Source: Terriglobia bacterium
GTDB taxonomy: Bacteria; Acidobacteriota; Terriglobia; UBA7540
Direction: 5' to 3'
Assembly: GCA_035712365.1 (NCBI GenBank)
Contig: DASTAW010000021.1
Location: 62,001-126,000, forward strand
DNA length: 64,000 nt
Below the pieces are notes generated by a model that made no database searches, was not told the origin of the DNA, and saw only the letters and a list, made by a program, of their open reading frames with translations. Made by a program: the position numbers and the translations under genes. Shown one piece after another: positions 1 through 64,000 of the stretch; position 1 is the stretch's first letter, and each line of letters opens with the position of its first letter.

Positions 1-2
1 CC

Positions 3-1052
3 GAAGAACCCATCCTGCAATTGACGGCGCCGGTGGCGGCTGCGCAAATCGTCGAGACCTACCTGCTTTCCGTCATCAACTTTGAAACACTCGTGGCCTC
101 AAAAGCCGCGCGCGTAGTGCATGCCGCCGCGGGACGCAGCGTGCTGGAATTCGGAACACGCCGCGCGCAGGGGCCGGAAGCCGGCCTGCGGGCCGCCCGC
201 GCCGCTTATCTTGGCGGCTGCGACGCCACCTCCAACGCGGAAGCCGGCCGTCTCTATGGCATTCCCGTCGCCGGAACGGCAGCCCACTCCTGGACGCAGG
301 CTTTTCCCTCTGAGCGTGAAAGCTTTGAGGCACTGCTCGAAGTCTTCCCGGACACCGGCGTGCTGCTGATCGATACTTACGATGATCTGGCAGGCGCGGA
401 AACGGCGGCATCGCTCGGCAGAAAATTCAGCGCCGTGCGGCTTGACAGTGGAGACTTGATCGAGAAGAGCCGCAAGGTCCGCGCCATCCTTGACGAGCAT
501 GGGCTCCGTGACGTAAAGATCATCGCCAGCGGCGATCTGAACGAAGACCGGATTGAAAAGCTGGTTGAAGCGGGAGCGCCCATCAACTCCTTCGGCGTCG
601 GCACGGACCTTGCAACCTCGCGCGACGTGCCGGCGCTGAGCGTGGTTTACAAGCTGGTGGAGATAGACCGCGGCGGTCAGGTGGAATACAAGGCCAAGTT
701 CAGCGAAGAGAAAGTCTACTGCCCGGGACGCAAGCAGGTCTTCCGCTTCAGCCATGAGGGCAAATACCATCACGACGTCATCGCGCGCTTCGGCGAGACT
801 TACGCGGACGGCGAGCCTCTGCTCCAGCCGCTGATGCGCAACGGGCGCCGTCTCGAGGCGCGGCGCAGCGCGTCGTCAATCCGCGAAACGGTGCTGGCCG
901 GTCTGGGCCGGCTTCCAGCGCCATACCGACGGCTGCGCGGTGCTCCCGACTATCCCGTAGAGAAGAGCCGCGCACTCCTCGAACTGCACGAGCAGGTGCG
1001 CAGCCAGTACGTGACGGCACGCAAGCCTGCTGGCGCGCCGCGATCAAGCTGA
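3..1052 (+). CDS. pncB: Nicotinate phosphoribosyltransferase, 5'-truncated by window edge
   Basis: Catalyses nicotinate + PRPP (+ATP) to nicotinate mononucleotide, the first step of NAD salvage from nicotinic acid, in the cytosol. The frame is already open at base 3 (EEPILQLTAPVAAAQ), so the N-terminal part, roughly the first 100 residues of the family, lies outside the window. Family signatures seen are INFETLVASKAARV, FGTRRAQGP, GTAAHSW, VRLDSGDL and the phosphate-binding stretch IIASGDLNEDRI followed by FGVGTDLATS. The stop lies 15 bases before the nicotinamidase gene, so the two are very likely one operon making and using nicotinate. The apparent in-frame TTG at base 21 is internal, not a start. 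Identification is firm; only the 5' end is missing. Confidence 0.93.
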   Translation, partial: EEPILQLTAPVAAAQIVETYLLSVINFETLVASKAARVVHAAAGRSVLEFGTRRAQGPEAGLRAARAAYLGGCDATSNAEAGRLYGIPVAGTAAHSWTQAFPSERESFEALLEVFPDTGVLLIDTYDDLAGAETAASLGRKFSAVRLDSGDLIEKSRKVRAILDEHGLRDVKIIASGDLNEDRIEKLVEAGAPINSFGVGTDLATSRDVPALSVVYKLVEIDRGGQVEYKAKFSEEKVYCPGRKQVFRFSHEGKYHHDVIARFGETYADGEPLLQPLMRNGRRLEARRSASSIRETVLAGLGRLPAPYRRLRGAPDYPVEKSRALLELHEQVRSQYVTARKPAGAPRSS

Positions 1053-1067
1053 CGCGCGGAGGATCGA

Positions 1068-1661
1068 ATGGCACTGCCTCTGGCCCTCTTTGATGTTGAT
1101 ACCCAAATTGACTTTATGGAGCCGGCAGGGAAGCTTTACGTTCCGCACGCAGAAGACATCATTCCCAATCTGGTCCGCTTGATGGCGTACGCGCGCGAAA
1201 GGAATATTCCTGTAATCTCCTCCGCTGATGCTCACGCACCCGACGATCCCGAATTCAAAGTGTGGCCGCCCCACTGCGTTGCCGGCACGCGCGGCCAGCA
1301 GCACATCAAGGAAACCTTTCTGCCCGGAGCCCTGACTGTTTCGATGGGCTCCGGGCCTTTCATTCCGCCTGAGAAGTGGCCGCCGCAGATCATTCTCGAA
1401 AAGGATGTCTATGAGACCACGGCAAACCCGAATTTTGACGGCATTCTGCAGGCCCTGGGTCCGCGCCGCTATATCGTCTTTGGCGTTGCCACGGAGTATT
1501 GCGTGCGCGCCGACGTGCTCGCGCTGCGAGAACGCAACAAACCCGTCGCGCTGGTCGTGGACGCAATCAAAGCGATCAGCGAGGAAGGCGGGCGCAAGGC
1601 GCTTGACGAAATGGCCGCCGCCGGAGTCGAACTGGTGACGACCGCCGACGTGTGCAAGTGA
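1068..1661 (+). CDS. pncA: Nicotinamidase / isochorismatase-family amidohydrolase
   Basis: Likely hydrolyses nicotinamide to nicotinate and ammonia, feeding the phosphoribosyltransferase immediately upstream. The 197 residues show the cysteine-hydrolase triad: D11 (in FDVDTQIDF), K112 (LEKDVYE) and C145 (ATEYCVRAD). D54, H56 and H69 (SADAH, WPPHC) are in the metal-binding positions of PncA enzymes. A GGAGG Shine-Dalgarno ends five bases before the ATG. The family also contains isochorismatases and other amidases, but the metal-ligand set and the pncB neighbour favour nicotinamidase. Function is inferred from motifs and operon context. Confidence 0.9.
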   Translation: MALPLALFDVDTQIDFMEPAGKLYVPHAEDIIPNLVRLMAYARERNIPVISSADAHAPDDPEFKVWPPHCVAGTRGQQHIKETFLPGALTVSMGSGPFIPPEKWPPQIILEKDVYETTANPNFDGILQALGPRRYIVFGVATEYCVRADVLALRERNKPVALVVDAIKAISEEGGRKALDEMAAAGVELVTTADVCK

Positions 1662-1759
1662 AACTGCATTGTGCCTGCTAAGGCGGCTCGGCAGAAAACC
1701 CGGAAGCGTTAACGGCCCTGCAGGAATCCGCTCCCATCCTGATAGCGGCCCGGAGGTGT

Positions 1760-3124
1760 TTATTCGAGCGAGCGACCCCCTGCTCCGCCCCAGTATCTCC
1801 AGGCGTAGTAGAGCGGGACGCCCGCCAGAATAATGGCCAGTCCCAGCGCGGATTCCAGCGGCTTGGTCATCATCGTATTGGCCACGATGGCCAGGGCGGC
1901 AAGGATGAAGGCGATGGGCAGCACCGGATATCCCCAGACGCGGTAAGGACGATCGAGATCAGGCAGGCGCCGTCGCAGGATGATCACACCGGCAATCGCC
2001 GCCGCCGAAAAGATCCACATGGCAAAGATCACGTACGTGTAAAGTTCCTCAAACGATCCGCTGACGGCCAGAACGGTTGACCATGCTCCCAGCACAATGA
2101 GGGCGACGGCGGGCGTCTGGAATTTCGGATGAACGCGGGCCACCATCCGGAAGAACACGCCATCCTTCGCCATCGCGTAATAGACCCGCGGTGATGTCAG
2201 GATGGTCCCATTCAACGCCCCAAAAATCGAGCACAGGATCAGCGCTGAGACAAACCGCGCGCCTCGCGGGCCGATCAGGAACTCCATGGCGGTTGCCGCC
2301 ACCCGCTGATGCTCCGCCATCACCGGCATGGGCAGGACGCGCAGATAGGCTGCGTTGGCAGCCAGATAGACGACGATGATGATAGTGGTCCCAAGGAAAA
2401 ACCCGAGGGGAAGGTATTTTGACGGGTTCTTCACCTCGCCCGCCGTGTAAGAAAGCTGGTGCCAGCCCTGGTAGGCCCATAAGACCCCGACCAGCGCGAC
2501 GCCAAACGTGCTGAGCGTCGTGTGGGGCGTGGGAAGCGGATGGGCCGCTGCGGCGGGGGTCAGCGGCGGCAGAAAAATCGCGCAGCCTATGATGATGACC
2601 AGCCCGCCGACCTTGGCGATGGTGAAGATGGTCTGCACCGCCGTGCCCTTTTTCACACCCAGAATGTTGATCGCGGTGAGCACCGCAATCACCAGCCCCG
2701 CCAGAACTTTCTGCTCGAGCGAAGTGAGCGGCACAAAACCCGAAGCATAGATTCCAAAGGCGACGCCCAGCGTGGCGGCGGAACCGGCGTCAATCACCAG
2801 CAGTGATCCCCAGCCGTAAAGAAAGGCGAGCAGTTTGCCGTAGGCTTCGCGCAGGTAGATGTAAATGCCTCCGGCTTCCGGCATCGCAGCGCCCAGTTCC
2901 GCCAGTGACAACGCCCCGGCCAACGCCAGCGCGCCGCCCACAATCCAAACCAGGTAGAGGCTGAAGACGCTTCCCACCTCCATGGCGACGTTGTGCGGCA
3001 CCAGGAAAATTCCCGAACCGATGATGGTGCCCACCACAATCGTTGTGGAACCCAGGAGGCCGATTTCGCGCGGCAAGCTCCGAACTTCAGCCTTTTGGGA
3101 CACGTGATTCAGTTGTGAAGCCAT
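1760..3124 (-). CDS. APC-superfamily amino acid permease
   Basis: A 454-residue inner-membrane secondary transporter of the amino acid-polyamine-organocation family, with about 12 hydrophobic segments. The first helix carries the unwound substrate-binding signature (GTIIGSGIFLVP) typical of LAT/YfnA/SteT-type exchangers and symporters. The N-terminal 20 residues are hydrophilic. It is transcribed away from the SDR-RidA-aldolase genes that begin at 3458, with a 333-base divergent spacer. Import of an amino acid that those enzymes degrade is a reasonable inference, but the substrate cannot be read from sequence. An alternative would be an amino-acid exchanger unrelated to the neighbours. Confidence 0.9.
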   Translation of the reverse strand: MASQLNHVSQKAEVRSLPREIGLLGSTTIVVGTIIGSGIFLVPHNVAMEVGSVFSLYLVWIVGGALALAGALSLAELGAAMPEAGGIYIYLREAYGKLLAFLYGWGSLLVIDAGSAATLGVAFGIYASGFVPLTSLEQKVLAGLVIAVLTAINILGVKKGTAVQTIFTIAKVGGLVIIIGCAIFLPPLTPAAAAHPLPTPHTTLSTFGVALVGVLWAYQGWHQLSYTAGEVKNPSKYLPLGFFLGTTIIIVVYLAANAAYLRVLPMPVMAEHQRVAATAMEFLIGPRGARFVSALILCSIFGALNGTILTSPRVYYAMAKDGVFFRMVARVHPKFQTPAVALIVLGAWSTVLAVSGSFEELYTYVIFAMWIFSAAAIAGVIILRRRLPDLDRPYRVWGYPVLPIAFILAALAIVANTMMTKPLESALGLAIILAGVPLYYAWRYWGGAGGRSLE

Positions 3125-3457
3125 TCCATTCGTCCTTCCAGCGCGGCGTTCGCGGCCCGGCGCTCCCCGCGCTGCTCCTTATTCCCGATATCTCTTGTCA
3201 TACCCAAAATTCGCGTTTCAGGTTTTCCTGCCTGGCTGGCTCTGCCTCGAACGCAACCCTTTACGGCTGCATTGGGCGCCATTATACTGGGAGACTGCCT
3301 CAAGAACCTAGGTAAACTTTTCGGATGGCGGCTGGGCTTGGGAAGCGTAGCGGCGAGTTTATCTCGCCAAGTGGCGGCGTAAAGCCGCCGCTACGTCAGA
3401 ACCTTCGGCTACTTTTACCGGATTGTCCCGAAACGGGCAAGGGAGCTGCGCACCACT
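3125..3457. other. Divergent intergenic region, permease / SDR
   Basis: 333 bases between two divergent genes. It contains the palindromic repeat at 3347-3394 and presumably the promoters of both genes. No convincing -35/-10 pair stands out. A GGGAG sequence ahead of the SDR start is a plausible ribosome binding site. Confidence 0.5.
3347..3394. repeat. Palindromic intergenic repeat, 'GTAGCGGCGAGTTT' family
   Basis: The sequence begins GTAGCGGCGAGTTTATCTCG and ends AAAGCCGCCGCTAC, so its outer ends are inverted complements (GTAGCGGC / GCCGCTAC) and inner GGCGAG / CTCGCC segments can also pair. A closely related copy with an internal duplication lies at 4248-4332. Together the two bracket the SDR gene. 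Confidence 0.75.
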
Positions 3458-4219
3458 ATGAATTTTATTCCCGATCGCTTTCGCGGCCAATGCGTCCTGG
3501 TGGTGGGAGGCGCGCAAGGCATCGGCAAGGGCATCGCCGTGCGCCTGGCGCGTGAAGGCGCCAGCGTGATGATTGGAGACATCGACCGTGACATGATGGC
3601 CCGGACGGAGCGCGAAATCTCCGAAGCAGGCGGCTCTATTCGCACCGTGAGCTGCGACGTCCGCCGCAAGCGCGACGTGCAGCGGATGGTGGCACAAACG
3701 CTGAGCTGGCAGGGCCGCCTTGACGTTCTGATGTACGTCGCCGGAGTCGGCAAGCTGGTCCCATTTACAAAGACGGATGAGAAACACTGGGACTGGATCG
3801 TGGACATCAATCTGAAGGGCGCGTACCTGGTGGCGCGCGAGGTGGCCCCGCACATGGTCCGCCAGCGCAAAGGGAAAATGGTTTTCATGGCCTCCACGAA
3901 TAGCTGGGACGCCGAGGCCGAGCTTGCTCCTTACAACGCCTCCAAGGCCGGCCTGTTTCTGCTGGCCAAAACGCTGGCGCGCGAACTGGGGCATTGCGGA
4001 ATCAATTCCAATGCCATCGGGCCGGGCCTCATTCGCACCCGCCTCACAGCCCCTATCCTGAAAGACAAGAAATTCATGAGCAAGTATAAGGACCTGATTC
4101 CCGTCGGGCGGCTCGGCGAGCCGGAGGATATCGCGGGTCCGGCGGCTTTTCTCGCGTCTTCGGACGCGGATTACATCAACGGAGTTCTGTTGTTCGTCGA
4201 CGGCGGCCAGCTCGCCTGA
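3458..4219 (+). CDS. SDR-family NAD(P)-dependent oxidoreductase
   Basis: A 253-residue classical short-chain dehydrogenase. The Rossmann nucleotide motif is GGAQGIGKGI, followed by an acidic residue pattern GDIDRD (residues about 38-43) that suggests NAD rather than NADP preference. The structural motif appears as YVAGVG in place of NNAG. The active-site region has Ser (MASTNSW) and the Y-x-x-x-K pair (YNASKAG). The C-terminal GLIRTRL and FVDGGQ elements are typical. It oxidises or reduces a hydroxyl/carbonyl group on an unknown substrate. It leads a same-strand series with RidA and a D-threonine aldolase-like enzyme, so a hydroxy-amino-acid breakdown intermediate is a plausible substrate (inference). 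Confidence 0.9.
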   Translation: MNFIPDRFRGQCVLVVGGAQGIGKGIAVRLAREGASVMIGDIDRDMMARTEREISEAGGSIRTVSCDVRRKRDVQRMVAQTLSWQGRLDVLMYVAGVGKLVPFTKTDEKHWDWIVDINLKGAYLVAREVAPHMVRQRKGKMVFMASTNSWDAEAELAPYNASKAGLFLLAKTLARELGHCGINSNAIGPGLIRTRLTAPILKDKKFMSKYKDLIPVGRLGEPEDIAGPAAFLASSDADYINGVLLFVDGGQLA

Positions 4220-4247
4220 CCCGCCGTTCGGTTACTTTGCAGACGTG

Positions 4248-4332
4248 GGAGCAGTGGCGGCGAGTTTACCTCGCATTGGAGCAGTAGCGGCGAGTTTACC
4301 TCGCCACCTGGCGGCATAAAGCCGCCGCTACA
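4248..4332. repeat. Palindromic repeat copy with internal duplication
   Basis: The unit GGAGCAGT(G/A)GCGGCGAG followed by TTTACCTCGC occurs twice in tandem (from 4248 and from 4278), then CCACCTGGCGGCATAAA and GCCGCCGCTAC. It is the same family as the element at 3347-3394. It lies between the SDR stop and the ridA ribosome binding site. Confidence 0.75.
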
Positions 4333-4379
4333 GTCCCTTGAATTGGCGACAGCCGTAATCTCAATCAACAGGAGTTCAA

Positions 4380-4772
4380 ATGCGCAAAGTGGTCAAAAGC
4401 AAGAAGGCACCTCGGCCTCGCGGTCCCTATTCTCCGGCCATCGTGTCGGGAGGCTTTGTTTTCGTCGCGGGCCAGGCGGCCATCAATCCCGAGACCGATG
4501 AGATGGAACTCGGAGACATTCAGGCGGAAACCCGGCGCACGCTGGAGAACATCAAGGCGATTCTCGAAGCCGCCGGAAGCTCCCTGAAAGATGTTGTCCG
4601 CGTCGGGGTCTTTCTTTCCGACATGAAAAATTTCGCCGCCATGAATGAAGTCTACAAGGAGTATTTTCCCACCGACCCGCCGGCCCGCACCACGGTCGGC
4701 GTCAGCATGCCGAAAATCAAGGTGGAAATCGACTGCATCGCACAGCTCAGCAAGTCCCGCAAACGAAAATAA
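4380..4772 (+). CDS. ridA: RidA-family enamine/imine deaminase
   Basis: A 130-residue member of the YjgF/YER057c/UK114 family, which hydrolyses reactive 2-aminoacrylate and related imines released by PLP enzymes. Recognisable segments are PRGPYSPAIVSGGFVFVAGQ, the DMKNFAAMNEVYKEYF helix and PARTTVGV, in which the Arg is the conserved carboxylate-binding residue. The C-terminal IDCIAQL matches the family. AGGAG lies six bases before the ATG. It sits 13 bases upstream of a PLP-dependent D-threonine aldolase-like gene. That fits a role in detoxifying imines made by that enzyme, although RidA proteins are often general housekeeping factors. Confidence 0.92.
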   Translation: MRKVVKSKKAPRPRGPYSPAIVSGGFVFVAGQAAINPETDEMELGDIQAETRRTLENIKAILEAAGSSLKDVVRVGVFLSDMKNFAAMNEVYKEYFPTDPPARTTVGVSMPKIKVEIDCIAQLSKSRKRK

Positions 4773-4785
4773 GGATGAGTGAACT

Positions 4786-5880
4786 ATGAATTACCAGGAA
4801 CTGCCCACGCCCGCATTGACCATCGATCTCGACATCCTCGAGTGCAACCTCGACCGGATGGCCGGGTACTGCCGCGAGCACAGCATTGGACTGCGCCCGC
4901 ACACCAAGACCCACAAAGTCCCGGAAGTCGGCCGGATGCAGGTGGAACGCGGCGCCGTGGGCCTCACCGTCGCCAAGGTGGGCGAGGCGGAGGTGATGGC
5001 AGGGGCGGGATTGGATGATATCCTGATCGCCTTTCCCATCTGGGGAGAAGAAAAGCTCCGCCGCATCGCCAGCATTGCACGCGACCGCAACATCCTGCTC
5101 TCGCTCGACAACGAAGCCACAGCCGAGGGTCTATCGCGGGCGGCAAGCGCCGCCGGAGCAACCGTCGGCGTGCTGGTGGAGTTCGACGTGGGAATGCGCC
5201 GCTGCGGCGTCGAGGCCGGCCCTGCGGCCCTCGAGTTGGCCCGCAAAATCACCAGAATGCCGGGCCTGAAGTTCAAGGGTCTGATGTTATACCCCGGCAA
5301 CATCTGGGGCATGGATGTTGATCGTAAACAGATCGCGAAGCAGGTGGCCGAACGGATCGAGATGACCCTCGAACCCTTTCGCCAAGCCGGGATGGAAGTG
5401 GAAATTGTTTCCGGCGGCTCGACTCCGTCGGCTTTCCTGACCGACCGAATTCCCGGAGTGACGGAGATTCGCCCGGGCACCTACGTCTACAATGATCTGA
5501 ACACTTTTTACCAGGGCGCCTGCCGACTGGAAGATTGCGCCGCTCGCGTGGTGGCAACGGTGGTTTCAACGGCCGTCCCGGAGCGCGCCATGATTGACGC
5601 CGGCTCGAAGACCCTTTCTGCCGACGCACTGGGTTCGGGTCCCGCCAAAGGCCACGGCTATGTCGTGGAAGTTCCGGATGCGGCGCTGATCAAATTGAAC
5701 GAAGAGCACGGCCATCTGGACATCACTAATTCCTCGCACAAGTTTCACGTGGGCGAGGTGGTCACCGTCATTCCCAATCACGTCTGCACCTGTGTGAATA
5801 TGCACGATGAAGTTTTCCTTGTCCGCAAGGGCCAGGTAGAGGGCTCCTGGAAAGTTGCCGGCCGCGGAAAAGTGCGCTAA
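4786..5880 (+). CDS. D-threonine aldolase-like PLP enzyme (alanine racemase N-terminal fold)
   Basis: 364 residues with a fold-type III PLP barrel and the metal-dependent C-terminal domain of D-threonine aldolase / D-serine dehydratase (DSD1) enzymes. The N-terminal PTPALTIDLDILECNL and the RPHTKTHK segment (PLP-Lys at K41 or K44) are diagnostic. FDVGMRRCG and VSGGSTPS lie in the barrel. The C-terminal pattern HGHLD ... PNHVCTCVN supplies the His and Cys ligands of the divalent metal site. Reactions in this family are retro-aldol cleavage of D-3-hydroxy amino acids or D-serine dehydration; the exact one cannot be assigned. It follows ridA by 13 bases and is probably co-transcribed with it. 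Confidence 0.87.
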   Translation: MNYQELPTPALTIDLDILECNLDRMAGYCREHSIGLRPHTKTHKVPEVGRMQVERGAVGLTVAKVGEAEVMAGAGLDDILIAFPIWGEEKLRRIASIARDRNILLSLDNEATAEGLSRAASAAGATVGVLVEFDVGMRRCGVEAGPAALELARKITRMPGLKFKGLMLYPGNIWGMDVDRKQIAKQVAERIEMTLEPFRQAGMEVEIVSGGSTPSAFLTDRIPGVTEIRPGTYVYNDLNTFYQGACRLEDCAARVVATVVSTAVPERAMIDAGSKTLSADALGSGPAKGHGYVVEVPDAALIKLNEEHGHLDITNSSHKFHVGEVVTVIPNHVCTCVNMHDEVFLVRKGQVEGSWKVAGRGKVR

Positions 5881-5958
5881 CAGCAGGTTGTCGCACCGCC
5901 TGTTTACGTATAGAATCAGACCACTCATCCTCACCGGGGGGGTCAAAGAGGAGGAAGC

Positions 5959-7029
5959 ATGGCTACACTGCCAAAAGCTGTGGAACCCGACGAATCCAGG
6001 CTTAACGCTTTTATGGAAAAGGCAGTCGCGGATATGGGCGCCGCGATACACGCGGCGCTGGTGGTGTTGGGCGACAAGCTGGGATTGTATAAAGCCATGG
6101 CCGGAGCAGGGTGGCTGACGCCGGCAGAACTTGCAGCGCAGACCGGCACTGCCGAACGATACGTCCGCGAGTGGCTGGATGCCAACGCAGCCAGCGGGTA
6201 CGTCAGCTACAATGGCGAAACTCAGCAATACCAATTGCCGCCCGAGCAGGAATTTGCTCTCACGGTGCTCGACCTCCCGGGCGCCTTCCATATCATCTCA
6301 GCCTGCTTCAAGGACGAGCCCAAAATTACCCAGGCATTCCGGACGGGCGAAGGTGTTGGCTGGCACGAGCACGACGCAAACCTGTTCTTTGGAACCGAAC
6401 GCTTTTTCCGGCCCAATTACGCCAACAACCTGATCAGCTCCTGGATCCCGGCGCTTGACGGCGTCAGCGCAAAGCTCGCGTCGGGCGGGACGGTTGCAGA
6501 CGTGGGCTGCGGCCACGGAGCATCCACTATTTTGATGGCCCGGGCATTTCCGAAATCGCGCTTTTTCGGTTTCGACTATCACAATGGCTCGATAGAATAC
6601 GCGCGCCACGTGGCCGGCCGCGACGGCCTGCTGGACCAGATCACGTTTGAGGTGGCTGCCGCGAAGAGCTATCCAGGCGCCGGCGCTTACGACCTGGTTA
6701 CCTTCTTTGATTGCCTGCACGACATGGGCGATCCGGTGGGAGCTGCGCGGCACGTCCTCTCGACCCTGAAGCCTGAGGGAACCTGGATGATCGTCGAACC
6801 GTTCGCCGGCGACCGGCCGGAACAGAACCACAACCCCATCGGCCGCATCTATTATGCCGCGTCCACCATGATCTGCACGCCGGCATCGCTGGCGCAGGAA
6901 GTGGGCGCAGCGCTCGGCGCGCAGGCAGGGGAAGAACGCATCCGGAAGGTGGCAACCTCCGCCGGATTTACCCGCTTCCGCAGGGCTGCAGTGACACCGT
7001 TCAGTTTGGTGTTTGAGGCCCGTCCTTAA
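5959..7029 (+). CDS. Class I SAM-dependent methyltransferase with winged-helix N-terminus
   Basis: 356 residues. The N-terminal ~90 residues form a dimerisation/winged-helix type region (LGLYKAMAGAGWLTPAELA, TAERYVREWLDANAASGYV) as in Rv2258c-like and O-methyltransferase-like proteins. The Rossmann domain has motif I VADVGCGHGAST (about residues 177-188), an acidic post-I residue in FGFDYHNGS, and YDLVTFFDCLHDMGDP as motif IV. The substrate is unknown. A strong GAGGAGG ribosome binding site precedes the ATG. The gap to the aldolase-like gene is 78 bases, so it could be in the same transcript or carry its own promoter. Confidence 0.85.
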   Translation: MATLPKAVEPDESRLNAFMEKAVADMGAAIHAALVVLGDKLGLYKAMAGAGWLTPAELAAQTGTAERYVREWLDANAASGYVSYNGETQQYQLPPEQEFALTVLDLPGAFHIISACFKDEPKITQAFRTGEGVGWHEHDANLFFGTERFFRPNYANNLISSWIPALDGVSAKLASGGTVADVGCGHGASTILMARAFPKSRFFGFDYHNGSIEYARHVAGRDGLLDQITFEVAAAKSYPGAGAYDLVTFFDCLHDMGDPVGAARHVLSTLKPEGTWMIVEPFAGDRPEQNHNPIGRIYYAASTMICTPASLAQEVGAALGAQAGEERIRKVATSAGFTRFRRAAVTPFSLVFEARP

Positions 7030-7313
7030 ATTGTACGGGCCGATATGTGTCATCTGACGAGCGATTATCGCTCCGTCACAAACCCGGGCGGTGCTTCAAC
7101 CGGACGTCTTGAATTCTTAGGGAAACCGAGCCGACCGGAGATATAATGAAGCTTGCCGCATGAGTTTGACTTAAGCAGCTTCGTGGCGGGTTTTTATCGA
7201 GGCGCACGGGCAACCACCTGCTGTTTGCCCGGCATAGAAATCTCAATCAACGCGTCCTGAACGCAAGAAGTAGACAACGCAGGAATTTTTCCATCTTCAA
7301 CAAGTGGAGCTCC

Positions 7314-7598
7314 ATGAAACCCAAGGCCAATGACGAGGAACGTCTGGGACCAGTGAACCCATTTACGGTTGGGAGCGTCTTTATCGATGCCGCGAAAACG
7401 CTGGAGTGGATCGTAGAGGACCAGACCGAACGCCAGCGGCAATACTTCATCACGCCCAAGGGATTCGAAGAGATGAGCAAGCTGGGCATGAACATCGAAC
7501 GCGCCCTGCTCTATCGGCAACCGCCGGCCGAGAACCACCGGCGCGCGCCTTCGCACCCCCACCATCAACGCCACAAGGACCGGCGACGACGGCACTGA
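7314..7598 (+). CDS. Small hypothetical protein
   Basis: 94 residues, not recognised. The first two thirds look protein-like, with mixed helix-forming sequence such as TLEWIVEDQTERQRQYF and GFEEMSKLGMNIERALL. The C-terminal ~25 residues are His/Arg/Pro-rich (HHQRHKDRRRRH) and probably disordered and basic. A GGAG sits about three bases before the ATG. It stands alone between a methyltransferase and a convergent FMN reductase. A long opposite-strand frame overlaps it, but this frame has the more natural composition. A nucleic-acid-associated role is possible from the basic tail but not supported further. Confidence 0.5.
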   Translation: MKPKANDEERLGPVNPFTVGSVFIDAAKTLEWIVEDQTERQRQYFITPKGFEEMSKLGMNIERALLYRQPPAENHRRAPSHPHHQRHKDRRRRH

Positions 7599-7666
7599 CC
7601 TGTGGCTCATCACGCAGCGTGCCTTGCCTGGAAATTTGGGAATAGCGGGTAAGAATATTTCTGGAG

Positions 7667-8251
7667 TTACGGCTGGGCGCCCGCCGGCACCTGCCTGCCC
7701 TTGTGCAGCAAAGTCCATTCCACCAGGGCTTCCAGAAGCTTTCCAATCAGGTCGCGGGTGGGTTGGTCGGTCAGGTTTCCCTGCTGGTCGAACTTGCTTG
7801 CCGCGTTTGAGATCATCACCTCAGGCTTGTTCAGAGGGTACATGTTCAGATAAATGAACGACTGGCGCAGGTGATACTGGGCCCTCGCGCTGCCGAGACT
7901 GCCAATCGAGGCTCCCATCACGGCCACCGGCTTCCCTGCCCAGGCGCTGTCGCCATAAGGGCGCGAGGCGCAATCGATGGCGTTCTTCAGAACCCCAGGA
8001 ACGGAGTAGTTGTACTCTGGCGTGACGATCAGGATGGCGTCTGCCGCCCGGATCCGTTCTTTGAACTTCACAACCTTCTCAGCCGGATGTCCTTCTTCAT
8101 CCTGATTAAACGCAGGAATGCCGTCCAGTTCAAAAATTTCGATGGTAACGTTCGGCGGGGCGAGTTCCTTCGCGGCCCGCAACGCCGCGCGGTTATAGGA
8201 GCCTTTCCGAAGGCTGCCTGCAAAGCCAAGGATGGTCAACGGAACGGCCAT
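7667..8251 (-). CDS. NAD(P)H-dependent FMN reductase (flavodoxin-like fold)
   Basis: A 194-residue protein of the NADPH-dependent FMN reductase / ChrR / azoreductase family. GFAGSLRKGSYNRAAL is the FMN-phosphate-binding loop, TPEYNYSVPGVLKNAID the second flavin-binding segment, and MGASIGSLGSARAQYHLRQ the third. These proteins use NAD(P)H to reduce bound FMN and pass electrons to quinones, chromate or similar acceptors in the cytosol. The in vivo acceptor is not deducible. A GGGGGAAG ribosome binding site precedes the start. It is a stand-alone gene between a small hypothetical gene and a receiver protein. Confidence 0.9.
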   Translation of the reverse strand: MAVPLTILGFAGSLRKGSYNRAALRAAKELAPPNVTIEIFELDGIPAFNQDEEGHPAEKVVKFKERIRAADAILIVTPEYNYSVPGVLKNAIDCASRPYGDSAWAGKPVAVMGASIGSLGSARAQYHLRQSFIYLNMYPLNKPEVMISNAASKFDQQGNLTDQPTRDLIGKLLEALVEWTLLHKGRQVPAGAQP

Positions 8252-8423
8252 TCGTCTTCCCCCTGTGAAACGGATTGCGAGTGCAGATTAGTCTGGTTTA
8301 GCTCTCGCCTCGCACAACCCTGGTTTGGGACCCAGCGCAGCTGGCGCAACGGACCTGGATAGCGTGGGACCCCGCACGAGCCGTCGTGGAGGACAACAAA
8401 AGTCCCGTCTGTGCAGGTAAGGC

Positions 8424-8936
8424 TCAGGACGCCTTGCGCAAAGATTCATCTCTGGCCTGCGAACTGCCGACGCCTGCGATGTTCCGCGGCATCTCGTAGG
8501 GCCTGATGTCCTGGAATCTATCGTCCGGGGCTTTCACATAGTCGCTCACGAGTTCACGGACCTCGGCTGCGGTGAGAGGTTTCTGGACGTACTCGTGGGC
8601 GCCTGCGTCCAGCGCCTCAATGCAGCAGCCGGCGTCAACCGCGCGCGTCAGCACCAGGACGGGCACATGGCGATCAACTTCGACCGCCCTGCTCAGCACC
8701 GACCGTCCCTCAAAGTTGGCGCTGCCCTGGTCCACAATCACCAGATCAAACCGTTCGCGCCCAAGCATGGCGGCTGCCCTGACATAGGAATCCATTGGGA
8801 CAACGTTGTATCCCAGGTAACGCAGGACCTCCGCGTAGTAGTCAAGATCATTCGCATCTTCGTCCACGAGCAGCAGCTTCAGTTCCCGCCCGTCGGTTGG
8901 ATGTTCACTCACATTGCTCTGCCATGCTATTTTCAT
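8424..8936 (-). CDS. Single-domain response regulator (receiver)
   Basis: 170 residues with one CheY-like receiver domain at about residues 19-134 and a short C-terminal tail without a recognised output domain. Phosphorylation residues are intact: acidic pair in LLVDEDAND, phosphoacceptor D69 (LVIVDQGS), T97 (VLTRA) and K119 (YVQKPL). It probably relays a phosphate or acts through protein-protein contacts. AGGAGG lies six bases before the ATG. A second, degenerate receiver gene lies ~400 bases upstream on the same strand and an RpoD-type sigma factor beyond that; no histidine kinase is adjacent, so the partner is unknown. Confidence 0.88.
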   Translation of the reverse strand: MKIAWQSNVSEHPTDGRELKLLLVDEDANDLDYYAEVLRYLGYNVVPMDSYVRAAAMLGRERFDLVIVDQGSANFEGRSVLSRAVEVDRHVPVLVLTRAVDAGCCIEALDAGAHEYVQKPLTAAEVRELVSDYVKAPDDRFQDIRPYEMPRNIAGVGSSQARDESLRKAS

Positions 8937-9333
8937 CGCGTCCTCCTGAATCGAAAATGCCCGTGACCACCCCCTGATCCAGACCTCTGGACCACTTCTC
9001 TTTTTGTTAAACCGAAAAAATCCTGGCCCGTCGCCAGGCAGGCTGCTGAAGAATCTCCTTCACCCGTTCACCAGTTAGCGCGCAGCGTGGACAGGGAGTG
9101 TCATTCAACAGCCTGCCGGAGCGCTGACATCCAGGCAGCCAAACCCGCTGCCCGGCCAGGCAGTGCAGGGTCTCGGGACGTAACGGCCGCCAGGTTTTTC
9201 AAAGGTCCCGCACTGCCCCACACGAGCAGTTAGATGCTGAAAAGCCCCAGAAGGGAAACTCTCTTTTTCAATCTTTACAACCGATTAAATAACCCGCTGT
9301 TTTCGCACAACTTTGTCAGGTGCAGCAAACTTT
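8937..9333. other. Intergenic region with a long inverted repeat
   Basis: About 400 bases without a credible coding frame. It contains the paired sequences GGCAGGCTGCTGAA (9037-9050) and TTCAACAGCCTGCC (9104-9117). Nothing else is recognised in it. Confidence 0.5.
9037..9117. repeat. Inverted repeat, 14-base arms, ~53-base loop
   Basis: Arm 1 GGCAGGCTGCTGAA and arm 2 TTCAACAGCCTGCC are complementary at 13 of 14 positions. No T-run follows either end, so it is not an obvious intrinsic terminator. The 'CAGGCTGCTGAA' core resembles palindromes I recall at 3' ends of genes in other bacteria, but I could not check that. Confidence 0.6.
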
Positions 9334-9735
9334 TCAGGCGGCGCCCGGCGCCTGGACCGCCACAATGCTCTGGACGGCGCAAGCCAGCACCTGCGCGACA
9401 TCCTCCTGGCAGAGAGGCGAAACCATGAAGTCCGCAGCGTCGTGGTCCAAAGCATTGATATAAAGGTCAATGTCCGCCATCCGGGAGACCACCACCACCG
9501 GCACCCGCGTTCGCGCCTCGGCGGCGAATTTCATGATGTCGGCCCAGGCATCGTCAGTCACTGAGGTTTCGCAAAACAGCGCTGCGGGAACGCTGGTTCC
9601 ATTCAGCAACTCCTCGGCCTCGGCGCAACTCCGAACCACGTGCACCGCCACTCCTGCCTCGTGCAGCGCCCGGCAGAGTGGAGGATCGATTTCACCTGAG
9701 CCCGATACAATCACCACGCTGTTTTCCTGAATCAT
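9334..9735 (-). CDS. Degenerate (pseudo-)receiver domain protein
   Basis: 133 residues from the ATG at 9735, chosen because GGGAG lies about 11 bases upstream; a longer frame to 9774 exists. The length and alternating hydrophobic pattern fit a CheY-like receiver, and the DHDAADFMVSPL end matches the beta-5 loop. However, the phosphoacceptor Asp is replaced by E56 (LFCETSV), the switch Thr by S84, the conserved Lys by S106 (MVSPL where MxKPL is expected), and the N-terminal acidic pair is lost (VSGSGEID). It therefore probably cannot be phosphorylated in the standard way and may act constitutively or by ligand/protein binding. It is in tandem with an intact receiver at 8424-8936. Confidence 0.7.
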   Translation of the reverse strand: MIQENSVVIVSGSGEIDPPLCRALHEAGVAVHVVRSCAEAEELLNGTSVPAALFCETSVTDDAWADIMKFAAEARTRVPVVVVSRMADIDLYINALDHDAADFMVSPLCQEDVAQVLACAVQSIVAVQAPGAA

Positions 9736-9942
9736 AAGAATTTTTCTCCCGCTCGACTGGACACGCATCCACAATGCAATCCAAACACCAAAACAGCCGA
9801 TCTTATAAGTTGCTCAATTATCTTTAGATAAAATAGCTGTACGGTGGGACTACCTATGTAAAAAAGTCAACATTCCGCCGGATAGACGGTACTTTGTCAC
9901 TTGCATCGGCGTCGCGTCTGCAATGAAGTCAAGTTGGAGGTG

Positions 9943-9973
9943 AAATAAAAAGGGGCGCACAAACGTACGCCCC
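9943..9973 (-). terminator. Intrinsic terminator of the sigma factor gene
   Basis: Read on the minus strand the sequence is a GC-rich hairpin (GGGGCGTAC / GTGCGCCCC with a short T-rich loop) followed directly by TTTTTATTT. It begins about 40 bases past the sigma factor stop codon. Confidence 0.88.
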
Positions 9974-10015
9974 GTAAGGTTTGCCTTTCCGGTCTTTCCG
10001 CCAGCCAGGGAACGG

Positions 10016-11593
10016 TTAATTGTCCGAAAGGAACGAGCGCAGCCGCCCGCCTCGCCACGGCGAGCGCAGGCTGCGCAGCGCTTTCCCTTCAATCTGGCGG
10101 ATGCGTTCGCGCGTCAGCGAAAGACAGTTGCCCACTTCTTCGAGCGTCCGGGCGTGGTCATCCTCCAGTCCGAAGCGCAGTTTCAGCACCTGTTCCTCGC
10201 GCGGCGTCAGCGTTTTCAGCATGGAAGCCGTCTGCTCCTTCAGGTTTACATGAATTGCGGAGTCCGAAGGAGAAGGCGTGCGCTTGTCTTCCAGAAAGTC
10301 GCTCAACTGCGATTCGCCGTCATCGCCGATGGGCGTGTGCAGCGAAAGCGGCTGTTGTGCGATCTTCATCACCTGGCGCGCCTTGGCCACGGAGATTTGG
10401 GCCCGCCGCGCCACCTCAGCAATGCTGGGGTCGCGACCCAGCTCGCGGGTCAATTCTCCGCGGGCCCGGGCAAGTTTGTTGATGGTGTCGTTCGCGTGTA
10501 CCGGCACGCGGATGGTGCGGGCCTTGTCGGCGATGCCGCGTGTAATCGCCTGCCGGATCCACCACGTAGCATAGGTCGAAAACTTATAACCGCGCCGCCA
10601 GTCGAACTTCTCCACCGCCTTCATCAATCCCAGGTTTCCCTCCTGAATGAGGTCGAGAAGGTGCAAACCTCGCTTGATGTATTTCTTGGCGATGGAAACC
10701 ACCAGCCGAAGATTGGCCTCGGTCAATTCCTTGCGGGCCTGCTCAGCGTGGAGTTGTCCCAGTTGGATTTTTTCCCAGGTGCGCTTCATCTCCAGCGCGC
10801 TCGCGCCCGATTCCGTCTCCATTTCCTTTAAGCGCTTCTGGTGCAGTCGCAGTTCACTCAGCACGCCGGCCGGGGTCCGTCCGCGGGCGGAGCTGCGCGC
10901 CTTAAGGCTATCAATCTGGTGCTTCAGTTCCTGCATACGGTGGCTGGTGTGCGAAACCAGGCTGATCAGGCAGTCGGTTTCGTGGTTGGTCAGGTTGAGC
11001 CCCATCACCAGCCTTGACATGCGGACCCGCGTCCGCGCCAGGCGGAACCGGGCGTGCAATGCAGCGCGCTTGCTGGATTTCGGACCCGCCGAAGCCTGAC
11101 GCACCGCCAGCCGGTAAAGTTTGGCAAGTTCATCCAGCGACTTCAAGGTCGCGCGAGTCTTGGCCGCAATCTGCTTTGGATCGGCCAGTTCCTCAGCGTC
11201 AAAATTGACGATGTCCCGGATCGAAGCCTTCTCCGTCCGCAGGGCCTTGGCGACGGTCAGCAATTCCTTCAGCGCCAGCGGCGAACGCGACATGGCGCGC
11301 CGCGCCACAAGCTGGCCCCGCTCAATCCGTTGCGCCAGGCGCACTTCGCCCGCGCGGTTTAACAGCGGCACCCGGCCCATATCTCGCAAGTAGGTCCGCA
11401 CCGGATCGATGGAACCTTCCAGCGGGCCTGGCGACAGGTCATATTCCCTTTCGTCTTCCTCTTCCGCTGAAATTTCCCAGTCCGCGTCGCCCAGCGGAAG
11501 GTCCGCCTCTTCCTCCGCGAGCAGGTCCCGCTCCTCATCCTCCGCAAGATCAGCGTCGCTCGGATGACGGAAATTAAGCTTGACGTCCAACAT
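10016..11593 (-). CDS. rpoD: RpoD-type sigma-70 factor (group 1/2)
   Basis: A 525-residue sigma factor directing RNA polymerase to -35/-10 promoters. The first ~60 residues are very acidic and replace a canonical region 1.1. Region 1.2 begins at [17 protein letters not shown] ~200-residue Arg/Lys/Leu-rich non-conserved insert separates it from region 2 ([18 protein letters not shown] ... [19 protein letters not shown]), with -10 recognition in [14 protein letters not shown]. Region 3 is [16 protein letters not shown] and region 4 has the helix-turn-helix [21 protein letters not shown]. The end ([18 protein letters not shown]) is the primary-sigma C-terminus. It may be the housekeeping factor or a close paralogue. 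AGGAAA precedes the ATG and an intrinsic terminator follows. Confidence 0.92.
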
Positions 11594-12502
11594 GTTGTTT
11601 CCTTTTCAGGGTCACAAACTCACGCAGCCATCGGGAACCCGTATCCCCTACAGCCACACGCTCCGTGCCTTTAAAGAAATAGTGGAAATCAGATGGTGCA
11701 GAAGGTCAGTACCCTGTTCAAAAGTTGGCCCGTTTTATCAGGCTTCGACATTCACTCTATGAGATGCAAAGAAAAGGCAAATGGATTCACAGGCTGGCGC
11801 GTCGTCGCAATGCTAGTCAGACAGGAGCACTCGTCCGTAGGTGTCCTGATCCAGTTGGCCAATCCCCGGCAGACTCAGGGAAATGATATCATAAAACAGG
11901 GCGCAAAATCAATAAGTTAACAGGGCCGGTGGTGGCTCAGTTTGGTTCCTATTTGTGGCACGGCCATCCTGGTCCCGCCCGGGCGGGAGCGAGGACGCCC
12001 GTGCCACAAATCAAACTGAGCCACTACCACAGGGCCAAGGAACCGCCTACGTGCCCGGAGGCGTGGGTTTCGGCGCCCAGCCAGCCTCGCGAGCAAGGCA
12101 GACCCTACTGGCGTTATTCCTGGCCCGAAGCCCGTACCCAACCGGGAAATCAGGCCCCCCCTCACACCGAATAAGTACCCCTATTACCTTATTGATTATA
12201 ATAGGCTTACAAAAACAACCAGCACGCAAGCCCGAACTAAACTGTGCGACCGCTGCGTGACCCTCGCCTCGGCGTTTAGAACGTGCTCTCGCGCCACAAA
12301 GACCTGAGGCCCACGCTGCCGATTCGGGTTTGCCTGCAAGGCGAAGCGTGCCAGCCATGGGTGTCCCGAATTTTGCTTGATTGCATTGGAAAACCGGCGG
12401 ACTTCGAATAGCATGTGACTTGCGGCGGCTAGCCGCGCCAATCCGAAAGTTTGCAGAATTTTCCAACATGGGCCGGCAGTTAAGGCAGAACGAAAGGACT
12501 AC
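11594..12502. other. Long intergenic region upstream of rpoD-type gene
   Basis: About 900 bases between divergent genes. No open frame in it looks like a real protein. It holds the large palindrome at 11923-12036 and must contain the promoters of the sigma factor (minus) and the PQQ-like protein (plus). No other structure is recognised. Confidence 0.5.
11923..12036. repeat. Large near-perfect inverted repeat, 'GTGGCACGG' family
   Basis: The left arm GGTGGTGGCTCAGTTTG (from 11929) pairs with CAAACTGAGCCACTACC (to 12029). The inner ATTTGTGGCACGG pairs with CCGTGCCACAAAT, and the centre CCCGCCC/GGGCGGG closes the hairpin. The whole ~110-base element could fold into one long stem. A related but rearranged element is at 21347-21430. 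Confidence 0.8.
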
Positions 12503-14221
12503 ATGAAAACACAACGCGCTTCCTGGTCAGCACGGTCCACGGGGCGGGCGGAGCAGTGGGACACGCCGCAGGGGCCTGCGGTTTCAGCCGGGCGTTGGCA
12601 ACGGGTCCGCAGGCTTATGCTCGCGTGCTTGCTGCTGGTTTCTGCTGGCGAACTGCCACGGCCTGCGCAGGCGCAGGTGGCCACCTCTCAATACGATAAT
12701 TCGCGCACGGGGTCGAACCAACGCGAGACGGTGCTGACGCCGCGGAACGTCAACGCCAATCAGTTTGGCAAGCTGTTCTCAATGCCGGTTGACGGCTCCA
12801 TTTACGCCCAGCCGCTCTACGTGCCGCGTATCGAGATACCGGGAAAAGGCGTCCACAACATCGTTTTTGTGGCTACGGAGCACGACAGCGTTTACGCCTT
12901 CGACGCTGATGGCAATTCCAGAGAGGCGCTCTGGCAGGTCAGCTTCATCAATCCGCAGAAAGGTGTCACCACAATTCCCGCGCGCGACGTCGACTGCCCC
13001 TTCATCGAGCCTGAAATCGGAATCACTTCCACGCCCGTCATCGACGTCCGCAGCGGAACGCTTTATGTGCTGGCGCGAACCAGGGAGAAGGAAGGCGCGT
13101 TCAGCAACCGCTACGTGCAGCGATTGCACGCCCTGGCGGTGACCACCGGCGCGGAAAAATTCGGCGGGCCGGTGGAAATCAAGTCGTCCGCCAGGGGAAG
13201 CGGAGCGGGCAGTTCCAACGGGCAGATCGAGTTCGAACCCTTGCGCGAAAACCCGCGCGCGGCGCTGCTGCTTGTGAGCGACAGGGTGTATCTAACCTGG
13301 GCCTCCTCGTGCGATGTAGGCCCGTACCACGGCTGGGTGATGGCTTATGACGCGCACACCCTGGCCCAGGTGGCGGCCCTCAACACTTCGCCCGATGCGG
13401 ATGACAGCGGAATCTGGGCGGGCGACACCGGCCCGGCGGCAGACCCGGAGGGCAACCTCTTTCTTGCCACCGGCAATGGAAAATTTGACGTAGTGACGGG
13501 CGGGAGGGACTACGGCGACAGCATGCTGAAGCTCAGCCTCGCAGGAAATCAACTGCTGGTGCGCGACTATTTCACGCCTTTCAACCAGCAAGAACTGGAC
13601 GCCGAAGACAAGGACCTCGGGTCGGGCGGACCACTGCTGCTTCCTGACCAGCCTGGGCCGCATCCTCATCTCCTCGTCGTCACGGGCAAAGGCGGCCTCA
13701 TCTACGTGCTCGATCGCGACCAGCTCGGCGGCTATCACTCGCGCAGCGACAGCCAGATTGTGCAAACTCTCCCCGGCGGACCGGATGAGAACTTTGGCGC
13801 CGCCGCGTACTGGAACGGGCACGTCTATTTTATTTTCACCGGTGAAGTGCCGAAGGATTTTACCCTTTCGCGCGGCAGACTCTCAGTCGAGCCCGCTCGA
13901 GGCAGCCGGAGATTTCTCGATCCAGGCGCGACTCCGACGGTGTCCTCCAACGGATCGAAGGACGGCATCGTCTGGGCGCTGACTTCAAAGCGATGGAACC
14001 AGCCCGACGGGCCAGCCGCCGTGCTCTACGCGTTCGACGCCTCCAACATCGCCCGCGAGCTCTATTCGAGCGAGATGAACGCTTCGCGCGATCGCGCGGG
14101 CATCGGGCTGCGCTTCAACATCCCCACCGTTGTCAACGGGCGAGTCTACGTGGGCGCCAAGGGCGAACTGGACGTCTATGGCCTGCTATCGCCCGCTGCC
14201 AAAACGGGTGGCCGTAATTGA
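12503..14221 (+). CDS. Secreted PQQ-like beta-propeller protein
   Basis: 572 residues. A hydrophobic export segment sits unusually late (about residues 38-57, MLACLLLVSAGELPRPAQA) after a 37-residue basic N-region; the ATG at 12503 has an AAGGA-type site, but translation from the Met at residue 39 is possible. The mature part has repeated propeller strands such as VFVATEHDSVYAFDADG, GTLYVLARTR, VMAYDAHTLAQVAAL and LIYVLDRDQLGGY. These resemble the PQQ-binding-like (BamB/alcohol dehydrogenase-type) fold. No haem motif or clear PQQ/Ca ligand set is visible, so it may be a binding or scaffolding propeller rather than a dehydrogenase. Located in periplasm or outside. Confidence 0.8.
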   Translation: MKTQRASWSARSTGRAEQWDTPQGPAVSAGRWQRVRRLMLACLLLVSAGELPRPAQAQVATSQYDNSRTGSNQRETVLTPRNVNANQFGKLFSMPVDGSIYAQPLYVPRIEIPGKGVHNIVFVATEHDSVYAFDADGNSREALWQVSFINPQKGVTTIPARDVDCPFIEPEIGITSTPVIDVRSGTLYVLARTREKEGAFSNRYVQRLHALAVTTGAEKFGGPVEIKSSARGSGAGSSNGQIEFEPLRENPRAALLLVSDRVYLTWASSCDVGPYHGWVMAYDAHTLAQVAALNTSPDADDSGIWAGDTGPAADPEGNLFLATGNGKFDVVTGGRDYGDSMLKLSLAGNQLLVRDYFTPFNQQELDAEDKDLGSGGPLLLPDQPGPHPHLLVVTGKGGLIYVLDRDQLGGYHSRSDSQIVQTLPGGPDENFGAAAYWNGHVYFIFTGEVPKDFTLSRGRLSVEPARGSRRFLDPGATPTVSSNGSKDGIVWALTSKRWNQPDGPAAVLYAFDASNIARELYSSEMNASRDRAGIGLRFNIPTVVNGRVYVGAKGELDVYGLLSPAAKTGGRN

Positions 14222-14350
14222 CTTCCGGCGCCGGGGCGGGAAAGCCGCCATCGCGCCCGGAGTCAGGCCGATGATAATGAAATAAGCATCGCAGCCGGAC
14301 CAGCAGCCTGCGCTGGGGTTCTGACGGCCCTCGTTCCAGGCAGTGCTAAA

Positions 14351-15244
14351 ATGGCAACCATGCGAAAAATCACTCCGCATTTGTGGTTTGATAAGCAAGC
14401 GAAGCAGGCGGCCGAAATCTATACGTCGGCAGTTCCCGGCTCAAGCATCACGCACGCCATGACGCTGCACAACACGCCCTCGGGCGATTGCGACCTTGTC
14501 TGGTTTGAACTCTCCGGGCAGCCGTTCGCGGCCATCAGCGCCGGACCGCTTTTCAAATTCAACCCCGCGATCTCATTCCACATCAAGTGCGGCACGAAAG
14601 ACGAAGTGGATGCCGCCTGGCAGAAGCTCTCCGAGGGCGGAAAGGTTCTGATGCCGCTCGACGCCTACCCCTTCAGCGAGCGCTTTGGCTGGACAGAAGA
14701 CCGGTTCGGGCTTTCCTGGCAGGTGATTTATGTGAGCGGCGGCGGGATCAAACAGCGGATCACGCCGGTGCTGATGTTTGTGGGCAACGCGTGCGGCAAG
14801 GCGGAAGAAGCAATGCACTTTTACGCTTCAGTGTTCAACGCTCCGTCGCCGACGGTCTTTGCCCGTTATGGCAAGGCAGCCGAACCGGACCAGGAGGGGA
14901 CCGTGCAATACGCCCAATTCACCCTGCTGGGCCAGGAGTTCGGAGCCATGGATTCCGCCCGCCGGCACGATTTCGCTTTCAATGAAGCGATTTCCTTCAT
15001 GGTACCTTGCGACAGCCAGGAGGAAATCGACTCGCTCTGGGCGAAGCTTTCCGCCGATCCCAAAGCCGAACAGTGCGGCTGGCTGAAGGATAAATTTGGC
15101 GTGTCATGGCAGATTACTCCGGCCATCCTGGACGAACTGATGTTCAGCCCCGACCAGAACCAGGTGATACGAGTCACGCAGGCCTTGCTTAAAATGAAAA
15201 AGTTCGATATCGCAGAATTGCAACACGTCGCCGCCAGCCAGTGA
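14351..15244 (+). CDS. Tandem PhnB-like VOC-family protein
   Basis: 297 residues made of two PhnB-like (3-dmu-9_3-mt) glyoxalase/bleomycin-fold repeats. Repeat 1 (residues 4-130) starts KITPHLWFDKQAKQAAEIY and ends ERFGWTEDRFGLSWQVIY. Repeat 2 (about 136-270) starts RITPVLMFVGNACGKAEEAM and ends QCGWLKDKFGVSWQITP. The two share the FGxSWQ ending. Proteins of this family have no settled reaction despite the historic 'demethylubiquinone methyltransferase' label; no SAM site is visible. A fused pair in one chain makes an intramolecular pseudo-dimer. No strong ribosome binding site is seen; a second ATG follows three codons in. Confidence 0.85.
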   Translation: MATMRKITPHLWFDKQAKQAAEIYTSAVPGSSITHAMTLHNTPSGDCDLVWFELSGQPFAAISAGPLFKFNPAISFHIKCGTKDEVDAAWQKLSEGGKVLMPLDAYPFSERFGWTEDRFGLSWQVIYVSGGGIKQRITPVLMFVGNACGKAEEAMHFYASVFNAPSPTVFARYGKAAEPDQEGTVQYAQFTLLGQEFGAMDSARRHDFAFNEAISFMVPCDSQEEIDSLWAKLSADPKAEQCGWLKDKFGVSWQITPAILDELMFSPDQNQVIRVTQALLKMKKFDIAELQHVAASQ

Positions 15245-15386
15245 GTGCGTGCGAGGACGGGCAGACTCCGGCGCCAGTTTTTGCCGTCGACCTTTGCCGA
15301 ACGGGATCCGCCCGGAGCCTCGTTTTCGCCTGATCCACGTTCGTTAGCTCCCAGCTCCCACGGTAAATACCTATCTAATTTACATT

Positions 15387-15414
15387 TTGGTTACTAAATG
15401 CCGCGATGTATAAT
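15387..15414 (+). promoter_or_regulatory. Putative sigma-70 promoter for the di-haem protein gene
   Basis: TTGGTT (15387-15392) and a perfect TATAAT (15409-15414) are separated by 16 bases. The predicted start near 15421 leaves a ~70-base leader before the ATG at 15494, which has a full AGGAGGT site seven bases upstream. Confidence 0.6.
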
Positions 15415-15493
15415 GGTCACGAAAAGCAGACCGTGAAGGCAATCCCGGCTTTATAGGCAGCGACTCAGGGAGAGGCTACAAGGAGGTAGTCCT

Positions 15494-16807
15494 ATGAAAA
15501 AAGTTGCGCTGGTCGGGAGCGGGCTGGCACTTTGCCTCATTGCAACTTGTACGTTGTTTCCAGGCAGTTCTGAAGCTCCGGCGGGTTTTGACGGCCAAAC
15601 CAACGGGCTTGTCGATCAGAAAACCCACGTCGCAGACCAGGACAAGTTTGACGAAGTCGAACAGACCAGCGACGGGTTGGGGCCGCTGTACAATGCCCAA
15701 TCCTGCCGCGAGTGCCATCAGAGTCCGGTCTCCGGCGGAGTTAGCCAGATGTCCGAACTTCGCGTCGGGCACCGAGACCCGGGTGGGCAGTTCGAGAACC
15801 CAAGCATACCCGTGGCCCACGGAAAAACCGTCATCACGGGTCGAACCCTGGTCAACGACCGCGCCATCTGCCCCAGCGGCGCCTTTCCAAGTGTCGAACT
15901 CCAGGAGAGAGTGCCGGACACCGAAGTGATTCAAGCCACGCGCATGGCCGTAAACCTTCTCGGCGATGGATTTGTAGAAGCTGTTCCCGACCAGGAACTG
16001 CTCGATCTCGCCAGGACGGAGTGCCGCCGGTCGCACCGCAGGATTTGCGGTCAAGCGCTCTACGTTCCCCTCCTCGAAGCACCCGGCAAAACCGCCATCG
16101 GGCGCTTTGGTTGGAAGGACCAGCAGGCCAGCCTGCTCTCCTTTGCAAGCGACGCCTACCTTAATGAAATGGGGATCACCAACAAATTGCTTCCCACGGA
16201 GGTCACGGCGATCTGCAATACGGCGCCCGAACCCAATGACAAGCCCGGAGCCGACGGCCTGGAGGACATCGACCACTTCGCGCGCTTCATTCGCGCCACC
16301 AAAGCGCCGCCGCGCGACATGGCGCTCGCAGACACGCCCGAGGCCGAGACGGGATCCAAGCTCTTCGACAAGATTGGCTGCTCCACCTGCCACGTCGGCA
16401 CACTGGTGACAGCACCGGCAGGGACTGAGATCGATGGGGCCACATTTAAAGTCCCCGACGCGCTCGGCAGCAAGACATTCCATCCGTATAGCGACTTTCT
16501 GCTCCACGATGTAGGAACGGGCGACGGCATTGCCGTCGCCGTGCAGGAACATTTCGGCTCCGCCGCCATGAAGCGGACGTGGCAGAATCTTTCTTACAAG
16601 AGCTTTCAGGACGCTGCCAACAAAGTTCGCACGGCGCCGCTTTGGGGAGTGCGCACGCATTCCCGCCTGATGCATGACGGGATGTCCCTGACGCTAGCTG
16701 ACGCAATCCTCCGCCACCAGAAAGAAGCACACGAGGTCGCGGAAAAGTTCAGGCGCCTCAAGCCCAAAGAAAAGGCCGCTCTTATTACCTTTCTCGACTC
16801 GCTGTAA
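15494..16807 (+). CDS. DUF1111 di-haem 'thiol oxidoreductase'-like cytochrome
   Basis: 437 residues with an N-terminal export signal (residues 1-28) and two c-type haem motifs, CRECH (71-75) and CSTCH (296-300). The spacing and the GFDGQTNG, GLGPLYNAQSC, VTGRT and MHDG(M)S(L)TL elements are those of the DUF1111 family, related to di-haem peroxidases/MauG. The C-terminal LWGVRTHSRLMHDG followed by AILRH is also characteristic. It probably works in the periplasm in electron transfer or oxidation; family members have been linked to metal- and iron-dependent uptake loci, but substrate is unknown here. A cysteine is near the signal end (LIATC), but it does not fit a standard lipobox well. Confidence 0.9.
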   Translation: MKKVALVGSGLALCLIATCTLFPGSSEAPAGFDGQTNGLVDQKTHVADQDKFDEVEQTSDGLGPLYNAQSCRECHQSPVSGGVSQMSELRVGHRDPGGQFENPSIPVAHGKTVITGRTLVNDRAICPSGAFPSVELQERVPDTEVIQATRMAVNLLGDGFVEAVPDQELLDLARTECRRSHRRICGQALYVPLLEAPGKTAIGRFGWKDQQASLLSFASDAYLNEMGITNKLLPTEVTAICNTAPEPNDKPGADGLEDIDHFARFIRATKAPPRDMALADTPEAETGSKLFDKIGCSTCHVGTLVTAPAGTEIDGATFKVPDALGSKTFHPYSDFLLHDVGTGDGIAVAVQEHFGSAAMKRTWQNLSYKSFQDAANKVRTAPLWGVRTHSRLMHDGMSLTLADAILRHQKEAHEVAEKFRRLKPKEKAALITFLDSL

Positions 16808-16914
16808 GGATGAAAGTCTGGCACAGCGAGGCCTGATGAGCACCGGCGATTGCGCTTGGCAAACGATAACACCGGCAGGAAACGTATGCGGTGACTACCC
16901 ATCTGGAGGTGAAC

Positions 16915-18033
16915 ATGCCAGGTAAGAAGAAGAAAGCCAGGAAATCGAGTGCGCGGGGCACTTCCACACGCAGGAAAACCAGGCCGAAGAAGCAGGCGAA
17001 GCGCGGCCCAGCCCGGACGAGAGCTGCACGGAAGAAGCCGGCCAGGCGGCCGCCTGCCGCACGGAAGAAAGTCACACGAAAGAATGTAATACCGAAGAAG
17101 CCTGCAAGGCGGCTGCCGCCTGATCTTCGCAATCATCGTGGCGGAGTGAGTCCCCGCATGCACGCACCCGCCATTCGCGGCGCCAGAACGAAAAGGCAGA
17201 AAGGAAAGAAGCAGGCGGGCAAGTTTCCCAACTTCACTTACCAGGGCGGGCCGGTGATCGCCTCGCCGCAGGTCTATACCAGCTTCTGGGGCGCCCTCTG
17301 GTCCGACGCTTTGCATCAGGCTCGCGCCCTGCGCCTCAATCAGTTCCACCGCGACTTGCTCGCCAGCGGATTCATGAATGTACTCTCCCAGTACGGCGTG
17401 GGAAACGGTGCAGGCAATAGCGGCGCCTTCGTCGGCGATAGCTTGATCAGCGACACTCCGGAAACCTTGACCGACCCCACAATCCAGGCCACCATCCAGT
17501 CAGCGATTGACCGGGGAGTCATCCCTGAGCCTGCGGCGCCCTCGAATATTGCGCTGATCATCTACCTGGATGAGAACAGCGGAGTCAACGATCCCTCCGA
17601 TCAACTGGTATTGTGCGAGCCCCAGAACGATAGTGCTTTCGGCTACCACAATTTCTTCACCACGACGGCAGGCCACAAGTTTTACTACGCCGTAATCCCC
17701 GGCTTGACAGATATGTGCCTGAAGGAGTCCTGCGCCCAGGACTCAGGCTGTTCGTTGCATCTTGCCGAAACTCAGGAACAGCGTCAAACCCAGGTGGCGA
17801 GCCACGAATTCGCAGAGATGACGACCGACCCGGAACTGAACGCCTGGCTGGATCCCCAGGCCGGGGAAAATGGCGACATCTGCAATGGTGAATCAGCGAC
17901 GATCTCAATCGGAGGAAATTCCTGGACTGTTCAAAGGACCTACAGCAAGACGGATGACATGGCGACAGGAGGCCAATCCTATTGCGTCGCAACAGCCCCT
18001 GCGCCCATTCCCCCTTTGAAGCCGGGACCGTAG
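16915..18033 (+). CDS. Histone-H1-like basic tail fused to EXORDIUM-like (Phi-1) domain
   Basis: 372 residues from the ATG at 16915, which has GGAGGT four bases upstream; an earlier GTG at 16891 is less likely. Residues 1-105 are extremely Lys/Arg/Ala/Pro-rich with KKPARR-type repeats, like bacterial histone-H1/AlgP tails, and there is no export signal. Residues ~108-365 resemble the plant EXORDIUM/phosphate-induced protein 1 domain: YQGGPV near the start, GYHNFF, and the zinc-protease-like core ASHEFAEMTTDPELNAWLD (H297, E298, E301) followed by GENGDIC. Cysteines (about 234, 268, 273, 279, 323) could form disulphides. Role unknown; the basic tail suggests DNA, RNA or polyanion binding. See findings. 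Confidence 0.72.
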   Translation: MPGKKKKARKSSARGTSTRRKTRPKKQAKRGPARTRAARKKPARRPPAARKKVTRKNVIPKKPARRLPPDLRNHRGGVSPRMHAPAIRGARTKRQKGKKQAGKFPNFTYQGGPVIASPQVYTSFWGALWSDALHQARALRLNQFHRDLLASGFMNVLSQYGVGNGAGNSGAFVGDSLISDTPETLTDPTIQATIQSAIDRGVIPEPAAPSNIALIIYLDENSGVNDPSDQLVLCEPQNDSAFGYHNFFTTTAGHKFYYAVIPGLTDMCLKESCAQDSGCSLHLAETQEQRQTQVASHEFAEMTTDPELNAWLDPQAGENGDICNGESATISIGGNSWTVQRTYSKTDDMATGGQSYCVATAPAPIPPLKPGP

Positions 18034-18180
18034 CGGCTCACCGGTGGCACGGGTAATGTGGCGGGATTGCAGGGATATCGAGCGCCAGACCACAGCATAG
18101 AAGGCGGCGCCGTAGTCACCGCGAACTGGAAATCGAGACTGTGCGCAACATTCTTCTCGGGGTCCGGATCACGACTCGGG

Positions 18181-18615
18181 CTATGCCTGCTCGCGGTCTG
18201 TAGCAACTTCATTCCGCGCCGATTTCTCAATGACGCAAGTGGGCATGTCGCAGTGGCCGGTGAAGTAAGCGCCGGACTCGAGTTTTAGCGAGGGCGTCTC
18301 AATATCGCCCAACAATATGCCGTGCTCTTTGATTTCGAGTTGCTTCGTGGCGTGGATGCTCCCTTTTACCTTGCCCGCGACGCTGACTTTCTCCGCCTCG
18401 ATGTCGCCTTCGATCTCTGCCTGGCTGGCCACCACCACGGTCCCCGCCGAGCAGATTGTGCCTTTGAACTGGCAGTCCAGCCGGATCATTCCCGAGGGCA
18501 CTTTGATCCGGCCTTCAATCTCAATCCCCGGATCGAGCAAGGCAACGATTTCGTCGTCGTCAGCCGTGCCCTGGCTAGCCTGCCGAAGTTGTCGTGCAAT
18601 AAAGTTAAGACCCAT
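18181..18615 (-). CDS. Bactofilin (polymer-forming cytoskeletal protein)
   Basis: 144 residues with the bactofilin core (about residues 22-120). Short beta-helix rungs recur, such as IEGRIKVPSGMIRLDCQFKG, AEIEGDIEAEKVSVAGKVKG and HGILLGDIETPSLKLESGA, each with conserved small/hydrophobic positions and Gly turns. The flanks are short and polar, as usual. Bactofilins self-assemble into nucleotide-independent filaments at the inner face of the membrane and scaffold cell-wall or shape-determining enzymes. GGAGG lies five bases before the ATG. No M23 peptidase or other usual partner is adjacent. Confidence 0.92.
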   Translation of the reverse strand: MGLNFIARQLRQASQGTADDDEIVALLDPGIEIEGRIKVPSGMIRLDCQFKGTICSAGTVVVASQAEIEGDIEAEKVSVAGKVKGSIHATKQLEIKEHGILLGDIETPSLKLESGAYFTGHCDMPTCVIEKSARNEVATDREQA

Positions 18616-18716
18616 AGGAACCTCCAGGAGTCATTACGCTGTTGCGACCGAAAATTCAGCTTTGGAGCAGGCGAGGACCCAACGTGCGGCCTCCCCTGGC
18701 GGAAGGCTTTTTGCTT

Positions 18717-19205
18717 CTATCGAGCATGAGCGCGGCCCAGTTCCTCGTTGTCTCCCCTGATGGGGCTGGCCACACCCAAAGCGGCAGTTCCTGTCTGGGC
18801 CGTATTGCCTGAAAACAGAGCTCTCAGACACGAAGCCAATTGCTTTGAGAAGGAATGGCGGCGACAGAGTTCCCTGATCCGAAGCAGCCAGGGAAGAGTG
18901 ACCTGGCCGATGACGATCAAAACTTCCCCGGCCAAATACGCAGAGATGTTCTTGATTCTGGGTGGTTCCCCGACTGGCGGCTCTATCACTTGCAGATCCA
19001 GTATCAGCCGGGTGCCGCCGCGATTGGAAAACTCTGCAAAGCCTCTGCGAATTTCATCAGGTACGCCGCAGTTGGACCCATCCGCCGAAAGCTCATCCAG
19101 CACGCTTTTAACAACGGGCGTTCTGTCGATCGTCAGGACGTGCCTTTCGCCAACCTGCATCAGGGGACCTTTCACTCTCATCGCCGTTTGGCGCTCGAAA
19201 GGCAC
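18717..19205 (-). CDS. Hypothetical protein, possible degenerate STAS-like domain
   Basis: Up to 162 residues from a GTG; an ATG at residue 9 is an alternative start. Neither has a strong ribosome binding site. The central segment (EIRRGFAEFSNRGGTRLILDLQ) resembles the helix-strand entry of STAS anti-sigma-factor antagonists, but the phosphorylatable D-S-S-G-L segment expected next is absent and the sequence afterwards looks irregular. The last ~50 residues are unconvincing as folded protein. It may be a diverged STAS protein, a frameshifted gene, or not coding. It lies between bactofilin and the YxxG-repeat gene on the same strand. Confidence 0.35.
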   Translation of the reverse strand: MPFERQTAMRVKGPLMQVGERHVLTIDRTPVVKSVLDELSADGSNCGVPDEIRRGFAEFSNRGGTRLILDLQVIEPPVGEPPRIKNISAYLAGEVLIVIGQVTLPWLLRIRELCRRHSFSKQLASCLRALFSGNTAQTGTAALGVASPIRGDNEELGRAHAR

Positions 19206-19448
19206 ATAATAACTGCCTAGTTATTAACGATGCAATGCTACTAAAGTTCTAGTACCCTTGCGCCGATTGCGCTCGGTCAGCCGGCTCGCCGCGAACCAAG
19301 CCGCGCTGAAATCAGCAGATACCTTCCGCCAATGGGCCATGTTGTGGGAGGAGAGAGAGATGGGATACCTGAGGAGCACGTTTCGTCCGCGGCGCGGGCC
19401 AGCACGCCCGCGCCCCGGGGTTCACTCTGAGCAACATTCAGATCCACG

Positions 19449-20081
19449 TTATCGGTTCCAGCCCTGCTCGACGCCTCGATACCCATGTTGATAGCCCGCC
19501 AGGAAACCTTCGCGATATTGGCGTTTGTATTCCTGCTTTGGACCAAAATCGTGATGGTAGCCGTGATCGGCATCTTCATACCGATCATTCTTTTCAGGTC
19601 TGAAATCCTTATTTTTCCTGCGGTCCTTTTCGCCCTGGACCACTCCATCGCTGAAGCCTGCCTGAAAAGCTACATTGGTACGCCCGTAGTAGCCAGAGCC
19701 ACGATCTTGCTCGTAGGCCTCGCCACCCGGGTAGGGAGGGCCGCTGGCACGTGCTTCGAAGCGGCTTTCGCGGCCATAATAGCCGTCGTTATAGCCCGCC
19801 GCGTATCCCTGACGGTAGCCATCCCTGTAGAGGTCCGGATTTCCCATGTAAGCACCGTAGCCGCGCATCGCGTTGTCGTAGTCCCTGCTCTCCATATTGA
19901 AATCAACCTGCGCGCCGCGGTCCTCGCTTCCGTGCTGAAATCCGTCCAGGTATCCATTGCGGAAGCCGTAGGCGTTCGAGCCTTGTGGGCCCTGGTCATA
20001 GCGCTGGTGAGCAGAGGCCACTCCACACAGCGAAAGCGCCACAACGCACGCGAAGCTTAGCCTGACAAGTTGTTTAACCAT
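19449..20081 (-). CDS. Secreted Tyr/Gly-rich repeat protein
   Basis: 210 residues with a clear signal peptide (MVKQLVRLSFACVVALSLCGVASA, cleavage after ASA at about residue 24). The mature protein has at least four versions of a Y/F-x-x-G-(Y/F)-x-x-G motif: FRNGYLDGFQHG, YRDGYRQGYAAGYNDG, FQAGFSDGVVQG and YREGFLAGYQHGYRG. They are separated by Arg/Asp/Tyr-rich linkers. This periodicity suggests short amphipathic helices or a Tyr-lined surface. Function is unknown; an envelope or extracellular structural role is plausible. A perfect GGAGG lies before the ATG. No enzymatic motif is visible. Confidence 0.78.
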   Translation of the reverse strand: MVKQLVRLSFACVVALSLCGVASAHQRYDQGPQGSNAYGFRNGYLDGFQHGSEDRGAQVDFNMESRDYDNAMRGYGAYMGNPDLYRDGYRQGYAAGYNDGYYGRESRFEARASGPPYPGGEAYEQDRGSGYYGRTNVAFQAGFSDGVVQGEKDRRKNKDFRPEKNDRYEDADHGYHHDFGPKQEYKRQYREGFLAGYQHGYRGVEQGWNR

Positions 20082-20563
20082 TTCATCCTCCTTTTTCTTG
20101 CACGATCTTCATTGTTCAGTAACCGTCCCCCCTGCTCAGGTTCACTTGTGCGCAGAACCCGACGAGTGAGAGTGCAAATACCTTGCCAAACGGCGTAAGT
20201 GGTTCTATTCAGGCGAGGACATTCTGGGGAGCAATGAATATCTTCGCGATGCCAGTAAAACTTGCACGGCGGATTTCGATGGCATTTGAAGACGTGTCCG
20301 AAGATCTTCTTAAAACCGCAGGCTTTGTCCGCGCCCACCTGCCATTTCCGATGTCGCCGAAGCATTGGAAGCGCTGGCGCCTGGTGAAAAACGGGAAGGG
20401 TTACCTGGGCCGCCGGATGGATCCTGAAATGCTCGGTGCGATCCATGGTTCGAGGGCTGGGGATTCTTGGTGAGGCAAGGGCCGAAGGACAGACTCGCGC
20501 TTGAACTGGGCAGACCGGCGCATCAGGACGCATGACGCGGCCGCCCCTTAACACGCGGGTTGA
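20082..20563. other. Intergenic region, nothing recognised
   Basis: About 480 bases between two minus-strand genes. Overlapping frames exist on both strands, but none has a ribosome binding site or protein-like composition that I trust. It presumably contains the promoter of the Tyr/Gly-repeat gene. Confidence 0.4.
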
Positions 20564-20809
20564 TCAGTTGCTTTGCAGGACCAATAACAACTCGCGAATC
20601 TTCCGGTTCTTCTCCTGCATGGCATCAGCGTAGTTCTTTTCCTGCGTGGCGACTCTCTTCTCGAGCGTTCTGATGGTCTGATCGGCCCTCTCAAGCCGCG
20701 CCAACAGGTCCTCTGGAGATGTTTTCACACGGTGCAAGGAAACTTCTGCGGTTTCTGCCTCGGACGTCGTGTCGATTGCAATCGCAGATGCTTGTCGTGT
20801 TTCCATCAT
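20564..20809 (-). CDS. Small coiled-coil protein, unknown function
   Basis: 81 residues from the ATG at 20809, selected because GGGAGG lies just upstream; a longer frame to 20890 lacks such a site. The first 30 residues are polar and Ala/Thr-rich. Residues ~31-78 have regular heptads of Leu/Ile with Glu/Arg flanks (LLARLERADQTIRTLEKRVATQEKNYADAM in outline, ending with IRELLLVLQSN), predicting a coiled coil. There is no signal or membrane segment, so it is probably cytosolic and oligomeric. I do not recognise a family. It could be a cofactor for a neighbouring envelope protein, but there is no direct evidence. Confidence 0.6.
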   Translation of the reverse strand: MMETRQASAIAIDTTSEAETAEVSLHRVKTSPEDLLARLERADQTIRTLEKRVATQEKNYADAMQEKNRKIRELLLVLQSN

Positions 20810-21209
20810 ATTCCTCCCATTCCAATCAACGACAGAGCAAGTCTCGTTCCATTCGCAAAACTCACCCGCCACAGCGAGCGCGGAAGGCAAATTTCAGACA
20901 CGTTGGCCGGAGGTTGTATTCAGGCAGAGGGGCCTCGGCTGCAAGCCGTGCTGGTAATTCTTACAAGCAGCATTTCCTTTTTTGCAAATGTTCAGCTCAC
21001 CCGGTCCCGGGATGCTCCACCTCCAGCACCAGGCGGACTCAACGGGAAGGTCAGGGGTCCTTCAGCCAGCTTCGCGCCTTCGCGCCTCTGCGTGAAAGGT
21101 TTTTGGCTTCCGCGAAAGATCTCTGCATTGCGCTTTGAAATTTATGTGGGATGACAGGCGGAGTGCTCAGCATGATGAATCAGCCCTTTTCAGCATCGTG
21201 CCAGGGCTT
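20810..21209. other. Intergenic region upstream of tRNA-Glu 3' end
   Basis: 400 bases with no credible gene. It includes a degenerate short repeat at 21070-21116. Close to the tRNA 3' end, AGCCCT and AGGGCT (minus strand, around 21172-21209) could form a weak hairpin, without a T-run. Confidence 0.45.
21070..21116. repeat. Possible dispersed repeat, 'CTTCGCGCCTTCGCG' type
   Basis: The sequence contains TTCGCGCCTTCGCGCC followed by TCTGCGTGAAAGG and TTTTTGGCTTCCGCG. The TTCGCG units and the GCGTGAAAGG element resemble a short non-coding repeat I have seen in many unrelated bacterial genomes. Only one copy is seen in this window. Confidence 0.35.
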
Positions 21210-21284
21210 TGGTAGCGCTACCGGGAATCGAACCCGGGTTTTCAGATTGAGAATCTGACGTCCTAACCCCTAGACGATAGCGCC
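21210..21284 (-). tRNA. tRNA-Glu (anticodon CTC)
   Basis: A 75-base cloverleaf on the minus strand: acceptor GGCGCTA pairs with TAGCGCT (a G-T first pair), anticodon stem TCAGA/TCTGA with loop TTCTCAA giving anticodon CTC, T-arm CCGGG-TTCGATT-CCCGG, discriminator A and an encoded CCA end. It reads GAG codons. It lies between a coiled-coil gene and tldE. Confidence 0.96.
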
Positions 21285-21301
21285 GTTGAACGTGTACAGC
21301 T

Positions 21302-21331
21302 TTTCTAACATCCGCTTTCAAAGGCTGTCAA
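21302..21331 (-). promoter_or_regulatory. Putative promoter of tRNA-Glu
   Basis: On the minus strand a perfect TTGACA (21331-21326) is followed after 18 bases by TAGAAA (21307-21302). The expected start is within about ten bases of the tRNA 5' end at 21284. Confidence 0.6.
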
Positions 21332-21346
21332 GTCATGGCCGGTCGG

Positions 21347-21430
21347 GCAGTGGCTCATTGGCCTGTGGCACGGGCCTCCTAGCCCGTGTTACGTTCAAGA
21401 GACACAGCCAGTATGGCTGTGCCACAAATT
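21347..21430. repeat. Compound palindromic repeat, 'GTGGCACGG' family
   Basis: Two hairpins in series: GGCACGGGC-CTCCTA-GCCCGTG and CACAGCCA-GTA-TGGCTGTG, the second followed by CCACAAATT. GTGGCTCATT and GTGGCACGG at the left, and GTGCCACAAAT at the right, match parts of the element at 11923-12036. It ends eleven bases before the tldE stop and starts 15 bases upstream of the tRNA-Glu -35 box. Confidence 0.75.
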
Positions 21431-21440
21431 CAACGCCCGC

Positions 21441-22775
21441 TCAGTACCGCGTGGCAGACGAGAAATTGAACTCATTCACCTTCATGGCGGGAACCACCAT
21501 CTCAAAAGACTCTTCGCCGGCGGTCCGTTGTGCCGCGCCCATGGCTTCGACCTGATTCAGCATGTCGAACAGACTCTGGTTGAATCGCAGGTTCTTGACG
21601 CCGTGCTTGACCTCGCCATCTTCAATCCAGAAAGTCCCGTCGCGCGTCATTCCGGTCAGGATTTTCTGGTAAGGATCGACTTCGCGGATGTACCAGAGCC
21701 GGGTCACCAGCAGGCCGCGCGCGGTGGACTTGACCATGTTCTCCACGGTTTTTTTGCCGCCCTCCATCACGATGTTCATCGGCGCCTCGCCGTATTCGTT
21801 GGGAAGCGGAAAGCCGTGGCCCGTGGCGGTCTTTCCCATCTTGCGGGCCGTCGCTCTGGCGTACACCAGATTGGTGACTTTTCCCTTCTCCACCAGCTTC
21901 ACGCGCTGCCTCGGAATTCCCTCGCCGTCAAACGGAGCGCCTGCCTGCAAAGGATGAAACACGTCGTCGCGGATGTTGATGTTTTCGCCAAAAAGCTTTT
22001 CGCCAACCCGGCCGGTCAGGCAGCTTCGGCGCTCCTGGACCGCGAGGCCGCCAAAATCGAAGAAGAGAAAACCCAGCAGGTCCAGCACCGCGGCCGGCTC
22101 AAGGATCACCGTGTATTTGCCCGGCGCGATGTCCTGCGGGCGCTCGCTCTCGAGCGCCTTCGAGACCGCGCGGTCTGCCAGCATCTCCGGCTCGAGTTCC
22201 ATGCAGGAAGGCGAAGTCTTCTTGGCCCACCCGGAGCTTTCCTCCTTCAGCATGGTGATCGAGAACTCGGAGCTGGTTTCTTCGTGGAAAGCTTCCAGGC
22301 CGCGCGAGTTGAACAGGCCCGTCACGAACGTCCCGTTTGAATAGACCCCCGCAGCCGTCAGGCCGTCCTTCCCGGCGCGCTCGATGGCTGTCCGGACCGT
22401 CTCTGCGCGGGCCTGCGGACTCAACTCCGCAGATTCGGTGTCAAACCGGTCCACCGCCCGGTACATTTGAGGGCCTGGCATCGGCAGCAGGTCAGGGTCG
22501 GCGGGCTGCAGTCGCGCCAGCGCCAGCGCCGCTTCACAAACCTGCCGGATGGAATTTTCGTCGAGCTTATTGGTGCTGGCACGCGCCGTCCGCTGGTTGA
22601 CCACCGCCCGCACCGAGAGGTTCAATCCTTCTTCGGCAACGTTCTGGTGAATTCCGTTGTTGGCGAAGCGCGTCAGCGCATAAGCCGTGGAGGTAATAAA
22701 AGCTTCCGTCTCGTCGGCGGTGGAATACTTGAGGACCTTCTTGAAGATTTCCTTTGCCCGTTCGCGTTTGAGCAT
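21441..22775 (-). CDS. tldE: TldE/PmbA-family metallopeptidase subunit
   Basis: 444 residues of the TldD/PmbA family, the subunit without the HExxxH motif. Family elements are FANNGIHQN and the SVRAVVNQRTARASTN strand region near the N-terminus, PGKYTVILEPAAVLDLLGFL, GLAVQERRS and the C-terminal TRDGTFWIEDGEVKHGVKNLRFNQS in outline. In E. coli, TldD and TldE form a heterodimer that degrades unfolded peptides and processes microcin B17 and CcdA; TldE supplies the closed tunnel while TldD provides zinc. The gene follows tldD by 74 bases on the same strand, so the pair is one unit. No RiPP precursor is apparent nearby. Confidence 0.9.
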   Translation of the reverse strand: MLKRERAKEIFKKVLKYSTADETEAFITSTAYALTRFANNGIHQNVAEEGLNLSVRAVVNQRTARASTNKLDENSIRQVCEAALALARLQPADPDLLPMPGPQMYRAVDRFDTESAELSPQARAETVRTAIERAGKDGLTAAGVYSNGTFVTGLFNSRGLEAFHEETSSEFSITMLKEESSGWAKKTSPSCMELEPEMLADRAVSKALESERPQDIAPGKYTVILEPAAVLDLLGFLFFDFGGLAVQERRSCLTGRVGEKLFGENINIRDDVFHPLQAGAPFDGEGIPRQRVKLVEKGKVTNLVYARATARKMGKTATGHGFPLPNEYGEAPMNIVMEGGKKTVENMVKSTARGLLVTRLWYIREVDPYQKILTGMTRDGTFWIEDGEVKHGVKNLRFNQSLFDMLNQVEAMGAAQRTAGEESFEMVVPAMKVNEFNFSSATRY

Positions 22776-22849
22776 CGTTTCGCCAGCAATCTCCCGTGGT
22801 CATTTGCCGCCCGGCATTGCGCGGCTGACCAGCCAGAGGGACAATCCCG

Positions 22850-24307
22850 CTATTTTGAATACGCCACGCCCACCTGCACCTTGCGGAAGCGCGTGGGAGA
22901 AGCGCCGTGCCCGGTCCCCATGGTCTGCATTGGCTGTCCCTTGCCGCAGTTCGGCGTACCCCACAGCGTCCATTCTTCCGGGCCGCAGATGGCGTCACAG
23001 GAATTCCAGAACTCGGTGGTGATCCCGCCGTAGCTGGGGTTTTTCAGCATCCGGACCCGCTTGCCGTTCTTGATTTCCCAGCCGATTTCCGTTCCAAACT
23101 GAAAATTGTAGCGGCGGTCATCAATGGACCAGCTCCGGTTGGTTTCCATGTAAATTCCGTCGTCGGTATCGGCGATCAGATCTTCAAGCTTGCCCTGGCC
23201 CGGAAGCAGGCTGACGTTGGTCATGCGGATCAGCGGGATCCTGTTCCAGCCTTCGGCCCGCATGCTTCCATTGGAGCGTTCCTGGCCGATCGCCGCCGCG
23301 GTTTCGCGTGAAGTCAGATAACCGGTGAAGAGCCCTGCCGTGATAATCGGAGTGTTGTTCGCCGGCACGCCCTCGTCATCATAGGCGAATGTGCCGAGGC
23401 CCGGCCCGTGCGCAGGCGTGGCATCGGCAACCACGTTCACAATGTCTGAAGCGTACTTGAGAGTGCCGAGCTGGTCGAGCGTCAGAAAACTCATGCCCGC
23501 AAAATTCGCTTCCGTTCCCAGCACGCGGTCAAGCTCGATGGGGTGACCGATCGACTCATGAATCTGCAGCCCCACCTGAGAGCTCCCCAGGATGATGTCC
23601 CGTTCACCTGCCGGACATTGGTCGCAGGCGTGCAATGCCGCCGCTTCCTCGGCAATGCGCGGAGCGTTGCCCAGCAAGTCCAGCTCCTCGATCAATTCGT
23701 AACCTTTAGTCTGGTATTGCCCGCCAAACGAGTTCGGATAAGACCGCCGCTGGATTTCCGTCCCGTCAAATGACGTGGCCACGAATCCGGCGCCGGTCTG
23801 ATTTTTGATCTGCCGGATTTCCGAGCCGTTGCTCGAAACAAAAAGCTGATCGATGCGGTGGAAGTCCATCGCCACTTCCGCGAGAGTGATGTTCTTCACC
23901 CTGCGCAGCTCGGCATCGATTTTCAACATCAGGTCCAGGCAGCCTGACACGGGAATCAAAAAAGGATCAATCCGGCAGGGGCCTTCCCACTGGTCCACGG
24001 TCTTTGCTTCCGGAGCGAGTTGAACATCCTGGCGTTTTGCCAGCGCGCTGGCCCTGGCAATCTCCACCGCCTTAAGTCCGGCGGCGAGGATGCCCTGGCG
24101 GGAGAGATCGTCGGTGGAGGCAAAGCCCCAGGCGCCGTCCACAATCACCCGTACTCCCAGGCCGAGCGACTCCGATTCTCTCACCTGTGCTGTTTTGCCG
24201 TCCTTGGTGGAAAGATATCGCTGGCGAATGTCCATCACGCGGGCGTCAGCGTAAGTTGCGCCCTGCGATGTGGCTGCGTCGAGCGCCAGAGCTCCGAAAT
24301 TTTCCAT
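22850..24307 (-). CDS. tldD: TldD-family zinc metalloprotease subunit
   Basis: 485 residues from the ATG at 24307. An apparent extension to 24496 is excluded because its first codons lie in a dispersed repeat. Residues 250-255 are HESIGH, the HExxxH zinc site of TldD. LGTEANFAGMSFL, AYDDEGVPANNTPII, SNGSMRAEGWNRIPLIRMTN in outline, and GQPMQTMGTGHGASP are family landmarks. The last includes the Cys-x-x-Gly-Gln (CGKGQ) segment that contributes to the metal site. Acts with TldE as a cytosolic peptidase on extended peptides. The upstream gap to ahcY (~200 bases) contains the partial repeat, so tldD-tldE probably has its own promoter. Confidence 0.92.
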   Translation of the reverse strand: MENFGALALDAATSQGATYADARVMDIRQRYLSTKDGKTAQVRESESLGLGVRVIVDGAWGFASTDDLSRQGILAAGLKAVEIARASALAKRQDVQLAPEAKTVDQWEGPCRIDPFLIPVSGCLDLMLKIDAELRRVKNITLAEVAMDFHRIDQLFVSSNGSEIRQIKNQTGAGFVATSFDGTEIQRRSYPNSFGGQYQTKGYELIEELDLLGNAPRIAEEAAALHACDQCPAGERDIILGSSQVGLQIHESIGHPIELDRVLGTEANFAGMSFLTLDQLGTLKYASDIVNVVADATPAHGPGLGTFAYDDEGVPANNTPIITAGLFTGYLTSRETAAAIGQERSNGSMRAEGWNRIPLIRMTNVSLLPGQGKLEDLIADTDDGIYMETNRSWSIDDRRYNFQFGTEIGWEIKNGKRVRMLKNPSYGGITTEFWNSCDAICGPEEWTLWGTPNCGKGQPMQTMGTGHGASPTRFRKVQVGVAYSK

Positions 24308-24468
24308 CGCGCAAACCTGTTCCAGGAAGGGGCTGCTGGTCCCCTGGCGTTTACTAATCAGCCGAGCTTTCTCGATTTTTGGTCCGGTTTCCTGCAAAGA
24401 ATCATGGACTGTAAATTGACGGGAAAGGTGAACAGCAAAGCCATCACAGGCAGCAGTCCTGCCGCGTT

Positions 24469-24500
24469 GTTTGTAGCGCCGCCGTCCCGGTGGCATTTTC
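24469..24500. repeat. Half copy of the 'GTAGCGCCG' palindromic element
   Basis: TGTTTGTAGCGCCGCCGTCCCGGTGGCATTTT is nearly identical to the left part of the copy at 38844, but the second half and the conserved outer end are missing. It lies between ahcY and tldD and creates a false N-terminal extension of tldD beginning MPPGRRRYK. Confidence 0.7.
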
Positions 24501-24513
24501 CAGGGCCGGCAGA

Positions 24514-26942
<2,429 letters not shown>

Positions 26943-26992
26943 GTGGGTCTCCTTCCGTTATGCAAAAATATCCCGCACAGTGCAAACATCCA

Positions 26993-27022
26993 ACGCTAGC
27001 ACAGCGAGTTTGGAACCGTCAA
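26993..27022 (-). promoter_or_regulatory. Putative promoter of metK-ahcY
   Basis: On the minus strand, TTGACG (27022-27017) and TAGCGT (26998-26993) are separated by 18 bases. The -10 is weak. Start would fall near 26986, leaving a ~45-base leader. Confidence 0.4.
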
Positions 27023-27085
27023 CCGTTTGATGCTCGGAACCCGCTCCCAGTCAGCCAACTGCGCTTTTGCAGGGCCCAACAGTCC

Positions 27086-27197
27086 GTAGCGCCGCCAGGA
27101 CTTCCGTAGCGCCGGCATCTTGCCGACCCTGAAAATTGCCCCCGGGACGGCGGCGCTACAAACGAGCTTGTCACCATATTTTGCAATCCTCAGTAAT
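27086..27197. repeat. 'GTAGCGCCG' palindromic element, copy A
   Basis: Begins GTAGCGCCGCCAGG, repeats GTAGCGCCGGCATC, and has CGGGACGGCGGCGCTACA at the far arm. The right end TCACCATATTTTGCAATCC continuing TCAGTAATAA matches the outer ends of copies at 38844 and 44813. It lies between the metK promoter region and the small membrane protein gene. Confidence 0.8.
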
Positions 27198-27212
27198 AAT
27201 TCATTTCTTTCA

Positions 27213-27473
27213 TCAACGGGCCGGACTCGATAAGCTATGGCTGCTATCGAGCAGCGTCGAGGCCTTCTCCATCCACCAGCGCCGCAGGGCAACCAGCGAC
27301 CATACAGACTCCACAATGCCGAACGGCCACGCGCCCTGGAGAAATCCATAGATCGAACCCATCAGGCACGAAGCGGCAAATGCCAGGATAAACCAATGGC
27401 TCCGCTTCTCGAGCCCGTAGCAGACCAGCATAGCCGTCACTGCGAAAAGTCCAAAAGCCGACAGGTTACTCAC
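27213..27473 (-). CDS. Small conserved membrane protein
   Basis: 86 residues with two or three hydrophobic segments: FGLFAVTAMLVCYGLE, FILAFAASCLMGSIYGFLQG and FGIVESVWSLVALRRWW. The segment SIYGFLQGAWPFGIVE...W-S-L-V-A-L-R-R-W is familiar from small uncharacterised inner-membrane proteins of diverse bacteria. The start is a GTG with a weak ribosome binding site. The C-terminal ~20 residues run up to the repeat at 27086-27197 and may be partly derived from flanking non-coding DNA. Function unknown. It sits 130 bases past the prfB stop on the same strand. Confidence 0.7.
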   Translation of the reverse strand: MSNLSAFGLFAVTAMLVCYGLEKRSHWFILAFAASCLMGSIYGFLQGAWPFGIVESVWSLVALRRWWMEKASTLLDSSHSLSSPAR

Positions 27474-27603
27474 AGGATCGCTTCCCGCCCTTCTCTGCCG
27501 TTTTTTAATCTACCGCAGCGGGCCGCCGCTTTTCGGACTAGTCGTCCGATCAGACCTTTACAACCAGCAAGTGCTCAATCTCACATCCGGCGTCGCAGTG
27601 CTG

Positions 27604-28711
27604 CTACCCCGCCTTTGCCACGGCCCGCCGCGATGTCAGATAGGCCCGGATAAAGGCATCAATATCGCCGTCGAGTACGCGGTCAGTGTCGCCGACCTCA
27701 AACTTGGTGCGATGGTCCTTCACCAGCCGATAAGGATGCAGCACATAGGAACGAATCTGATTGCCGAAGGCGATTTCGCCCTTGGAATCCTCCAGCTTCT
27801 GCGCCGCCTCCCGCCGCCTTTGAAGCTCCAGGGCGTAGAGCCGCGAGCGGAGAAACTTCATGGCCATCTCGCGGTTGCGATGCTGCGACCGCTCGTTCTG
27901 GCACTGCGCCACAATTCCTGTGGGAATGTGCGTAACGCGCACGGCGGAATCGGTGGTGTTGACGTGCTGGCCACCCTTCCCCGAGGAGCGGTACGTATCA
28001 ACCCTTAATTCATCAGGCTTGATTTCAACGTCGATGGTGTCGTCGATTTCCGGGCTTACATACACCGACGCGAATGAGGTGTGCCGGCGCGCAGCCTGGT
28101 CAAACGGCGAGATGCGGACGAGGCGATGCACGCCGCTCTCCGCGCTCAGCAGGCCGTAGGCATAATCGCCCGTCACCGTGAAGGTTGCTGACTTCAGCCC
28201 CGCTTCTTCGCCGGGCTGGTAATCATTCAGCGTGAATTTGAAGTTGTGACGCTCAGCCCATCGCCGGTACATGCGCAACAGCATTTCCGCCCAGTCCTGC
28301 GATTCCGTTCCACCCGCCCCTGGATGGATGGTCACAATAGCGTTCAACTGGTCGTTTTCACTGGGCAGAAGGCTGGTGGTTTCCAACTGGTCCACCTCGG
28401 CGCGCAGAGAGTCCATTTCACCGCGGATCTCCTGCAACACGCTCTCGCCTTCCCCGGCCAGTTCAAAGTAGGCTTCAAGGTCAGATAACTTCGAGCCCAG
28501 GCGTTCATCCGAGCGAATGGCCGACTCCAGTCGCTTGCGTTGCGCGAGGATTGGTTGAGAATTCTGCTGGTCTTCCCAGAAATTGGGGCGAGCTATCTGC
28601 TTCTCGATGGCTTCCAGTTCGCGGCGTTGTCCGGCGGCGTCAAAGAAAACTCCGAAGTTCCTGGACTCGATGCTTTAGTTCGTCAAATTCTCTCGCCAGT
28701 TCTTCAATCAC
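27604..28711 (-). CDS. prfB: Peptide chain release factor 2, with programmed +1 frameshift
   Basis: RF2 reads UGA and UAA stops. Translation starts at GTG 28711 (GAGGAG five bases upstream) and yields 23 residues (MIEELAREFDELKHRVQELR, S, F, L) before an in-frame TGA at 28642-28640. A +1 shift on CTT-TGA-C continues DAAGQRRELEAIEKQI and the rest, giving 368 residues, the normal RF2 length. The main domain has HPGAGGTESQDWA, the GGQ loop in SSGKGGQHVN, and the SPF stop-recognition tripeptide in RISPFDQ. The gene starts ten bases after the lnt stop, with its Shine-Dalgarno overlapping it. RF2 abundance is autoregulated through the frameshift. Confidence 0.95.
28639..28651 (-). promoter_or_regulatory. 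prfB programmed frameshift site
   Basis: The minus strand reads CGGAGTTTTCTTTGAC. CTTTGAC is the standard RF2 slippery-stop sequence, and GGAG just upstream is the internal Shine-Dalgarno-like stimulator, with a spacing close to the classical AGGGGG-TAT-CTTTGAC. The TGA is codon 24. Confidence 0.93.
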
Positions 28712-28720
28712 GATTACTCC

Positions 28721-30316
28721 TCAAGACTTCTGGATTCCAGGCGGCTCGGCGCGCCGAAAACCCGGCAGCGCGAGCAGCGCGACAATTATTCCCGCCGCCA
28801 CCGCAACACACAGCCAGGCAAAAACGTCACCGTATTCGGTGTAGAACGTCTTCTTCGCCAGGTAACGGAAATGGCCGGTCAGGATTCCGAACTGCTTCCG
28901 CGGAATCTCTTTCCGGACCCTGCCGTAAGGGTCAATGATTGCCGTGATGCCATCGTTGGTGCCACGCAGCACGAACCGCCCATTCTCGATTGCGCGAAAA
29001 CGCGCCATCTCAAAATGTTGAAAAGGCGCCGATGAGTCGCCATACCAGCCGTCATCAGAAATATTAACCAGGACGCCGGCCCCCTTAGCGGCAAATTTCC
29101 GCACCAACTGGGGGAAAATGGCCTCGTAGCAGATGAAAATGCCGATTGCGCCTTCCGGGGTCCTGGCCACCTCAACGGATTTTCCCGGAACAAAATCGCC
29201 CACTTCGGCCGTGATTTTCCCGACCTTCCCCGGAAATGCCCACCACGGCACGTATTCGCCAAAGGGCACTAAATGAATTTTAGCATAGTGCAGGAGTAAA
29301 TTGCCGCCTGGCCCGAGCAGGACGGCCGAGTTCTGTGGCCGCGAAGAACCCGGCCCTAAAAAGGTGACCGTCCCACTGATGACGTACGCGCGCGCCTGTT
29401 TTGCCATGCTCTGGAGCGCTCCGCGAAAGACTGGGTCACGGCCATAAAGAAATGGTGCGGAAGTCTCTGGCCAGACTAGCAGCGGCGGGGTTGCAGCCGT
29501 TGGACCAGCCTCACGCACGGCTTCAAGGCTGTCCGAAACAAGGCTTTCGAGCGGCGCCGGATTCGTCCATGGCATCCAGGCATCCATGGCGGCTTCACCC
29601 AAGGGAATGTTGGGTTGGACCAGCAGCGCGAGGTTGGGCTCAGTCCTCGGCGTTGGGGGATCGAGCAGCCAGTTGCCGGCCAGAAGAACCGCTACCCAGA
29701 CAGCCAGGGTCATCAGGGACACTCGCCGACCGGGCTTCAGCATCGCCCAAACAACCAGAGCGCTGGTTGCAACAGCCAGAAAAGACAGGCCATATACCGC
29801 AGTGACCGATGCCACCTGCTGCAGTCCTTCGGGGCGAACCGCATATCCAAGCAAATTCCATGGAAAGCCGGTAACCAGATAGGTCCTTGCCAGCTCCAAC
29901 GCAACCCACAGGAACGGGCTCAGGATCAGCGCCGCACCAACCGATCGCCGGGCCACGGTGGTTTCCAACAACCCAAAAACACCATAAAACGTTGAAAATA
30001 CAATTACAAATAGAATAAGGATCCCTGCCGCAACCACGGAATTAAGGTTGCCATAGCCCTGCATCACGCCCACAAACCAGTAGCAGCTACCCGAAAGGAA
30101 GACGGCGCCCGCCAGATACCCAAGCCAGAAGCCGTGCCACGAGCGCCTTTCAGCGATGGACGCCATCAACAGGGGCAGGCACGCCACCCACACCAGATTG
30201 TTCCAGTTGACTAAGGGAAAACAGGCAAAGAGCAGCAAGCCGCTGAAACAGCTCGCCGCGTATCGAACCGAAGTCTTCTTGAACCAGATTGCTGGGGATA
30301 AGTTGCTACCGATCAT
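28721..30316 (-). CDS. lnt: Apolipoprotein N-acyltransferase
   Basis: About 531 residues from the Met at 30316; an upstream ATG at 30391 would add 25 residues, and neither start has a good ribosome binding site. The N-terminal half has about six membrane helices. The C-terminal half is a periplasmic nitrilase-like domain with the catalytic triad: Glu in WPETSAPFL, Lys in KIHLVPFGEYVPW and Cys in ICYEAIFPQL. A last helix lies near the C-terminus (DVFAWLCVAVAAGIIVALLAL in outline). Lnt N-acylates lipoproteins so that they can be sorted to the outer membrane, which marks a diderm organism. It sits between the SPOR protein and prfB in one dense run. Confidence 0.93.
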   Translation of the reverse strand: MIGSNLSPAIWFKKTSVRYAASCFSGLLLFACFPLVNWNNLVWVACLPLLMASIAERRSWHGFWLGYLAGAVFLSGSCYWFVGVMQGYGNLNSVVAAGILILFVIVFSTFYGVFGLLETTVARRSVGAALILSPFLWVALELARTYLVTGFPWNLLGYAVRPEGLQQVASVTAVYGLSFLAVATSALVVWAMLKPGRRVSLMTLAVWVAVLLAGNWLLDPPTPRTEPNLALLVQPNIPLGEAAMDAWMPWTNPAPLESLVSDSLEAVREAGPTAATPPLLVWPETSAPFLYGRDPVFRGALQSMAKQARAYVISGTVTFLGPGSSRPQNSAVLLGPGGNLLLHYAKIHLVPFGEYVPWWAFPGKVGKITAEVGDFVPGKSVEVARTPEGAIGIFICYEAIFPQLVRKFAAKGAGVLVNISDDGWYGDSSAPFQHFEMARFRAIENGRFVLRGTNDGITAIIDPYGRVRKEIPRKQFGILTGHFRYLAKKTFYTEYGDVFAWLCVAVAAGIIVALLALPGFRRAEPPGIQKS

Positions 30317-30415
30317 TCCCCACCGAATAAAAGTGTCCCAATTTGGAACATGTTTGATAGGGCAGAGAACGGTCGGCCTCTGGCGAGGCATGTGACAGGC
30401 CCAATCTCGGGCTGC

Positions 30416-31093
30416 TCAGTGTACGACAAATGGCCGGAAGCCCTCCCCTTCCAGTTTGTCTCGAGTAGTGTCGGCAGCTACACGGGTTACGAACGGCCCC
30501 ACCTGGACGCGATAAAGTTTGTCTCGGCTGCGGGCCTGCTCTGGAGTTTGAATATAGACGGGGTAGCCTCGGGATTTCAGTAGGTTAACAAGGTTTTCTG
30601 CGTCAGACCGGGTCCTTGACGCCATCACTTGAACGGCAAAGTGAGAGCTCGAGATGGTTGGGGCCGATGTCACTGGCCGGCTCCGCGGGACCGCGACGGG
30701 TTTGCTCTTTGCTACAACAGTCTTTGGAACGGCCTTCTTCGTAGGATTGACGTCCAGCGACTGTTCCTGCTCTGCGGGTTCCGGAGTCAAGGGTTGAGGA
30801 TGCTCCGGCGGAAGAACGGAGGCTGGCATTGGGTTGATGCTCTCCGTCTGCACGTTCTGTGGCGAGGCCGCGTCCGAGCCGACGGCAGTGTGATTCAACG
30901 TGGGAGGGACGTCGCCTGACGGGCTTACATTTTCTGCGACAGGGGCCCCTTTTGAAGGAGCGTGATTGTATCCCACCACAAAGCCGAGTGAAAAAAATAC
31001 GGCACACACTGCAACTGCTGCCAGGAACATCAGAACCAACTGGCGGCCCGAGGCGCCTTTCTCATCCCGAAAATAATCATTTGCTTTGACCAT
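30416..31093 (-). CDS. SPOR-domain membrane protein
   Basis: 225 residues: a short cytosolic N-terminus, one membrane helix (about residues 18-42, LVLMFLAAVAVCAVFFSLGFVVG), a ~100-residue Pro/Ser/Val-rich linker, and a C-terminal SPOR domain (about 148-225; HFAVQVMASRTRSDAENLVNLL, YRVQVGPFVTRVAADTTRDKL). SPOR domains bind glycan strands stripped of stem peptides at division septa. So this is probably a FtsN/DedD-like or sporulation-domain cell-wall factor in the periplasm. GGAGAGAT precedes the ATG. It lies 21 bases past the slipin stop. Confidence 0.9.
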   Translation of the reverse strand: MVKANDYFRDEKGASGRQLVLMFLAAVAVCAVFFSLGFVVGYNHAPSKGAPVAENVSPSGDVPPTLNHTAVGSDAASPQNVQTESINPMPASVLPPEHPQPLTPEPAEQEQSLDVNPTKKAVPKTVVAKSKPVAVPRSRPVTSAPTISSSHFAVQVMASRTRSDAENLVNLLKSRGYPVYIQTPEQARSRDKLYRVQVGPFVTRVAADTTRDKLEGEGFRPFVVH

Positions 31094-31114
31094 ATCTCTC
31101 CGTCCGCTCGCAAA

Positions 31115-31906
31115 TTACGACTCGTCTGATTTAATCCCCCCGGAGCTCTGGGCGTTCGGCGATACATTCGCTTTTTGCATCAGGAGGGACAGAAGCTCCA
31201 CGGGTATCGGGAACACGATTGTCGTGTTCTTCTCCGTCCCCAACTCTGACAGAGTCTGGAGATACCGCAAGGTAATGGTGACAGGTTCTACCGCCAGAAT
31301 CCTGGCCGCGTCCGCAAGTTTTTGTGAAGCCTGAAATTCTCCATCGGCGTTAATGATTTTCGCGCGGCGTTCCCGTTCTGCCTCGGCTTGCCGTGCGATC
31401 GCCCGCTGCATCTCCTGCGGAATGTCGACCTGTTTCACCTGGACCTGGGTCACCTTGATGCCCCAAGCCTCCGTCTGTTCATCAATAATATTCTGCAGGC
31501 GCAGGTTCAGTTTTTCCCGCTGGGAAAGCAAATCGTCAAGCTCGACCTCGCCCAACACCGCCCGCAGCGTGGTGGCGGCAAGCTGCTCGATGGAATAGCG
31601 AAAGTTGGTCAGCTCGATCACCGCCTTCTGGGCGTTGATAATGCGGTAGAAGAGGACTGCATTGACCTTCACGGAGATGTTGTCGCGCGTAATGATGTCC
31701 TGCGGTGAAACGTCCCAGGTCTCGATCCGCAGCGAGATCTTGACGAGTTTATCGATAGGCCACCAGAGCCAGATCAGCCCCGGACCTTTGTCGGGCTGCT
31801 GCACCCGGCCCAGCCGAAACACCACCGCCCTCTCATATTCCCTGAGGACAGTCAAGCAGGAAACGGCATAGAAGAAAACGATCACGGCGGCAACTATATA
31901 GCCCAT
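31115..31906 (-). CDS. Slipin (stomatin/SPFH family) membrane protein
   Basis: 263 residues with an N-terminal membrane hairpin (about 2-20, IVAAVIVFFYAVSCLTVL) followed directly by an SPFH domain: REYERAVVFRLGR, GPGLIWLWWPIDKLVKISLR, ISVKVNAVLFYRI, LRAVLGEVELDDLLSQRE, and the helical AIARQAEAERERRAKI segment. The C-terminal ILAVEPVTITLRYLQTLSELGTE part ends in a polar tail. Slipins oligomerise in membrane microdomains; the tail is cleaved by NfeD-type proteases in archaea and bacteria. The NfeD gene is immediately upstream on the same strand (121-base gap). GGAGGAGAG gives a strong ribosome binding site. Confidence 0.93.
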   Translation of the reverse strand: MGYIVAAVIVFFYAVSCLTVLREYERAVVFRLGRVQQPDKGPGLIWLWWPIDKLVKISLRIETWDVSPQDIITRDNISVKVNAVLFYRIINAQKAVIELTNFRYSIEQLAATTLRAVLGEVELDDLLSQREKLNLRLQNIIDEQTEAWGIKVTQVQVKQVDIPQEMQRAIARQAEAERERRAKIINADGEFQASQKLADAARILAVEPVTITLRYLQTLSELGTEKNTTIVFPIPVELLSLLMQKANVSPNAQSSGGIKSDES

Positions 31907-32026
31907 CTCTCCTCCTTCCCTTTCGTCTACGGAACAAAAGGGGCTGTTCTCAAGGTTCCCGCTGCCATGGCGCGGCCCGTGTCTCCAAAGAGTCAGGGCA
32001 GGCCATCAGCTCCAGTTCTGGACAGT

Positions 32027-33313
32027 CTACCGGGATTCTTCCGCAGGCTCAACATGCAATGTAAGCCCCTCGACTTTTCGAACCCTGACACGGCCGCCGG
32101 GCGGAATGTGCTGTTCAGCCCGCGCATCCCACAATTCCCCGTGAACCAGCACCTTGCCCTCCGGGTTCAGATCGGTACGTGCGACCCCAATCGAATCCAC
32201 CAGGCCCTCTTCACCCGTGACCGCCTTGCTCTTTATCGCTTTCCATGCGAAGCGGGTCAGGACAATGGTGATGGCCGCCAGCGGCAAGGCGACGCCCAGG
32301 ATAGTGGTCAGAGAGATTCGCGCGCCGGGCCACGGCGAATTGATAAGGATCATCGAGCCGAAAACCAGGGCGGCAATTCCACCCGTGGCCAGAATGCCGT
32401 GCGAAGAGTAGGTCGCCTCAAGCCCAAACAGCGCCAGTCCGATCAGAATGAGCGCGACGCCTGCATAATTGATCGGCATCAGGTGGAAGCCGAACAGCGA
32501 CAGGACCAGCGCAATGGCGCCCGCCACCCCCGGCAAAACTCCGCCGGGATGGGTAAACTCCACGTACAAACCCAGCACGCCGATGGCGCCCAGAATAAAT
32601 GCAATGTTGGGATTCGATACCCAGGAAAGGAGTCGTTTGAACCAGGGCATCTGATAATGAACAATTCGGGCGCCCGCCAGCTTCAAAACCGTTTGAGAGC
32701 CATCCGAGCGCCTGATGGTTTTGCCGTCAAACTCATCGAAAATATCGCGTGGGCTGCTGGCCACGGCATTGATGAGATTGTTCTTCAGGGCCTCCTGGTC
32801 GGTGAGCGATATGCTCTGCCGGACGCCATCCTCGGCCATTTTTTCATTCCGCCTCCGCGTGTCTGCGATCGAACGCATGAACGCGGCGGCATCGTTCAGG
32901 ATCTTGGCTTCTTCGGTCTTCCCTCCTCCCATTCCGCCGATCATCACAGGATGCGCAGCTCCTGTGTTGGTCCCGGGGGCCATCACGGCGATATCGCCCG
33001 AGAGCAAAATGAAGAAACCTGCCGAAGCGGCGCGGCTTCCAGAGGGATAAACATAAGTGATCACCGGCACGCGCGAGTTCATCACGGCGCTAACGATGTC
33101 ACGCATGGAATCTCCCAGCCCGCCGGGCGTGCTCAATACCAGCAGGATGGCGCTGGCTCCGGTCTGGTTTGCATATTGGATCCCGCGAACGACATAATCC
33201 GCGCTCACGGCCTGTACAACTCCGTCCAAATCGATCTGCACAACCACGGGAGGGGGTTGGGCAGCGTTGAGCGTCGAGACCGCAAAGGCCGCGGTCAGCA
33301 GAATCGCTTTCAT
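32027..33313 (-). CDS. NfeD-family membrane serine protease (1510-N-type)
   Basis: 428 residues from the ATG at 33313. A signal peptide (MKAILLTAAFAVSTLNAAQ) precedes a ClpP-like protease domain (residues 25-235) with the STPGGLGDSM segment, the nucleophile Ser in GSRAASAGFFILLSGD, and a Lys in TRRRNEKMAEDGVR as general base. Four or five membrane helices follow (about 265-375), then a C-terminal OB-fold NfeD domain (GEEGLVDSIGVARTDLNPEGKVLVHGELWDARA in outline). This is the long NfeD form that is paired with slipins; Pyrococcus 1510-N cleaves its stomatin partner. The adjacent slipin at 31115-31906 is the expected substrate (inference from family). Confidence 0.93.
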   Translation of the reverse strand: MKAILLTAAFAVSTLNAAQPPPVVVQIDLDGVVQAVSADYVVRGIQYANQTGASAILLVLSTPGGLGDSMRDIVSAVMNSRVPVITYVYPSGSRAASAGFFILLSGDIAVMAPGTNTGAAHPVMIGGMGGGKTEEAKILNDAAAFMRSIADTRRRNEKMAEDGVRQSISLTDQEALKNNLINAVASSPRDIFDEFDGKTIRRSDGSQTVLKLAGARIVHYQMPWFKRLLSWVSNPNIAFILGAIGVLGLYVEFTHPGGVLPGVAGAIALVLSLFGFHLMPINYAGVALILIGLALFGLEATYSSHGILATGGIAALVFGSMILINSPWPGARISLTTILGVALPLAAITIVLTRFAWKAIKSKAVTGEEGLVDSIGVARTDLNPEGKVLVHGELWDARAEQHIPPGGRVRVRKVEGLTLHVEPAEESR

Positions 33314-33339
33314 CAGAGCTGGCTTGGAGAATGTCGTTC

Positions 33340-35007
33340 TCAAGGTTTGTCTCGGTGGCCGGACAATTGCGCCTGGATCCGGTCCGCCAGTTCTTTGGCC
33401 TCGGTGTTGCCGGGATCGAGCCGCTGAGCGGCCTGGGCCTCGTTCAATGCCGGTCCCAGATGTTCGAGGGACACATAGACCCGCGCCAGCCACAGATGTC
33501 CGGCGAATGAATCCTTTTCCTTCAGCGAGGATTCAAACTCCGCCGCCGCCAGCGTGTGTTTGCCCTCGCGTTCATACGCCTCTCCGAGAGCCTCGTGAGC
33601 TTCATTGCTATGCGGAAGCAGGACCACCGCCTGGACCAATTCGCGCTCCGCCTCAAACAAACTCCCCGCCGCAAGCAGGTCGAGACCCTGCTTCAGGCGG
33701 GCTTGTCCGGCAGCCGGAACTTCCGGGGCCGCAAGTTTCTCCCTGCTGGCCTGGGCGACGCGCGCGTTCTCGAGCGGGAGCAGATGAAACGATTTGGCGT
33801 CGTATTCTTTCTCAATTCGCGGCGATGGGTCAGGGGCCGGCCGTGCTGTCTGATGATCTCCCGGAGGATCATCGGAGGAATCCGTGTTGTGCCCGGAAAT
33901 CCAGTCCAGCTCGTTCTGGCGGGTCTCAGCTTCACCCAATTCACCCGCCACTTGCGCCATAAGGACGTGCGTCTCCAGGTCATCCCCATCCTGCGCCAGA
34001 GCCTTCTGGAGATAAGTCGAAGCCGCCTGATATTTTTTCAACTGCCAGAGGGCCAGACTCATGTTGAAAGCATAATCGGAATCCGTCTGGTCTCCCTGGA
34101 CGGCGTGCTCAAAGTCCTTCAGGGCCTTGTCATAGTGGCCTGCGCGGAATTCCACCACGCCGACATTATTGAAAACTTCACCCCGTGGAAGCATAACTGA
34201 AAGCTTGTTAAAAGCAGCCGCCGCAGACGCGCTGTGGCCCAAAGAATACTCATCAACGCCCAGTAAAAACAGCGACTCGGCGTAGTCGCGGTCACCGGAA
34301 TTCACCAGTTGAAGCCATCGGGCTGAATCCGCGTAAGCCTCCTGGTCAAAATAATACTCTCCCAACGCAACCGCAGCTCGGTGGTCACGGGGATCGAGAC
34401 GGTCCGCCTCCCTCAAAAAATTAACCCGAGTCTTGAGGTCCGTGGATAACATTCCTCGAATGTAGCTCTCAAAAGCGCCCAGGCGGACCGGAGGAAACCG
34501 GTTGCTGAATTCTTCCTCTGTCGCCGGCGCCGGTTCGCCGGACTGAGCTCGCAAGAGCTCCCAGGCCAGGCGGGTTTCCAGCGCATCCAGGTCCGTCAGC
34601 TTGCCGGCAACCGTAACAGGGTGGGAGAGGGTCAGCTTTGGAACGTCAAGCCATTGCGCCTGTGTCGTGAGCTGGTCTCCGGCCAGAGTAAAGTGTCCTA
34701 CCACGGCGACCGTGGCGCCCAGCAGGCGGGCTACTTTGTACTGGCTGGCGAGGGTGAGCGGCGTCTGAGTGGCAAGCCCGAGCTGTTCATAGGCGTCATT
34801 ACGTTCGCTGCGCTCAAGAATGCATCGGGAGGAGGACGACAACCGGGTTCCTATCAGCTCCGCCAGTCCTTCGGACATCCACCCCAGGCTTGCGTTTCCG
34901 CTCATGTTTTCTAGCGGGAACACCAGGACCACTCTCGGCGGCGCGGCTTGCAATGCCACCCCAGCGAACAGTAACCAGATGATGGACCCGATGCAGAACT
35001 GCTTCAT
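33340..35007 (-). CDS. Exported TPR protein with TolB/CsgG-like N-terminal region
   Basis: About 555 residues from the ATG at 35007; a TTG six codons earlier is possible. A signal segment (IGSIIWLLFAGVALQA) is followed by PPRVVLVFPLENMSGNASLGW and MSEGLAELIGTRL, a pattern found in TolB-N/FlgO/CsgG-like domains (about residues 22-140). Then come TPR helices in two clusters (about 190-370 and 440-550): YYFDQEAYADSARWLQLV, YDKALKDFEHAV, YQAASTYLQKALAQDG, HTLAAAEFESSLKEK. The middle ~50 residues are polar. It is probably a periplasmic scaffold. It is downstream of a PBP gene and another TPR gene and 26 bases upstream of nfeD. See findings. Confidence 0.82.
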   Translation of the reverse strand: MKQFCIGSIIWLLFAGVALQAAPPRVVLVFPLENMSGNASLGWMSEGLAELIGTRLSSSSRCILERSERNDAYEQLGLATQTPLTLASQYKVARLLGATVAVVGHFTLAGDQLTTQAQWLDVPKLTLSHPVTVAGKLTDLDALETRLAWELLRAQSGEPAPATEEEFSNRFPPVRLGAFESYIRGMLSTDLKTRVNFLREADRLDPRDHRAAVALGEYYFDQEAYADSARWLQLVNSGDRDYAESLFLLGVDEYSLGHSASAAAAFNKLSVMLPRGEVFNNVGVVEFRAGHYDKALKDFEHAVQGDQTDSDYAFNMSLALWQLKKYQAASTYLQKALAQDGDDLETHVLMAQVAGELGEAETRQNELDWISGHNTDSSDDPPGDHQTARPAPDPSPRIEKEYDAKSFHLLPLENARVAQASREKLAAPEVPAAGQARLKQGLDLLAAGSLFEAERELVQAVVLLPHSNEAHEALGEAYEREGKHTLAAAEFESSLKEKDSFAGHLWLARVYVSLEHLGPALNEAQAAQRLDPGNTEAKELADRIQAQLSGHRDKP

Positions 35008-35111
35008 GTTTCTCAGCCAGACCAACGGTCGCCATTATAGCATCCGCCACACATCGCTCGAAGGCAACCGGCACATTTCCGCCCGCAGACCGCCTCCGTG
35101 CAGCACCGAAT

Positions 35112-35939
35112 TCAATCCTTGATTGCAACGGGAGGGTTATTCATCAGAGTAATGAATGCGGGGTATTTGCTGATCTTCTGGAAATCGGGGTCGTCAAGAA
35201 TGCGTTTCCGGTCCGTGAAACCCTCTTCCATGGCGTGCTCGAGATAGCGGACCGCCTCGACGGGGTTGCCCATCGAGGCGAAGATTTTGGCAAGGTAGAA
35301 ATAGTATTTGGCGTCAACATGCCGGGTCTCAATTGCTGTACCTGCGCCCGCGCTCCTTGTCAGAACGTCAGGATCAAGTTGGATCGCCGTCCGGTACTCA
35401 CTCGAGGCTTCCTGGTATTTCTTGCGGGCGAAATAGGCGGTCCCCAGGTTCAAGTGAAAGGAAGGCCCCTCCGGCTTCAGCTTGATGGCCCGGCGATAGT
35501 ACTTGATGGACTTCTTCGCGCGCTTGTCCAGGTAATAAGTTGTGCCCAGGTTATTCCAGGCTTGCGCGAGTGTTTTGTCCATCCGAATTGCATTGTCATA
35601 TGCCTTGCGGGCTTTTCCATAATCGAGCTTCTGCTGGAAGCAGATTCCCAGCTTGTTGTAGAGCAAAGCAACTTCTGCCTTGTCCTGTGGCGAATCCTTG
35701 TGGGAATTGATAGCTAGGGAATAGTGATCAATGGCTGCGTCGTAGGTCTTCCGCGCCATGTAGAGGTCGCCCCATTCTTCTTCAGTAAGGTTGACGCCCT
35801 TTTCAGATGTCGGCCGTAAATTCCCGGATTGCTCTGACGGCCGGATGTGCTGGTCCTGCGCCCAGCCACTCGCAACGCCCAGCGCGACCAGGACCCCAAT
35901 CAGGGCGCCCATTGTTCGAATCGAGTTCACCCGTGTCAT
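35112..35939 (-). CDS. Exported tetratricopeptide-repeat protein
   Basis: 275 residues with a signal peptide (IRTMGALIGVLVALGVASGWAQ). Five or so TPR units follow from about residue 55: YMARKTYDAAIDHYSLAI, LLYNKLGICFQQKLDYGKAR, AWNNLGTTYYLDKRAKKSIK, FHLNLGTAYFARKKYQEASS and YFYLAKIFASMGNPVEAVRY. The end (DPDFQKISKYPAFITLMN) is typical of periplasmic TPR proteins that close with a 'D-P-x-F' cap. It probably binds protein partners in the periplasm. It lies 32 bases past the PBP stop, and GGGAGG precedes the ATG, so it is likely co-transcribed with the PBP. Confidence 0.87.
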   Translation of the reverse strand: MTRVNSIRTMGALIGVLVALGVASGWAQDQHIRPSEQSGNLRPTSEKGVNLTEEEWGDLYMARKTYDAAIDHYSLAINSHKDSPQDKAEVALLYNKLGICFQQKLDYGKARKAYDNAIRMDKTLAQAWNNLGTTYYLDKRAKKSIKYYRRAIKLKPEGPSFHLNLGTAYFARKKYQEASSEYRTAIQLDPDVLTRSAGAGTAIETRHVDAKYYFYLAKIFASMGNPVEAVRYLEHAMEEGFTDRKRILDDPDFQKISKYPAFITLMNNPPVAIKD

Positions 35940-35971
35940 GGTTCACCCTCCCGGCGCCGGGTGGCCACACC

Positions 35972-38605
35972 CTATTGCTGCGGCGTGCTGGTCGAAGGCT
36001 GTTTCGGTTGCTCTTTCGAATCTCCACTCTTGAAAATGGAAAAAAACCTGTGAAGGAGGCCGCCTTTTTTCTGCGTCTGGCGAGGCGATTGGCCGGAATT
36101 GTCCGCCTGCCCGGTCTGCTGATTCGGCGGTTGCGGAGGGACGGAGGGCGGCATGGACGGCCCTTGCGTCACGCCCTGTGCGGCCTGGGCCGCCGACTTG
36201 CTGTCCGGATGAAAAATCCGTCCCAGGATTCCGCCGATCCGTTCAATCGGGTTTTCGGAATGGGGCTCGGTCCCCTGAATAAAGAACTCGTCATGGACCT
36301 TGTCTGTAGAGTTTGAGGCTATAAGCTGGCCCTGATCATTCACGGGGACGCTCACGATCCCCGGCGGTTCAGTGAAGGGCTGAACGTCGTCATAGTCCGG
36401 AAGCCTGGTGGCGTTTTTCATAAATGCCGTCCACACAGGTAGCGCCGAGGTAGCGCCCGACAGGTCTAATGCCTGGTCATTATCATAACCCACCCAGGCC
36501 ACCGCCAAAAGATTTGACGTGAATCCCGCAAACCAGCCGTCGCGGTAGGAATTCGAAGTGCCGGTCTTGCCCGCCGCCGGCAGCGCGAATCCTCGCGCCC
36601 GGACGCCCGCTCCGGTGCCTTCGTTGATCACGCTTTCCATCAAACTGACCATCAAAAAGCTGATGCGGGGGTCCAGCACCTGACGCGAAACTTCCGGGAC
36701 CCGATAAATCGCCTGGCCGTCGGCGCTGTTCACCAGAAGGATTGATCGAGGCTGCTCATAGGCGCCGGAATTGGAAAAAATCGTGTATGACCCGGCCATC
36801 TCCAACGGTGTCACGTCATAGGCCCCGAGCGCAATGGCGGGTGTCGCTTTGATGTACTGGTTAATGCCTGCGGCCATCGCCAGGTCCCTGATCTTCTCGT
36901 AGCCGACCATCTCCGCCAGCCGCACCGTCGCCACATTCAAGGAATGGGTCAGGGCGTCCCGGACCGTAACCATACCCATATATTCATCCTTGTAGTTCCT
37001 GGGCTCGTAGACCTGGTCGCCGAACTGGAACGTGGTCGGTTCATCCATCAACAGGGTGGTCGGAGTAACCAGTGGCTGAGAGCCATCGATGGCGGAGTTC
37101 AAGGCTGCGGCATAAACAAAAGGCTTGAACGACGAGCCCGGCTGCCGATGTGCCAGCGCGTGGTCCAACTGGCTCTGGGCGTAGTTGCGCCCTCCCACCA
37201 GCGCCCGGATGGCTCCCGTGTGGGGATCAAGGACCACCAGTGTCGCCTGGGGCTCTTTGGGGCCGTTGGGCGGCTGCGGTGGAGGGTGGCGCATTCTGGA
37301 AATCCGCTTGTCAACCTCCTCCATGCCCGTAACAACCGCTTCCGAGGCCAAGCGCTGTAAATCCGGATCGAGCGTGGTGTAGATCCGGTAACTTTGCGAA
37401 AGCAACTGCTGCTCGGAAAAATGGGAAAGAAGCTCATCCTGGACCATGTCCACGAAATAGGGGGCATGGTTGCCTCCCACGTTTTCAGGCGCCAGACCGA
37501 GCGGGGCCGCCGAAGCTTCCCGGGCCTGCGCCTTGCTGATGAAACCGCCCGAGGCCATCTCGTCCAGGACGTGATTGCGGCGCTCCGTCGCGCGCTTTTC
37601 ATGCCGGTACGGGGAATAATAATTGGGGCCGCGGATGATGCCAGCCAGCAGCGCAGCTTCCGGGAGGGTCAGGGAAGAGACGTTCTTGTTGAAGTAGGCA
37701 TTCGCCGCTTCTCCGAAACCGTAAATCGAAAAACTTCCGCTCTGCCCCAGGTAGATCTCGTTGGCGTAAAAATCGAAAATCTGTTCTTTGCCAAGTCTGT
37801 GTTCGAGCAGCATGGCGAGGAAAATTTCCTGCAGCTTGCGGCGGATGGTCCGCTGCGGCGTCAGGAAAAAATTCCGCGCCAATTGCATCGTCAGGGTACT
37901 GCCGCCTTCCGCCATCCGGCCTGCGCGCAGATCGGCAACCGCAGCCGAAAACATACGGAGCAGGTTGATTCCGTGGTGCGTGAAAAAGGTGTGGTCCTCT
38001 GCCGCGACGACCGCATCGACCAGGTCTTTGGGAAGCTGCTGGTATCTTACGATCCGGCGTTTGGAGCGGTTGCTGCCGAAAAGCGTGGTGATGACTTCCG
38101 GCTCCAGCCAGTAATTCCGCAGCGGCGCGCCGCCCTGAAGGGGCGCAATCGAGGCCAGCCGCCCGCCCTTGAAAGTCAGTGTTGCAGGCTCCTCCTGCAT
38201 TACCGGGCCATGAAAGAAAGATTCGGGGCCGGGCTTGACTACCAGGCGGCTGGCTCCCATTTCGTAGTTGCCGAAATGCGACTCTGCGGCGCCCGTGGTG
38301 TAACCCGCCCTTCGCAGCCTGGCCGCAAACCCTTCCGGAGTAGCGCGCTCGCCAACTTCCACCGGAGTGGGCGCAGCATACACCAGGGAAGCGTGGTTAA
38401 AAACGTCTCCGCTGAGCCGGGCGTCGATCATGTGCGAGAAATGCACGTAAAAGTAGGTGTAAGCCAGCACGGCAACGAGCAACGCCAGCACTCCGCCGGC
38501 CAGCGCCAGCTTTTGCCACAGAAGCAGTCTCTGAAAATGGGATAGCCAGCCCTGCACTCGGGGCGGTAAGGACTTCCGGATTGATGACTTCGAGCGGCGG
38601 CTCAC
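35972..38605 (-). CDS. Class A penicillin-binding protein with UB2H-like domain (PBP1B type)
   Basis: 877 residues. A bifunctional peptidoglycan synthase. A basic cytosolic N-terminus and one membrane helix (about 32-56) are followed by a UB2H-like region (about 70-165, LVYAAPTPVEVGERATPEGF, LRRAGYTT, ATLTFKGGRLASI), as in E. coli PBP1B. The GT51 domain carries AAEDHTFFTHHGIN with the catalytic Glu, and GGSTLTMQLARNFFL. The transpeptidase has GSSFKP (Ser nucleophile), THSLN and AGKTGTS. The C-terminus is a low-complexity Pro/Gln/Ser tail. It starts at a GTG three bases after the DUF4845-like stop. Downstream are two exported TPR proteins. Polymerises and cross-links the wall in the periplasm. 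Confidence 0.93.
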   Translation of the reverse strand: MSRRSKSSIRKSLPPRVQGWLSHFQRLLLWQKLALAGGVLALLVAVLAYTYFYVHFSHMIDARLSGDVFNHASLVYAAPTPVEVGERATPEGFAARLRRAGYTTGAAESHFGNYEMGASRLVVKPGPESFFHGPVMQEEPATLTFKGGRLASIAPLQGGAPLRNYWLEPEVITTLFGSNRSKRRIVRYQQLPKDLVDAVVAAEDHTFFTHHGINLLRMFSAAVADLRAGRMAEGGSTLTMQLARNFFLTPQRTIRRKLQEIFLAMLLEHRLGKEQIFDFYANEIYLGQSGSFSIYGFGEAANAYFNKNVSSLTLPEAALLAGIIRGPNYYSPYRHEKRATERRNHVLDEMASGGFISKAQAREASAAPLGLAPENVGGNHAPYFVDMVQDELLSHFSEQQLLSQSYRIYTTLDPDLQRLASEAVVTGMEEVDKRISRMRHPPPQPPNGPKEPQATLVVLDPHTGAIRALVGGRNYAQSQLDHALAHRQPGSSFKPFVYAAALNSAIDGSQPLVTPTTLLMDEPTTFQFGDQVYEPRNYKDEYMGMVTVRDALTHSLNVATVRLAEMVGYEKIRDLAMAAGINQYIKATPAIALGAYDVTPLEMAGSYTIFSNSGAYEQPRSILLVNSADGQAIYRVPEVSRQVLDPRISFLMVSLMESVINEGTGAGVRARGFALPAAGKTGTSNSYRDGWFAGFTSNLLAVAWVGYDNDQALDLSGATSALPVWTAFMKNATRLPDYDDVQPFTEPPGIVSVPVNDQGQLIASNSTDKVHDEFFIQGTEPHSENPIERIGGILGRIFHPDSKSAAQAAQGVTQGPSMPPSVPPQPPNQQTGQADNSGQSPRQTQKKGGLLHRFFSIFKSGDSKEQPKQPSTSTPQQ

Positions 38606-38608
38606 GGG

Positions 38609-38830
38609 TTAGGTGTTGCTGTTCTTCGCCGATGGGGTGAAATGGAGAGGGAGCGTGTAGATTCTCAGGTTGACGTCAACCTCATACCTGAGGTCAATCG
38701 TAATCGTTCGGCCGACTGAAACCTTTATGTCCTGACGTTCCATGGGCAGCCCCAGAGACTCGGCTCTTGAATAAATTTCCGCCTGAAAGTCCTCAGGCCA
38801 CGGTTGTGGTTGGCGAACGGCGGCGTCCAT
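38609..38830 (-). CDS. DUF4845-like protein, apparently N-terminally truncated
   Basis: 73 residues. The sequence AEIYSRAESLGLPMERQDIKV followed by a TITIDLRYEVDVNLRIYTLPLHF end matches the C-terminal two thirds of small DUF4845-type proteins. Those usually have an N-terminal membrane helix and total ~115-125 residues. Here the frame begins (ATG at 38830) within 15 bases of a palindromic repeat at 38844-38940, and no membrane helix is present. The gene is immediately upstream of a PBP gene. It may be a degraded remnant or still made as a soluble domain. Confidence 0.6.
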   Translation of the reverse strand: MDAAVRQPQPWPEDFQAEIYSRAESLGLPMERQDIKVSVGRTITIDLRYEVDVNLRIYTLPLHFTPSAKNSNT

Positions 38831-38843
38831 GGCCGAGTCGTTT

Positions 38844-38940
38844 GTAGCGCCGCCGTCCCGGCGGCAATTTTGAGGCCCAGTCGCGCCTGGCGGGACCGGC
38901 GCTACGAAAGTCCGTCACTCAATTATGCAATCCTCATTAA
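38844..38940. repeat. 'GTAGCGCCG' palindromic element, copy B
   Basis: Starts GTAGCGCCGCCGTCCCGG, runs through CGGGACCGGCGCTACGAAAG and ends GTCACTCAATTATGCAATCC-TCATTAA. The last bases coincide with the proS stop codon (TAA). The 5' side abuts the truncated DUF4845-like gene. Confidence 0.85.
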
Positions 38941-40637
38941 TTCCGGCCCTCTAAGCGTTCCCGCAGCGCGACCGCCAACGAGTCAAGGTTAGCATCGTGA
39001 ACCCGCTTTGTCGAGCGATCATAGATTTCGCCCAGGCCAAGGGCAAGCTTTTTCTTGCCCAGCGTGATGCGGTGCGGCACGCCAATCAGGTCGGCGTCCT
39101 TGAATTTAACCCCCGGTCTTTCTTCCCGGTCATCAAATAGAACGTCCAAGCCAAGCCCCTGCAATTGCTTGTAGATATTTTCCGCGCCTGCTCTCACGCC
39201 CGGGTCGTCCATGTTGGCGGCGGTCAAAATAACGTCAAACGGAGCAATGGCCCGCGGCAGGAACAATCCATCCACGTCGTGGTTCTGTTCCGCAGCAGCG
39301 GCGAGGATGCGCTCGACGCCGATGCCGTATGACCCCATGACCAGCGGAACTTCCTTGCCGTTCGCGTCCAACACCGTGGCGTGCAGGGTCTCCGAATAGC
39401 GGCGTCCGAGCTTGAAAACGTGCCCGAGTTCGATTGCCTTGGTCAGCCGCAGTGGTTTGCCGCATTGAATACAAAGGTCCCCAGCCTGGACCGCGCGCAG
39501 ATCTGCATACTCGGCGGCAAAGTCTCGGCCCGGCACGACGTTTTTCAGGTGCGTGTCGTCCCGGTTCGCCCCAGTGATCAAACCGCGGCGCGACTCAAGT
39601 GCAAGGTCTGCCACAATCCTGGCGCCCTTAATTCCCACCGGCCCCAGCGACCCCAGGTTGGCTCCGTGCAGTTCAAACGCTTCCCCTGGCGTGGCAGGGC
39701 GGAACACCGAAGTGCCCAGCACCGAAGCCAGCTTGGTTTCGCTCAGCGTGTGATCGCCGCGCAGCAATAGAACCATAGGTTTACTCTCGACAACGTAAAC
39801 CAAAGTCTTAATCATCCGCGAGGCCGGCTCGCCCGTAAACTTGACCAGATCATCAATTGTTTTCTGTCCCGGAGTCGGGAAAGACTCCATAGCCATATCA
39901 CCCGCAGGATCTTCGACGGGAACGGCGCGCCCTTCGGCCTTCTCGAGGTTGGCAGCGTAGCCGCAATCACTTTGTGCAATCCAGTCTTCGCCCGACTCGG
40001 CCGGCGCGGTGAATTCGCTGGAAACTTTGCCACCCATCATTCCGGAATAGGCGTCCACATGCAAATATCGCAGGCCGCTGCGCCTGAAAATGCGGTGATA
40101 AGCATCCACATGCTTGTCGTAACTCGCATCCAGGCCCGCTTCGTCGAGGTCAAATGAATAGGAATCTTTCATCATGAACTGACGCAAACGCAACAGGCCG
40201 GACTTGGGCCTCGGCTCGTCCCTGAATTTTTCCTGAATCTGGTACCAGATTTGCGGTAGTTGCTTGTACGATCGCAGCTCGCTTCGCGCAATGTTCGTCA
40301 TTTCTTCTTCGTGGGTCACGCCAAGACACATGTCGTGGAGGTTCCGGTCCTTGAATTTGAACATCACGTCCACGGAGTCCCAGCGGCCGGATTCCTTCCA
40401 GAGCTCTGCCGGGTTGAGCGCGGGCAGATAGAATTCCTGTGCCCCGATCCGGTTCATCTCCTCGCGAATGATCCGCTTGATTTTGAGAAAGGACCGCTGG
40501 GCCAGGTACAGATGCGCGTACACTCCCGCCGCAACCTGGCGGATGTAGCCCGCCCGCAACAGGAGTTGATGGCCCACGGCTTCGGCCTCAGCCGGAACTT
40601 CACGAAGCGTTGGGATGAAAACCTGACTCCAGCGCAT
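38937..40637 (-). CDS. proS: Prolyl-tRNA synthetase, bacterial type with editing domain
   Basis: 566 residues from the ATG at 40637; the longer frame to 40682 is not supported by family comparison, which begins MRWSQVFIPTLREVPAEAE. Class II motifs: motif 1 region QEFYLPALNPAELW, motif 2 FRDEPRPKSGLLRLRQFMMKDSYSF in outline, and motif 3 GSYGIGVERILAAAAEQ. The INS editing domain lies between motifs 2 and 3 (residues about 220-400; LVKFTGEPASRMIKTLVYV, LRGDHTLSETKLA). The C-terminal anticodon domain has LFDDREERPGVKFKDADLIGVP. Charges tRNA-Pro. The stop codon falls within the end of repeat copy B. Confidence 0.96.
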   Translation of the reverse strand: MRWSQVFIPTLREVPAEAEAVGHQLLLRAGYIRQVAAGVYAHLYLAQRSFLKIKRIIREEMNRIGAQEFYLPALNPAELWKESGRWDSVDVMFKFKDRNLHDMCLGVTHEEEMTNIARSELRSYKQLPQIWYQIQEKFRDEPRPKSGLLRLRQFMMKDSYSFDLDEAGLDASYDKHVDAYHRIFRRSGLRYLHVDAYSGMMGGKVSSEFTAPAESGEDWIAQSDCGYAANLEKAEGRAVPVEDPAGDMAMESFPTPGQKTIDDLVKFTGEPASRMIKTLVYVVESKPMVLLLRGDHTLSETKLASVLGTSVFRPATPGEAFELHGANLGSLGPVGIKGARIVADLALESRRGLITGANRDDTHLKNVVPGRDFAAEYADLRAVQAGDLCIQCGKPLRLTKAIELGHVFKLGRRYSETLHATVLDANGKEVPLVMGSYGIGVERILAAAAEQNHDVDGLFLPRAIAPFDVILTAANMDDPGVRAGAENIYKQLQGLGLDVLFDDREERPGVKFKDADLIGVPHRITLGKKKLALGLGEIYDRSTKRVHDANLDSLAVALRERLEGRN

Positions 40638-40986
40638 GGTTGCAGCCTTTCTTGCCTTCAGTTTCTGAGGACCCCGGTCCACTCCGAATCAAGTCTGCCG
40701 GTTGACAATCCGTCATTGTTGTGGAAACCTGCCTGTAATGTCAAGAAAAGCAAGGGCCGGCTTGCGGCGGTCAAGGTGAGGACCGCCCGGACGGATTAGC
40801 GCGCCGCGCGGCGGCGGGCGTCGGCCGCGTTCGCCTCACAGATGGCGGAGGGGATCCCTCATCAGCCTTGTTGGAGGGCCTTGATTCGCCGGGACTGTGG
40901 GAGAATGTCAGGTTGGGCCGGCGGCGGGGTTTCGCGGGGCGCCAGCGGACCCTCTCCGGACTCTGGTAAAGCGTGCCAGGCATGCT
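40638..40986. other. Divergent intergenic region proS / antiporter
   Basis: 349 bases with no credible gene. A TTGACA occurs at 40703-40708 on the plus strand, but no -10 box stands at the right spacing. Nothing else is recognised. Confidence 0.4.
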
Positions 40987-42252
40987 ATGAGCACCACACT
41001 CTTGTTTGCGTTGCTGGGAGCACTGACCGCGCTTGCCTTCGTGGCCCGCCAGCTTTTCCGGCGCACCCGCGTCCCTGACGTCATTGTGCTGATGGTGACG
41101 GGCGTGCTCCTGGGTCCGATCCTGGGCCTGGTAAAGGGAAGCCAGTTCGAACCTATCACCTACACGCTCGGCACGCTGGCCTTTATCCTTATTCTTTTTG
41201 AGGGCGGCCTCGAGCTCGACCTGCGTACGGTGCTCCGCCACTTTCCCGGCGGGCTGCTGCTTTCGTTTCTGGCATATGTCTTCAGCCTGGCCGCCATAGC
41301 CCTGGTGATGCGCTGGAGCATGCACATTCCCGCCAGGACCGCCCTGATTGTCGGCGCCGTGCTGGGATGCACCAGCAGTTCCATTACTCTGCCGGTTTTG
41401 CAACAAATTGAAACCAGCACGCCGGGGCGCGTCATCATGACGCTCGACGCGTCCCTCAGCGATACGTTTGCGATCCTCACGGTGGGCGTCCTGATCGATC
41501 TCGGACACAGCAAGGAATTGATTGCGGCGCGTTTTTTGGGCCAATTCCTTTACGTCGCATTCATATCCTTTTTGCTTGCCATCGTCATGGCCGTCGCGTG
41601 GTCATATCTTCTGCCGAAAGTCTCGGACCGCCGCTTCAGGAACCCGCTGACGCTCGCAGTGGTGCTTCTGCTCTATTCCGCGGCAGAGCAAGTCGGGGTC
41701 AGCGGATTGATCACCGTCTTCTTTTTTGGGATTTTCCTCGCCAACGTCCGGCGGGGCCAACTGGACGTCATCAGGGACTCACTGGGGCTTAAATTCGCCG
41801 GTGAGGAGCACCATGCGCAGTTGCTCACCTTCCACGCCGAGCTGTCGTTTCTGGTCAGGACTTTCTTCTTTGTCCTTCTGGGCGCCGTCGTCGAGTTGAG
41901 AGCGCTGCTCTACTACCTGCCCCAGGTGCTGGGAGTGCTGGGCGCCGTGATCCTTGCGCGCGCGCTGGCGGTGAAGGCCAGCAGTTGGTCCTGGAACGGT
42001 CTGCGCGCCCCGGAGCGCGAACTGATTCTCTGGATCATGCCGCGCGGCCTGATCACTGTCGTCCTCGCCCTTGAGGTTGTCCAGGTCCGCGGCAGCACCT
42101 TCAATTTTCTACCCGCTTTGGCCTTTGCCACCATCCTGGCGACCAATCTGATGGTGATCATCGGAAGCGTTCGCGCTTCCCGCATCCCTTCAAACTCAGA
42201 CTCGTTCGAGACCCAAGCCAAAAGCGAACACTCGTCCGTTATCGCGACCTGA
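40987..42252 (+). CDS. CPA2-family monovalent cation:proton antiporter
   Basis: 421 residues from the ATG at 40987, just before the first membrane helix (STTLLFALLGALTALAFVAR). About 12-13 hydrophobic helices follow. Features of Kef/NhaP-like CPA exchangers include VPDVIVLMVTGVLLGPILG near the start, LILFEGGLELDL, GAVLGCTSSSITLPVLQQ, and DASLSDTFAILTVGVLIDL with the exposed acidic residues that mediate ion exchange. IMPRGLITVVLALEV is the Arg-containing late helix. No TrkA-N or TrkA-C regulatory domain is attached, only a short polar C-terminus. Exchanges Na+ or K+ for protons; ion preference is not determinable. Confidence 0.88.
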   Translation: MSTTLLFALLGALTALAFVARQLFRRTRVPDVIVLMVTGVLLGPILGLVKGSQFEPITYTLGTLAFILILFEGGLELDLRTVLRHFPGGLLLSFLAYVFSLAAIALVMRWSMHIPARTALIVGAVLGCTSSSITLPVLQQIETSTPGRVIMTLDASLSDTFAILTVGVLIDLGHSKELIAARFLGQFLYVAFISFLLAIVMAVAWSYLLPKVSDRRFRNPLTLAVVLLLYSAAEQVGVSGLITVFFFGIFLANVRRGQLDVIRDSLGLKFAGEEHHAQLLTFHAELSFLVRTFFFVLLGAVVELRALLYYLPQVLGVLGAVILARALAVKASSWSWNGLRAPERELILWIMPRGLITVVLALEVVQVRGSTFNFLPALAFATILATNLMVIIGSVRASRIPSNSDSFETQAKSEHSSVIAT

Positions 42253-42396
42253 CATCCCTCAGCCTGGCGCGCCCTTTCGTCAATGGCGGGCAGGAATGCA
42301 AGGCCAGGCGCTCGCCAGCACGGCATGCGCGATTGAGGGGCAGTTCAGCATTGTGCTAAAATCGCTGTTTCTGTTTATCGCCAAAGCGACACAAGG

Positions 42397-43281
42397 GTGA
42401 TGATGCCCCAGAATTCTGCCGAACAAAGCCCCAGGATGACTGCTTCGACCGTCGATCTCCGCCTGGCCCACAGCCCGGATTCCGATGACGCTTTCATGTT
42501 TTACGCGCTGGCGACGAAGAAGATCGCCACCGGCAACATGGACTTCGCGCACGTGCTCGAAGACATCGAGACCCTCAACCGGAAAGCCCGGGAGGAAATT
42601 TACGACATCACGGCGGTCTCATTTCACGCCTACGCGGAACTGGCAGACCGTTACATCCTGATGTCTTCGGGCGCCAGCTTCGGAGACGGCTACGGGCCCA
42701 TCATCGTCACCCGCGCCACCCTCCAGGGAGAAAGCCTGAAAGGCAAACGCATTGCAATCCCGGGCAGGAAGACGACGGCATATCTGGCGCTCTGCCTCTA
42801 CGAACCCGATTTCGAGCCCGTCGAGACGCGCTTTGACGAGATTCTGGACAAGGTGATCAAAGGAGACGCGGAAGCCGGCGTCGTTATCCATGAGGGCCAG
42901 TTAACTTACGGAAGTTTCGGACTTGCCCGGAAGGTTGATCTGGGAGTCTGGTGGAAGAATGAAACGGGATTGCCGCTGCCGCTGGGCGGAAACGTCATCC
43001 GGCGCGCGCTGGGTCCGGAAGTCATCCGCCGGGCGGATGAATTGCTTCACGAAAGCATCGCCTATGGCCTCGAACATCGGGACGAAGCGCTGGAATACGC
43101 ATTGAACTTTGCCCGGGGACTCGACCGCGCAACGGCTGAACACTTTATTTCAATGTACGTCAACCAATGGACACTCGATTACGGCGAACAGGGCCGGCGG
43201 GCCGTGCAAACCTTACTCGACCGCGGCTTCCAGGCCGGCGTCATCCCTCAGGCTGTCAAAGCGGAGTTCGTGGGGCAGTGA
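42397..43281 (+). CDS. mqnD: 1,4-dihydroxy-6-naphthoate synthase-like (futalosine menaquinone pathway)
   Basis: 294 residues of the MqnA/MqnD periplasmic-binding-protein fold. LAHSPDSDDAFMFYAL (substrate-binding loop), HVLEDIETLN, YDITAVSFHAYAELADRY, GDGYGPIIVTRAT, EAGVVIHEGQLTYGSFGL (His in the active site), and PLPLGGNVIRRALG are family landmarks. MqnD converts cyclic de-hypoxanthinylfutalosine to 1,4-dihydroxy-6-naphthoate, a menaquinone precursor. AAGGGTG precedes the first of two adjacent ATGs; the real start could be at either, or at a later Met (residue 14). MqnA/MqnB/MqnC are not in the window. Distinguishing MqnD from a close paralogue with other function would need a family tree. 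Confidence 0.85.
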   Translation: MMMPQNSAEQSPRMTASTVDLRLAHSPDSDDAFMFYALATKKIATGNMDFAHVLEDIETLNRKAREEIYDITAVSFHAYAELADRYILMSSGASFGDGYGPIIVTRATLQGESLKGKRIAIPGRKTTAYLALCLYEPDFEPVETRFDEILDKVIKGDAEAGVVIHEGQLTYGSFGLARKVDLGVWWKNETGLPLPLGGNVIRRALGPEVIRRADELLHESIAYGLEHRDEALEYALNFARGLDRATAEHFISMYVNQWTLDYGEQGRRAVQTLLDRGFQAGVIPQAVKAEFVGQ

Positions 43282-43377
43282 TCCGCCCTCCGTTCATCGG
43301 ATAGGCAGAGTGCGGTCCTGTCCGGTTGCGCCGATAACCTGACGAACTCTTCAGCAGTTTGATTTCCCTGCTCCGAC

Positions 43378-44622
43378 ATGGCCGAAAAACCAAAAACCGC
43401 CCGCGTTCCATTCACCAGCCTTCAGAAGAAGATACTGGGGACGCTGGCCAGCGTGGTCGGACTGCGGATGCTGGGTCTTTTCCTCGTCCTCCCGGTCTTT
43501 ACGCTTTACGGGCTGCATTTCACGCATTCGCGCTTTCTGGTGGGGTTTGCCTCTGGATGCTATGGCCTCACCATGGCTGTCCTTCAGATTCCGCTTGGCC
43601 GCCTTTCGGACCGCATTGGCCGCCGCAAAGTCTTGATCCTTGGCATGGCGCTTTTCAGCCTGGGCTCTTTTATCTGCGCAGTGCCACACTGGTTTCCCTC
43701 TGGTATCCAAATCGGCGTTTTGATCGCCGGCCGCCTGATCCAAGGCGGCGGCGCCATTATTTCGGTGGCCTTTGCCACGGTCGCCGATCACATTCAGCCC
43801 GAGCGACGGTCCACCGCCATGGCCATCCTCGGCGTACCGATCGGCGCCGCATTCGTCGTTGGGGTAATCATAGGTCCCATCATTGCTGGTATGTTCGGGA
43901 CCGCGTCGCTCTTTTGGATAACCGGGGTCCTGGGGATTGGCACCGACATGCTCCTGATACGTTACCTGCCGGAAACGACCCCCTCGGGCGCTGCGCCTGT
44001 CCCGCTGGGCGAAATCATCCGCACAAAGGCATTGCTGGCCCTGGACGCCGGCGGCTTTCTGATGAACTTCTTTATGAGCACGTTCTTTTTCTACTTTCCC
44101 CTGATCGTCACCGGCCGCTACCACATGAAAATGACCCAATACTACGAAGTCCTGCTTCCGATGATCGTCATCAGCGGCGTTACCATGTTTGCCTTCACGA
44201 AGGGAGCGGACCATGGGATGGCCCGGCCGCTTGCGGCAATCGCCTTCCTCGCCTTTCTGCCGAGCGCCATTCTGCTGTTCCATCCTGCGCTGTTGGGGAT
44301 TGATCCAAGCCGCCTCGCCGCCCTTCTGGCGGGCGGAACGCTCTTCTACATCGGTTTCACCGGTCTCGAGCCGATGCTTCCCAGCATGGTCAGCTCAGCC
44401 AGTCCGGACACCGCGCAGGGCAGCGCGCTGGGCGTTTATAGCAGCATGCAGTTCCTGGGCAGTTTCGCGGGCTATGCCATCGCCGGGGCGCTTGCGCACG
44501 CAGCGGCCGAAACCGGCATGATGGTAACACTGATGATAGCTGCCGTTATGGGTTTCGCCCTGATGCTGGCAGTTCCCGCATCGAGAATAGTCCACTCGGA
44601 ACGCCCCGCCCACGTATCCTGA
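43378..44622 (+). CDS. MFS transporter (YajR/Bmr-like drug efflux type)
   Basis: 414 residues, about 12 membrane helices in two halves. The motif A loop between helices 2 and 3 reads GRLSDRIGRRKV, and a motif C-like element (GVPIGAAFVVGVIIGPIIAG) lies in helix 5. The first helix has SVVGLRMLGLFLVLPVFTLYG, typical of YajR-type efflux carriers, but the C-terminal ferredoxin-like domain of YajR is missing. Probably a proton-driven exporter; substrate unknown. It follows mqnD by ~96 bases. Nearest functional link to menaquinone is only positional. Confidence 0.88.
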   Translation: MAEKPKTARVPFTSLQKKILGTLASVVGLRMLGLFLVLPVFTLYGLHFTHSRFLVGFASGCYGLTMAVLQIPLGRLSDRIGRRKVLILGMALFSLGSFICAVPHWFPSGIQIGVLIAGRLIQGGGAIISVAFATVADHIQPERRSTAMAILGVPIGAAFVVGVIIGPIIAGMFGTASLFWITGVLGIGTDMLLIRYLPETTPSGAAPVPLGEIIRTKALLALDAGGFLMNFFMSTFFFYFPLIVTGRYHMKMTQYYEVLLPMIVISGVTMFAFTKGADHGMARPLAAIAFLAFLPSAILLFHPALLGIDPSRLAALLAGGTLFYIGFTGLEPMLPSMVSSASPDTAQGSALGVYSSMQFLGSFAGYAIAGALAHAAAETGMMVTLMIAAVMGFALMLAVPASRIVHSERPAHVS

Positions 44623-44967
44623 TTTTGCTGGAGCTCTCGCTCACTCGCCCTTTATCCAAGCTGGTTCGGAAGTGTAAGGATAAGGGCCCGTAGCCCGGAA
44701 TTTAAGAATCGCCATTCAGGATTGCTGGATGTAGAATCAAACGCGGCAGCCGGCTGGCGCCTCCCCCGGAAAGCCGCAGTGGCCTAGGGCGGTTGCTAGG
44801 CTCTGAAACAACTTATTGAGGATTGCAAAATATAGTGACGTTTTCGCGTAGCGCCGGTCCCGCCAAGCGGGACCGGCCTCGATAAATGCCGCCGAGACGG
44901 CGGCGCTACAAAAACAACGTATCACTAGATTATGCAACCTTCGGTGATAAGGAGAAGTGAGGGGCTG
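44623..44967. other. Intergenic region with full-length palindromic element
   Basis: 345 bases between the MFS transporter and the YVTN propeller gene. It contains repeat copy C (44813-44950). The remaining ~190 bases hold nothing recognised. Confidence 0.5.
44813..44950. repeat. 'GTAGCGCCG' palindromic element, complete copy C with terminal inverted repeats
   Basis: The outer ends are inverted complements: TTATTGAGGATTGCAAAATA (left) and TATGCAACCTTCGGTGATAA (right), with AGTGAC and ATCACT next in. Inside lie GTAGCGCCGGTCCCGCC with its own hairpin partner GCGGGACCGGC, and CCGCCGAGACGGCGGCGCTAC at the right. About 138 bases, non-coding. Its right end adjoins the ribosome binding site of the next gene. 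Confidence 0.88.
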
Positions 44968-46017
44968 ATGAGACCGCGATTGATTCTTGCCTTCGTGCTG
45001 TGTCTGGGCAGCGTAACGCTGTGGGCCGGAAGCACGCCTTCGCCGGCGCTGCTGGTGCTTGCCAAGCAGGACCATACCCTCGAAATTGTTGATCCGGCAA
45101 CGCTCAAAGTGGTGGCAAAGGTCCCAGCCGGAAACGACCCTCATGAGGTGGCGGCGTCATCGGATGGGAAACTGGCATACATCTCCAACTACGGCTCCGG
45201 GGCCTTCAACACCATCTCCGTGGCGGACCTCGTGGCCCAGAGGGCGCTGCCGCTCGTCGACCTCGGCCCGCTGCGCGGGCCGCACGGGCTGGACTTTGCC
45301 GGCGGAGAACTTTACTTCACCGCGGAAGTCAACAAGGTCATAGGCCGATTGAACCCAGCCACCCGGAAAATCGACTGGATACTCGGCACGGGGCAGGACC
45401 GCACCCACATGCTTATTGTCTCGAGCGGCCTCACGCGCATCTACACTTCGAATGTCAACTCGGGCACCATCAGCATCATCGAAAAAACCGCCGGAAACTC
45501 AGGCACGCCCCCACCGCCGCCCAGCGCCAGCCGTCGCCCAGGCCCGCCACGCGGCGCGCAGGGATGGGAAGAAACGGTGCTCCACACCGGTCTGGGGACT
45601 GAGGGATTTGATGTTTCTCCCGACGGCCGGGAGCTCTGGTCTGCCGCTGCCGAGGCAGGCACAGTCTCCATCATCAATCTTGCGACAAAAAAGTTGGCAC
45701 AAACTCTGGATGCGCACGTCACGCGCGCAAACCGGCTGAAGTTCACCCCCGATGGTAAATATGTATTCGTCTCGATGTTGGCCAGCAACGGCGGGGATGT
45801 GGCGATCTTTGATGTCGCGACGCGCCGTGAGGTGAAGCGGCTGGGCCTCGGCCGGGGCGCTGGAGGAATATTGATGCAGCCGGACGGTTCGAGGGCCTAC
45901 GTTTCCTGCAGTCCCGATGACTACGTGGCCGTGATCGACCTCAAGACGCTCAAGCAAGTCGGACGCATTAACACGGACCGCGGCCCCGATGGGCTGGCCT
46001 GGGCGGTGAGAAAGTAA
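44968..46017 (+). CDS. Secreted YVTN/YncE-like beta-propeller protein
   Basis: 349 residues from the ATG at 44968; GTGAGGGG is upstream, and an earlier ATG at 44932 lies in the repeat element. A signal peptide (MRPRLILAFVLCLGSVTLWA) precedes seven-bladed propeller repeats with the YVTN-like periodicity: TLEIVDPATLKVVAKVPAGNDP, GKLAYISNYGSG, RIYTSNVNSGTISIIEK, RELWSAAAEAGTVSIINLATK, and YVSCSPDDYVAVIDLKTLKQVG. A Pro/Arg-rich insert (PPPPSASRRPGPPRGAQG) interrupts it at about residues 180-200. A periplasmic or surface binding protein; ligand unknown. Confidence 0.85.
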   Translation: MRPRLILAFVLCLGSVTLWAGSTPSPALLVLAKQDHTLEIVDPATLKVVAKVPAGNDPHEVAASSDGKLAYISNYGSGAFNTISVADLVAQRALPLVDLGPLRGPHGLDFAGGELYFTAEVNKVIGRLNPATRKIDWILGTGQDRTHMLIVSSGLTRIYTSNVNSGTISIIEKTAGNSGTPPPPPSASRRPGPPRGAQGWEETVLHTGLGTEGFDVSPDGRELWSAAAEAGTVSIINLATKKLAQTLDAHVTRANRLKFTPDGKYVFVSMLASNGGDVAIFDVATRREVKRLGLGRGAGGILMQPDGSRAYVSCSPDDYVAVIDLKTLKQVGRINTDRGPDGLAWAVRK

Positions 46018-46118
46018 TAGATCCAGCGACCGCCCACCGACTGTCCGAAGGAGGCGGTAATTCTCGACACGGGACGTAACGCCGCGCGCGCAATATCTGG
46101 CAGGCGCGCTCGCTGGGA

Positions 46119-46763
46119 TTAGATTTCGGCAGCGTATCGCAGTTGCAGAACGCCATTTTCAAACGACTGGCTGTCAATGAGCCGCAGCGAGGTTTGCTGC
46201 CGCAGCGGGCCAAAGAGGGGCGTGCCCGAACCGAGCACCAGAGGCATCACGAATTGCTGCACTTCGCTAAGCAGCCCGGCATCGAGAAATGTCCCTGCCA
46301 CTGATCCGCCACCAACAATCCACAGCGACTTTGATCCCATCTCCTCCAGTCGAACCATCAGCCGCTCCAAGTGGCCCTGCCAGAACAGATGGGCAAATGG
46401 CCCGCTTGTCCGTGTGCGGGAGAGAACGGCGAAGAGTTTTCCCTCGTAGGGGTTCTTCCTCGTCGAGTTCATCAGGAGGCGCTCATAGGTCCGCCTGCCC
46501 ATCACCACGGTGTCGATGGAATCCAGAAAACCATGGAAGCCGTAGTCTACTCCGAAGAAAGGGTTTAGCCAGTCGACATTGCCGAGCCTGTCCGCGATCA
46601 GCCCATCCATGCTGCTGGCCACGTAGTAGCACGCCGGGATTTTGACTGCCCGGGTCTCCTCGGCAAGCACTGGCGGGCCATGGTCGCCAAACCCAGGGAG
46701 CCCCAGATGTGTGATTGACTTATAATCCTCACCTATTGATTTCAATAATGCTCTGCCCCGCAT
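46119..46763 (-). CDS. Dihydrofolate reductase-fold protein (RibD C-terminal type)
   Basis: 214 residues from the ATG at 46763, chosen for GGGAGG just upstream; longer frames exist to 46829. The first ~40 residues are not conserved. The domain starts KIPACYYVASSMDGLIAD and continues VVMGRRTYERL, FAVLSRT, SLWIVGGGSVAGTFLDAGLL and SEVQQFVMPLVLGSG-TPLF. This is the YyaP/YwjB-type 'dihydrofolate reductase family' set, related to the RibD reductase. Uses NADPH to reduce an unidentified substrate in the cytosol. The typical DHFR active-site Asp is not clear, so folate reduction is unlikely. Confidence 0.85.
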   Translation of the reverse strand: MRGRALLKSIGEDYKSITHLGLPGFGDHGPPVLAEETRAVKIPACYYVASSMDGLIADRLGNVDWLNPFFGVDYGFHGFLDSIDTVVMGRRTYERLLMNSTRKNPYEGKLFAVLSRTRTSGPFAHLFWQGHLERLMVRLEEMGSKSLWIVGGGSVAGTFLDAGLLSEVQQFVMPLVLGSGTPLFGPLRQQTSLRLIDSQSFENGVLQLRYAAEI

Positions 46764-47328
46764 CGCGCCTCCCTGCAAGTTCATAACCTGGGTCTGACAA
46801 CCCCGCTGAGGTGCGTCTGCCGAGTTCATCCGATGGGGTTGTGTTGAGCGGATGTTACCCGGCCTGGAACGTTTAGCTGGCCCGTATGCCCCGGTTCCTT
46901 AGGGGACCATCGTGTCCGTCAAAACCCTCAAGGCTCGGTCCAAAAACATCCTGTGTTTCGTTGTGGGGTCGTCTGGGCGCCGTTCAGTATCAGGACTAGA
47001 GTTGGCGTGTGCAATTGCTGAACTGGCATTCAGCCTGGAAGGGTCGCATCGATGAGCCGCAAACTGCGTCCCCAAGGTTTCCCCCGCCATGTGATTTCCG
47101 CACAGCTACATTCGTAATATGCTATGGGTCAACTTGAGGCAGTGCAATCGGCTGTTTCCCTGCCAGAGCGTAAGAAATCGCCTTACCACACTCAGGAAAG
47201 TTCCCCGGAGATATAGTCGGCGAATTGCAGAGGTCTACTTATCCCGCTGACGCGAATGTGAAATGTCCTGAGCCTACTGAATGAAATACCGGCGCCTTGC
47301 GCCTGGAAAGCTTTGAAGCGGCAGGTTA
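46764..47328. other. Intergenic region, nothing recognised
   Basis: About 565 bases between the DHFR-like gene start and the cimA stop. No credible coding frame, tRNA or terminator is visible. Confidence 0.4.
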
Positions 47329-48954
47329 TTAATGGTGTGGCACCGGCTCGTGCGGCGCGGGGCGTCTGGCCTCGCTTCCCTTCCCATGCCGGCCATACTC
47401 CTTTTTCAGCTTGTAGGTGATGCTGTCCACCAGCGCTTGCCAACTGGCCTCGATCAGGTTTTCTGAGACGCCCACCGTTCCCCAGCTTTCCTGTCCGTCG
47501 CTCGACTCGATCAGAACCCGGACCTTGGCCTCGGTCCCGCCTTCCGAATTCAGCACGCGCACTTTGAAATCGGTCAGACGAACATCCCGGATGCAGGGGA
47601 AAAATGTGGTCAGGGATTTTCTCAGCGCCATGTCCAGTGCGTTGACCGGACCCGAACCTTCGGCAGCCGTATGCTCTTCCGCGCCGTCCACCCGCAGTTT
47701 GATCACGGCCTCGGACTGGGGCTCCGCCGTCCCCTTCTTTTCCGTTATGACGCGGAAGCCATCCAGCTCAAAAAGGTCTTTCGTTTCGTGTACCAGCCTG
47801 TCAAACAGCACTTCGAACGAGGCCTCGGCGCCCTCGAACTGATAGCCGTAGTGCTCCATCTCTTTGAGTTTGTCCACCACGACTTTGGCGGCGGCACTGG
47901 ACTTATCGATATTCAGTCCCCGCTCGGCGGCCTTGTAGAGAATGTTGCTCTTCCCGGACAGTTCTGACACCAGCACCCGGCGGGCGTTCCCCACCAGCGC
48001 CGGATCGATGTGTTCATAAGCGGAAGCTTCCTTCATCACCGCGCTCACGTGGATTCCGCCCTTGTGGGCAAACGCGCTCTTGCCGACGTACGCCTGCTCC
48101 GTGCGGGGCAGCAGGTTGGCCAGCTCGCTGACGTAATGGGAGACCTCTGTCAGCCGGCTCAGATTCTCCTTGCCAATCGAATTCATGCCCAGTTTCAGCT
48201 CGATGTTGGCGATGACGGAACAGAGGTTGGCGTTTCCGCAACGCTCACCATAGCCATTAATGGTTCCCTGCACCTGCATTGCGCCCGCCTGCACCGCCAC
48301 AATCGAGTTGGCAACCGCCATTTCGCTGTCATTGTGCGTGTGAATGCCGAGCGGCGTCTTGACGTGCCCGGAGGCCCGCGCGAAGCGATCACGGATGTCA
48401 GAACTCAGCGTGCCGCCGTTGGTGTCGCACAGCACGATCGTGTCTGCGCCCGCCTGTTCGGCCGCCTTCAACGTAGCCAGCGCGTATTCCGAGTCGGCCT
48501 TGAACCCGTCGAAAAAGTGCTCGGCGTCGTAAATCACTTCCTTGCCGCATGATTTCAGGAAGGCCACTGACTCGCGAATCAAATCGAGGTTCTCCTTCAG
48601 AGTGATTTCCAGCGCGGTCCTTACGTGCAGGTCCCAGCTCTTCCCGAAAATCGTCACCACCGGCGTGCTCGCTTCCACCAGTGCGTGCAGGTTCGGGTCC
48701 TGGTGTGCCTGGTGGCGCGGGTGGCGCGTGCTGCCGAAGGCAGCCATTTTGGCGTGCCGTAACGTCAATTCCTTTGCGCGGCGGAAGAGTTCCAGGTCTT
48801 TGTGGTTTGAGCCCGGCCAGCCGCCTTCGATATAATCCGCGCCCAGCCCGTCGAGCTTCTGGACGATGTGAAGCTTGTCTTCCAGCGAAAAGGAAATATT
48901 TTCGCCCTGCGAACCGTCTCGGAGCGTCGTATCGTAGATCTCAATTTTTCTCAT
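47329..48954 (-). CDS. cimA: Citramalate synthase
   Basis: 541 residues. Condenses pyruvate and acetyl-CoA to (R)-citramalate, giving a threonine-independent route to 2-oxobutanoate and isoleucine. The DRE-TIM barrel starts [18 protein letters not shown] with the catalytic D-R-E/metal site; [26 protein letters not shown] (metal His pair) and [13 protein letters not shown] follow. The C-terminal LeuA-dimer/allosteric domain (about 400-530) carries [23 protein letters not shown] in outline. Length and the GGWPGSN element match CimA (DUF/TIGR 'citramalate synthase') rather than 2-isopropylmalate or homocitrate synthase. No strong ribosome binding site upstream. Regulation by isoleucine through the C-terminal domain is expected from the family. 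Confidence 0.92.
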
Positions 48955-49245
48955 CGGCTTACAAACGCCCGTAAAATACGGAGGAAACGAGGTTGAACGG
49001 TCCCCCGATAGAAGTCAATTCTACCTTAAAAACCGCCCGCGGGCGAACCCGCGCACGCGTGACAGCGTCCGCCGTGATCTGTTCGATGCGGCAGAGCAGG
49101 CTGCGGCAGAGCCTCTATCAGCGTGGACATTGGTCCGCCCCTGAACATGGGGACGGCCCGGCCCGCCGAAACGGCATCAGCTTCACGTCCTGGTCTGCAC
49201 CCTCGCAAGACTTGACTGCTGACACAGGCAGGGTTCCCAGACGCC
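48955..49245. other. Intergenic region, cimA / mscL
   Basis: About 290 bases between the cimA start and the mscL stop on the same strand. Nothing recognised; presumably contains the cimA promoter. Confidence 0.4.
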
Positions 49246-49689
49246 TTAAGCTGCACTGAGCTGCGAGGTGCAGTGTGGGCAGCGTGTAGCCGTCAGCGGA
49301 ATGCTCATCTTGCAATAGCCGCAATCCTTCGTGGTGGGGGCTGCCGGCGCCGCGGCGGGTTTTGGCATCAATCGGTTAACCCACTTGATGAGCACGAAAA
49401 CGGCAAAGGCGACGATGATAAACTCGATCACTGTATTGATGAAGGTCCCGTAGGCAATAGTGGCTACCCCGGCCTTCTTGGCATCCGCCACCGTAGCGAA
49501 TTGCTGGGTGGACAGGGTAACAAAGAAGTTCGAGAAATCGATATTGCCCAGCAGCTTGCCGATGGGAGGCATAAGAATATCATTCACCAGCGAGGTGACG
49601 ACCCTGCCAAACGCAACCCCGATGATGATTCCCACGGCCATATCCAACACGTTGCCCCGCATTACGAAAGCCTTGAACTCTTTCCACAT
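49246..49689 (-). CDS. mscL: MscL mechanosensitive channel with C-terminal zinc ribbon
   Basis: 147 residues. The channel part (1-105) is standard: MWKEFKAFVMRGNVLDMAVG amphipathic start and TM1 pore helix, periplasmic loop, then FINTVIEFIIVAFAVFVLIKWVNRL as TM2. Instead of the usual short cytosolic helix bundle, a Pro/Ala linker (PKPAAAPAAPTTKD) leads to a four-cysteine ribbon with C123-x2-C126 and C137-x2-C140 (CGYCKMSIPLTATRCPHC). It opens at near-lytic membrane tension to release solutes. The ribbon may bind zinc and alter gating or partner binding. GGAGGAATCCC is upstream of the ATG. Confidence 0.93.
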   Translation of the reverse strand: MWKEFKAFVMRGNVLDMAVGIIIGVAFGRVVTSLVNDILMPPIGKLLGNIDFSNFFVTLSTQQFATVADAKKAGVATIAYGTFINTVIEFIIVAFAVFVLIKWVNRLMPKPAAAPAAPTTKDCGYCKMSIPLTATRCPHCTSQLSAA

Positions 49690-49986
49690 GGGATTCCTCC
49701 ATTGAGATTTGAGATCGCACTACTCCCTGCCGTACCGGGGCGCCGGCCCCCCGACGCTCCAATACTCGGCCAATTCTTCTGATTTCGGTAACCGATGCAC
49801 AAGGGTATGAAAAGCTATAACCCAATCCGGTTGCGAAGGCAATGGTATTTTTCTTGCGGTCTGCAGCGGGGGTTGTGAGCTACGTGTCCACGCCCCTCCG
49901 TGCGCAGAAAGTCTATCTGCTGAGCTTCCATGAGGCGCCGTATCGAGCGGACCTCGGCCCGTGCTGGAACGATTGTCACGTTCCAG
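49690..49986. other. Intergenic region upstream of mscL
   Basis: 297 bases between the mscL start and the stop of the enolase-superfamily gene. Nothing recognised. Confidence 0.4.
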
Positions 49987-51126
49987 TCAATCGAGAAAAG
50001 AATTCAGGCCGGTGAACTCCTCCAGGGCCTCGAGGTCGATTGCGATTCCGAGCCCAGGCTTTTCCGGGATGGTAAGCATACCGTCCGTGTCGAGTTTCCA
50101 GGGATGGTCAACAATCCCGTCGATGAAGGGAGATCCGGTAAGGTACTCCACGAGGTCAGTGTTGTGGAATGCCGAGGCCAGTTGCAGATCAGCGGCAAGA
50201 CCTACGGCCGTGTTCCACCCGTGCGGGACCATCCGCGCGCCGTGTTCCTCCGCCATCCAGCCGATGCGGCGGGACTCGCTCAACCCGCCCACCTTGGTGG
50301 CGTCCGGCTGGACAATATCGAATGCGCCCGCCTGCAGCCAAGGCTGGAAAGATTGCCGCCGCGTCAGCACTTCGCCGCCAGCAATGGGCACACGAGACTG
50401 GCGGCGCAGCGCCACATAATCATCAAGGGCATCCGGCGGCAAAGGCTCCTCAAACCAGGCAACCTCATATTCGGCCAGCATCTCAGCGGTCCTCAAGGCC
50501 CACTTGAAATCGCGCGGCCAGAAGGCGTCGCTGGCGCCGGCATCGACCATCAGAAGGCAGTCGTGGCCGATCGCTTCTCGCGCTGCCCGGACGATGGCTT
50601 CGTCCCTTGCCGCGTCGTGCCGCCCAAAGGGTCCCCAGCCGATCTTGAAGGCGCGAAACCCCTGCTCCTTGAGAGGGAGCAACTCTCCGGCCATGCGGTC
50701 CGGCTCCTGCATCAGGAGCGAAGCGTAAGGCCGGACGCGATCGCGGTAACGGCCTCCCAGGAGGCGTCCGACCGGCTGTCCCGTGGCCTGCCCAAGAATG
50801 TCCCAAAGCGCGATGTCGATGCCGCTGATGGTGTGCGTGATCGAGCCGCCACGCCCCAGCCAAAAGGTGTTCTGGTGCAGCATCTCGCTCACTCGCTCGG
50901 GTTCCAGCGCATTTTGGCCCTGGTAAAGCGGGCGCAGCACCGCCAACGCGCCGCGAACGAGATCGTCATTGGTGAAGGCGCTCCCCCAGCCTGTAACACC
51001 GTCGTCCGTCAGGACCGCAATCAAGGTGTGGATGCAATCCTGCGGCTGCGGCTCATTTGTCCATCCGCCTTTGGGTGTTCGGCCTCGCAGCCCGGCTGCC
51101 CGAATTTCGCGGATCTTGATGCTCAC
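49987..51126 (-). CDS. Enolase-superfamily (mandelate racemase subgroup) dehydratase/epimerase
   Basis: 379 residues with the two-domain enolase fold. The barrel carries metal ligands D195 (MVDAGASD), E226 or E227 (WFEEPL) and E252 (GGEVL), and H302 (VPHGWN) with D270/D275 (DIVQPDATKVGG) as the general acid/base dyad. K161 is in the beta-2 base position, but the second Lys of the usual K-x-K is a Gly (KIG). It probably dehydrates or epimerises a sugar acid or similar carboxylate; the substrate is unknown. GGAGGAGACCTT precedes the GTG start. It is a single gene downstream of a convergent/divergent spacer with the tRNA-Leu region. Confidence 0.87.
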   Translation of the reverse strand: MSIKIREIRAAGLRGRTPKGGWTNEPQPQDCIHTLIAVLTDDGVTGWGSAFTNDDLVRGALAVLRPLYQGQNALEPERVSEMLHQNTFWLGRGGSITHTISGIDIALWDILGQATGQPVGRLLGGRYRDRVRPYASLLMQEPDRMAGELLPLKEQGFRAFKIGWGPFGRHDAARDEAIVRAAREAIGHDCLLMVDAGASDAFWPRDFKWALRTAEMLAEYEVAWFEEPLPPDALDDYVALRRQSRVPIAGGEVLTRRQSFQPWLQAGAFDIVQPDATKVGGLSESRRIGWMAEEHGARMVPHGWNTAVGLAADLQLASAFHNTDLVEYLTGSPFIDGIVDHPWKLDTDGMLTIPEKPGLGIAIDLEALEEFTGLNSFLD

Positions 51127-51451
51127 AAGGTCTCCTCCGTTCGAAACGGCTTAGGACCGGATAGCACAGTTTTGCCCACAGGGACAGCAAATTCAAGCTG
51201 TTTGTCCAAAAGATACAAGGCCAAAGCCTGGCCTGAAGGCTTCGAAGCAGGGGAGCGCATTTTCTGGGATGTGTCAGTCCAGAAAAAATGAGGCCGCGGG
51301 CGCCTCGCCCAACGAGCGCGTAGGCCGCAGAACGAGATCCATGCTCGCAGTCTGGACGCGACTGAGGAGGAGGCCTTTGGCCGCTCGCGGAAGGGAATCC
51401 CCCTTGGTTGACCGTCCGCATACGGCCTGCCATAATCACTTACTTGCCTTC
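51127..51451. other. Intergenic region upstream of tRNA-Leu
   Basis: About 325 bases with only the tRNA promoter at 51408-51436 recognised. Confidence 0.5.
51408..51436 (+). promoter_or_regulatory. Promoter of tRNA-Leu
   Basis: TTGACC (51408-51413) and CATAAT (51431-51436) have the ideal 17-base spacing. The predicted start is about 8 bases upstream of the mature tRNA 5' end at 51452. Confidence 0.8.
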
Positions 51452-51539
51452 GCTGGAGTGGCGGAACTGGCAGACGCACCAGACTCAAAATCTGGCGCTC
51501 CAAAAGAGCGTGAGGGTTCGACTCCCTCCTCCAGCACCA
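51452..51539 (+). tRNA. tRNA-Leu (anticodon CAA)
   Basis: An 88-base class II tRNA: acceptor GCTGGAG / CTCCAGC with discriminator A and encoded CCA. The D-arm is GCGGAACTGGCAGACGC. The anticodon stem CCAGA/TCTGG has loop CTCAAAA (anticodon CAA). A long variable arm (CGCTCCAAAAGAGCG) and T-arm GAGGG-TTCGACT-CCCTC complete it. Reads UUG codons. Confidence 0.96.
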
Positions 51540-51678
51540 TTGCTTTCCAACTGCTTGTCTGATTTTTGATGGGGATATTCTTGCGCGCTCGGCCTGTCTG
51601 CTCGCACTCGGACACAAAGCCATCTTCAGGTGGAACAGGCACAAGAGCAGGAAAAAACCAGAGCTGCCGCGGCCGTTC

Positions 51679-52155
51679 TCAGCGGTCCGCGCGAAATCGA
51701 ATCTTGGCGAGCAAAGCCTGCGGCCTGATCGGCTTCGCAATGATCTCGAACTCATGGCCGCGATTTCGGGCTTCGCCGAGAAGGTCTGAAGTCTCGGTCT
51801 GGCCGGAGAATAAGATGACGCGGCACTCGGGGAGGTCCCGCCGGATTCTGATGCCAAGCTCCACGCCATTAATGCCCGGCATGACAACGTCGCTGATCAC
51901 GATGTCCGGCAGGAAACTTCGCGCGGAAGCAAGCGCAGAATCGCCGGTGGCGGCAGCCACTGCTTTATATCCCTCGCCGGTCAGGATCTCGACAAGCGTA
52001 TCGGCGATTGTGAGTTCGTCGTCCACAATCAGGACCTTGAGTTTCTCCGGCCCGCCGCTTGAATTCCGGGACTGATCGTCCTCAGTTGGAAATCCCGCGG
52101 ACAGTTTACCTGGCTCAATGCACCAGACTTCAGAATCAAGATGGCTTTGTAACAC
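51679..52155 (-). CDS. Single-domain response regulator overlapping the histidine kinase gene
   Basis: 158 residues from the GTG at 52155, which has GGGGAGG four bases upstream inside the kinase gene; the frames overlap by 20 bases. A short linker (1-38) precedes an intact receiver: VLIVDDELT, phosphoacceptor D89 (ISDVVMPG), S117 (LFSGQ) and K141 (IIAKPI). No output domain. It is the likely phosphorylation target of the CHASE8 kinase encoded directly upstream, forming a YfiR-kinase-receiver operon. Confidence 0.9.
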   Translation of the reverse strand: MLQSHLDSEVWCIEPGKLSAGFPTEDDQSRNSSGGPEKLKVLIVDDELTIADTLVEILTGEGYKAVAAATGDSALASARSFLPDIVISDVVMPGINGVELGIRIRRDLPECRVILFSGQTETSDLLGEARNRGHEFEIIAKPIRPQALLAKIRFRADR

Positions 52156-53992
52156 TGGGCCTCCCCTCCGTCCTGCCCTGGCTATTTTCCGCCCGCTGCG
52201 CCTCCTGCGCAATTTCGCGGGGAAAGAATATTGCAAAGGCAGTCCCGCTCCGGCCGGAATCGACTGTGCTTCGCACTCGTATGGTTCCATGGTGCTTCTG
52301 TACGAGGTTTTGCGTCAGCCACAGACCCAGGCCGATCCCCACGTCTTTCTTCGTAGTGTAGAACGGTTCAAAGATGTTCCGCATTTGTTCACGAGTAATA
52401 CCGGAACCGCTATCGGCTATTATAACACGGACCCCCTGGCGCCGGCTGCCGCCCCACTCCAGCGCACGGGTAACCTTCAGGCCCAGGCGGCCCCGCGGAC
52501 CCAGGGCGTCGATTGCGTTGGTCACCAGATTTGCCAGTATCTGCCGAATTTCGCCAGGATAGCCCGAAACTTCCGTGGCTTCCGAAAATATTTTTTGAAC
52601 GTGGACTTGCTTAAATTGCAGCTTCCGGTCATACAGCGCCAGGACGCCGCTTGCGAGCTCAGCGATATTTACCTTCACAGGGGCCGCCGCATCACGGTAG
52701 AAGCCCAGCGTATGCCGGGTGATCTCGGCGATACGGTCCAGTTCCTGTTCCGCAACCGACAAATACTTCTCGCCTTCCGAGGGTTTTTTCTTCGCCAGAT
52801 ACAGCAGATTCGCGAGGGCCTCCAGCGGATTGTTGATCTCATGGGCGATGCTGGCCGCCAGGCGTCCGGTTGCCGCAAGTTTCTCGCTTTTTCGCAACGC
52901 TTCCTGAGCGCGGCGCTGTTCCGTGATGTCCGTATTGGTTCCAAACCAGCGCACAACGTTTCCGAGGTGGTCACGCACGGGAACGCTGATGGTCAGAAAT
53001 TCGCGATAGGTCCCTTCCCGGCCGCGAATTGGGAAAACCATCTCGAAACGCTTCCCGGTGTCAATTGACGCGCGCCACCTTGCCTGGACTTCCGGAAGCA
53101 CCTTGGGATCGTGGACCGACTGCCATCCCCAACCCAGCACATCCTCAGGCGTTGTTCCCGTGTAATCGTACCATCGCTCGTTATACCAGAGGGTCCCACC
53201 GTCCGCGTCCGCCATCCAGGCCAATTGCGGGACCGAATTGGCAAGGGTCCGAAATTGCTCCTCACGCTCCTGGAGGGCGGTATCACGTTTTTGAATCTCC
53301 GACAGCATGGCGTTGAAAGATTCGACCAGAATGGAGATTTCATCGCTATTAGGAGAGGGCTCCGCCCGGACAGCATAGTTCCGGTCGCGAGACACCAAGC
53401 GGGCAGTTTCAGCCAGCCTGACAATCGGTTCGGATATCACCCGGCGCGACATCCGCGACACTATGAGGGCCGCAATCAAAGATGCGACCAGCATGAGAGC
53501 AAGTATCACCAGGTAACTCGCGAAGCGCGCCGTGAGTTCCTGGGTGTCAAACTGGATATAGATCGTACCCACTGTTTTGTGCTCGAAGACAATGTCATGC
53601 ACCGCCTCGAAAGGACTGTCGAGCAGCCAGCGGTTGCGTATTTGCGAGGGAAAAATCAACGGAGGCGGGCGCTTGTTCAGACTCTGGTTGCGCCAATAGC
53701 CGGCAAAGAACTTTCCCGAGGGCGTGTAAACCCCCGCAAACTGGATGTGGGGCGCGGCCTGCAAGGCGGCCAGAGTGCTTTCGGCGGCCTTCGGGTCGTT
53801 GAAAACAAGTGGCGTGACACAATTCGATCCGACGATTGCAGCTTGAACGTTCAGGCGTTGAAGCATGTCCCTTTTCGCAATGCTGAAGTCGAAGGCGAAA
53901 AATGCCACGGATGCGCACACGACCGCCGTGGCGCTCGCCAGCACGGTGAGCAGGGTGAGCTTTCGCGAAATGGAATTCCACATTCGAAACAC
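52136..53992 (-). CDS. Membrane histidine kinase with CHASE8-HAMP-PAS sensor
   Basis: 618 residues. A GTG start at 53992 has GGGGAG overlapping the yfiR stop. TM1 (about 12-34) and TM2 (159-179) flank a periplasmic CHASE8-like domain (IVGSNCVTPLVFNDPKAAESTL, AGVYTPSGKFFAGY). HAMP follows (180-232), then a PAS with PAC (about 245-358; NERWYDYTGTTPEDVLGWGW, VVRWFGTNTDITEQ). The kinase core has H384 (SIAHEINNPLEALANLL), N-box NLVTNAIDAL, DSGSGI and GLGLWL. Autophosphorylates and passes phosphate, most likely to the receiver at 51679-52155. CHASE8 is the sensor type found in YfiN, whose inhibitor YfiR is encoded just upstream here. Confidence 0.93.
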   Translation of the reverse strand: MFRMWNSISRKLTLLTVLASATAVVCASVAFFAFDFSIAKRDMLQRLNVQAAIVGSNCVTPLVFNDPKAAESTLAALQAAPHIQFAGVYTPSGKFFAGYWRNQSLNKRPPPLIFPSQIRNRWLLDSPFEAVHDIVFEHKTVGTIYIQFDTQELTARFASYLVILALMLVASLIAALIVSRMSRRVISEPIVRLAETARLVSRDRNYAVRAEPSPNSDEISILVESFNAMLSEIQKRDTALQEREEQFRTLANSVPQLAWMADADGGTLWYNERWYDYTGTTPEDVLGWGWQSVHDPKVLPEVQARWRASIDTGKRFEMVFPIRGREGTYREFLTISVPVRDHLGNVVRWFGTNTDITEQRRAQEALRKSEKLAATGRLAASIAHEINNPLEALANLLYLAKKKPSEGEKYLSVAEQELDRIAEITRHTLGFYRDAAAPVKVNIAELASGVLALYDRKLQFKQVHVQKIFSEATEVSGYPGEIRQILANLVTNAIDALGPRGRLGLKVTRALEWGGSRRQGVRVIIADSGSGITREQMRNIFEPFYTTKKDVGIGLGLWLTQNLVQKHHGTIRVRSTVDSGRSGTAFAIFFPREIAQEAQRAENSQGRTEGRPSVTKPS

Positions 53993-53994
53993 TG

Positions 53995-54603
53995 CTACTC
54001 CCCGGGATGCCTGTCGCGCTCAATGCTGGCGGCGACCCTCAGCAGTTGAGAGCTCAGCGTGATGCCCGCCCGTTTCGCGTTGTCAAGGTTAATTCTGAAC
54101 CGGACCCTGGAGTCAATCAAGACAAACTGAATGATGCCGCCCCGAGAGGTGAAGTCGGGTAGATTGCTCACCGTCAGGACTGGGGCGCCGCGCAGGGCCG
54201 CCAAAACGCCAGACACCTCACCCGTTGCCGAAGGACCACCCACGAACAGGATGCGGCAATTGCCAGCCTCGCGGGCAGAGGCGATCGTTTTTACCTCCAA
54301 AGGCAGCCCCTGAATCTGCTCGCCCTGCGCGTCATCTTCAAGAGCGTGCCCAAAAGGATTCTGGCCAATTATGCAGATGGGAAATGTCTTTCCTACTGGG
54401 GCCGCCGGCGCAGGCCAGTGCACGAATTTAGGGATCTGGCAGAGGTATGCGGCTTCGACGTCATACTCGGTGGGCTTCGAGGTCTGGGCGATGACGGGGA
54501 CTTGCGAGATGACGATTCCGGTGGCGCAGATCGAGAGGAGAAACTCCAGCGAGAACAAACGCCGGATGGGTGTCGTTACCATACGCGGCAATTCACACGG
54601 CAT
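53995..54603 (-). CDS. YfiR-family periplasmic regulator
   Basis: 202 residues from the ATG at 54603; MVTTPIRRLF at residue 8 is an alternative start. A signal segment (SLEFLLSICATGIVISQVPVIAQ in outline) precedes a YfiR domain: YDVEAAYLCQIPKFVHWP, FPICIIGQNPFGHAL, CRILFVGG, PVLTVSNLPDFTSRGGIIQFVL in outline, RFRINLDNAKRAGITLSSQLLRVA in outline. In Pseudomonas, YfiR is a periplasmic inhibitor of the CHASE8-containing diguanylate cyclase YfiN. Here the TAG stop is two bases from the kinase GTG, whose SD overlaps it, so expression is coupled. A regulatory partner of the CHASE8 kinase is the natural reading. Confidence 0.9.
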   Translation of the reverse strand: MPCELPRMVTTPIRRLFSLEFLLSICATGIVISQVPVIAQTSKPTEYDVEAAYLCQIPKFVHWPAPAAPVGKTFPICIIGQNPFGHALEDDAQGEQIQGLPLEVKTIASAREAGNCRILFVGGPSATGEVSGVLAALRGAPVLTVSNLPDFTSRGGIIQFVLIDSRVRFRINLDNAKRAGITLSSQLLRVAASIERDRHPGE

Positions 54604-54931
54604 AGTTCAGGGAGTGCACTTTTCGCGACCTTCCCACCTTAAGTCTGCCGTCCCTGCTCTCGACGGCCGAATATCGTCGGGAGGTCTGCACGCAGACGGC
54701 CGCAGGGGTTTTCCAGACCTGCTCCGGCTCCCCGCCGAAAACAGCGCCGATGTCCACCTCCTCAGGTCCTTGAAGGGTCATCTGTTTGAGCGGCTTGGTT
54801 TTCTGTGCGCCTCGAAAAGGCGTGCCCGGCCAGCGGGGGCTGCAGCGGTCGGGAGGGAAGGCGCGGAGCGACAGTTTGTGAATAATGTCCCGGAATCGAA
54901 TATATTGTCTCCCAGGGAAATTTGCCCCGCT
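54604..54931. other. Intergenic region upstream of yfiR
   Basis: About 330 bases; a 62-codon minus-strand frame overlaps the yfiR 5' end but has no support. Likely holds the promoter of the yfiR operon. Confidence 0.4.
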
Positions 54932-55285
54932 CTAAGGGTGCGCCGACGTGAGCGACGCGACCGCCTCAAGGAGAGCTTGTGATGAGCGCCCTTTTAGAAT
55001 CCACCGGTCCGCTATACCCACCGCCTCGCCGGGAAGCTCTGGCAGGCCCGAAAGCATGATGACCGGCATGGCAGGATCCAGGCGCTTGATCTCCCGGGCC
55101 ACGCTCAGTCCATTCATTCCGGACATCCAGTAATCCACGATGGCAACGTCGATCTTGTTCGACTGAAAGAGCCGGATTCCGTCCTCTCCAGTCGATGCGT
55201 CGATCACCTGGTATCCCTCAGACTCGAGCAGCAGCCGCCGCGTCTCGTTGGCCGAGGGTTCATCATCAATACAGAGTACAGTCAC
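54932..55285 (-). CDS. Single-domain response regulator (receiver)
   Basis: 117 residues from a GTG at 55285 (an AGG is about 8 bases upstream); a longer ATG frame extends to 55330. The CheY-like fold is complete: LCIDDE acidic pair, D51 (AIVDYWMSG), S79 in MLSGLPE and K98 (WILKGRS). The Lys is followed by Gly rather than Pro, a common variant. The only other domain is a short helix at the C-terminus. It follows the giant sensor kinase by ~90 bases on the same strand, so it may be its phosphorylation partner. Confidence 0.88.
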   Translation of the reverse strand: MTVLCIDDEPSANETRRLLLESEGYQVIDASTGEDGIRLFQSNKIDVAIVDYWMSGMNGLSVAREIKRLDPAMPVIMLSGLPELPGEAVGIADRWILKGRSSQALLEAVASLTSAHP

Positions 55286-55376
55286 TATGTTGCCTAAGAT
55301 TGCGGAAAGAGCATCCCGACGCCCGCACACCGAGGCGACGGTTGCTCTTCGACCTCACATCGATGCCGTTCCAGGC

Positions 55377-58300
55377 TCAGTTCGGCTGGAGCTCGCCAGC
55401 TTCCTCGACAAAGGAGCCTTCGGAAACCGGGAACACGACAGAGATTTTTGTCCCGTTTCCGTTCGATTCGATCTTCATTTCACCCTTGGCCAGCCGGACG
55501 CGCTCGCGCATCCCGCGGATCCCCACGCCCGAGCCGTGCGAGTGGATTTCCACAAGCTTCTCCGCATTGATGCCTCTCCCGCGGTCTTCGATCTCGACGG
55601 CGACGGCAGTGCGGTCCTGGGCCAGGCGGATGGCCGCCGTCTTGCTTCTCGAGTGCCGGTGAATGTTGGTCAAAGCCTCCTGCACCACGCGGAAGATGAC
55701 CAGCTCCAACGCCGGTGTCAGTCTCCTGAACCGGGACGGTATTTCCAGGCCGATCCGCACGGGACTACGCTCCTCGAGCCCCCGCACATACCAGCGCAGG
55801 GCTTCCGCCAGGCCGCGCTCGTCCAGCATCGGGGGGTGCAGCAAGTAGGACATTGTCCGGGTCTCCCGGATGAGCTGCTGCACCAGCTTCTGGCTGTCCG
55901 TTATGATCCCAAAATCCGGCCGTGCGTGCTGCGAAGCGAGCCTCATGAAAGTGGTCAGGTTGAGATTGAGAACGGTCAGTATTTGACCCGCGCTATCGTG
56001 CAGTTCGCGGGCAATACGCCGCCTTTCGTGGTCCTGGGCCTGAAGCAGAAGCGCGGAGAGGTCCCGGACGTGCTCCGATTGCCTGAGGATCTCGGCGCCG
56101 CGCATTTCCAGTTCCGAGGTCCGGGCCCGCACCTCGGCCTCCAGGTTCTCCGTCAGCCCAATCAGGCGCTTCTCGCTCTTGCGAAGGGCCTCTTCCGTTT
56201 TGCACCGGTGGATAAAGTCCGCTGCCTGGTGCGCGCAGAGGTCCAGATGGCGCAAATCCTGGGCCGTGGGTCGATGGCCCGATCTGAAATGAGTAGAAAG
56301 CACGCCCATTGGCGTTCCTTCGGCCCCGATCAGCGGAACTGAAACCACGCCGCGGTAACCGGCTGCGCGCGCTGCCGAACGGTACGGCGCGTACGGCACA
56401 TCGATTTCCACATCTTCGATCACTATGGGCTCGCGCAGACGCAGCGCCCGGCCACAAGCAGAATCGTCTTTGATGGAAACCTCCCGGAAGAAATCCAGGA
56501 AGTCCCGGTCGAAGCCGTGCTGCGCCGCGATTGTCAGCACGTCTTTGTCCCCGCGCAGAAGCTGGACGTTGCCCTTTTCAGCGCCGAGCAATTCCATCGC
56601 GGAAGCCAGTATTTCATCGAGTCCATGCTTAAGGTCCCGGATTCGCCACAAGCGTGCGCTGAGGTCGTTCAGCTTTGCGAGCGCGTTCGCGCCCCTTCGC
56701 AAGGAGTCCCCGGCGCGCAACCGGTCGATACCGAAGGCAAGCTGGCGGGCGATCGCCAGGCTCAGGTCGATCTCATCCCCGGAAAACTGATGGGCTGCAT
56801 CGAAATAGGTCATGAATTTCCCAATCAGCTTTCCATTCGAAGCCAGAGGAATGAAGGCAAGGGCCGCGATTCCCTCAGCTTTCAGGGCCTCTTTTACCGG
56901 ACCGGCCATTTCCGCCGCGTCAACATCCGGGACACACACGGGAAGAAAGCTGGTCTCACCCGGCGCCCAGGCGGAATGCCCTACCACGGCGGCGCGATAA
57001 TCCGCCGACAACCCCCGCCAGCTTACGAAGCGCATCACTTCCTGCTCGTCGCAGAGCAACACGGAGGCCCGGTCGCACGGCAACGCGGCCACAATCGCTT
57101 CCACCGCGGAACCGCAGGCCTGTTCCAATGAAACGGCCCGTTGCAACTGATCGGAAAACCGGAACTGCGCCTTCTGCTGCTGCACCGTGTCAGAAAGCTC
57201 TCGTTTGGCCGTGATTTGTTCCGTAATGTCCACGGCCATGCTGAGGCCGCCGGTGATCTTGCCTTCGTGGTCGCGGAACAGGCGGGGAAAGAGCGTACAC
57301 CAGCGGCGCGATCCATCAGGCCGTTCCACAATAAGGTCCTGCTCCACGATGCGGCCCTCGGTGAGAGCAATTTTCATCGGGCACTCATCGGGAGGAAAGG
57401 GAGAACCATCGGCCCGATACATCTTCCAGTTCATGCACCAGCGGTCTTTGCACAGGGCCGGCGTGCAGCCGGAGATCTCGACGGCCCCGGAATTGAAATG
57501 TGTCAACAGTCCTTCGGCGTCGGTGGTGTAAATTGCGGCCGGCAGAGCGTCGATGATTTCCCGGAGCCGCTGCTCGCTGTCACGCAACCGGTTCCTGACT
57601 CTGCGCGACTCAGTGTCGTCGCGAAATCCCACCACGACACCCGCCACCTGGCCGTTACGGTATAGCGGAGAGGCGCTGAACACGACCGGCATGAAGCTTC
57701 CGTCTTTGCGAATGAAGACGTCTTCGTGTTCGCGGAGCTGGCCGCCGTGTTGCAGCACGCGGAGACCCGGGCACTCGCTCGCCGGGAAAGGACTGCCGTC
57801 CGGGTGCTTGTAATGGATTACGTCGTGCATTTTCCTGCCGAGCAATTCCGCCGCCGTCCAACCGAACATCGCCTCCGCGGCCGCATTCATTGATGTAGCC
57901 AGGCCCTTCCCATCCAGCGTGAAAAGCCCTTCGGCCATGTTGTTCATCGTGGCCGTTTGATAGTCCAGCAGAACGCTCAGTTGCTCTTCAGCATCCCTTC
58001 GCACGCTGATGTCTTCAATCACGGCGACAAAATACTTCACCTGCTGCGCCGAGTCACGCACGGCGCTCAGCGTCAGATTGACCCACAACAAGCTTCCATC
58101 TTTGCGGATAGACCGCTTCTCGGTTGCAAACTGGTCGAGCTCGCCGTTGACGATTTTCCCGACGCTGGCAAGGATCCTGACGAGGTCTTCGGGATGGGTA
58201 ATCGCCTGAAACGTTCCACTCAGCAATTCCTGCGTCGTGTATCCCAGAATCTGGCAGAGTTTTTGGTTGACCCGCAGCCAGCGGCCCTCCAGGGCGATGT

Positions 58301-59192
58301 GAGCGATACCGACGGCAGCCTGCTCAAAAGTCTGCCGGAAGCGTTCGTCAATTTCCCGCAGCCGGTCTTCCGCGTTTTTCCGCTCGTTGATGTCCTGTAC
58401 GACGGCGACAAAATACTTCAGCCTGTTTTCTGTGTCACGCACCGCGCTGACGGTCAGGTCCACCCACACGGGGTTTCCGTTTTTGCGGATGTATCGCTTC
58501 TCCATCGAATACTGGTCGAGTGCGCCCTTGATGACCTGGTTTGCCTGTTCAACGTCGGCCGCGAGATCGTCCGGATGGGTAATATCCTGGAATCTCATTT
58601 GCAGCAGTTCCGCTTCCGTGTACCCTGAAATTTCGCAGATCTTCTGATTAATTCGGAGCCAGTGTCCATCCTCAGCCACGTGGGCCATGCCCACGGCCGC
58701 CTGCTGGAACGTTAACCGGAACCGTTCTTCGCTGTCACGAAGCGCTACCGCAAATGCCTCGCTGCGCTGAAGGATTTCCTGCAAATCGAGGTTGCTCGCG
58801 CGCCCCAGGACGGCAGCGCCGAAGAACAACTGGCCGCGATGGACCTTATGGATTCCCGTGATCAAATTTTCTGAAACTTCCGACTTTACGACGTAGCCGC
58901 GCGCGCCGGCGATCAACGCTTGCTGCATCATTTCAGGGGAGTCATGCTGGGTCAGGACAACAATATTCGTTTGGGGAAGCATCCGCCGAATTTCGCGTGT
59001 CGCTTCCAGGCCGTTAAGCCTCGGCATGCTGATGTCCATCACGATGACATCGGGATTCAGTTTTCGAGACTGTTCGATGGCGTCCTGACCATCAACGGCC
59101 TCACCGCAAACCTCGATATCAGGTTGCGTCAACAAAAGGGACCGGACGCCTCTGCGAACCAGCTCATGATCGTCCGCAATGAGAATCCGCAT
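55377..59192 (-). CDS. REC-PAS(4)-GAF(2)-NarX-type hybrid histidine kinase
   Basis: 1271 residues from the ATG at 59192. An N-terminal NarL-like receiver (1-120) has D53 (VIVMDISMPR), T80 (VVLTQ) and K102 (YVVKSEV). Four PAS/PAC modules follow in the next ~530 residues, two nearly duplicated (RFRLTFQQAAVGMAHVA, RFRQTFEQAAVGIAHIA). Two GAF domains (about 680-830 and 870-1010) have CDRASVLLCDEQEVM and LLGAEKGNVQLLRGDKD. The C-terminal HisKA_3 has RRRIARELHDSAGQILT with the phosphorylated His, and HATPase has EALTNIHRHS and GVGIRGMRERV. No membrane helix, so it is a soluble sensor. Input signals unknown. Confidence 0.93.
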   Translation of the reverse strand: MRILIADDHELVRRGVRSLLLTQPDIEVCGEAVDGQDAIEQSRKLNPDVIVMDISMPRLNGLEATREIRRMLPQTNIVVLTQHDSPEMMQQALIAGARGYVVKSEVSENLITGIHKVHRGQLFFGAAVLGRASNLDLQEILQRSEAFAVALRDSEERFRLTFQQAAVGMAHVAEDGHWLRINQKICEISGYTEAELLQMRFQDITHPDDLAADVEQANQVIKGALDQYSMEKRYIRKNGNPVWVDLTVSAVRDTENRLKYFVAVVQDINERKNAEDRLREIDERFRQTFEQAAVGIAHIALEGRWLRVNQKLCQILGYTTQELLSGTFQAITHPEDLVRILASVGKIVNGELDQFATEKRSIRKDGSLLWVNLTLSAVRDSAQQVKYFVAVIEDISVRRDAEEQLSVLLDYQTATMNNMAEGLFTLDGKGLATSMNAAAEAMFGWTAAELLGRKMHDVIHYKHPDGSPFPASECPGLRVLQHGGQLREHEDVFIRKDGSFMPVVFSASPLYRNGQVAGVVVGFRDDTESRRVRNRLRDSEQRLREIIDALPAAIYTTDAEGLLTHFNSGAVEISGCTPALCKDRWCMNWKMYRADGSPFPPDECPMKIALTEGRIVEQDLIVERPDGSRRWCTLFPRLFRDHEGKITGGLSMAVDITEQITAKRELSDTVQQQKAQFRFSDQLQRAVSLEQACGSAVEAIVAALPCDRASVLLCDEQEVMRFVSWRGLSADYRAAVVGHSAWAPGETSFLPVCVPDVDAAEMAGPVKEALKAEGIAALAFIPLASNGKLIGKFMTYFDAAHQFSGDEIDLSLAIARQLAFGIDRLRAGDSLRRGANALAKLNDLSARLWRIRDLKHGLDEILASAMELLGAEKGNVQLLRGDKDVLTIAAQHGFDRDFLDFFREVSIKDDSACGRALRLREPIVIEDVEIDVPYAPYRSAARAAGYRGVVSVPLIGAEGTPMGVLSTHFRSGHRPTAQDLRHLDLCAHQAADFIHRCKTEEALRKSEKRLIGLTENLEAEVRARTSELEMRGAEILRQSEHVRDLSALLLQAQDHERRRIARELHDSAGQILTVLNLNLTTFMRLASQHARPDFGIITDSQKLVQQLIRETRTMSYLLHPPMLDERGLAEALRWYVRGLEERSPVRIGLEIPSRFRRLTPALELVIFRVVQEALTNIHRHSRSKTAAIRLAQDRTAVAVEIEDRGRGINAEKLVEIHSHGSGVGIRGMRERVRLAKGEMKIESNGNGTKISVVFPVSEGSFVEEAGELQPN

Positions 59193-59657
59193 CACACGCA
59201 CCGTGTGTACTTAGACCTGCCGGGCCTGACTCGGGCCGCCAGTTTCACCGCCCGCGAGTAAGGTGACGAAGGAAAACATTTGATGAAAGCGAACAGGCAT
59301 GACCGCAGGACTTCCAGTTATTCTTGTCCAACCTCATGGATGTTATCATAAACTCGAACTGAATTGCGCTGGCGATTTGGCATTCAGCCGCCGCTCCCGG
59401 CGCGGAGTTGCCGGCTCGAACACTTGAACACGAACGCAAGACCTGGCGCTCGCCCGAGGCCGTCGGGACTTGGTCCGCTCCTCCGGCCCACGTCGTACAG
59501 CAGAACGGTCCTCAAAGCAAAAGCTTGATGCAAATGCTTCGGGTCTGGAGGTCCGGACATAGGGGCTTTGCGCACGCGGAAGGCCAGCAACTCCACCAAG
59601 CCGCGCAGTCACGAGATGAGCGCCTTCGCAAGGAGGAATCTTTTGCCGCCGGCGCGT
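59193..59657. other. Intergenic region, nothing recognised
   Basis: About 465 bases between two minus-strand genes. Short overlapping frames lack ribosome binding sites or protein-like sequence. Presumably holds the promoter of the giant kinase gene. Confidence 0.4.
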
Positions 59658-61049
59658 TCAGGCATTCATAACGGCGGGGTACACCTTGTTGATGGCGGCG
59701 GCGATGTCCTGCGTATCCTGCTCTGTAAACTTCGGATCGATTGGAACGGCCGCAAAGCGATGCAGGATGTCGAGGGTCCGAGGGCAGGCTTCCGCGCCAT
59801 ATTGGATCTCGCGTCCGCGCGGCGTGGTGAACGACGGCCAGGCCGGGTGGGCCGTGACTTTGTTCTTCACCTGCGGAACAATCGGCAGGATCGCCGAACC
59901 GCTGGGCGGCCCGGCGGGAACATTCTCCGCTCGCATCGCTTTCATGTACTGGTCACGATGCTGGCGTGTGGGAAAACCGAGGAAGATCCTTTCCTTCAGG
60001 TCGCCGTCGGGATCGGGCGCGCGCCGGAACTTAGGGTCCGGCAAATCGCGGATACCTTCGTAAACACGCCTGCCATTTTCCCTGAGAGCGGCCACGATCA
60101 TGTCGAGCTTGGCAAGCTGGGCGTCCATTACGCCGCCGGTGAACTCGCTCATGCGGAAGTTTGCGCCCGCAAAGGCCGGGACCCTTTCGGCCCGGAGCCG
60201 TTCTTTCAAAGCGGGCCGCAGCGAGCCCAGGTCGTGGAACCGGCACGCGCGCTCAAATAGAACGGGATCATCAGTGACCACTGCGCCGCCCTCGCCGGAT
60301 GTAATCGTCTTGCAGAACTGGAAGCTGTAAATGGCGATGTCGCCGATCGATCCCACCGGCCTGCCCTTGTAATCCGCGCCCAGACTCTGCGCGCAGTCTT
60401 CCAGCACCTTCAGCCCGTGCTTGCGGGCGATGGGCAGGATTCGATCGAGATCGGCCGGACAGCCTTCGAGATGCACGGCCATAATCGCCTTCGTCTGAGG
60501 CGTGATGCGATGTTCGATGTCATCGGGATCGATGCCCAGCGACTCATCGATTTCCGCAAAGACTGGAAGCGCTCCCGCCAGTACGATGGCGTTGTAGCAT
60601 GAATACCATGTCCACGCCGGAAGGATCATCTCATCGCCCGGGCCGAGCCCAAGCGCCGCCATGGCGCACTGCAGGGCGGCTGTCCCCGAAGTGACTCCCA
60701 GCACATACTGCCGCCGCATCCGCCGGCCGAACGCTTTCTCAAAATTTGCGCACTGCATCGGCGGGTTGGGCCCGGCGCCATACCAGCGGAAGGGCCCGCG
60801 AGACGCGATCACGTCGTTCACTCGGGCACGTTCTTCATCCCCGTAAAACTCGGTTCCCATGCCGCAATCGGCCACCTGCAGGCGCTTCTCGCGCACCGGC
60901 TTTCCGCCGTTGATGGCCAGAGCGGCTGCGCCGGTCACGGAAGCGCGGGATAATGGAAGGGACGGCGTGCCTGCCAGCGGTCCCGCCGGTGTCGCCGCCG
61001 CAGATGCCGCAGCCGCCATGGACGCCAAAAACTCTCTTCGATTGACCAT
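59658..61049 (-). CDS. Tat-exported DegT/DnrJ/EryC1-family PLP aminotransferase
   Basis: 463 residues from the ATG at 61049 (GGGAGG upstream). The N-terminus is a twin-arginine signal: NRREFLASMAAAASAAATPAG. The body is a type I PLP fold of the DegT family: GVTSGTAALQCAMAALGLGPGDEM in outline, PAWTWYSCYNAIVLAGA, EDCAQSLGADYKG, and Lys247 in FQFCKTITSGEGG, which forms the PLP Schiff base. C-terminal DPDGDLKERIFLGFP and WPSFTTPRG also match. Such enzymes normally transaminate nucleotide-linked keto sugars in the cytosol; a Tat-exported version implies periplasmic action on an unknown substrate. Divergent from the thioredoxin-fold gene at 61247. Confidence 0.87.
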   Translation of the reverse strand: MVNRREFLASMAAAASAAATPAGPLAGTPSLPLSRASVTGAAALAINGGKPVREKRLQVADCGMGTEFYGDEERARVNDVIASRGPFRWYGAGPNPPMQCANFEKAFGRRMRRQYVLGVTSGTAALQCAMAALGLGPGDEMILPAWTWYSCYNAIVLAGALPVFAEIDESLGIDPDDIEHRITPQTKAIMAVHLEGCPADLDRILPIARKHGLKVLEDCAQSLGADYKGRPVGSIGDIAIYSFQFCKTITSGEGGAVVTDDPVLFERACRFHDLGSLRPALKERLRAERVPAFAGANFRMSEFTGGVMDAQLAKLDMIVAALRENGRRVYEGIRDLPDPKFRRAPDPDGDLKERIFLGFPTRQHRDQYMKAMRAENVPAGPPSGSAILPIVPQVKNKVTAHPAWPSFTTPRGREIQYGAEACPRTLDILHRFAAVPIDPKFTEQDTQDIAAAINKVYPAVMNA

Positions 61050-61246
61050 CTCACCCTCCCTCGAAAAGCGTGTTTTCCAGCCGTATTCTATTCCCCGTGT
61101 TTCGAGAAACTCAAGCCTCATTACGACAAAATTGGACCTCACCGATCCTGAGCGTGGGCCCGTTTCGAACCAGCGGGACGTGGTATAAGATTAGGACGCA
61201 TACTGTTCGGCGCGCGGCAACGCCATCCTCGAGGGAGGTTGCGAAC

Positions 61247-62413
61247 ATGTTACGCTGCACATTGCGCATTCTTGCCCTGAGCTTTGCCATCGCACTCCTT
61301 TGCGGCCAGCTCCCTGGGCAGGAGGTCCCGCCGACGCTTGGCATCGGCTCTCCTGCGCCGGACTTTTGCCTTCCGGGCATCGACGGCAAGACGCATTGCC
61401 TGAAAGATTACGCCTCCGCCAAAGTCCTGGCGATCATTTTCACCTGCAATCATTGCCCGACGGCCCAGCTCTACGAAACGCGCATCAAGCAGCTCGTGGA
61501 CGACTACGAGGGGCAAAGCGTAGCATTTGTTGCCATCCAACCTAATAATCCCAAGGCCGTCCAGCTTGACGAGCTTGGCTATACGGACCTGAGCGACTCG
61601 TTTGCTGAGATGAAGATTCGCGCCGCCTACCGGCACTTTAACTTCCCGTACCTTTATGACGGTGAGACACAGTCGGTGGCCCGTGCTTACGGGCCTGTGG
61701 CCACGCCCCACGTTTTCGTTTTTGGCCCGGAGCGGAAGCTGCTCTACGATGGCCGGGTTGACAACAACCCCCGCCCCGAATACGTCACCCGCCAGGACGC
61801 GCGGATCGCCATCGACGAGGCGCTGGCCGGCAAGCCCATCCAGGCGCCCGTAACGCCCGCCGCCGGCTGTTCCACTAAATGGATGTATAAGGAGGCGACG
61901 AGCGAGGATGAAATATCCCGCATCAAGAGCCTGCCGGTTTCCGTGAAGCCCGCTATGGCCGCCGAATTGACCGCGCTGCGCAAGAACCGTACCGGCAAGC
62001 TGCTGCTGGTCGATTTCTGGGCCACCTGGTGCGGCCCCTGCGTGAGGGAACTTCCGCTTTTTCAAACCATGTACCGCATGTACGGACATCGGCCGTTTCA
62101 GCTTGTGACCGTGAGCATCAATTACCCTGATGAGAAGGCGGGCGTTTTGCGCGAACTCGAGGAGCAGCACGCCACCAGCGAAAACCTGATTTTCGGCGTG
62201 CCCCAAATTTACGACTTGATGGCGGCGTTCAATCCCAAGTGGAACGGCGCCGTTCCTTACACCGTCCTGATCGGTCCCAAGGGCGAGGTGCTGTATGAAC
62301 GCCAGGGGCCCATCGATGCGCTCGAACTGCGCCGCCTGATCATCGCCAACCTGCCCGATGACGATTACCTTGGCCACCAGGCCTACTGGCGCGCAGCGGT
62401 TTACGGAAAGTAG
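61247..62413 (+). CDS. Secreted protein with two thioredoxin-like domains
   Basis: 388 residues from the ATG at 61247 (GAGGGAGG upstream). A signal peptide (MLRCTLRILALSFAIALLCG) precedes an AhpC/TSA-like domain (about 30-200) with GSPAPDFCLPGIDGKTHCL, C67-x2-C70 (CNHCPTAQ), YGPVATPHVFVFG and GCSTKW. The second domain (about 240-380) is TlpA/ResA-like, with FWATWCGPCVRELP (C262, C265), and a cis-Pro segment GAVPYTVLIG. So one chain carries two redox CxxC sites. Probably a periplasmic thiol-disulphide exchange protein, perhaps for cytochrome c maturation or peroxide handling; not assigned. Divergent from the Tat-aminotransferase gene. Confidence 0.85.
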   Translation: MLRCTLRILALSFAIALLCGQLPGQEVPPTLGIGSPAPDFCLPGIDGKTHCLKDYASAKVLAIIFTCNHCPTAQLYETRIKQLVDDYEGQSVAFVAIQPNNPKAVQLDELGYTDLSDSFAEMKIRAAYRHFNFPYLYDGETQSVARAYGPVATPHVFVFGPERKLLYDGRVDNNPRPEYVTRQDARIAIDEALAGKPIQAPVTPAAGCSTKWMYKEATSEDEISRIKSLPVSVKPAMAAELTALRKNRTGKLLLVDFWATWCGPCVRELPLFQTMYRMYGHRPFQLVTVSINYPDEKAGVLRELEEQHATSENLIFGVPQIYDLMAAFNPKWNGAVPYTVLIGPKGEVLYERQGPIDALELRRLIIANLPDDDYLGHQAYWRAAVYGK

Positions 62414-62480
62414 ACCGCAGTCAGTCCGCCATGCTGGCTGGCGCCACCCGGCCAGGGAGGCGAATCCGTGTCCCTTGCGG

Positions 62481-63221
62481 CTAATCAGATTCTTCGTATC
62501 GCCTGAACGGAAACAGCATGCTAACCCGCCGTTGATACCGCTGGTAGGTTTCTCCGTGGAGGCTCACCAGGTCGCGCTCTTCCATCTGAAGGGCAACAAG
62601 TATGTAACCCGTTGTCATGAGAGCGAACAGCAGGTGGCCGAACGTCATGTCCGGCGTCGCCCAGAAAGCAATGATGAAGCCCAGCATGATGGGATGGCGG
62701 ATGTACTTGTAAAAACCGGGGACCCTGAATCCCGTCGAGGTATATGCCCCGCGGCGCGCGTGCAGGTAGACCTGCCGCAACCCGAAAAGATCAAAATGGT
62801 TGATCATGAAAGTGGAAACCAGCACGATCAGCCACCCGAGCCAGAACACAACTTGCAGGACCATCCGGCCGGCAGGGCTCTGGACCTGCCAGAAGATGCC
62901 GGTTAAGGGCTGCCATTGCCAGTAGAGAAGGATCAAGACCAGGCTGGACAGCAGGACGTAGGTGCTGCGCTCGACTGGCTGGGGAACTATCCTCGTCCAC
63001 CACCGCTTGAAGCCCGGGCGCGCCATGCCGCTGTGCTGGATCGCGAATAGACTCAGCAGCACCAGGTCGATCACGAGGGCGGAGCCGAGGCTTGCCGCGG
63101 TCCCGGAATCAATTGACTTGGGAACCATCAGGTTCCCGACGAACCCGATGGCGTACAAGAACGAGAGCAGAAACAGGATATAAGCGAACATCCCATAAAG
63201 AAACGCCACAAACCTGCCCAT
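62481..63221 (-). CDS. mddA: Methanethiol S-methyltransferase (MddA-like)
   Basis: 246 residues from the ATG at 63221 (GAGGAGG upstream); the longer GTG frame to 63239 is less likely. About five membrane helices, with [38 protein letters not shown] in outline, [11 protein letters not shown] and [22 protein letters not shown]. The H-P-I-M element and [17 protein letters not shown] are the isoprenylcysteine-methyltransferase-like core. MddA proteins make dimethyl sulphide from methanethiol using SAM. The family motifs fit, but related NnrU/ICMT proteins of other function are known. Convergent with the thioredoxin-fold gene. Confidence 0.85.
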
Positions 63222-63434
63222 AGCAGATTTCCTCCTCACATTGCACTCCCTTGGTATGTCTTGCGAAAGCGACCGGCTCCGACCAAGCCTTGGGATGGAT
63301 GTTACGTCCAGTGCGCTTAGAATTCAACAGATATGTTCGACTTATCAACCGCGCCATCGTGCAACACACCCCATCTGTCGAAGGGCATTGGACGGGGTAT
63401 GAATCGCGCCTCCCATAGACGCGCTGCCTGCCCG

Positions 63435-64000
63435 TTATCGAGCCAGAAATCGGACTGAGACAAGCAGCGCGCTAATTCCATTCCACATGATTTGCACGCC
63501 AATACAAACCAGCAGGAAGGCAGCAAGCCGGACAATAACTGTCATGGTTGTCTTCCCGAGCCTCCGGGCCAGCGGGTCCGCGAACGCATAGCACAGCCCG
63601 ACGCTGGCGGCGATCAGGCCCATGGCGAGGAGCGCCGCAACAATCAGCAGGACGTTGAATCCGTAGCGGTGTGTCGTGTTTGCGCCTAAGGTGACTGCCA
63701 CGGAAATTGACCCCGGGCCCACCGTCAGCGGCAGCGTCAGGGGATAGAAGGCGCTGCGAAAAGGGTCCGGACCCTGGATAGTTCTGCGCGACACGTCGCC
63801 TACCGGCTCTTCTTGCATCAGCATTCCCCAACCCATCGCGACCACCACTAACCCTCCGCCGACCTGCACCACAGGCAGCGACACGCCAAAGAACTTGAGG
63901 ACCTGCGCGCCAATGAAATACGAGCCAACGGTCAGGTAAAGGCTGTTGAGGGCGACACGCCAGGCAAGACCTCGGCGCGTTTCAGGCGAGTAAAGCTGCG
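63435..64000 (-). CDS. MarC/UPF0056-family membrane protein, truncated by window edge
   Basis: The 3' part of a gene that enters from beyond base 64000; the frame is open to the edge (QLYSPETRRGLAWRVALNS and onward). About 188 residues are visible. Membrane segments include LYLTVGSYFIGAQVLKFFGV, VQVGGGLVVVAMGWGML, PLTLPLTVGPGSISVAVTLGA and VIVRLAAFLLVCIGVQIMWNGI in outline. The P-L-T-L-P-L-T-V-G-P-G-S element is characteristic of MarC/NAAT proteins. Role unresolved (possible small-molecule transporter). The apparent GTG at 63884 is internal. Confidence 0.9.
   Translation of the reverse strand, partial: QLYSPETRRGLAWRVALNSLYLTVGSYFIGAQVLKFFGVSLPVVQVGGGLVVVAMGWGMLMQEEPVGDVSRRTIQGPDPFRSAFYPLTLPLTVGPGSISVAVTLGANTTHRYGFNVLLIVAALLAMGLIAASVGLCYAFADPLARRLGKTTMTVIVRLAAFLLVCIGVQIMWNGISALLVSVRFLAR

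Follow-up and report, generated by a model that had tools for sequence, protein, structure and literature searches.

The open reading frame at 16915–18033 of the window, the whole 64,000-nucleotide stretch of DNA that was analyzed, encodes what we tentatively read, with nearly an even chance of being right, as a leaderless protein of the EXORDIUM branch, in which a metzincin-like core with a variant metal site would be joined to a genus-specific polycationic anchor. The layout of the gene and its upstream neighbor is given in Table 1.

Table 1 Features of the EXORDIUM-like gene and its upstream neighbor
Feature	Position in the window	Strand	Basis or remark
Whole gene, 372 aa	16915–18033	+	ORF and sequence; GGAGGTG ribosome-binding site just upstream
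Polybasic tail, residues 1–73 (16 K, 16 R, 1 D, 0 E), predicted disordered	16915–17133	+	Among the loci examined, confined to this genus
Leaderless N-terminal segment, subfamily motif RGGVSPxxxxPAIRG and basic linker, residues 74–103	17134–17223	+	Alignment, N-terminus survey
EXORDIUM-like (PF04674-related) acidic core, residues 104–372, metzincin-like predicted fold	17224–18030	+	
Putative metal site HEFAEMTTDPELNAWLDPQAGENGDIC: H297, E298, E301, D305, E318, D321, C323	17803–17883	+	Family signature
DUF1111/DHOR di-haem cytochrome c	15494–16807	+	Pfam; synteny; 108 bp upstream of the gene

The open reading frame is a real gene, because GGAGGTG, a strong ribosome site, stands at a normal distance before the ATG and because start and frame are common to a sister species (G002). 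The sister protein is 80% identical and begins with the same MPxKKKKA; the sequence before the start diverges. A misannotated start, which would leave the tail untranslated, was ruled out, since both start codon and ribosome site are conserved, the sole later ATG ahead of the core lies downstream of the RGGVSP motif, and the tail codons evolve like coding sequence. A promoter and terminator scan returned nothing.

The profile match to bacterial PF04674 proteins is decisive evidence from sequence comparison that the core is homologous to EXORDIUM, although the match to PF04674 is indirect. A profile of the query family aligned by hhalign to nine bacterial loci, most of which are direct PF04674 hits, at 99.1% (E 7.7e-19, 228 columns). 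In addition, tblastn links the query to two loci, L019 and L020, which match PF04674 directly (1.6e-30 and 3.2e-28), and a mixed 16-row alignment contains 17 invariant columns. The signature YxGGPV...GYHNFF...HEFAEMTTDP...GENGDIC, common to PF04674 proteins, is present in the query. Over the 228 columns, the query and the EXORDIUM family share the landmarks GGP, G[YW]H, HExxE..[TS]D, NAW.D and E.[GA]D.C, whereas the query differs in lying below the Pfam threshold and in lacking a signal peptide. Compared to the canonical PF04674 branch, its canonical Cys positions are partly replaced and others are gained. The EXORDIUM-type domain proposed in the initial annotation is thus upheld as to homology and signature, but not as a direct Pfam assignment. 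The PF04674 search suggested there yielded no match above the curated cut-off (25 bits) for the query protein, its close relatives or the whole genome, and the relation to EXORDIUM came instead from the profile comparison. Direct Pfam and NCBIfam searches of the query protein gave nothing above threshold, and a PDB sequence search gave spurious short matches only.

Structure modeling suggests that the core is most likely a metzincin-like domain with a predicted variant metal site, in which the cysteine framework is kept. AF2 models, built from a shallow alignment of 9 sequences, reached a pTM of 0.63 at full length and 0.80 for the core, with pLDDT falling to about 43–52 after the active-site helix. 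Structural comparison of both models to the PDB (VIA) returned almost only metzincins, with Z up to 9.2 and 8.2. The rank-50 Z was 7.0–7.4 for the two models, compared to the 4–5 stated to be typical when there is no clear match. The archaemetzincins 3lmc and 2x7m led at Z 8–9, followed by adamalysins, ADAMs and ADAMTSs. Foldseek against the PDB also found metzincins, but with a best E of 0.026–0.027 and TM-scores of 0.2–0.4, so that no match is significant alone; against viral structures it found nothing useful. We take the order of strands and helices in the model to resemble that of metzincin N-terminal subdomains. The metal-hydrolase-like character anticipated by the initial annotation is accordingly borne out at the level of a predicted fold and an HExxE signature.

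In the model, a long helix (287–304) carries H297-E298-x-x-E301 and is followed by D305. The fold and the position of the HE-containing helix would be common to the query and the metzincins (archaemetzincin, adamalysin/ADAM). However, HExxExxx[DN] replaces HExxHxxGxxH, so that the second and third zinc histidines are absent, no Met-turn was identified, and identity is 4–15%. Archaemetzincins proper carry HExxHxxGxxHC (PMC3427221), and the metzincin zinc signature HExxHxxGxxH/D is absent from the query family. Among the papers searched, none linked EXORDIUM with metzincins. The signature HExxExxx[DN]...W...ExxDxC occurs in essentially every readable full-length homologue, secreted or leaderless, the exceptions being L004, an HT variant, and L022, to which the pattern did not fit. 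In L004 (positions 3815–5155, Ktedonobacteraceae), HT stands for HE and Cys268, Cys279 and Cys357 are all lost, as if site and disulphides had decayed jointly.

Close relatives, with core identities of 55–88%, are few and have a scattered distribution. They were found in 5/39 genomes of the organism's own family, with a weak partial match alone in a sixth, and in 8/399 genomes of a class sample. A few more occur in Chloroflexota (Ktedonobacteria), in ANGP1 and in one Chitinophagaceae bin; plasmids and viral contigs contained no relatives. Outside the genus, their N-termini span about 40–65 residues, most with an RGGVSPxxxxPAIRG-like motif before the core. Two close relatives (L007:1802–2877 and L008:2219–3105) are split across two reading frames, as pseudogenes or assembly errors. 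Several close relatives (L002, L004, L006 and L014) continue past LSPGP with a conserved C-terminal stretch of about 75 residues, which is missing from the query. One entry of the first locus list, L009, was rejected as an unrelated ABC-type protein having only GYHNFF in common. Among the signal-peptided PF04674 genes, four form a tandem array in a single genome (L032 and L037–L039; G347 contig C1, 227321–232230).

The missing export signal is a property of the whole leaderless part of the superfamily. The initial annotation had noted that the query has no signal peptide; its N-terminus has no hydrophobic stretch, the best 11-residue mean hydropathy being 0.19, whereas every canonical PF04674 relative reaches 1.95 or more. 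By this simple hydropathy proxy, which is not a dedicated signal-peptide predictor, the N-termini of all 23 of 23 canonical bacterial PF04674 proteins resemble signal peptides, while all 12 of 12 close-subfamily members and 41 of 49 intermediate relatives from Acidobacteriota and Chloroflexota are leaderless. The other intermediate relatives are mostly large secreted fusions, for example with DUF11. In the tree, the query clade has 100/100 support and three changes of leader state are needed, one of them at L033, whose reading frame is cut by the locus edge. An export signal hidden upstream was ruled out by in-frame upstream reading for the query and other members. Plant EXO is apoplastic and has an N-terminal secretion signal (PMC2661892, PMC3691544), and leaderlessness had been called unexpected for this fusion; its occurrence across the close and intermediate relatives shows that it is not peculiar to the query.

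Acidobacteriota and Chloroflexota also contain a second clade of leaderless EXORDIUM-like proteins (L124, L125, L015, L130–L133 and others), which has the highly conserved motif P-[IV]-[RK]-[IV]-V-P-L directly before the core. Like the query, it has no signal peptide and the same core signature, but its N-terminus is mostly 20–60 residues, it is about 30–34% identical and its N-terminal motif is another one. In secreted relatives with fused domains, for example L045 and L139, a similar motif comes after the signal peptide. In L043 (1312–3279), a leaderless EXORDIUM-like domain is fused to a repeated FG-GAP_3-type beta-propeller region, which we count in favor of the preferred explanation.

Cys279 and Cys323 are invariant in the 16-row alignment, which mixes leaderless and secreted branches, and Cys268 and Cys357 are present in 11 rows. 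Because these cysteines are kept in both branches, they hint at an oxidizing, non-cytoplasmic location, which is short of proof; they could instead have a structural or metal-related function in a cytoplasmic protein. The analysis turned up no export route, and the only conserved neighbor is the DUF1111 cytochrome in one genus.

The DUF1111 cytochrome lies directly upstream, as had been noted at the outset, and in the sister species it is 81% identical and likewise adjacent to the homologue. It is absent beside all other relatives examined, and DUF1111 relatives in three further genomes (G004, G006 and G017) are without an EXORDIUM-like partner. An operon or system was rejected, as eight loci had no common neighbor except DUF1111 in the sister species. 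The adjacency is limited to the two tail-bearing species, and therefore the cytochrome is given no mechanistic weight. On the minus strand downstream lie a bactofilin gene convergent to the EXORDIUM-like gene (18181–18615), a secreted-looking 210-residue protein with repeated YxxGYxxG-like motifs and no convincing Pfam match (19449–20081), and a pair of TldE-like and TldD-like metallopeptidase genes with PmbA_TldD domains (21441–24496).

The Lys/Arg/Ala/Pro basic tail is present as described. Residues 1–103 contain 21 K, 21 R, 1 D and 0 E (net +41, pI about 12), compared to a net charge of −19, a pI of 4.3 and six Cys in residues 104–372. In the AF2 model, residues 1–102 have no secondary structure and very low confidence, as expected for a disordered tail. 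Comparison of the two species indicates that the tail is translated and under purifying selection, with a constraint that appears loose on sequence and tighter on charge, because dN/dS, the synonymous excess and the retained basic positions all point this way. Between query and sister, dN/dS is 0.33 for the tail (73 codons), 0.26 for the motif segment and 0.06 for the core. In the tail, synonymous exceeds non-synonymous change (Fisher p 2e-4), and 26 of the 32 K/R positions stay K/R, which was reached in 0 of 20,000 shuffles.

The long tail is restricted to two species of this genus, as a survey for the same fusion established; other subfamily members begin near RGGVSP...PAIRG, at about residue 75. 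In 84 proteins surveyed, the query has the highest N-terminal K/R count (42), followed by its sister (41) and then by a protein with 20. The outcome that the initial annotation had named as refuting its reading, homologues that consistently begin after the basic region, thus largely applies outside the genus; within it, the tail is nonetheless a genuine extension under selection. Its assignment to the bacterial H1/AlgP kind is not supported: the protein reached 12 bits (E 0.23) against the HC2 profile (PF07382), whose curated cut-off is 40 bits. What it shares with H1-like proteins (HC2, AlgP type) is a K/R/A/P-rich low-complexity composition; it differs from them in having no significant profile match, in being genus-specific and in being fused to an acidic domain. 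Elsewhere in the genome, only weak compositional matches to the tail were found, none convincing by score.

In the explanation we prefer, the protein would be a member of a bacterial, leaderless branch within the EXORDIUM (PF04674) superfamily, with a metzincin-like core whose HExxE helix, subsequent D and downstream ExGD may form a variant metal site using H/E/D ligands instead of three His. The core would most likely act as a metal-dependent hydrolase, or as a binding protein that descends from such an enzyme, in an oxidizing, extracytoplasmic environment reached without a Sec/Tat signal peptide. A polycationic extension of roughly 75 residues, added in this genus ahead of the N-terminal segment typical of the subfamily, probably anchors the acidic core on a polyanion, be it a polysaccharide of the cell surface or matrix, polyphosphate or a nucleic acid.

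Against this explanation, a cytoplasmic protein that binds nucleic acids would account equally well for a polybasic tail and a missing signal peptide. Such a nucleoid-associated protein, put forward in the initial annotation, would use its H1-like tail to bind DNA or RNA and so carry the EXORDIUM-like domain to the nucleoid; it would agree with the leaderless N-terminus, the low-complexity composition with its one acidic residue and the weak compositional match to HC2. We nevertheless consider it improbable, given that this match is far below the cut-off, that the rest of the leaderless clade has no tail, so that leaderlessness has another cause, that the cysteine framework is common to secreted relatives, and that the genome holds no convincing similar tail. 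Somewhat less improbable, if still doubtful, is a tail that lacks any target of its own and, as a disordered extension specific to the lineage, offsets the acidic core through self-contact, solubility or autoinhibition. The opposite charges of tail and core, the restriction to two species, the higher dN/dS of the tail and its predicted disorder are all compatible with this, but purifying selection and retained K/R positions point to some constraint, and the charge is larger than the core would need.

A further alternative concerns the core, which could be a dead metzincin relative, having neither metal nor enzyme activity and serving in binding or as a structural module. That the second metzincin zinc ligand is Glu here, that the third His is absent and that L004 has lost the general-base Glu together with three cysteines speak for it. 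Against this, H, E, E and D, like the later E and D, otherwise persist in essentially every readable member, across two phyla and in secreted and leaderless proteins alike, which is unusual for a dead site. We regard inactivity as unlikely, though it is the strongest of these three competitors to the anchored, metal-site-bearing protein proposed above.

Arabidopsis requires EXORDIUM proteins for cell expansion and for responding to extracellular carbon (PMC2661892, PMC3691544), and the rest of the EXORDIUM primary structure is stated to resemble no other known domain (PMC3691544). In 2009, one bacterial relative was known, in Solibacter usitatus (PMC2661892); the superfamily now appears in many Acidobacteriota and Chloroflexota in secreted and leaderless forms. 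The tail fusion is a genus-level, lineage-specific detail, and the leaderless branch and the predicted metzincin-like fold of an orphan domain are the more interesting result. It is possible, although we lean against it, that the members of the whole superfamily, the plant growth regulators among them, are metalloproteins of metzincin fold that have a hitherto unrecognized HExxE(x3)D...ExGD metal site, and that a large bacterial branch works without a signal peptide, with a polycationic tail as anchor in this genus. A metzincin-like fold would place the near-invariant acidic and His signature in a metal site, turning a domain of unknown function into a question for mutagenesis and metal analysis.
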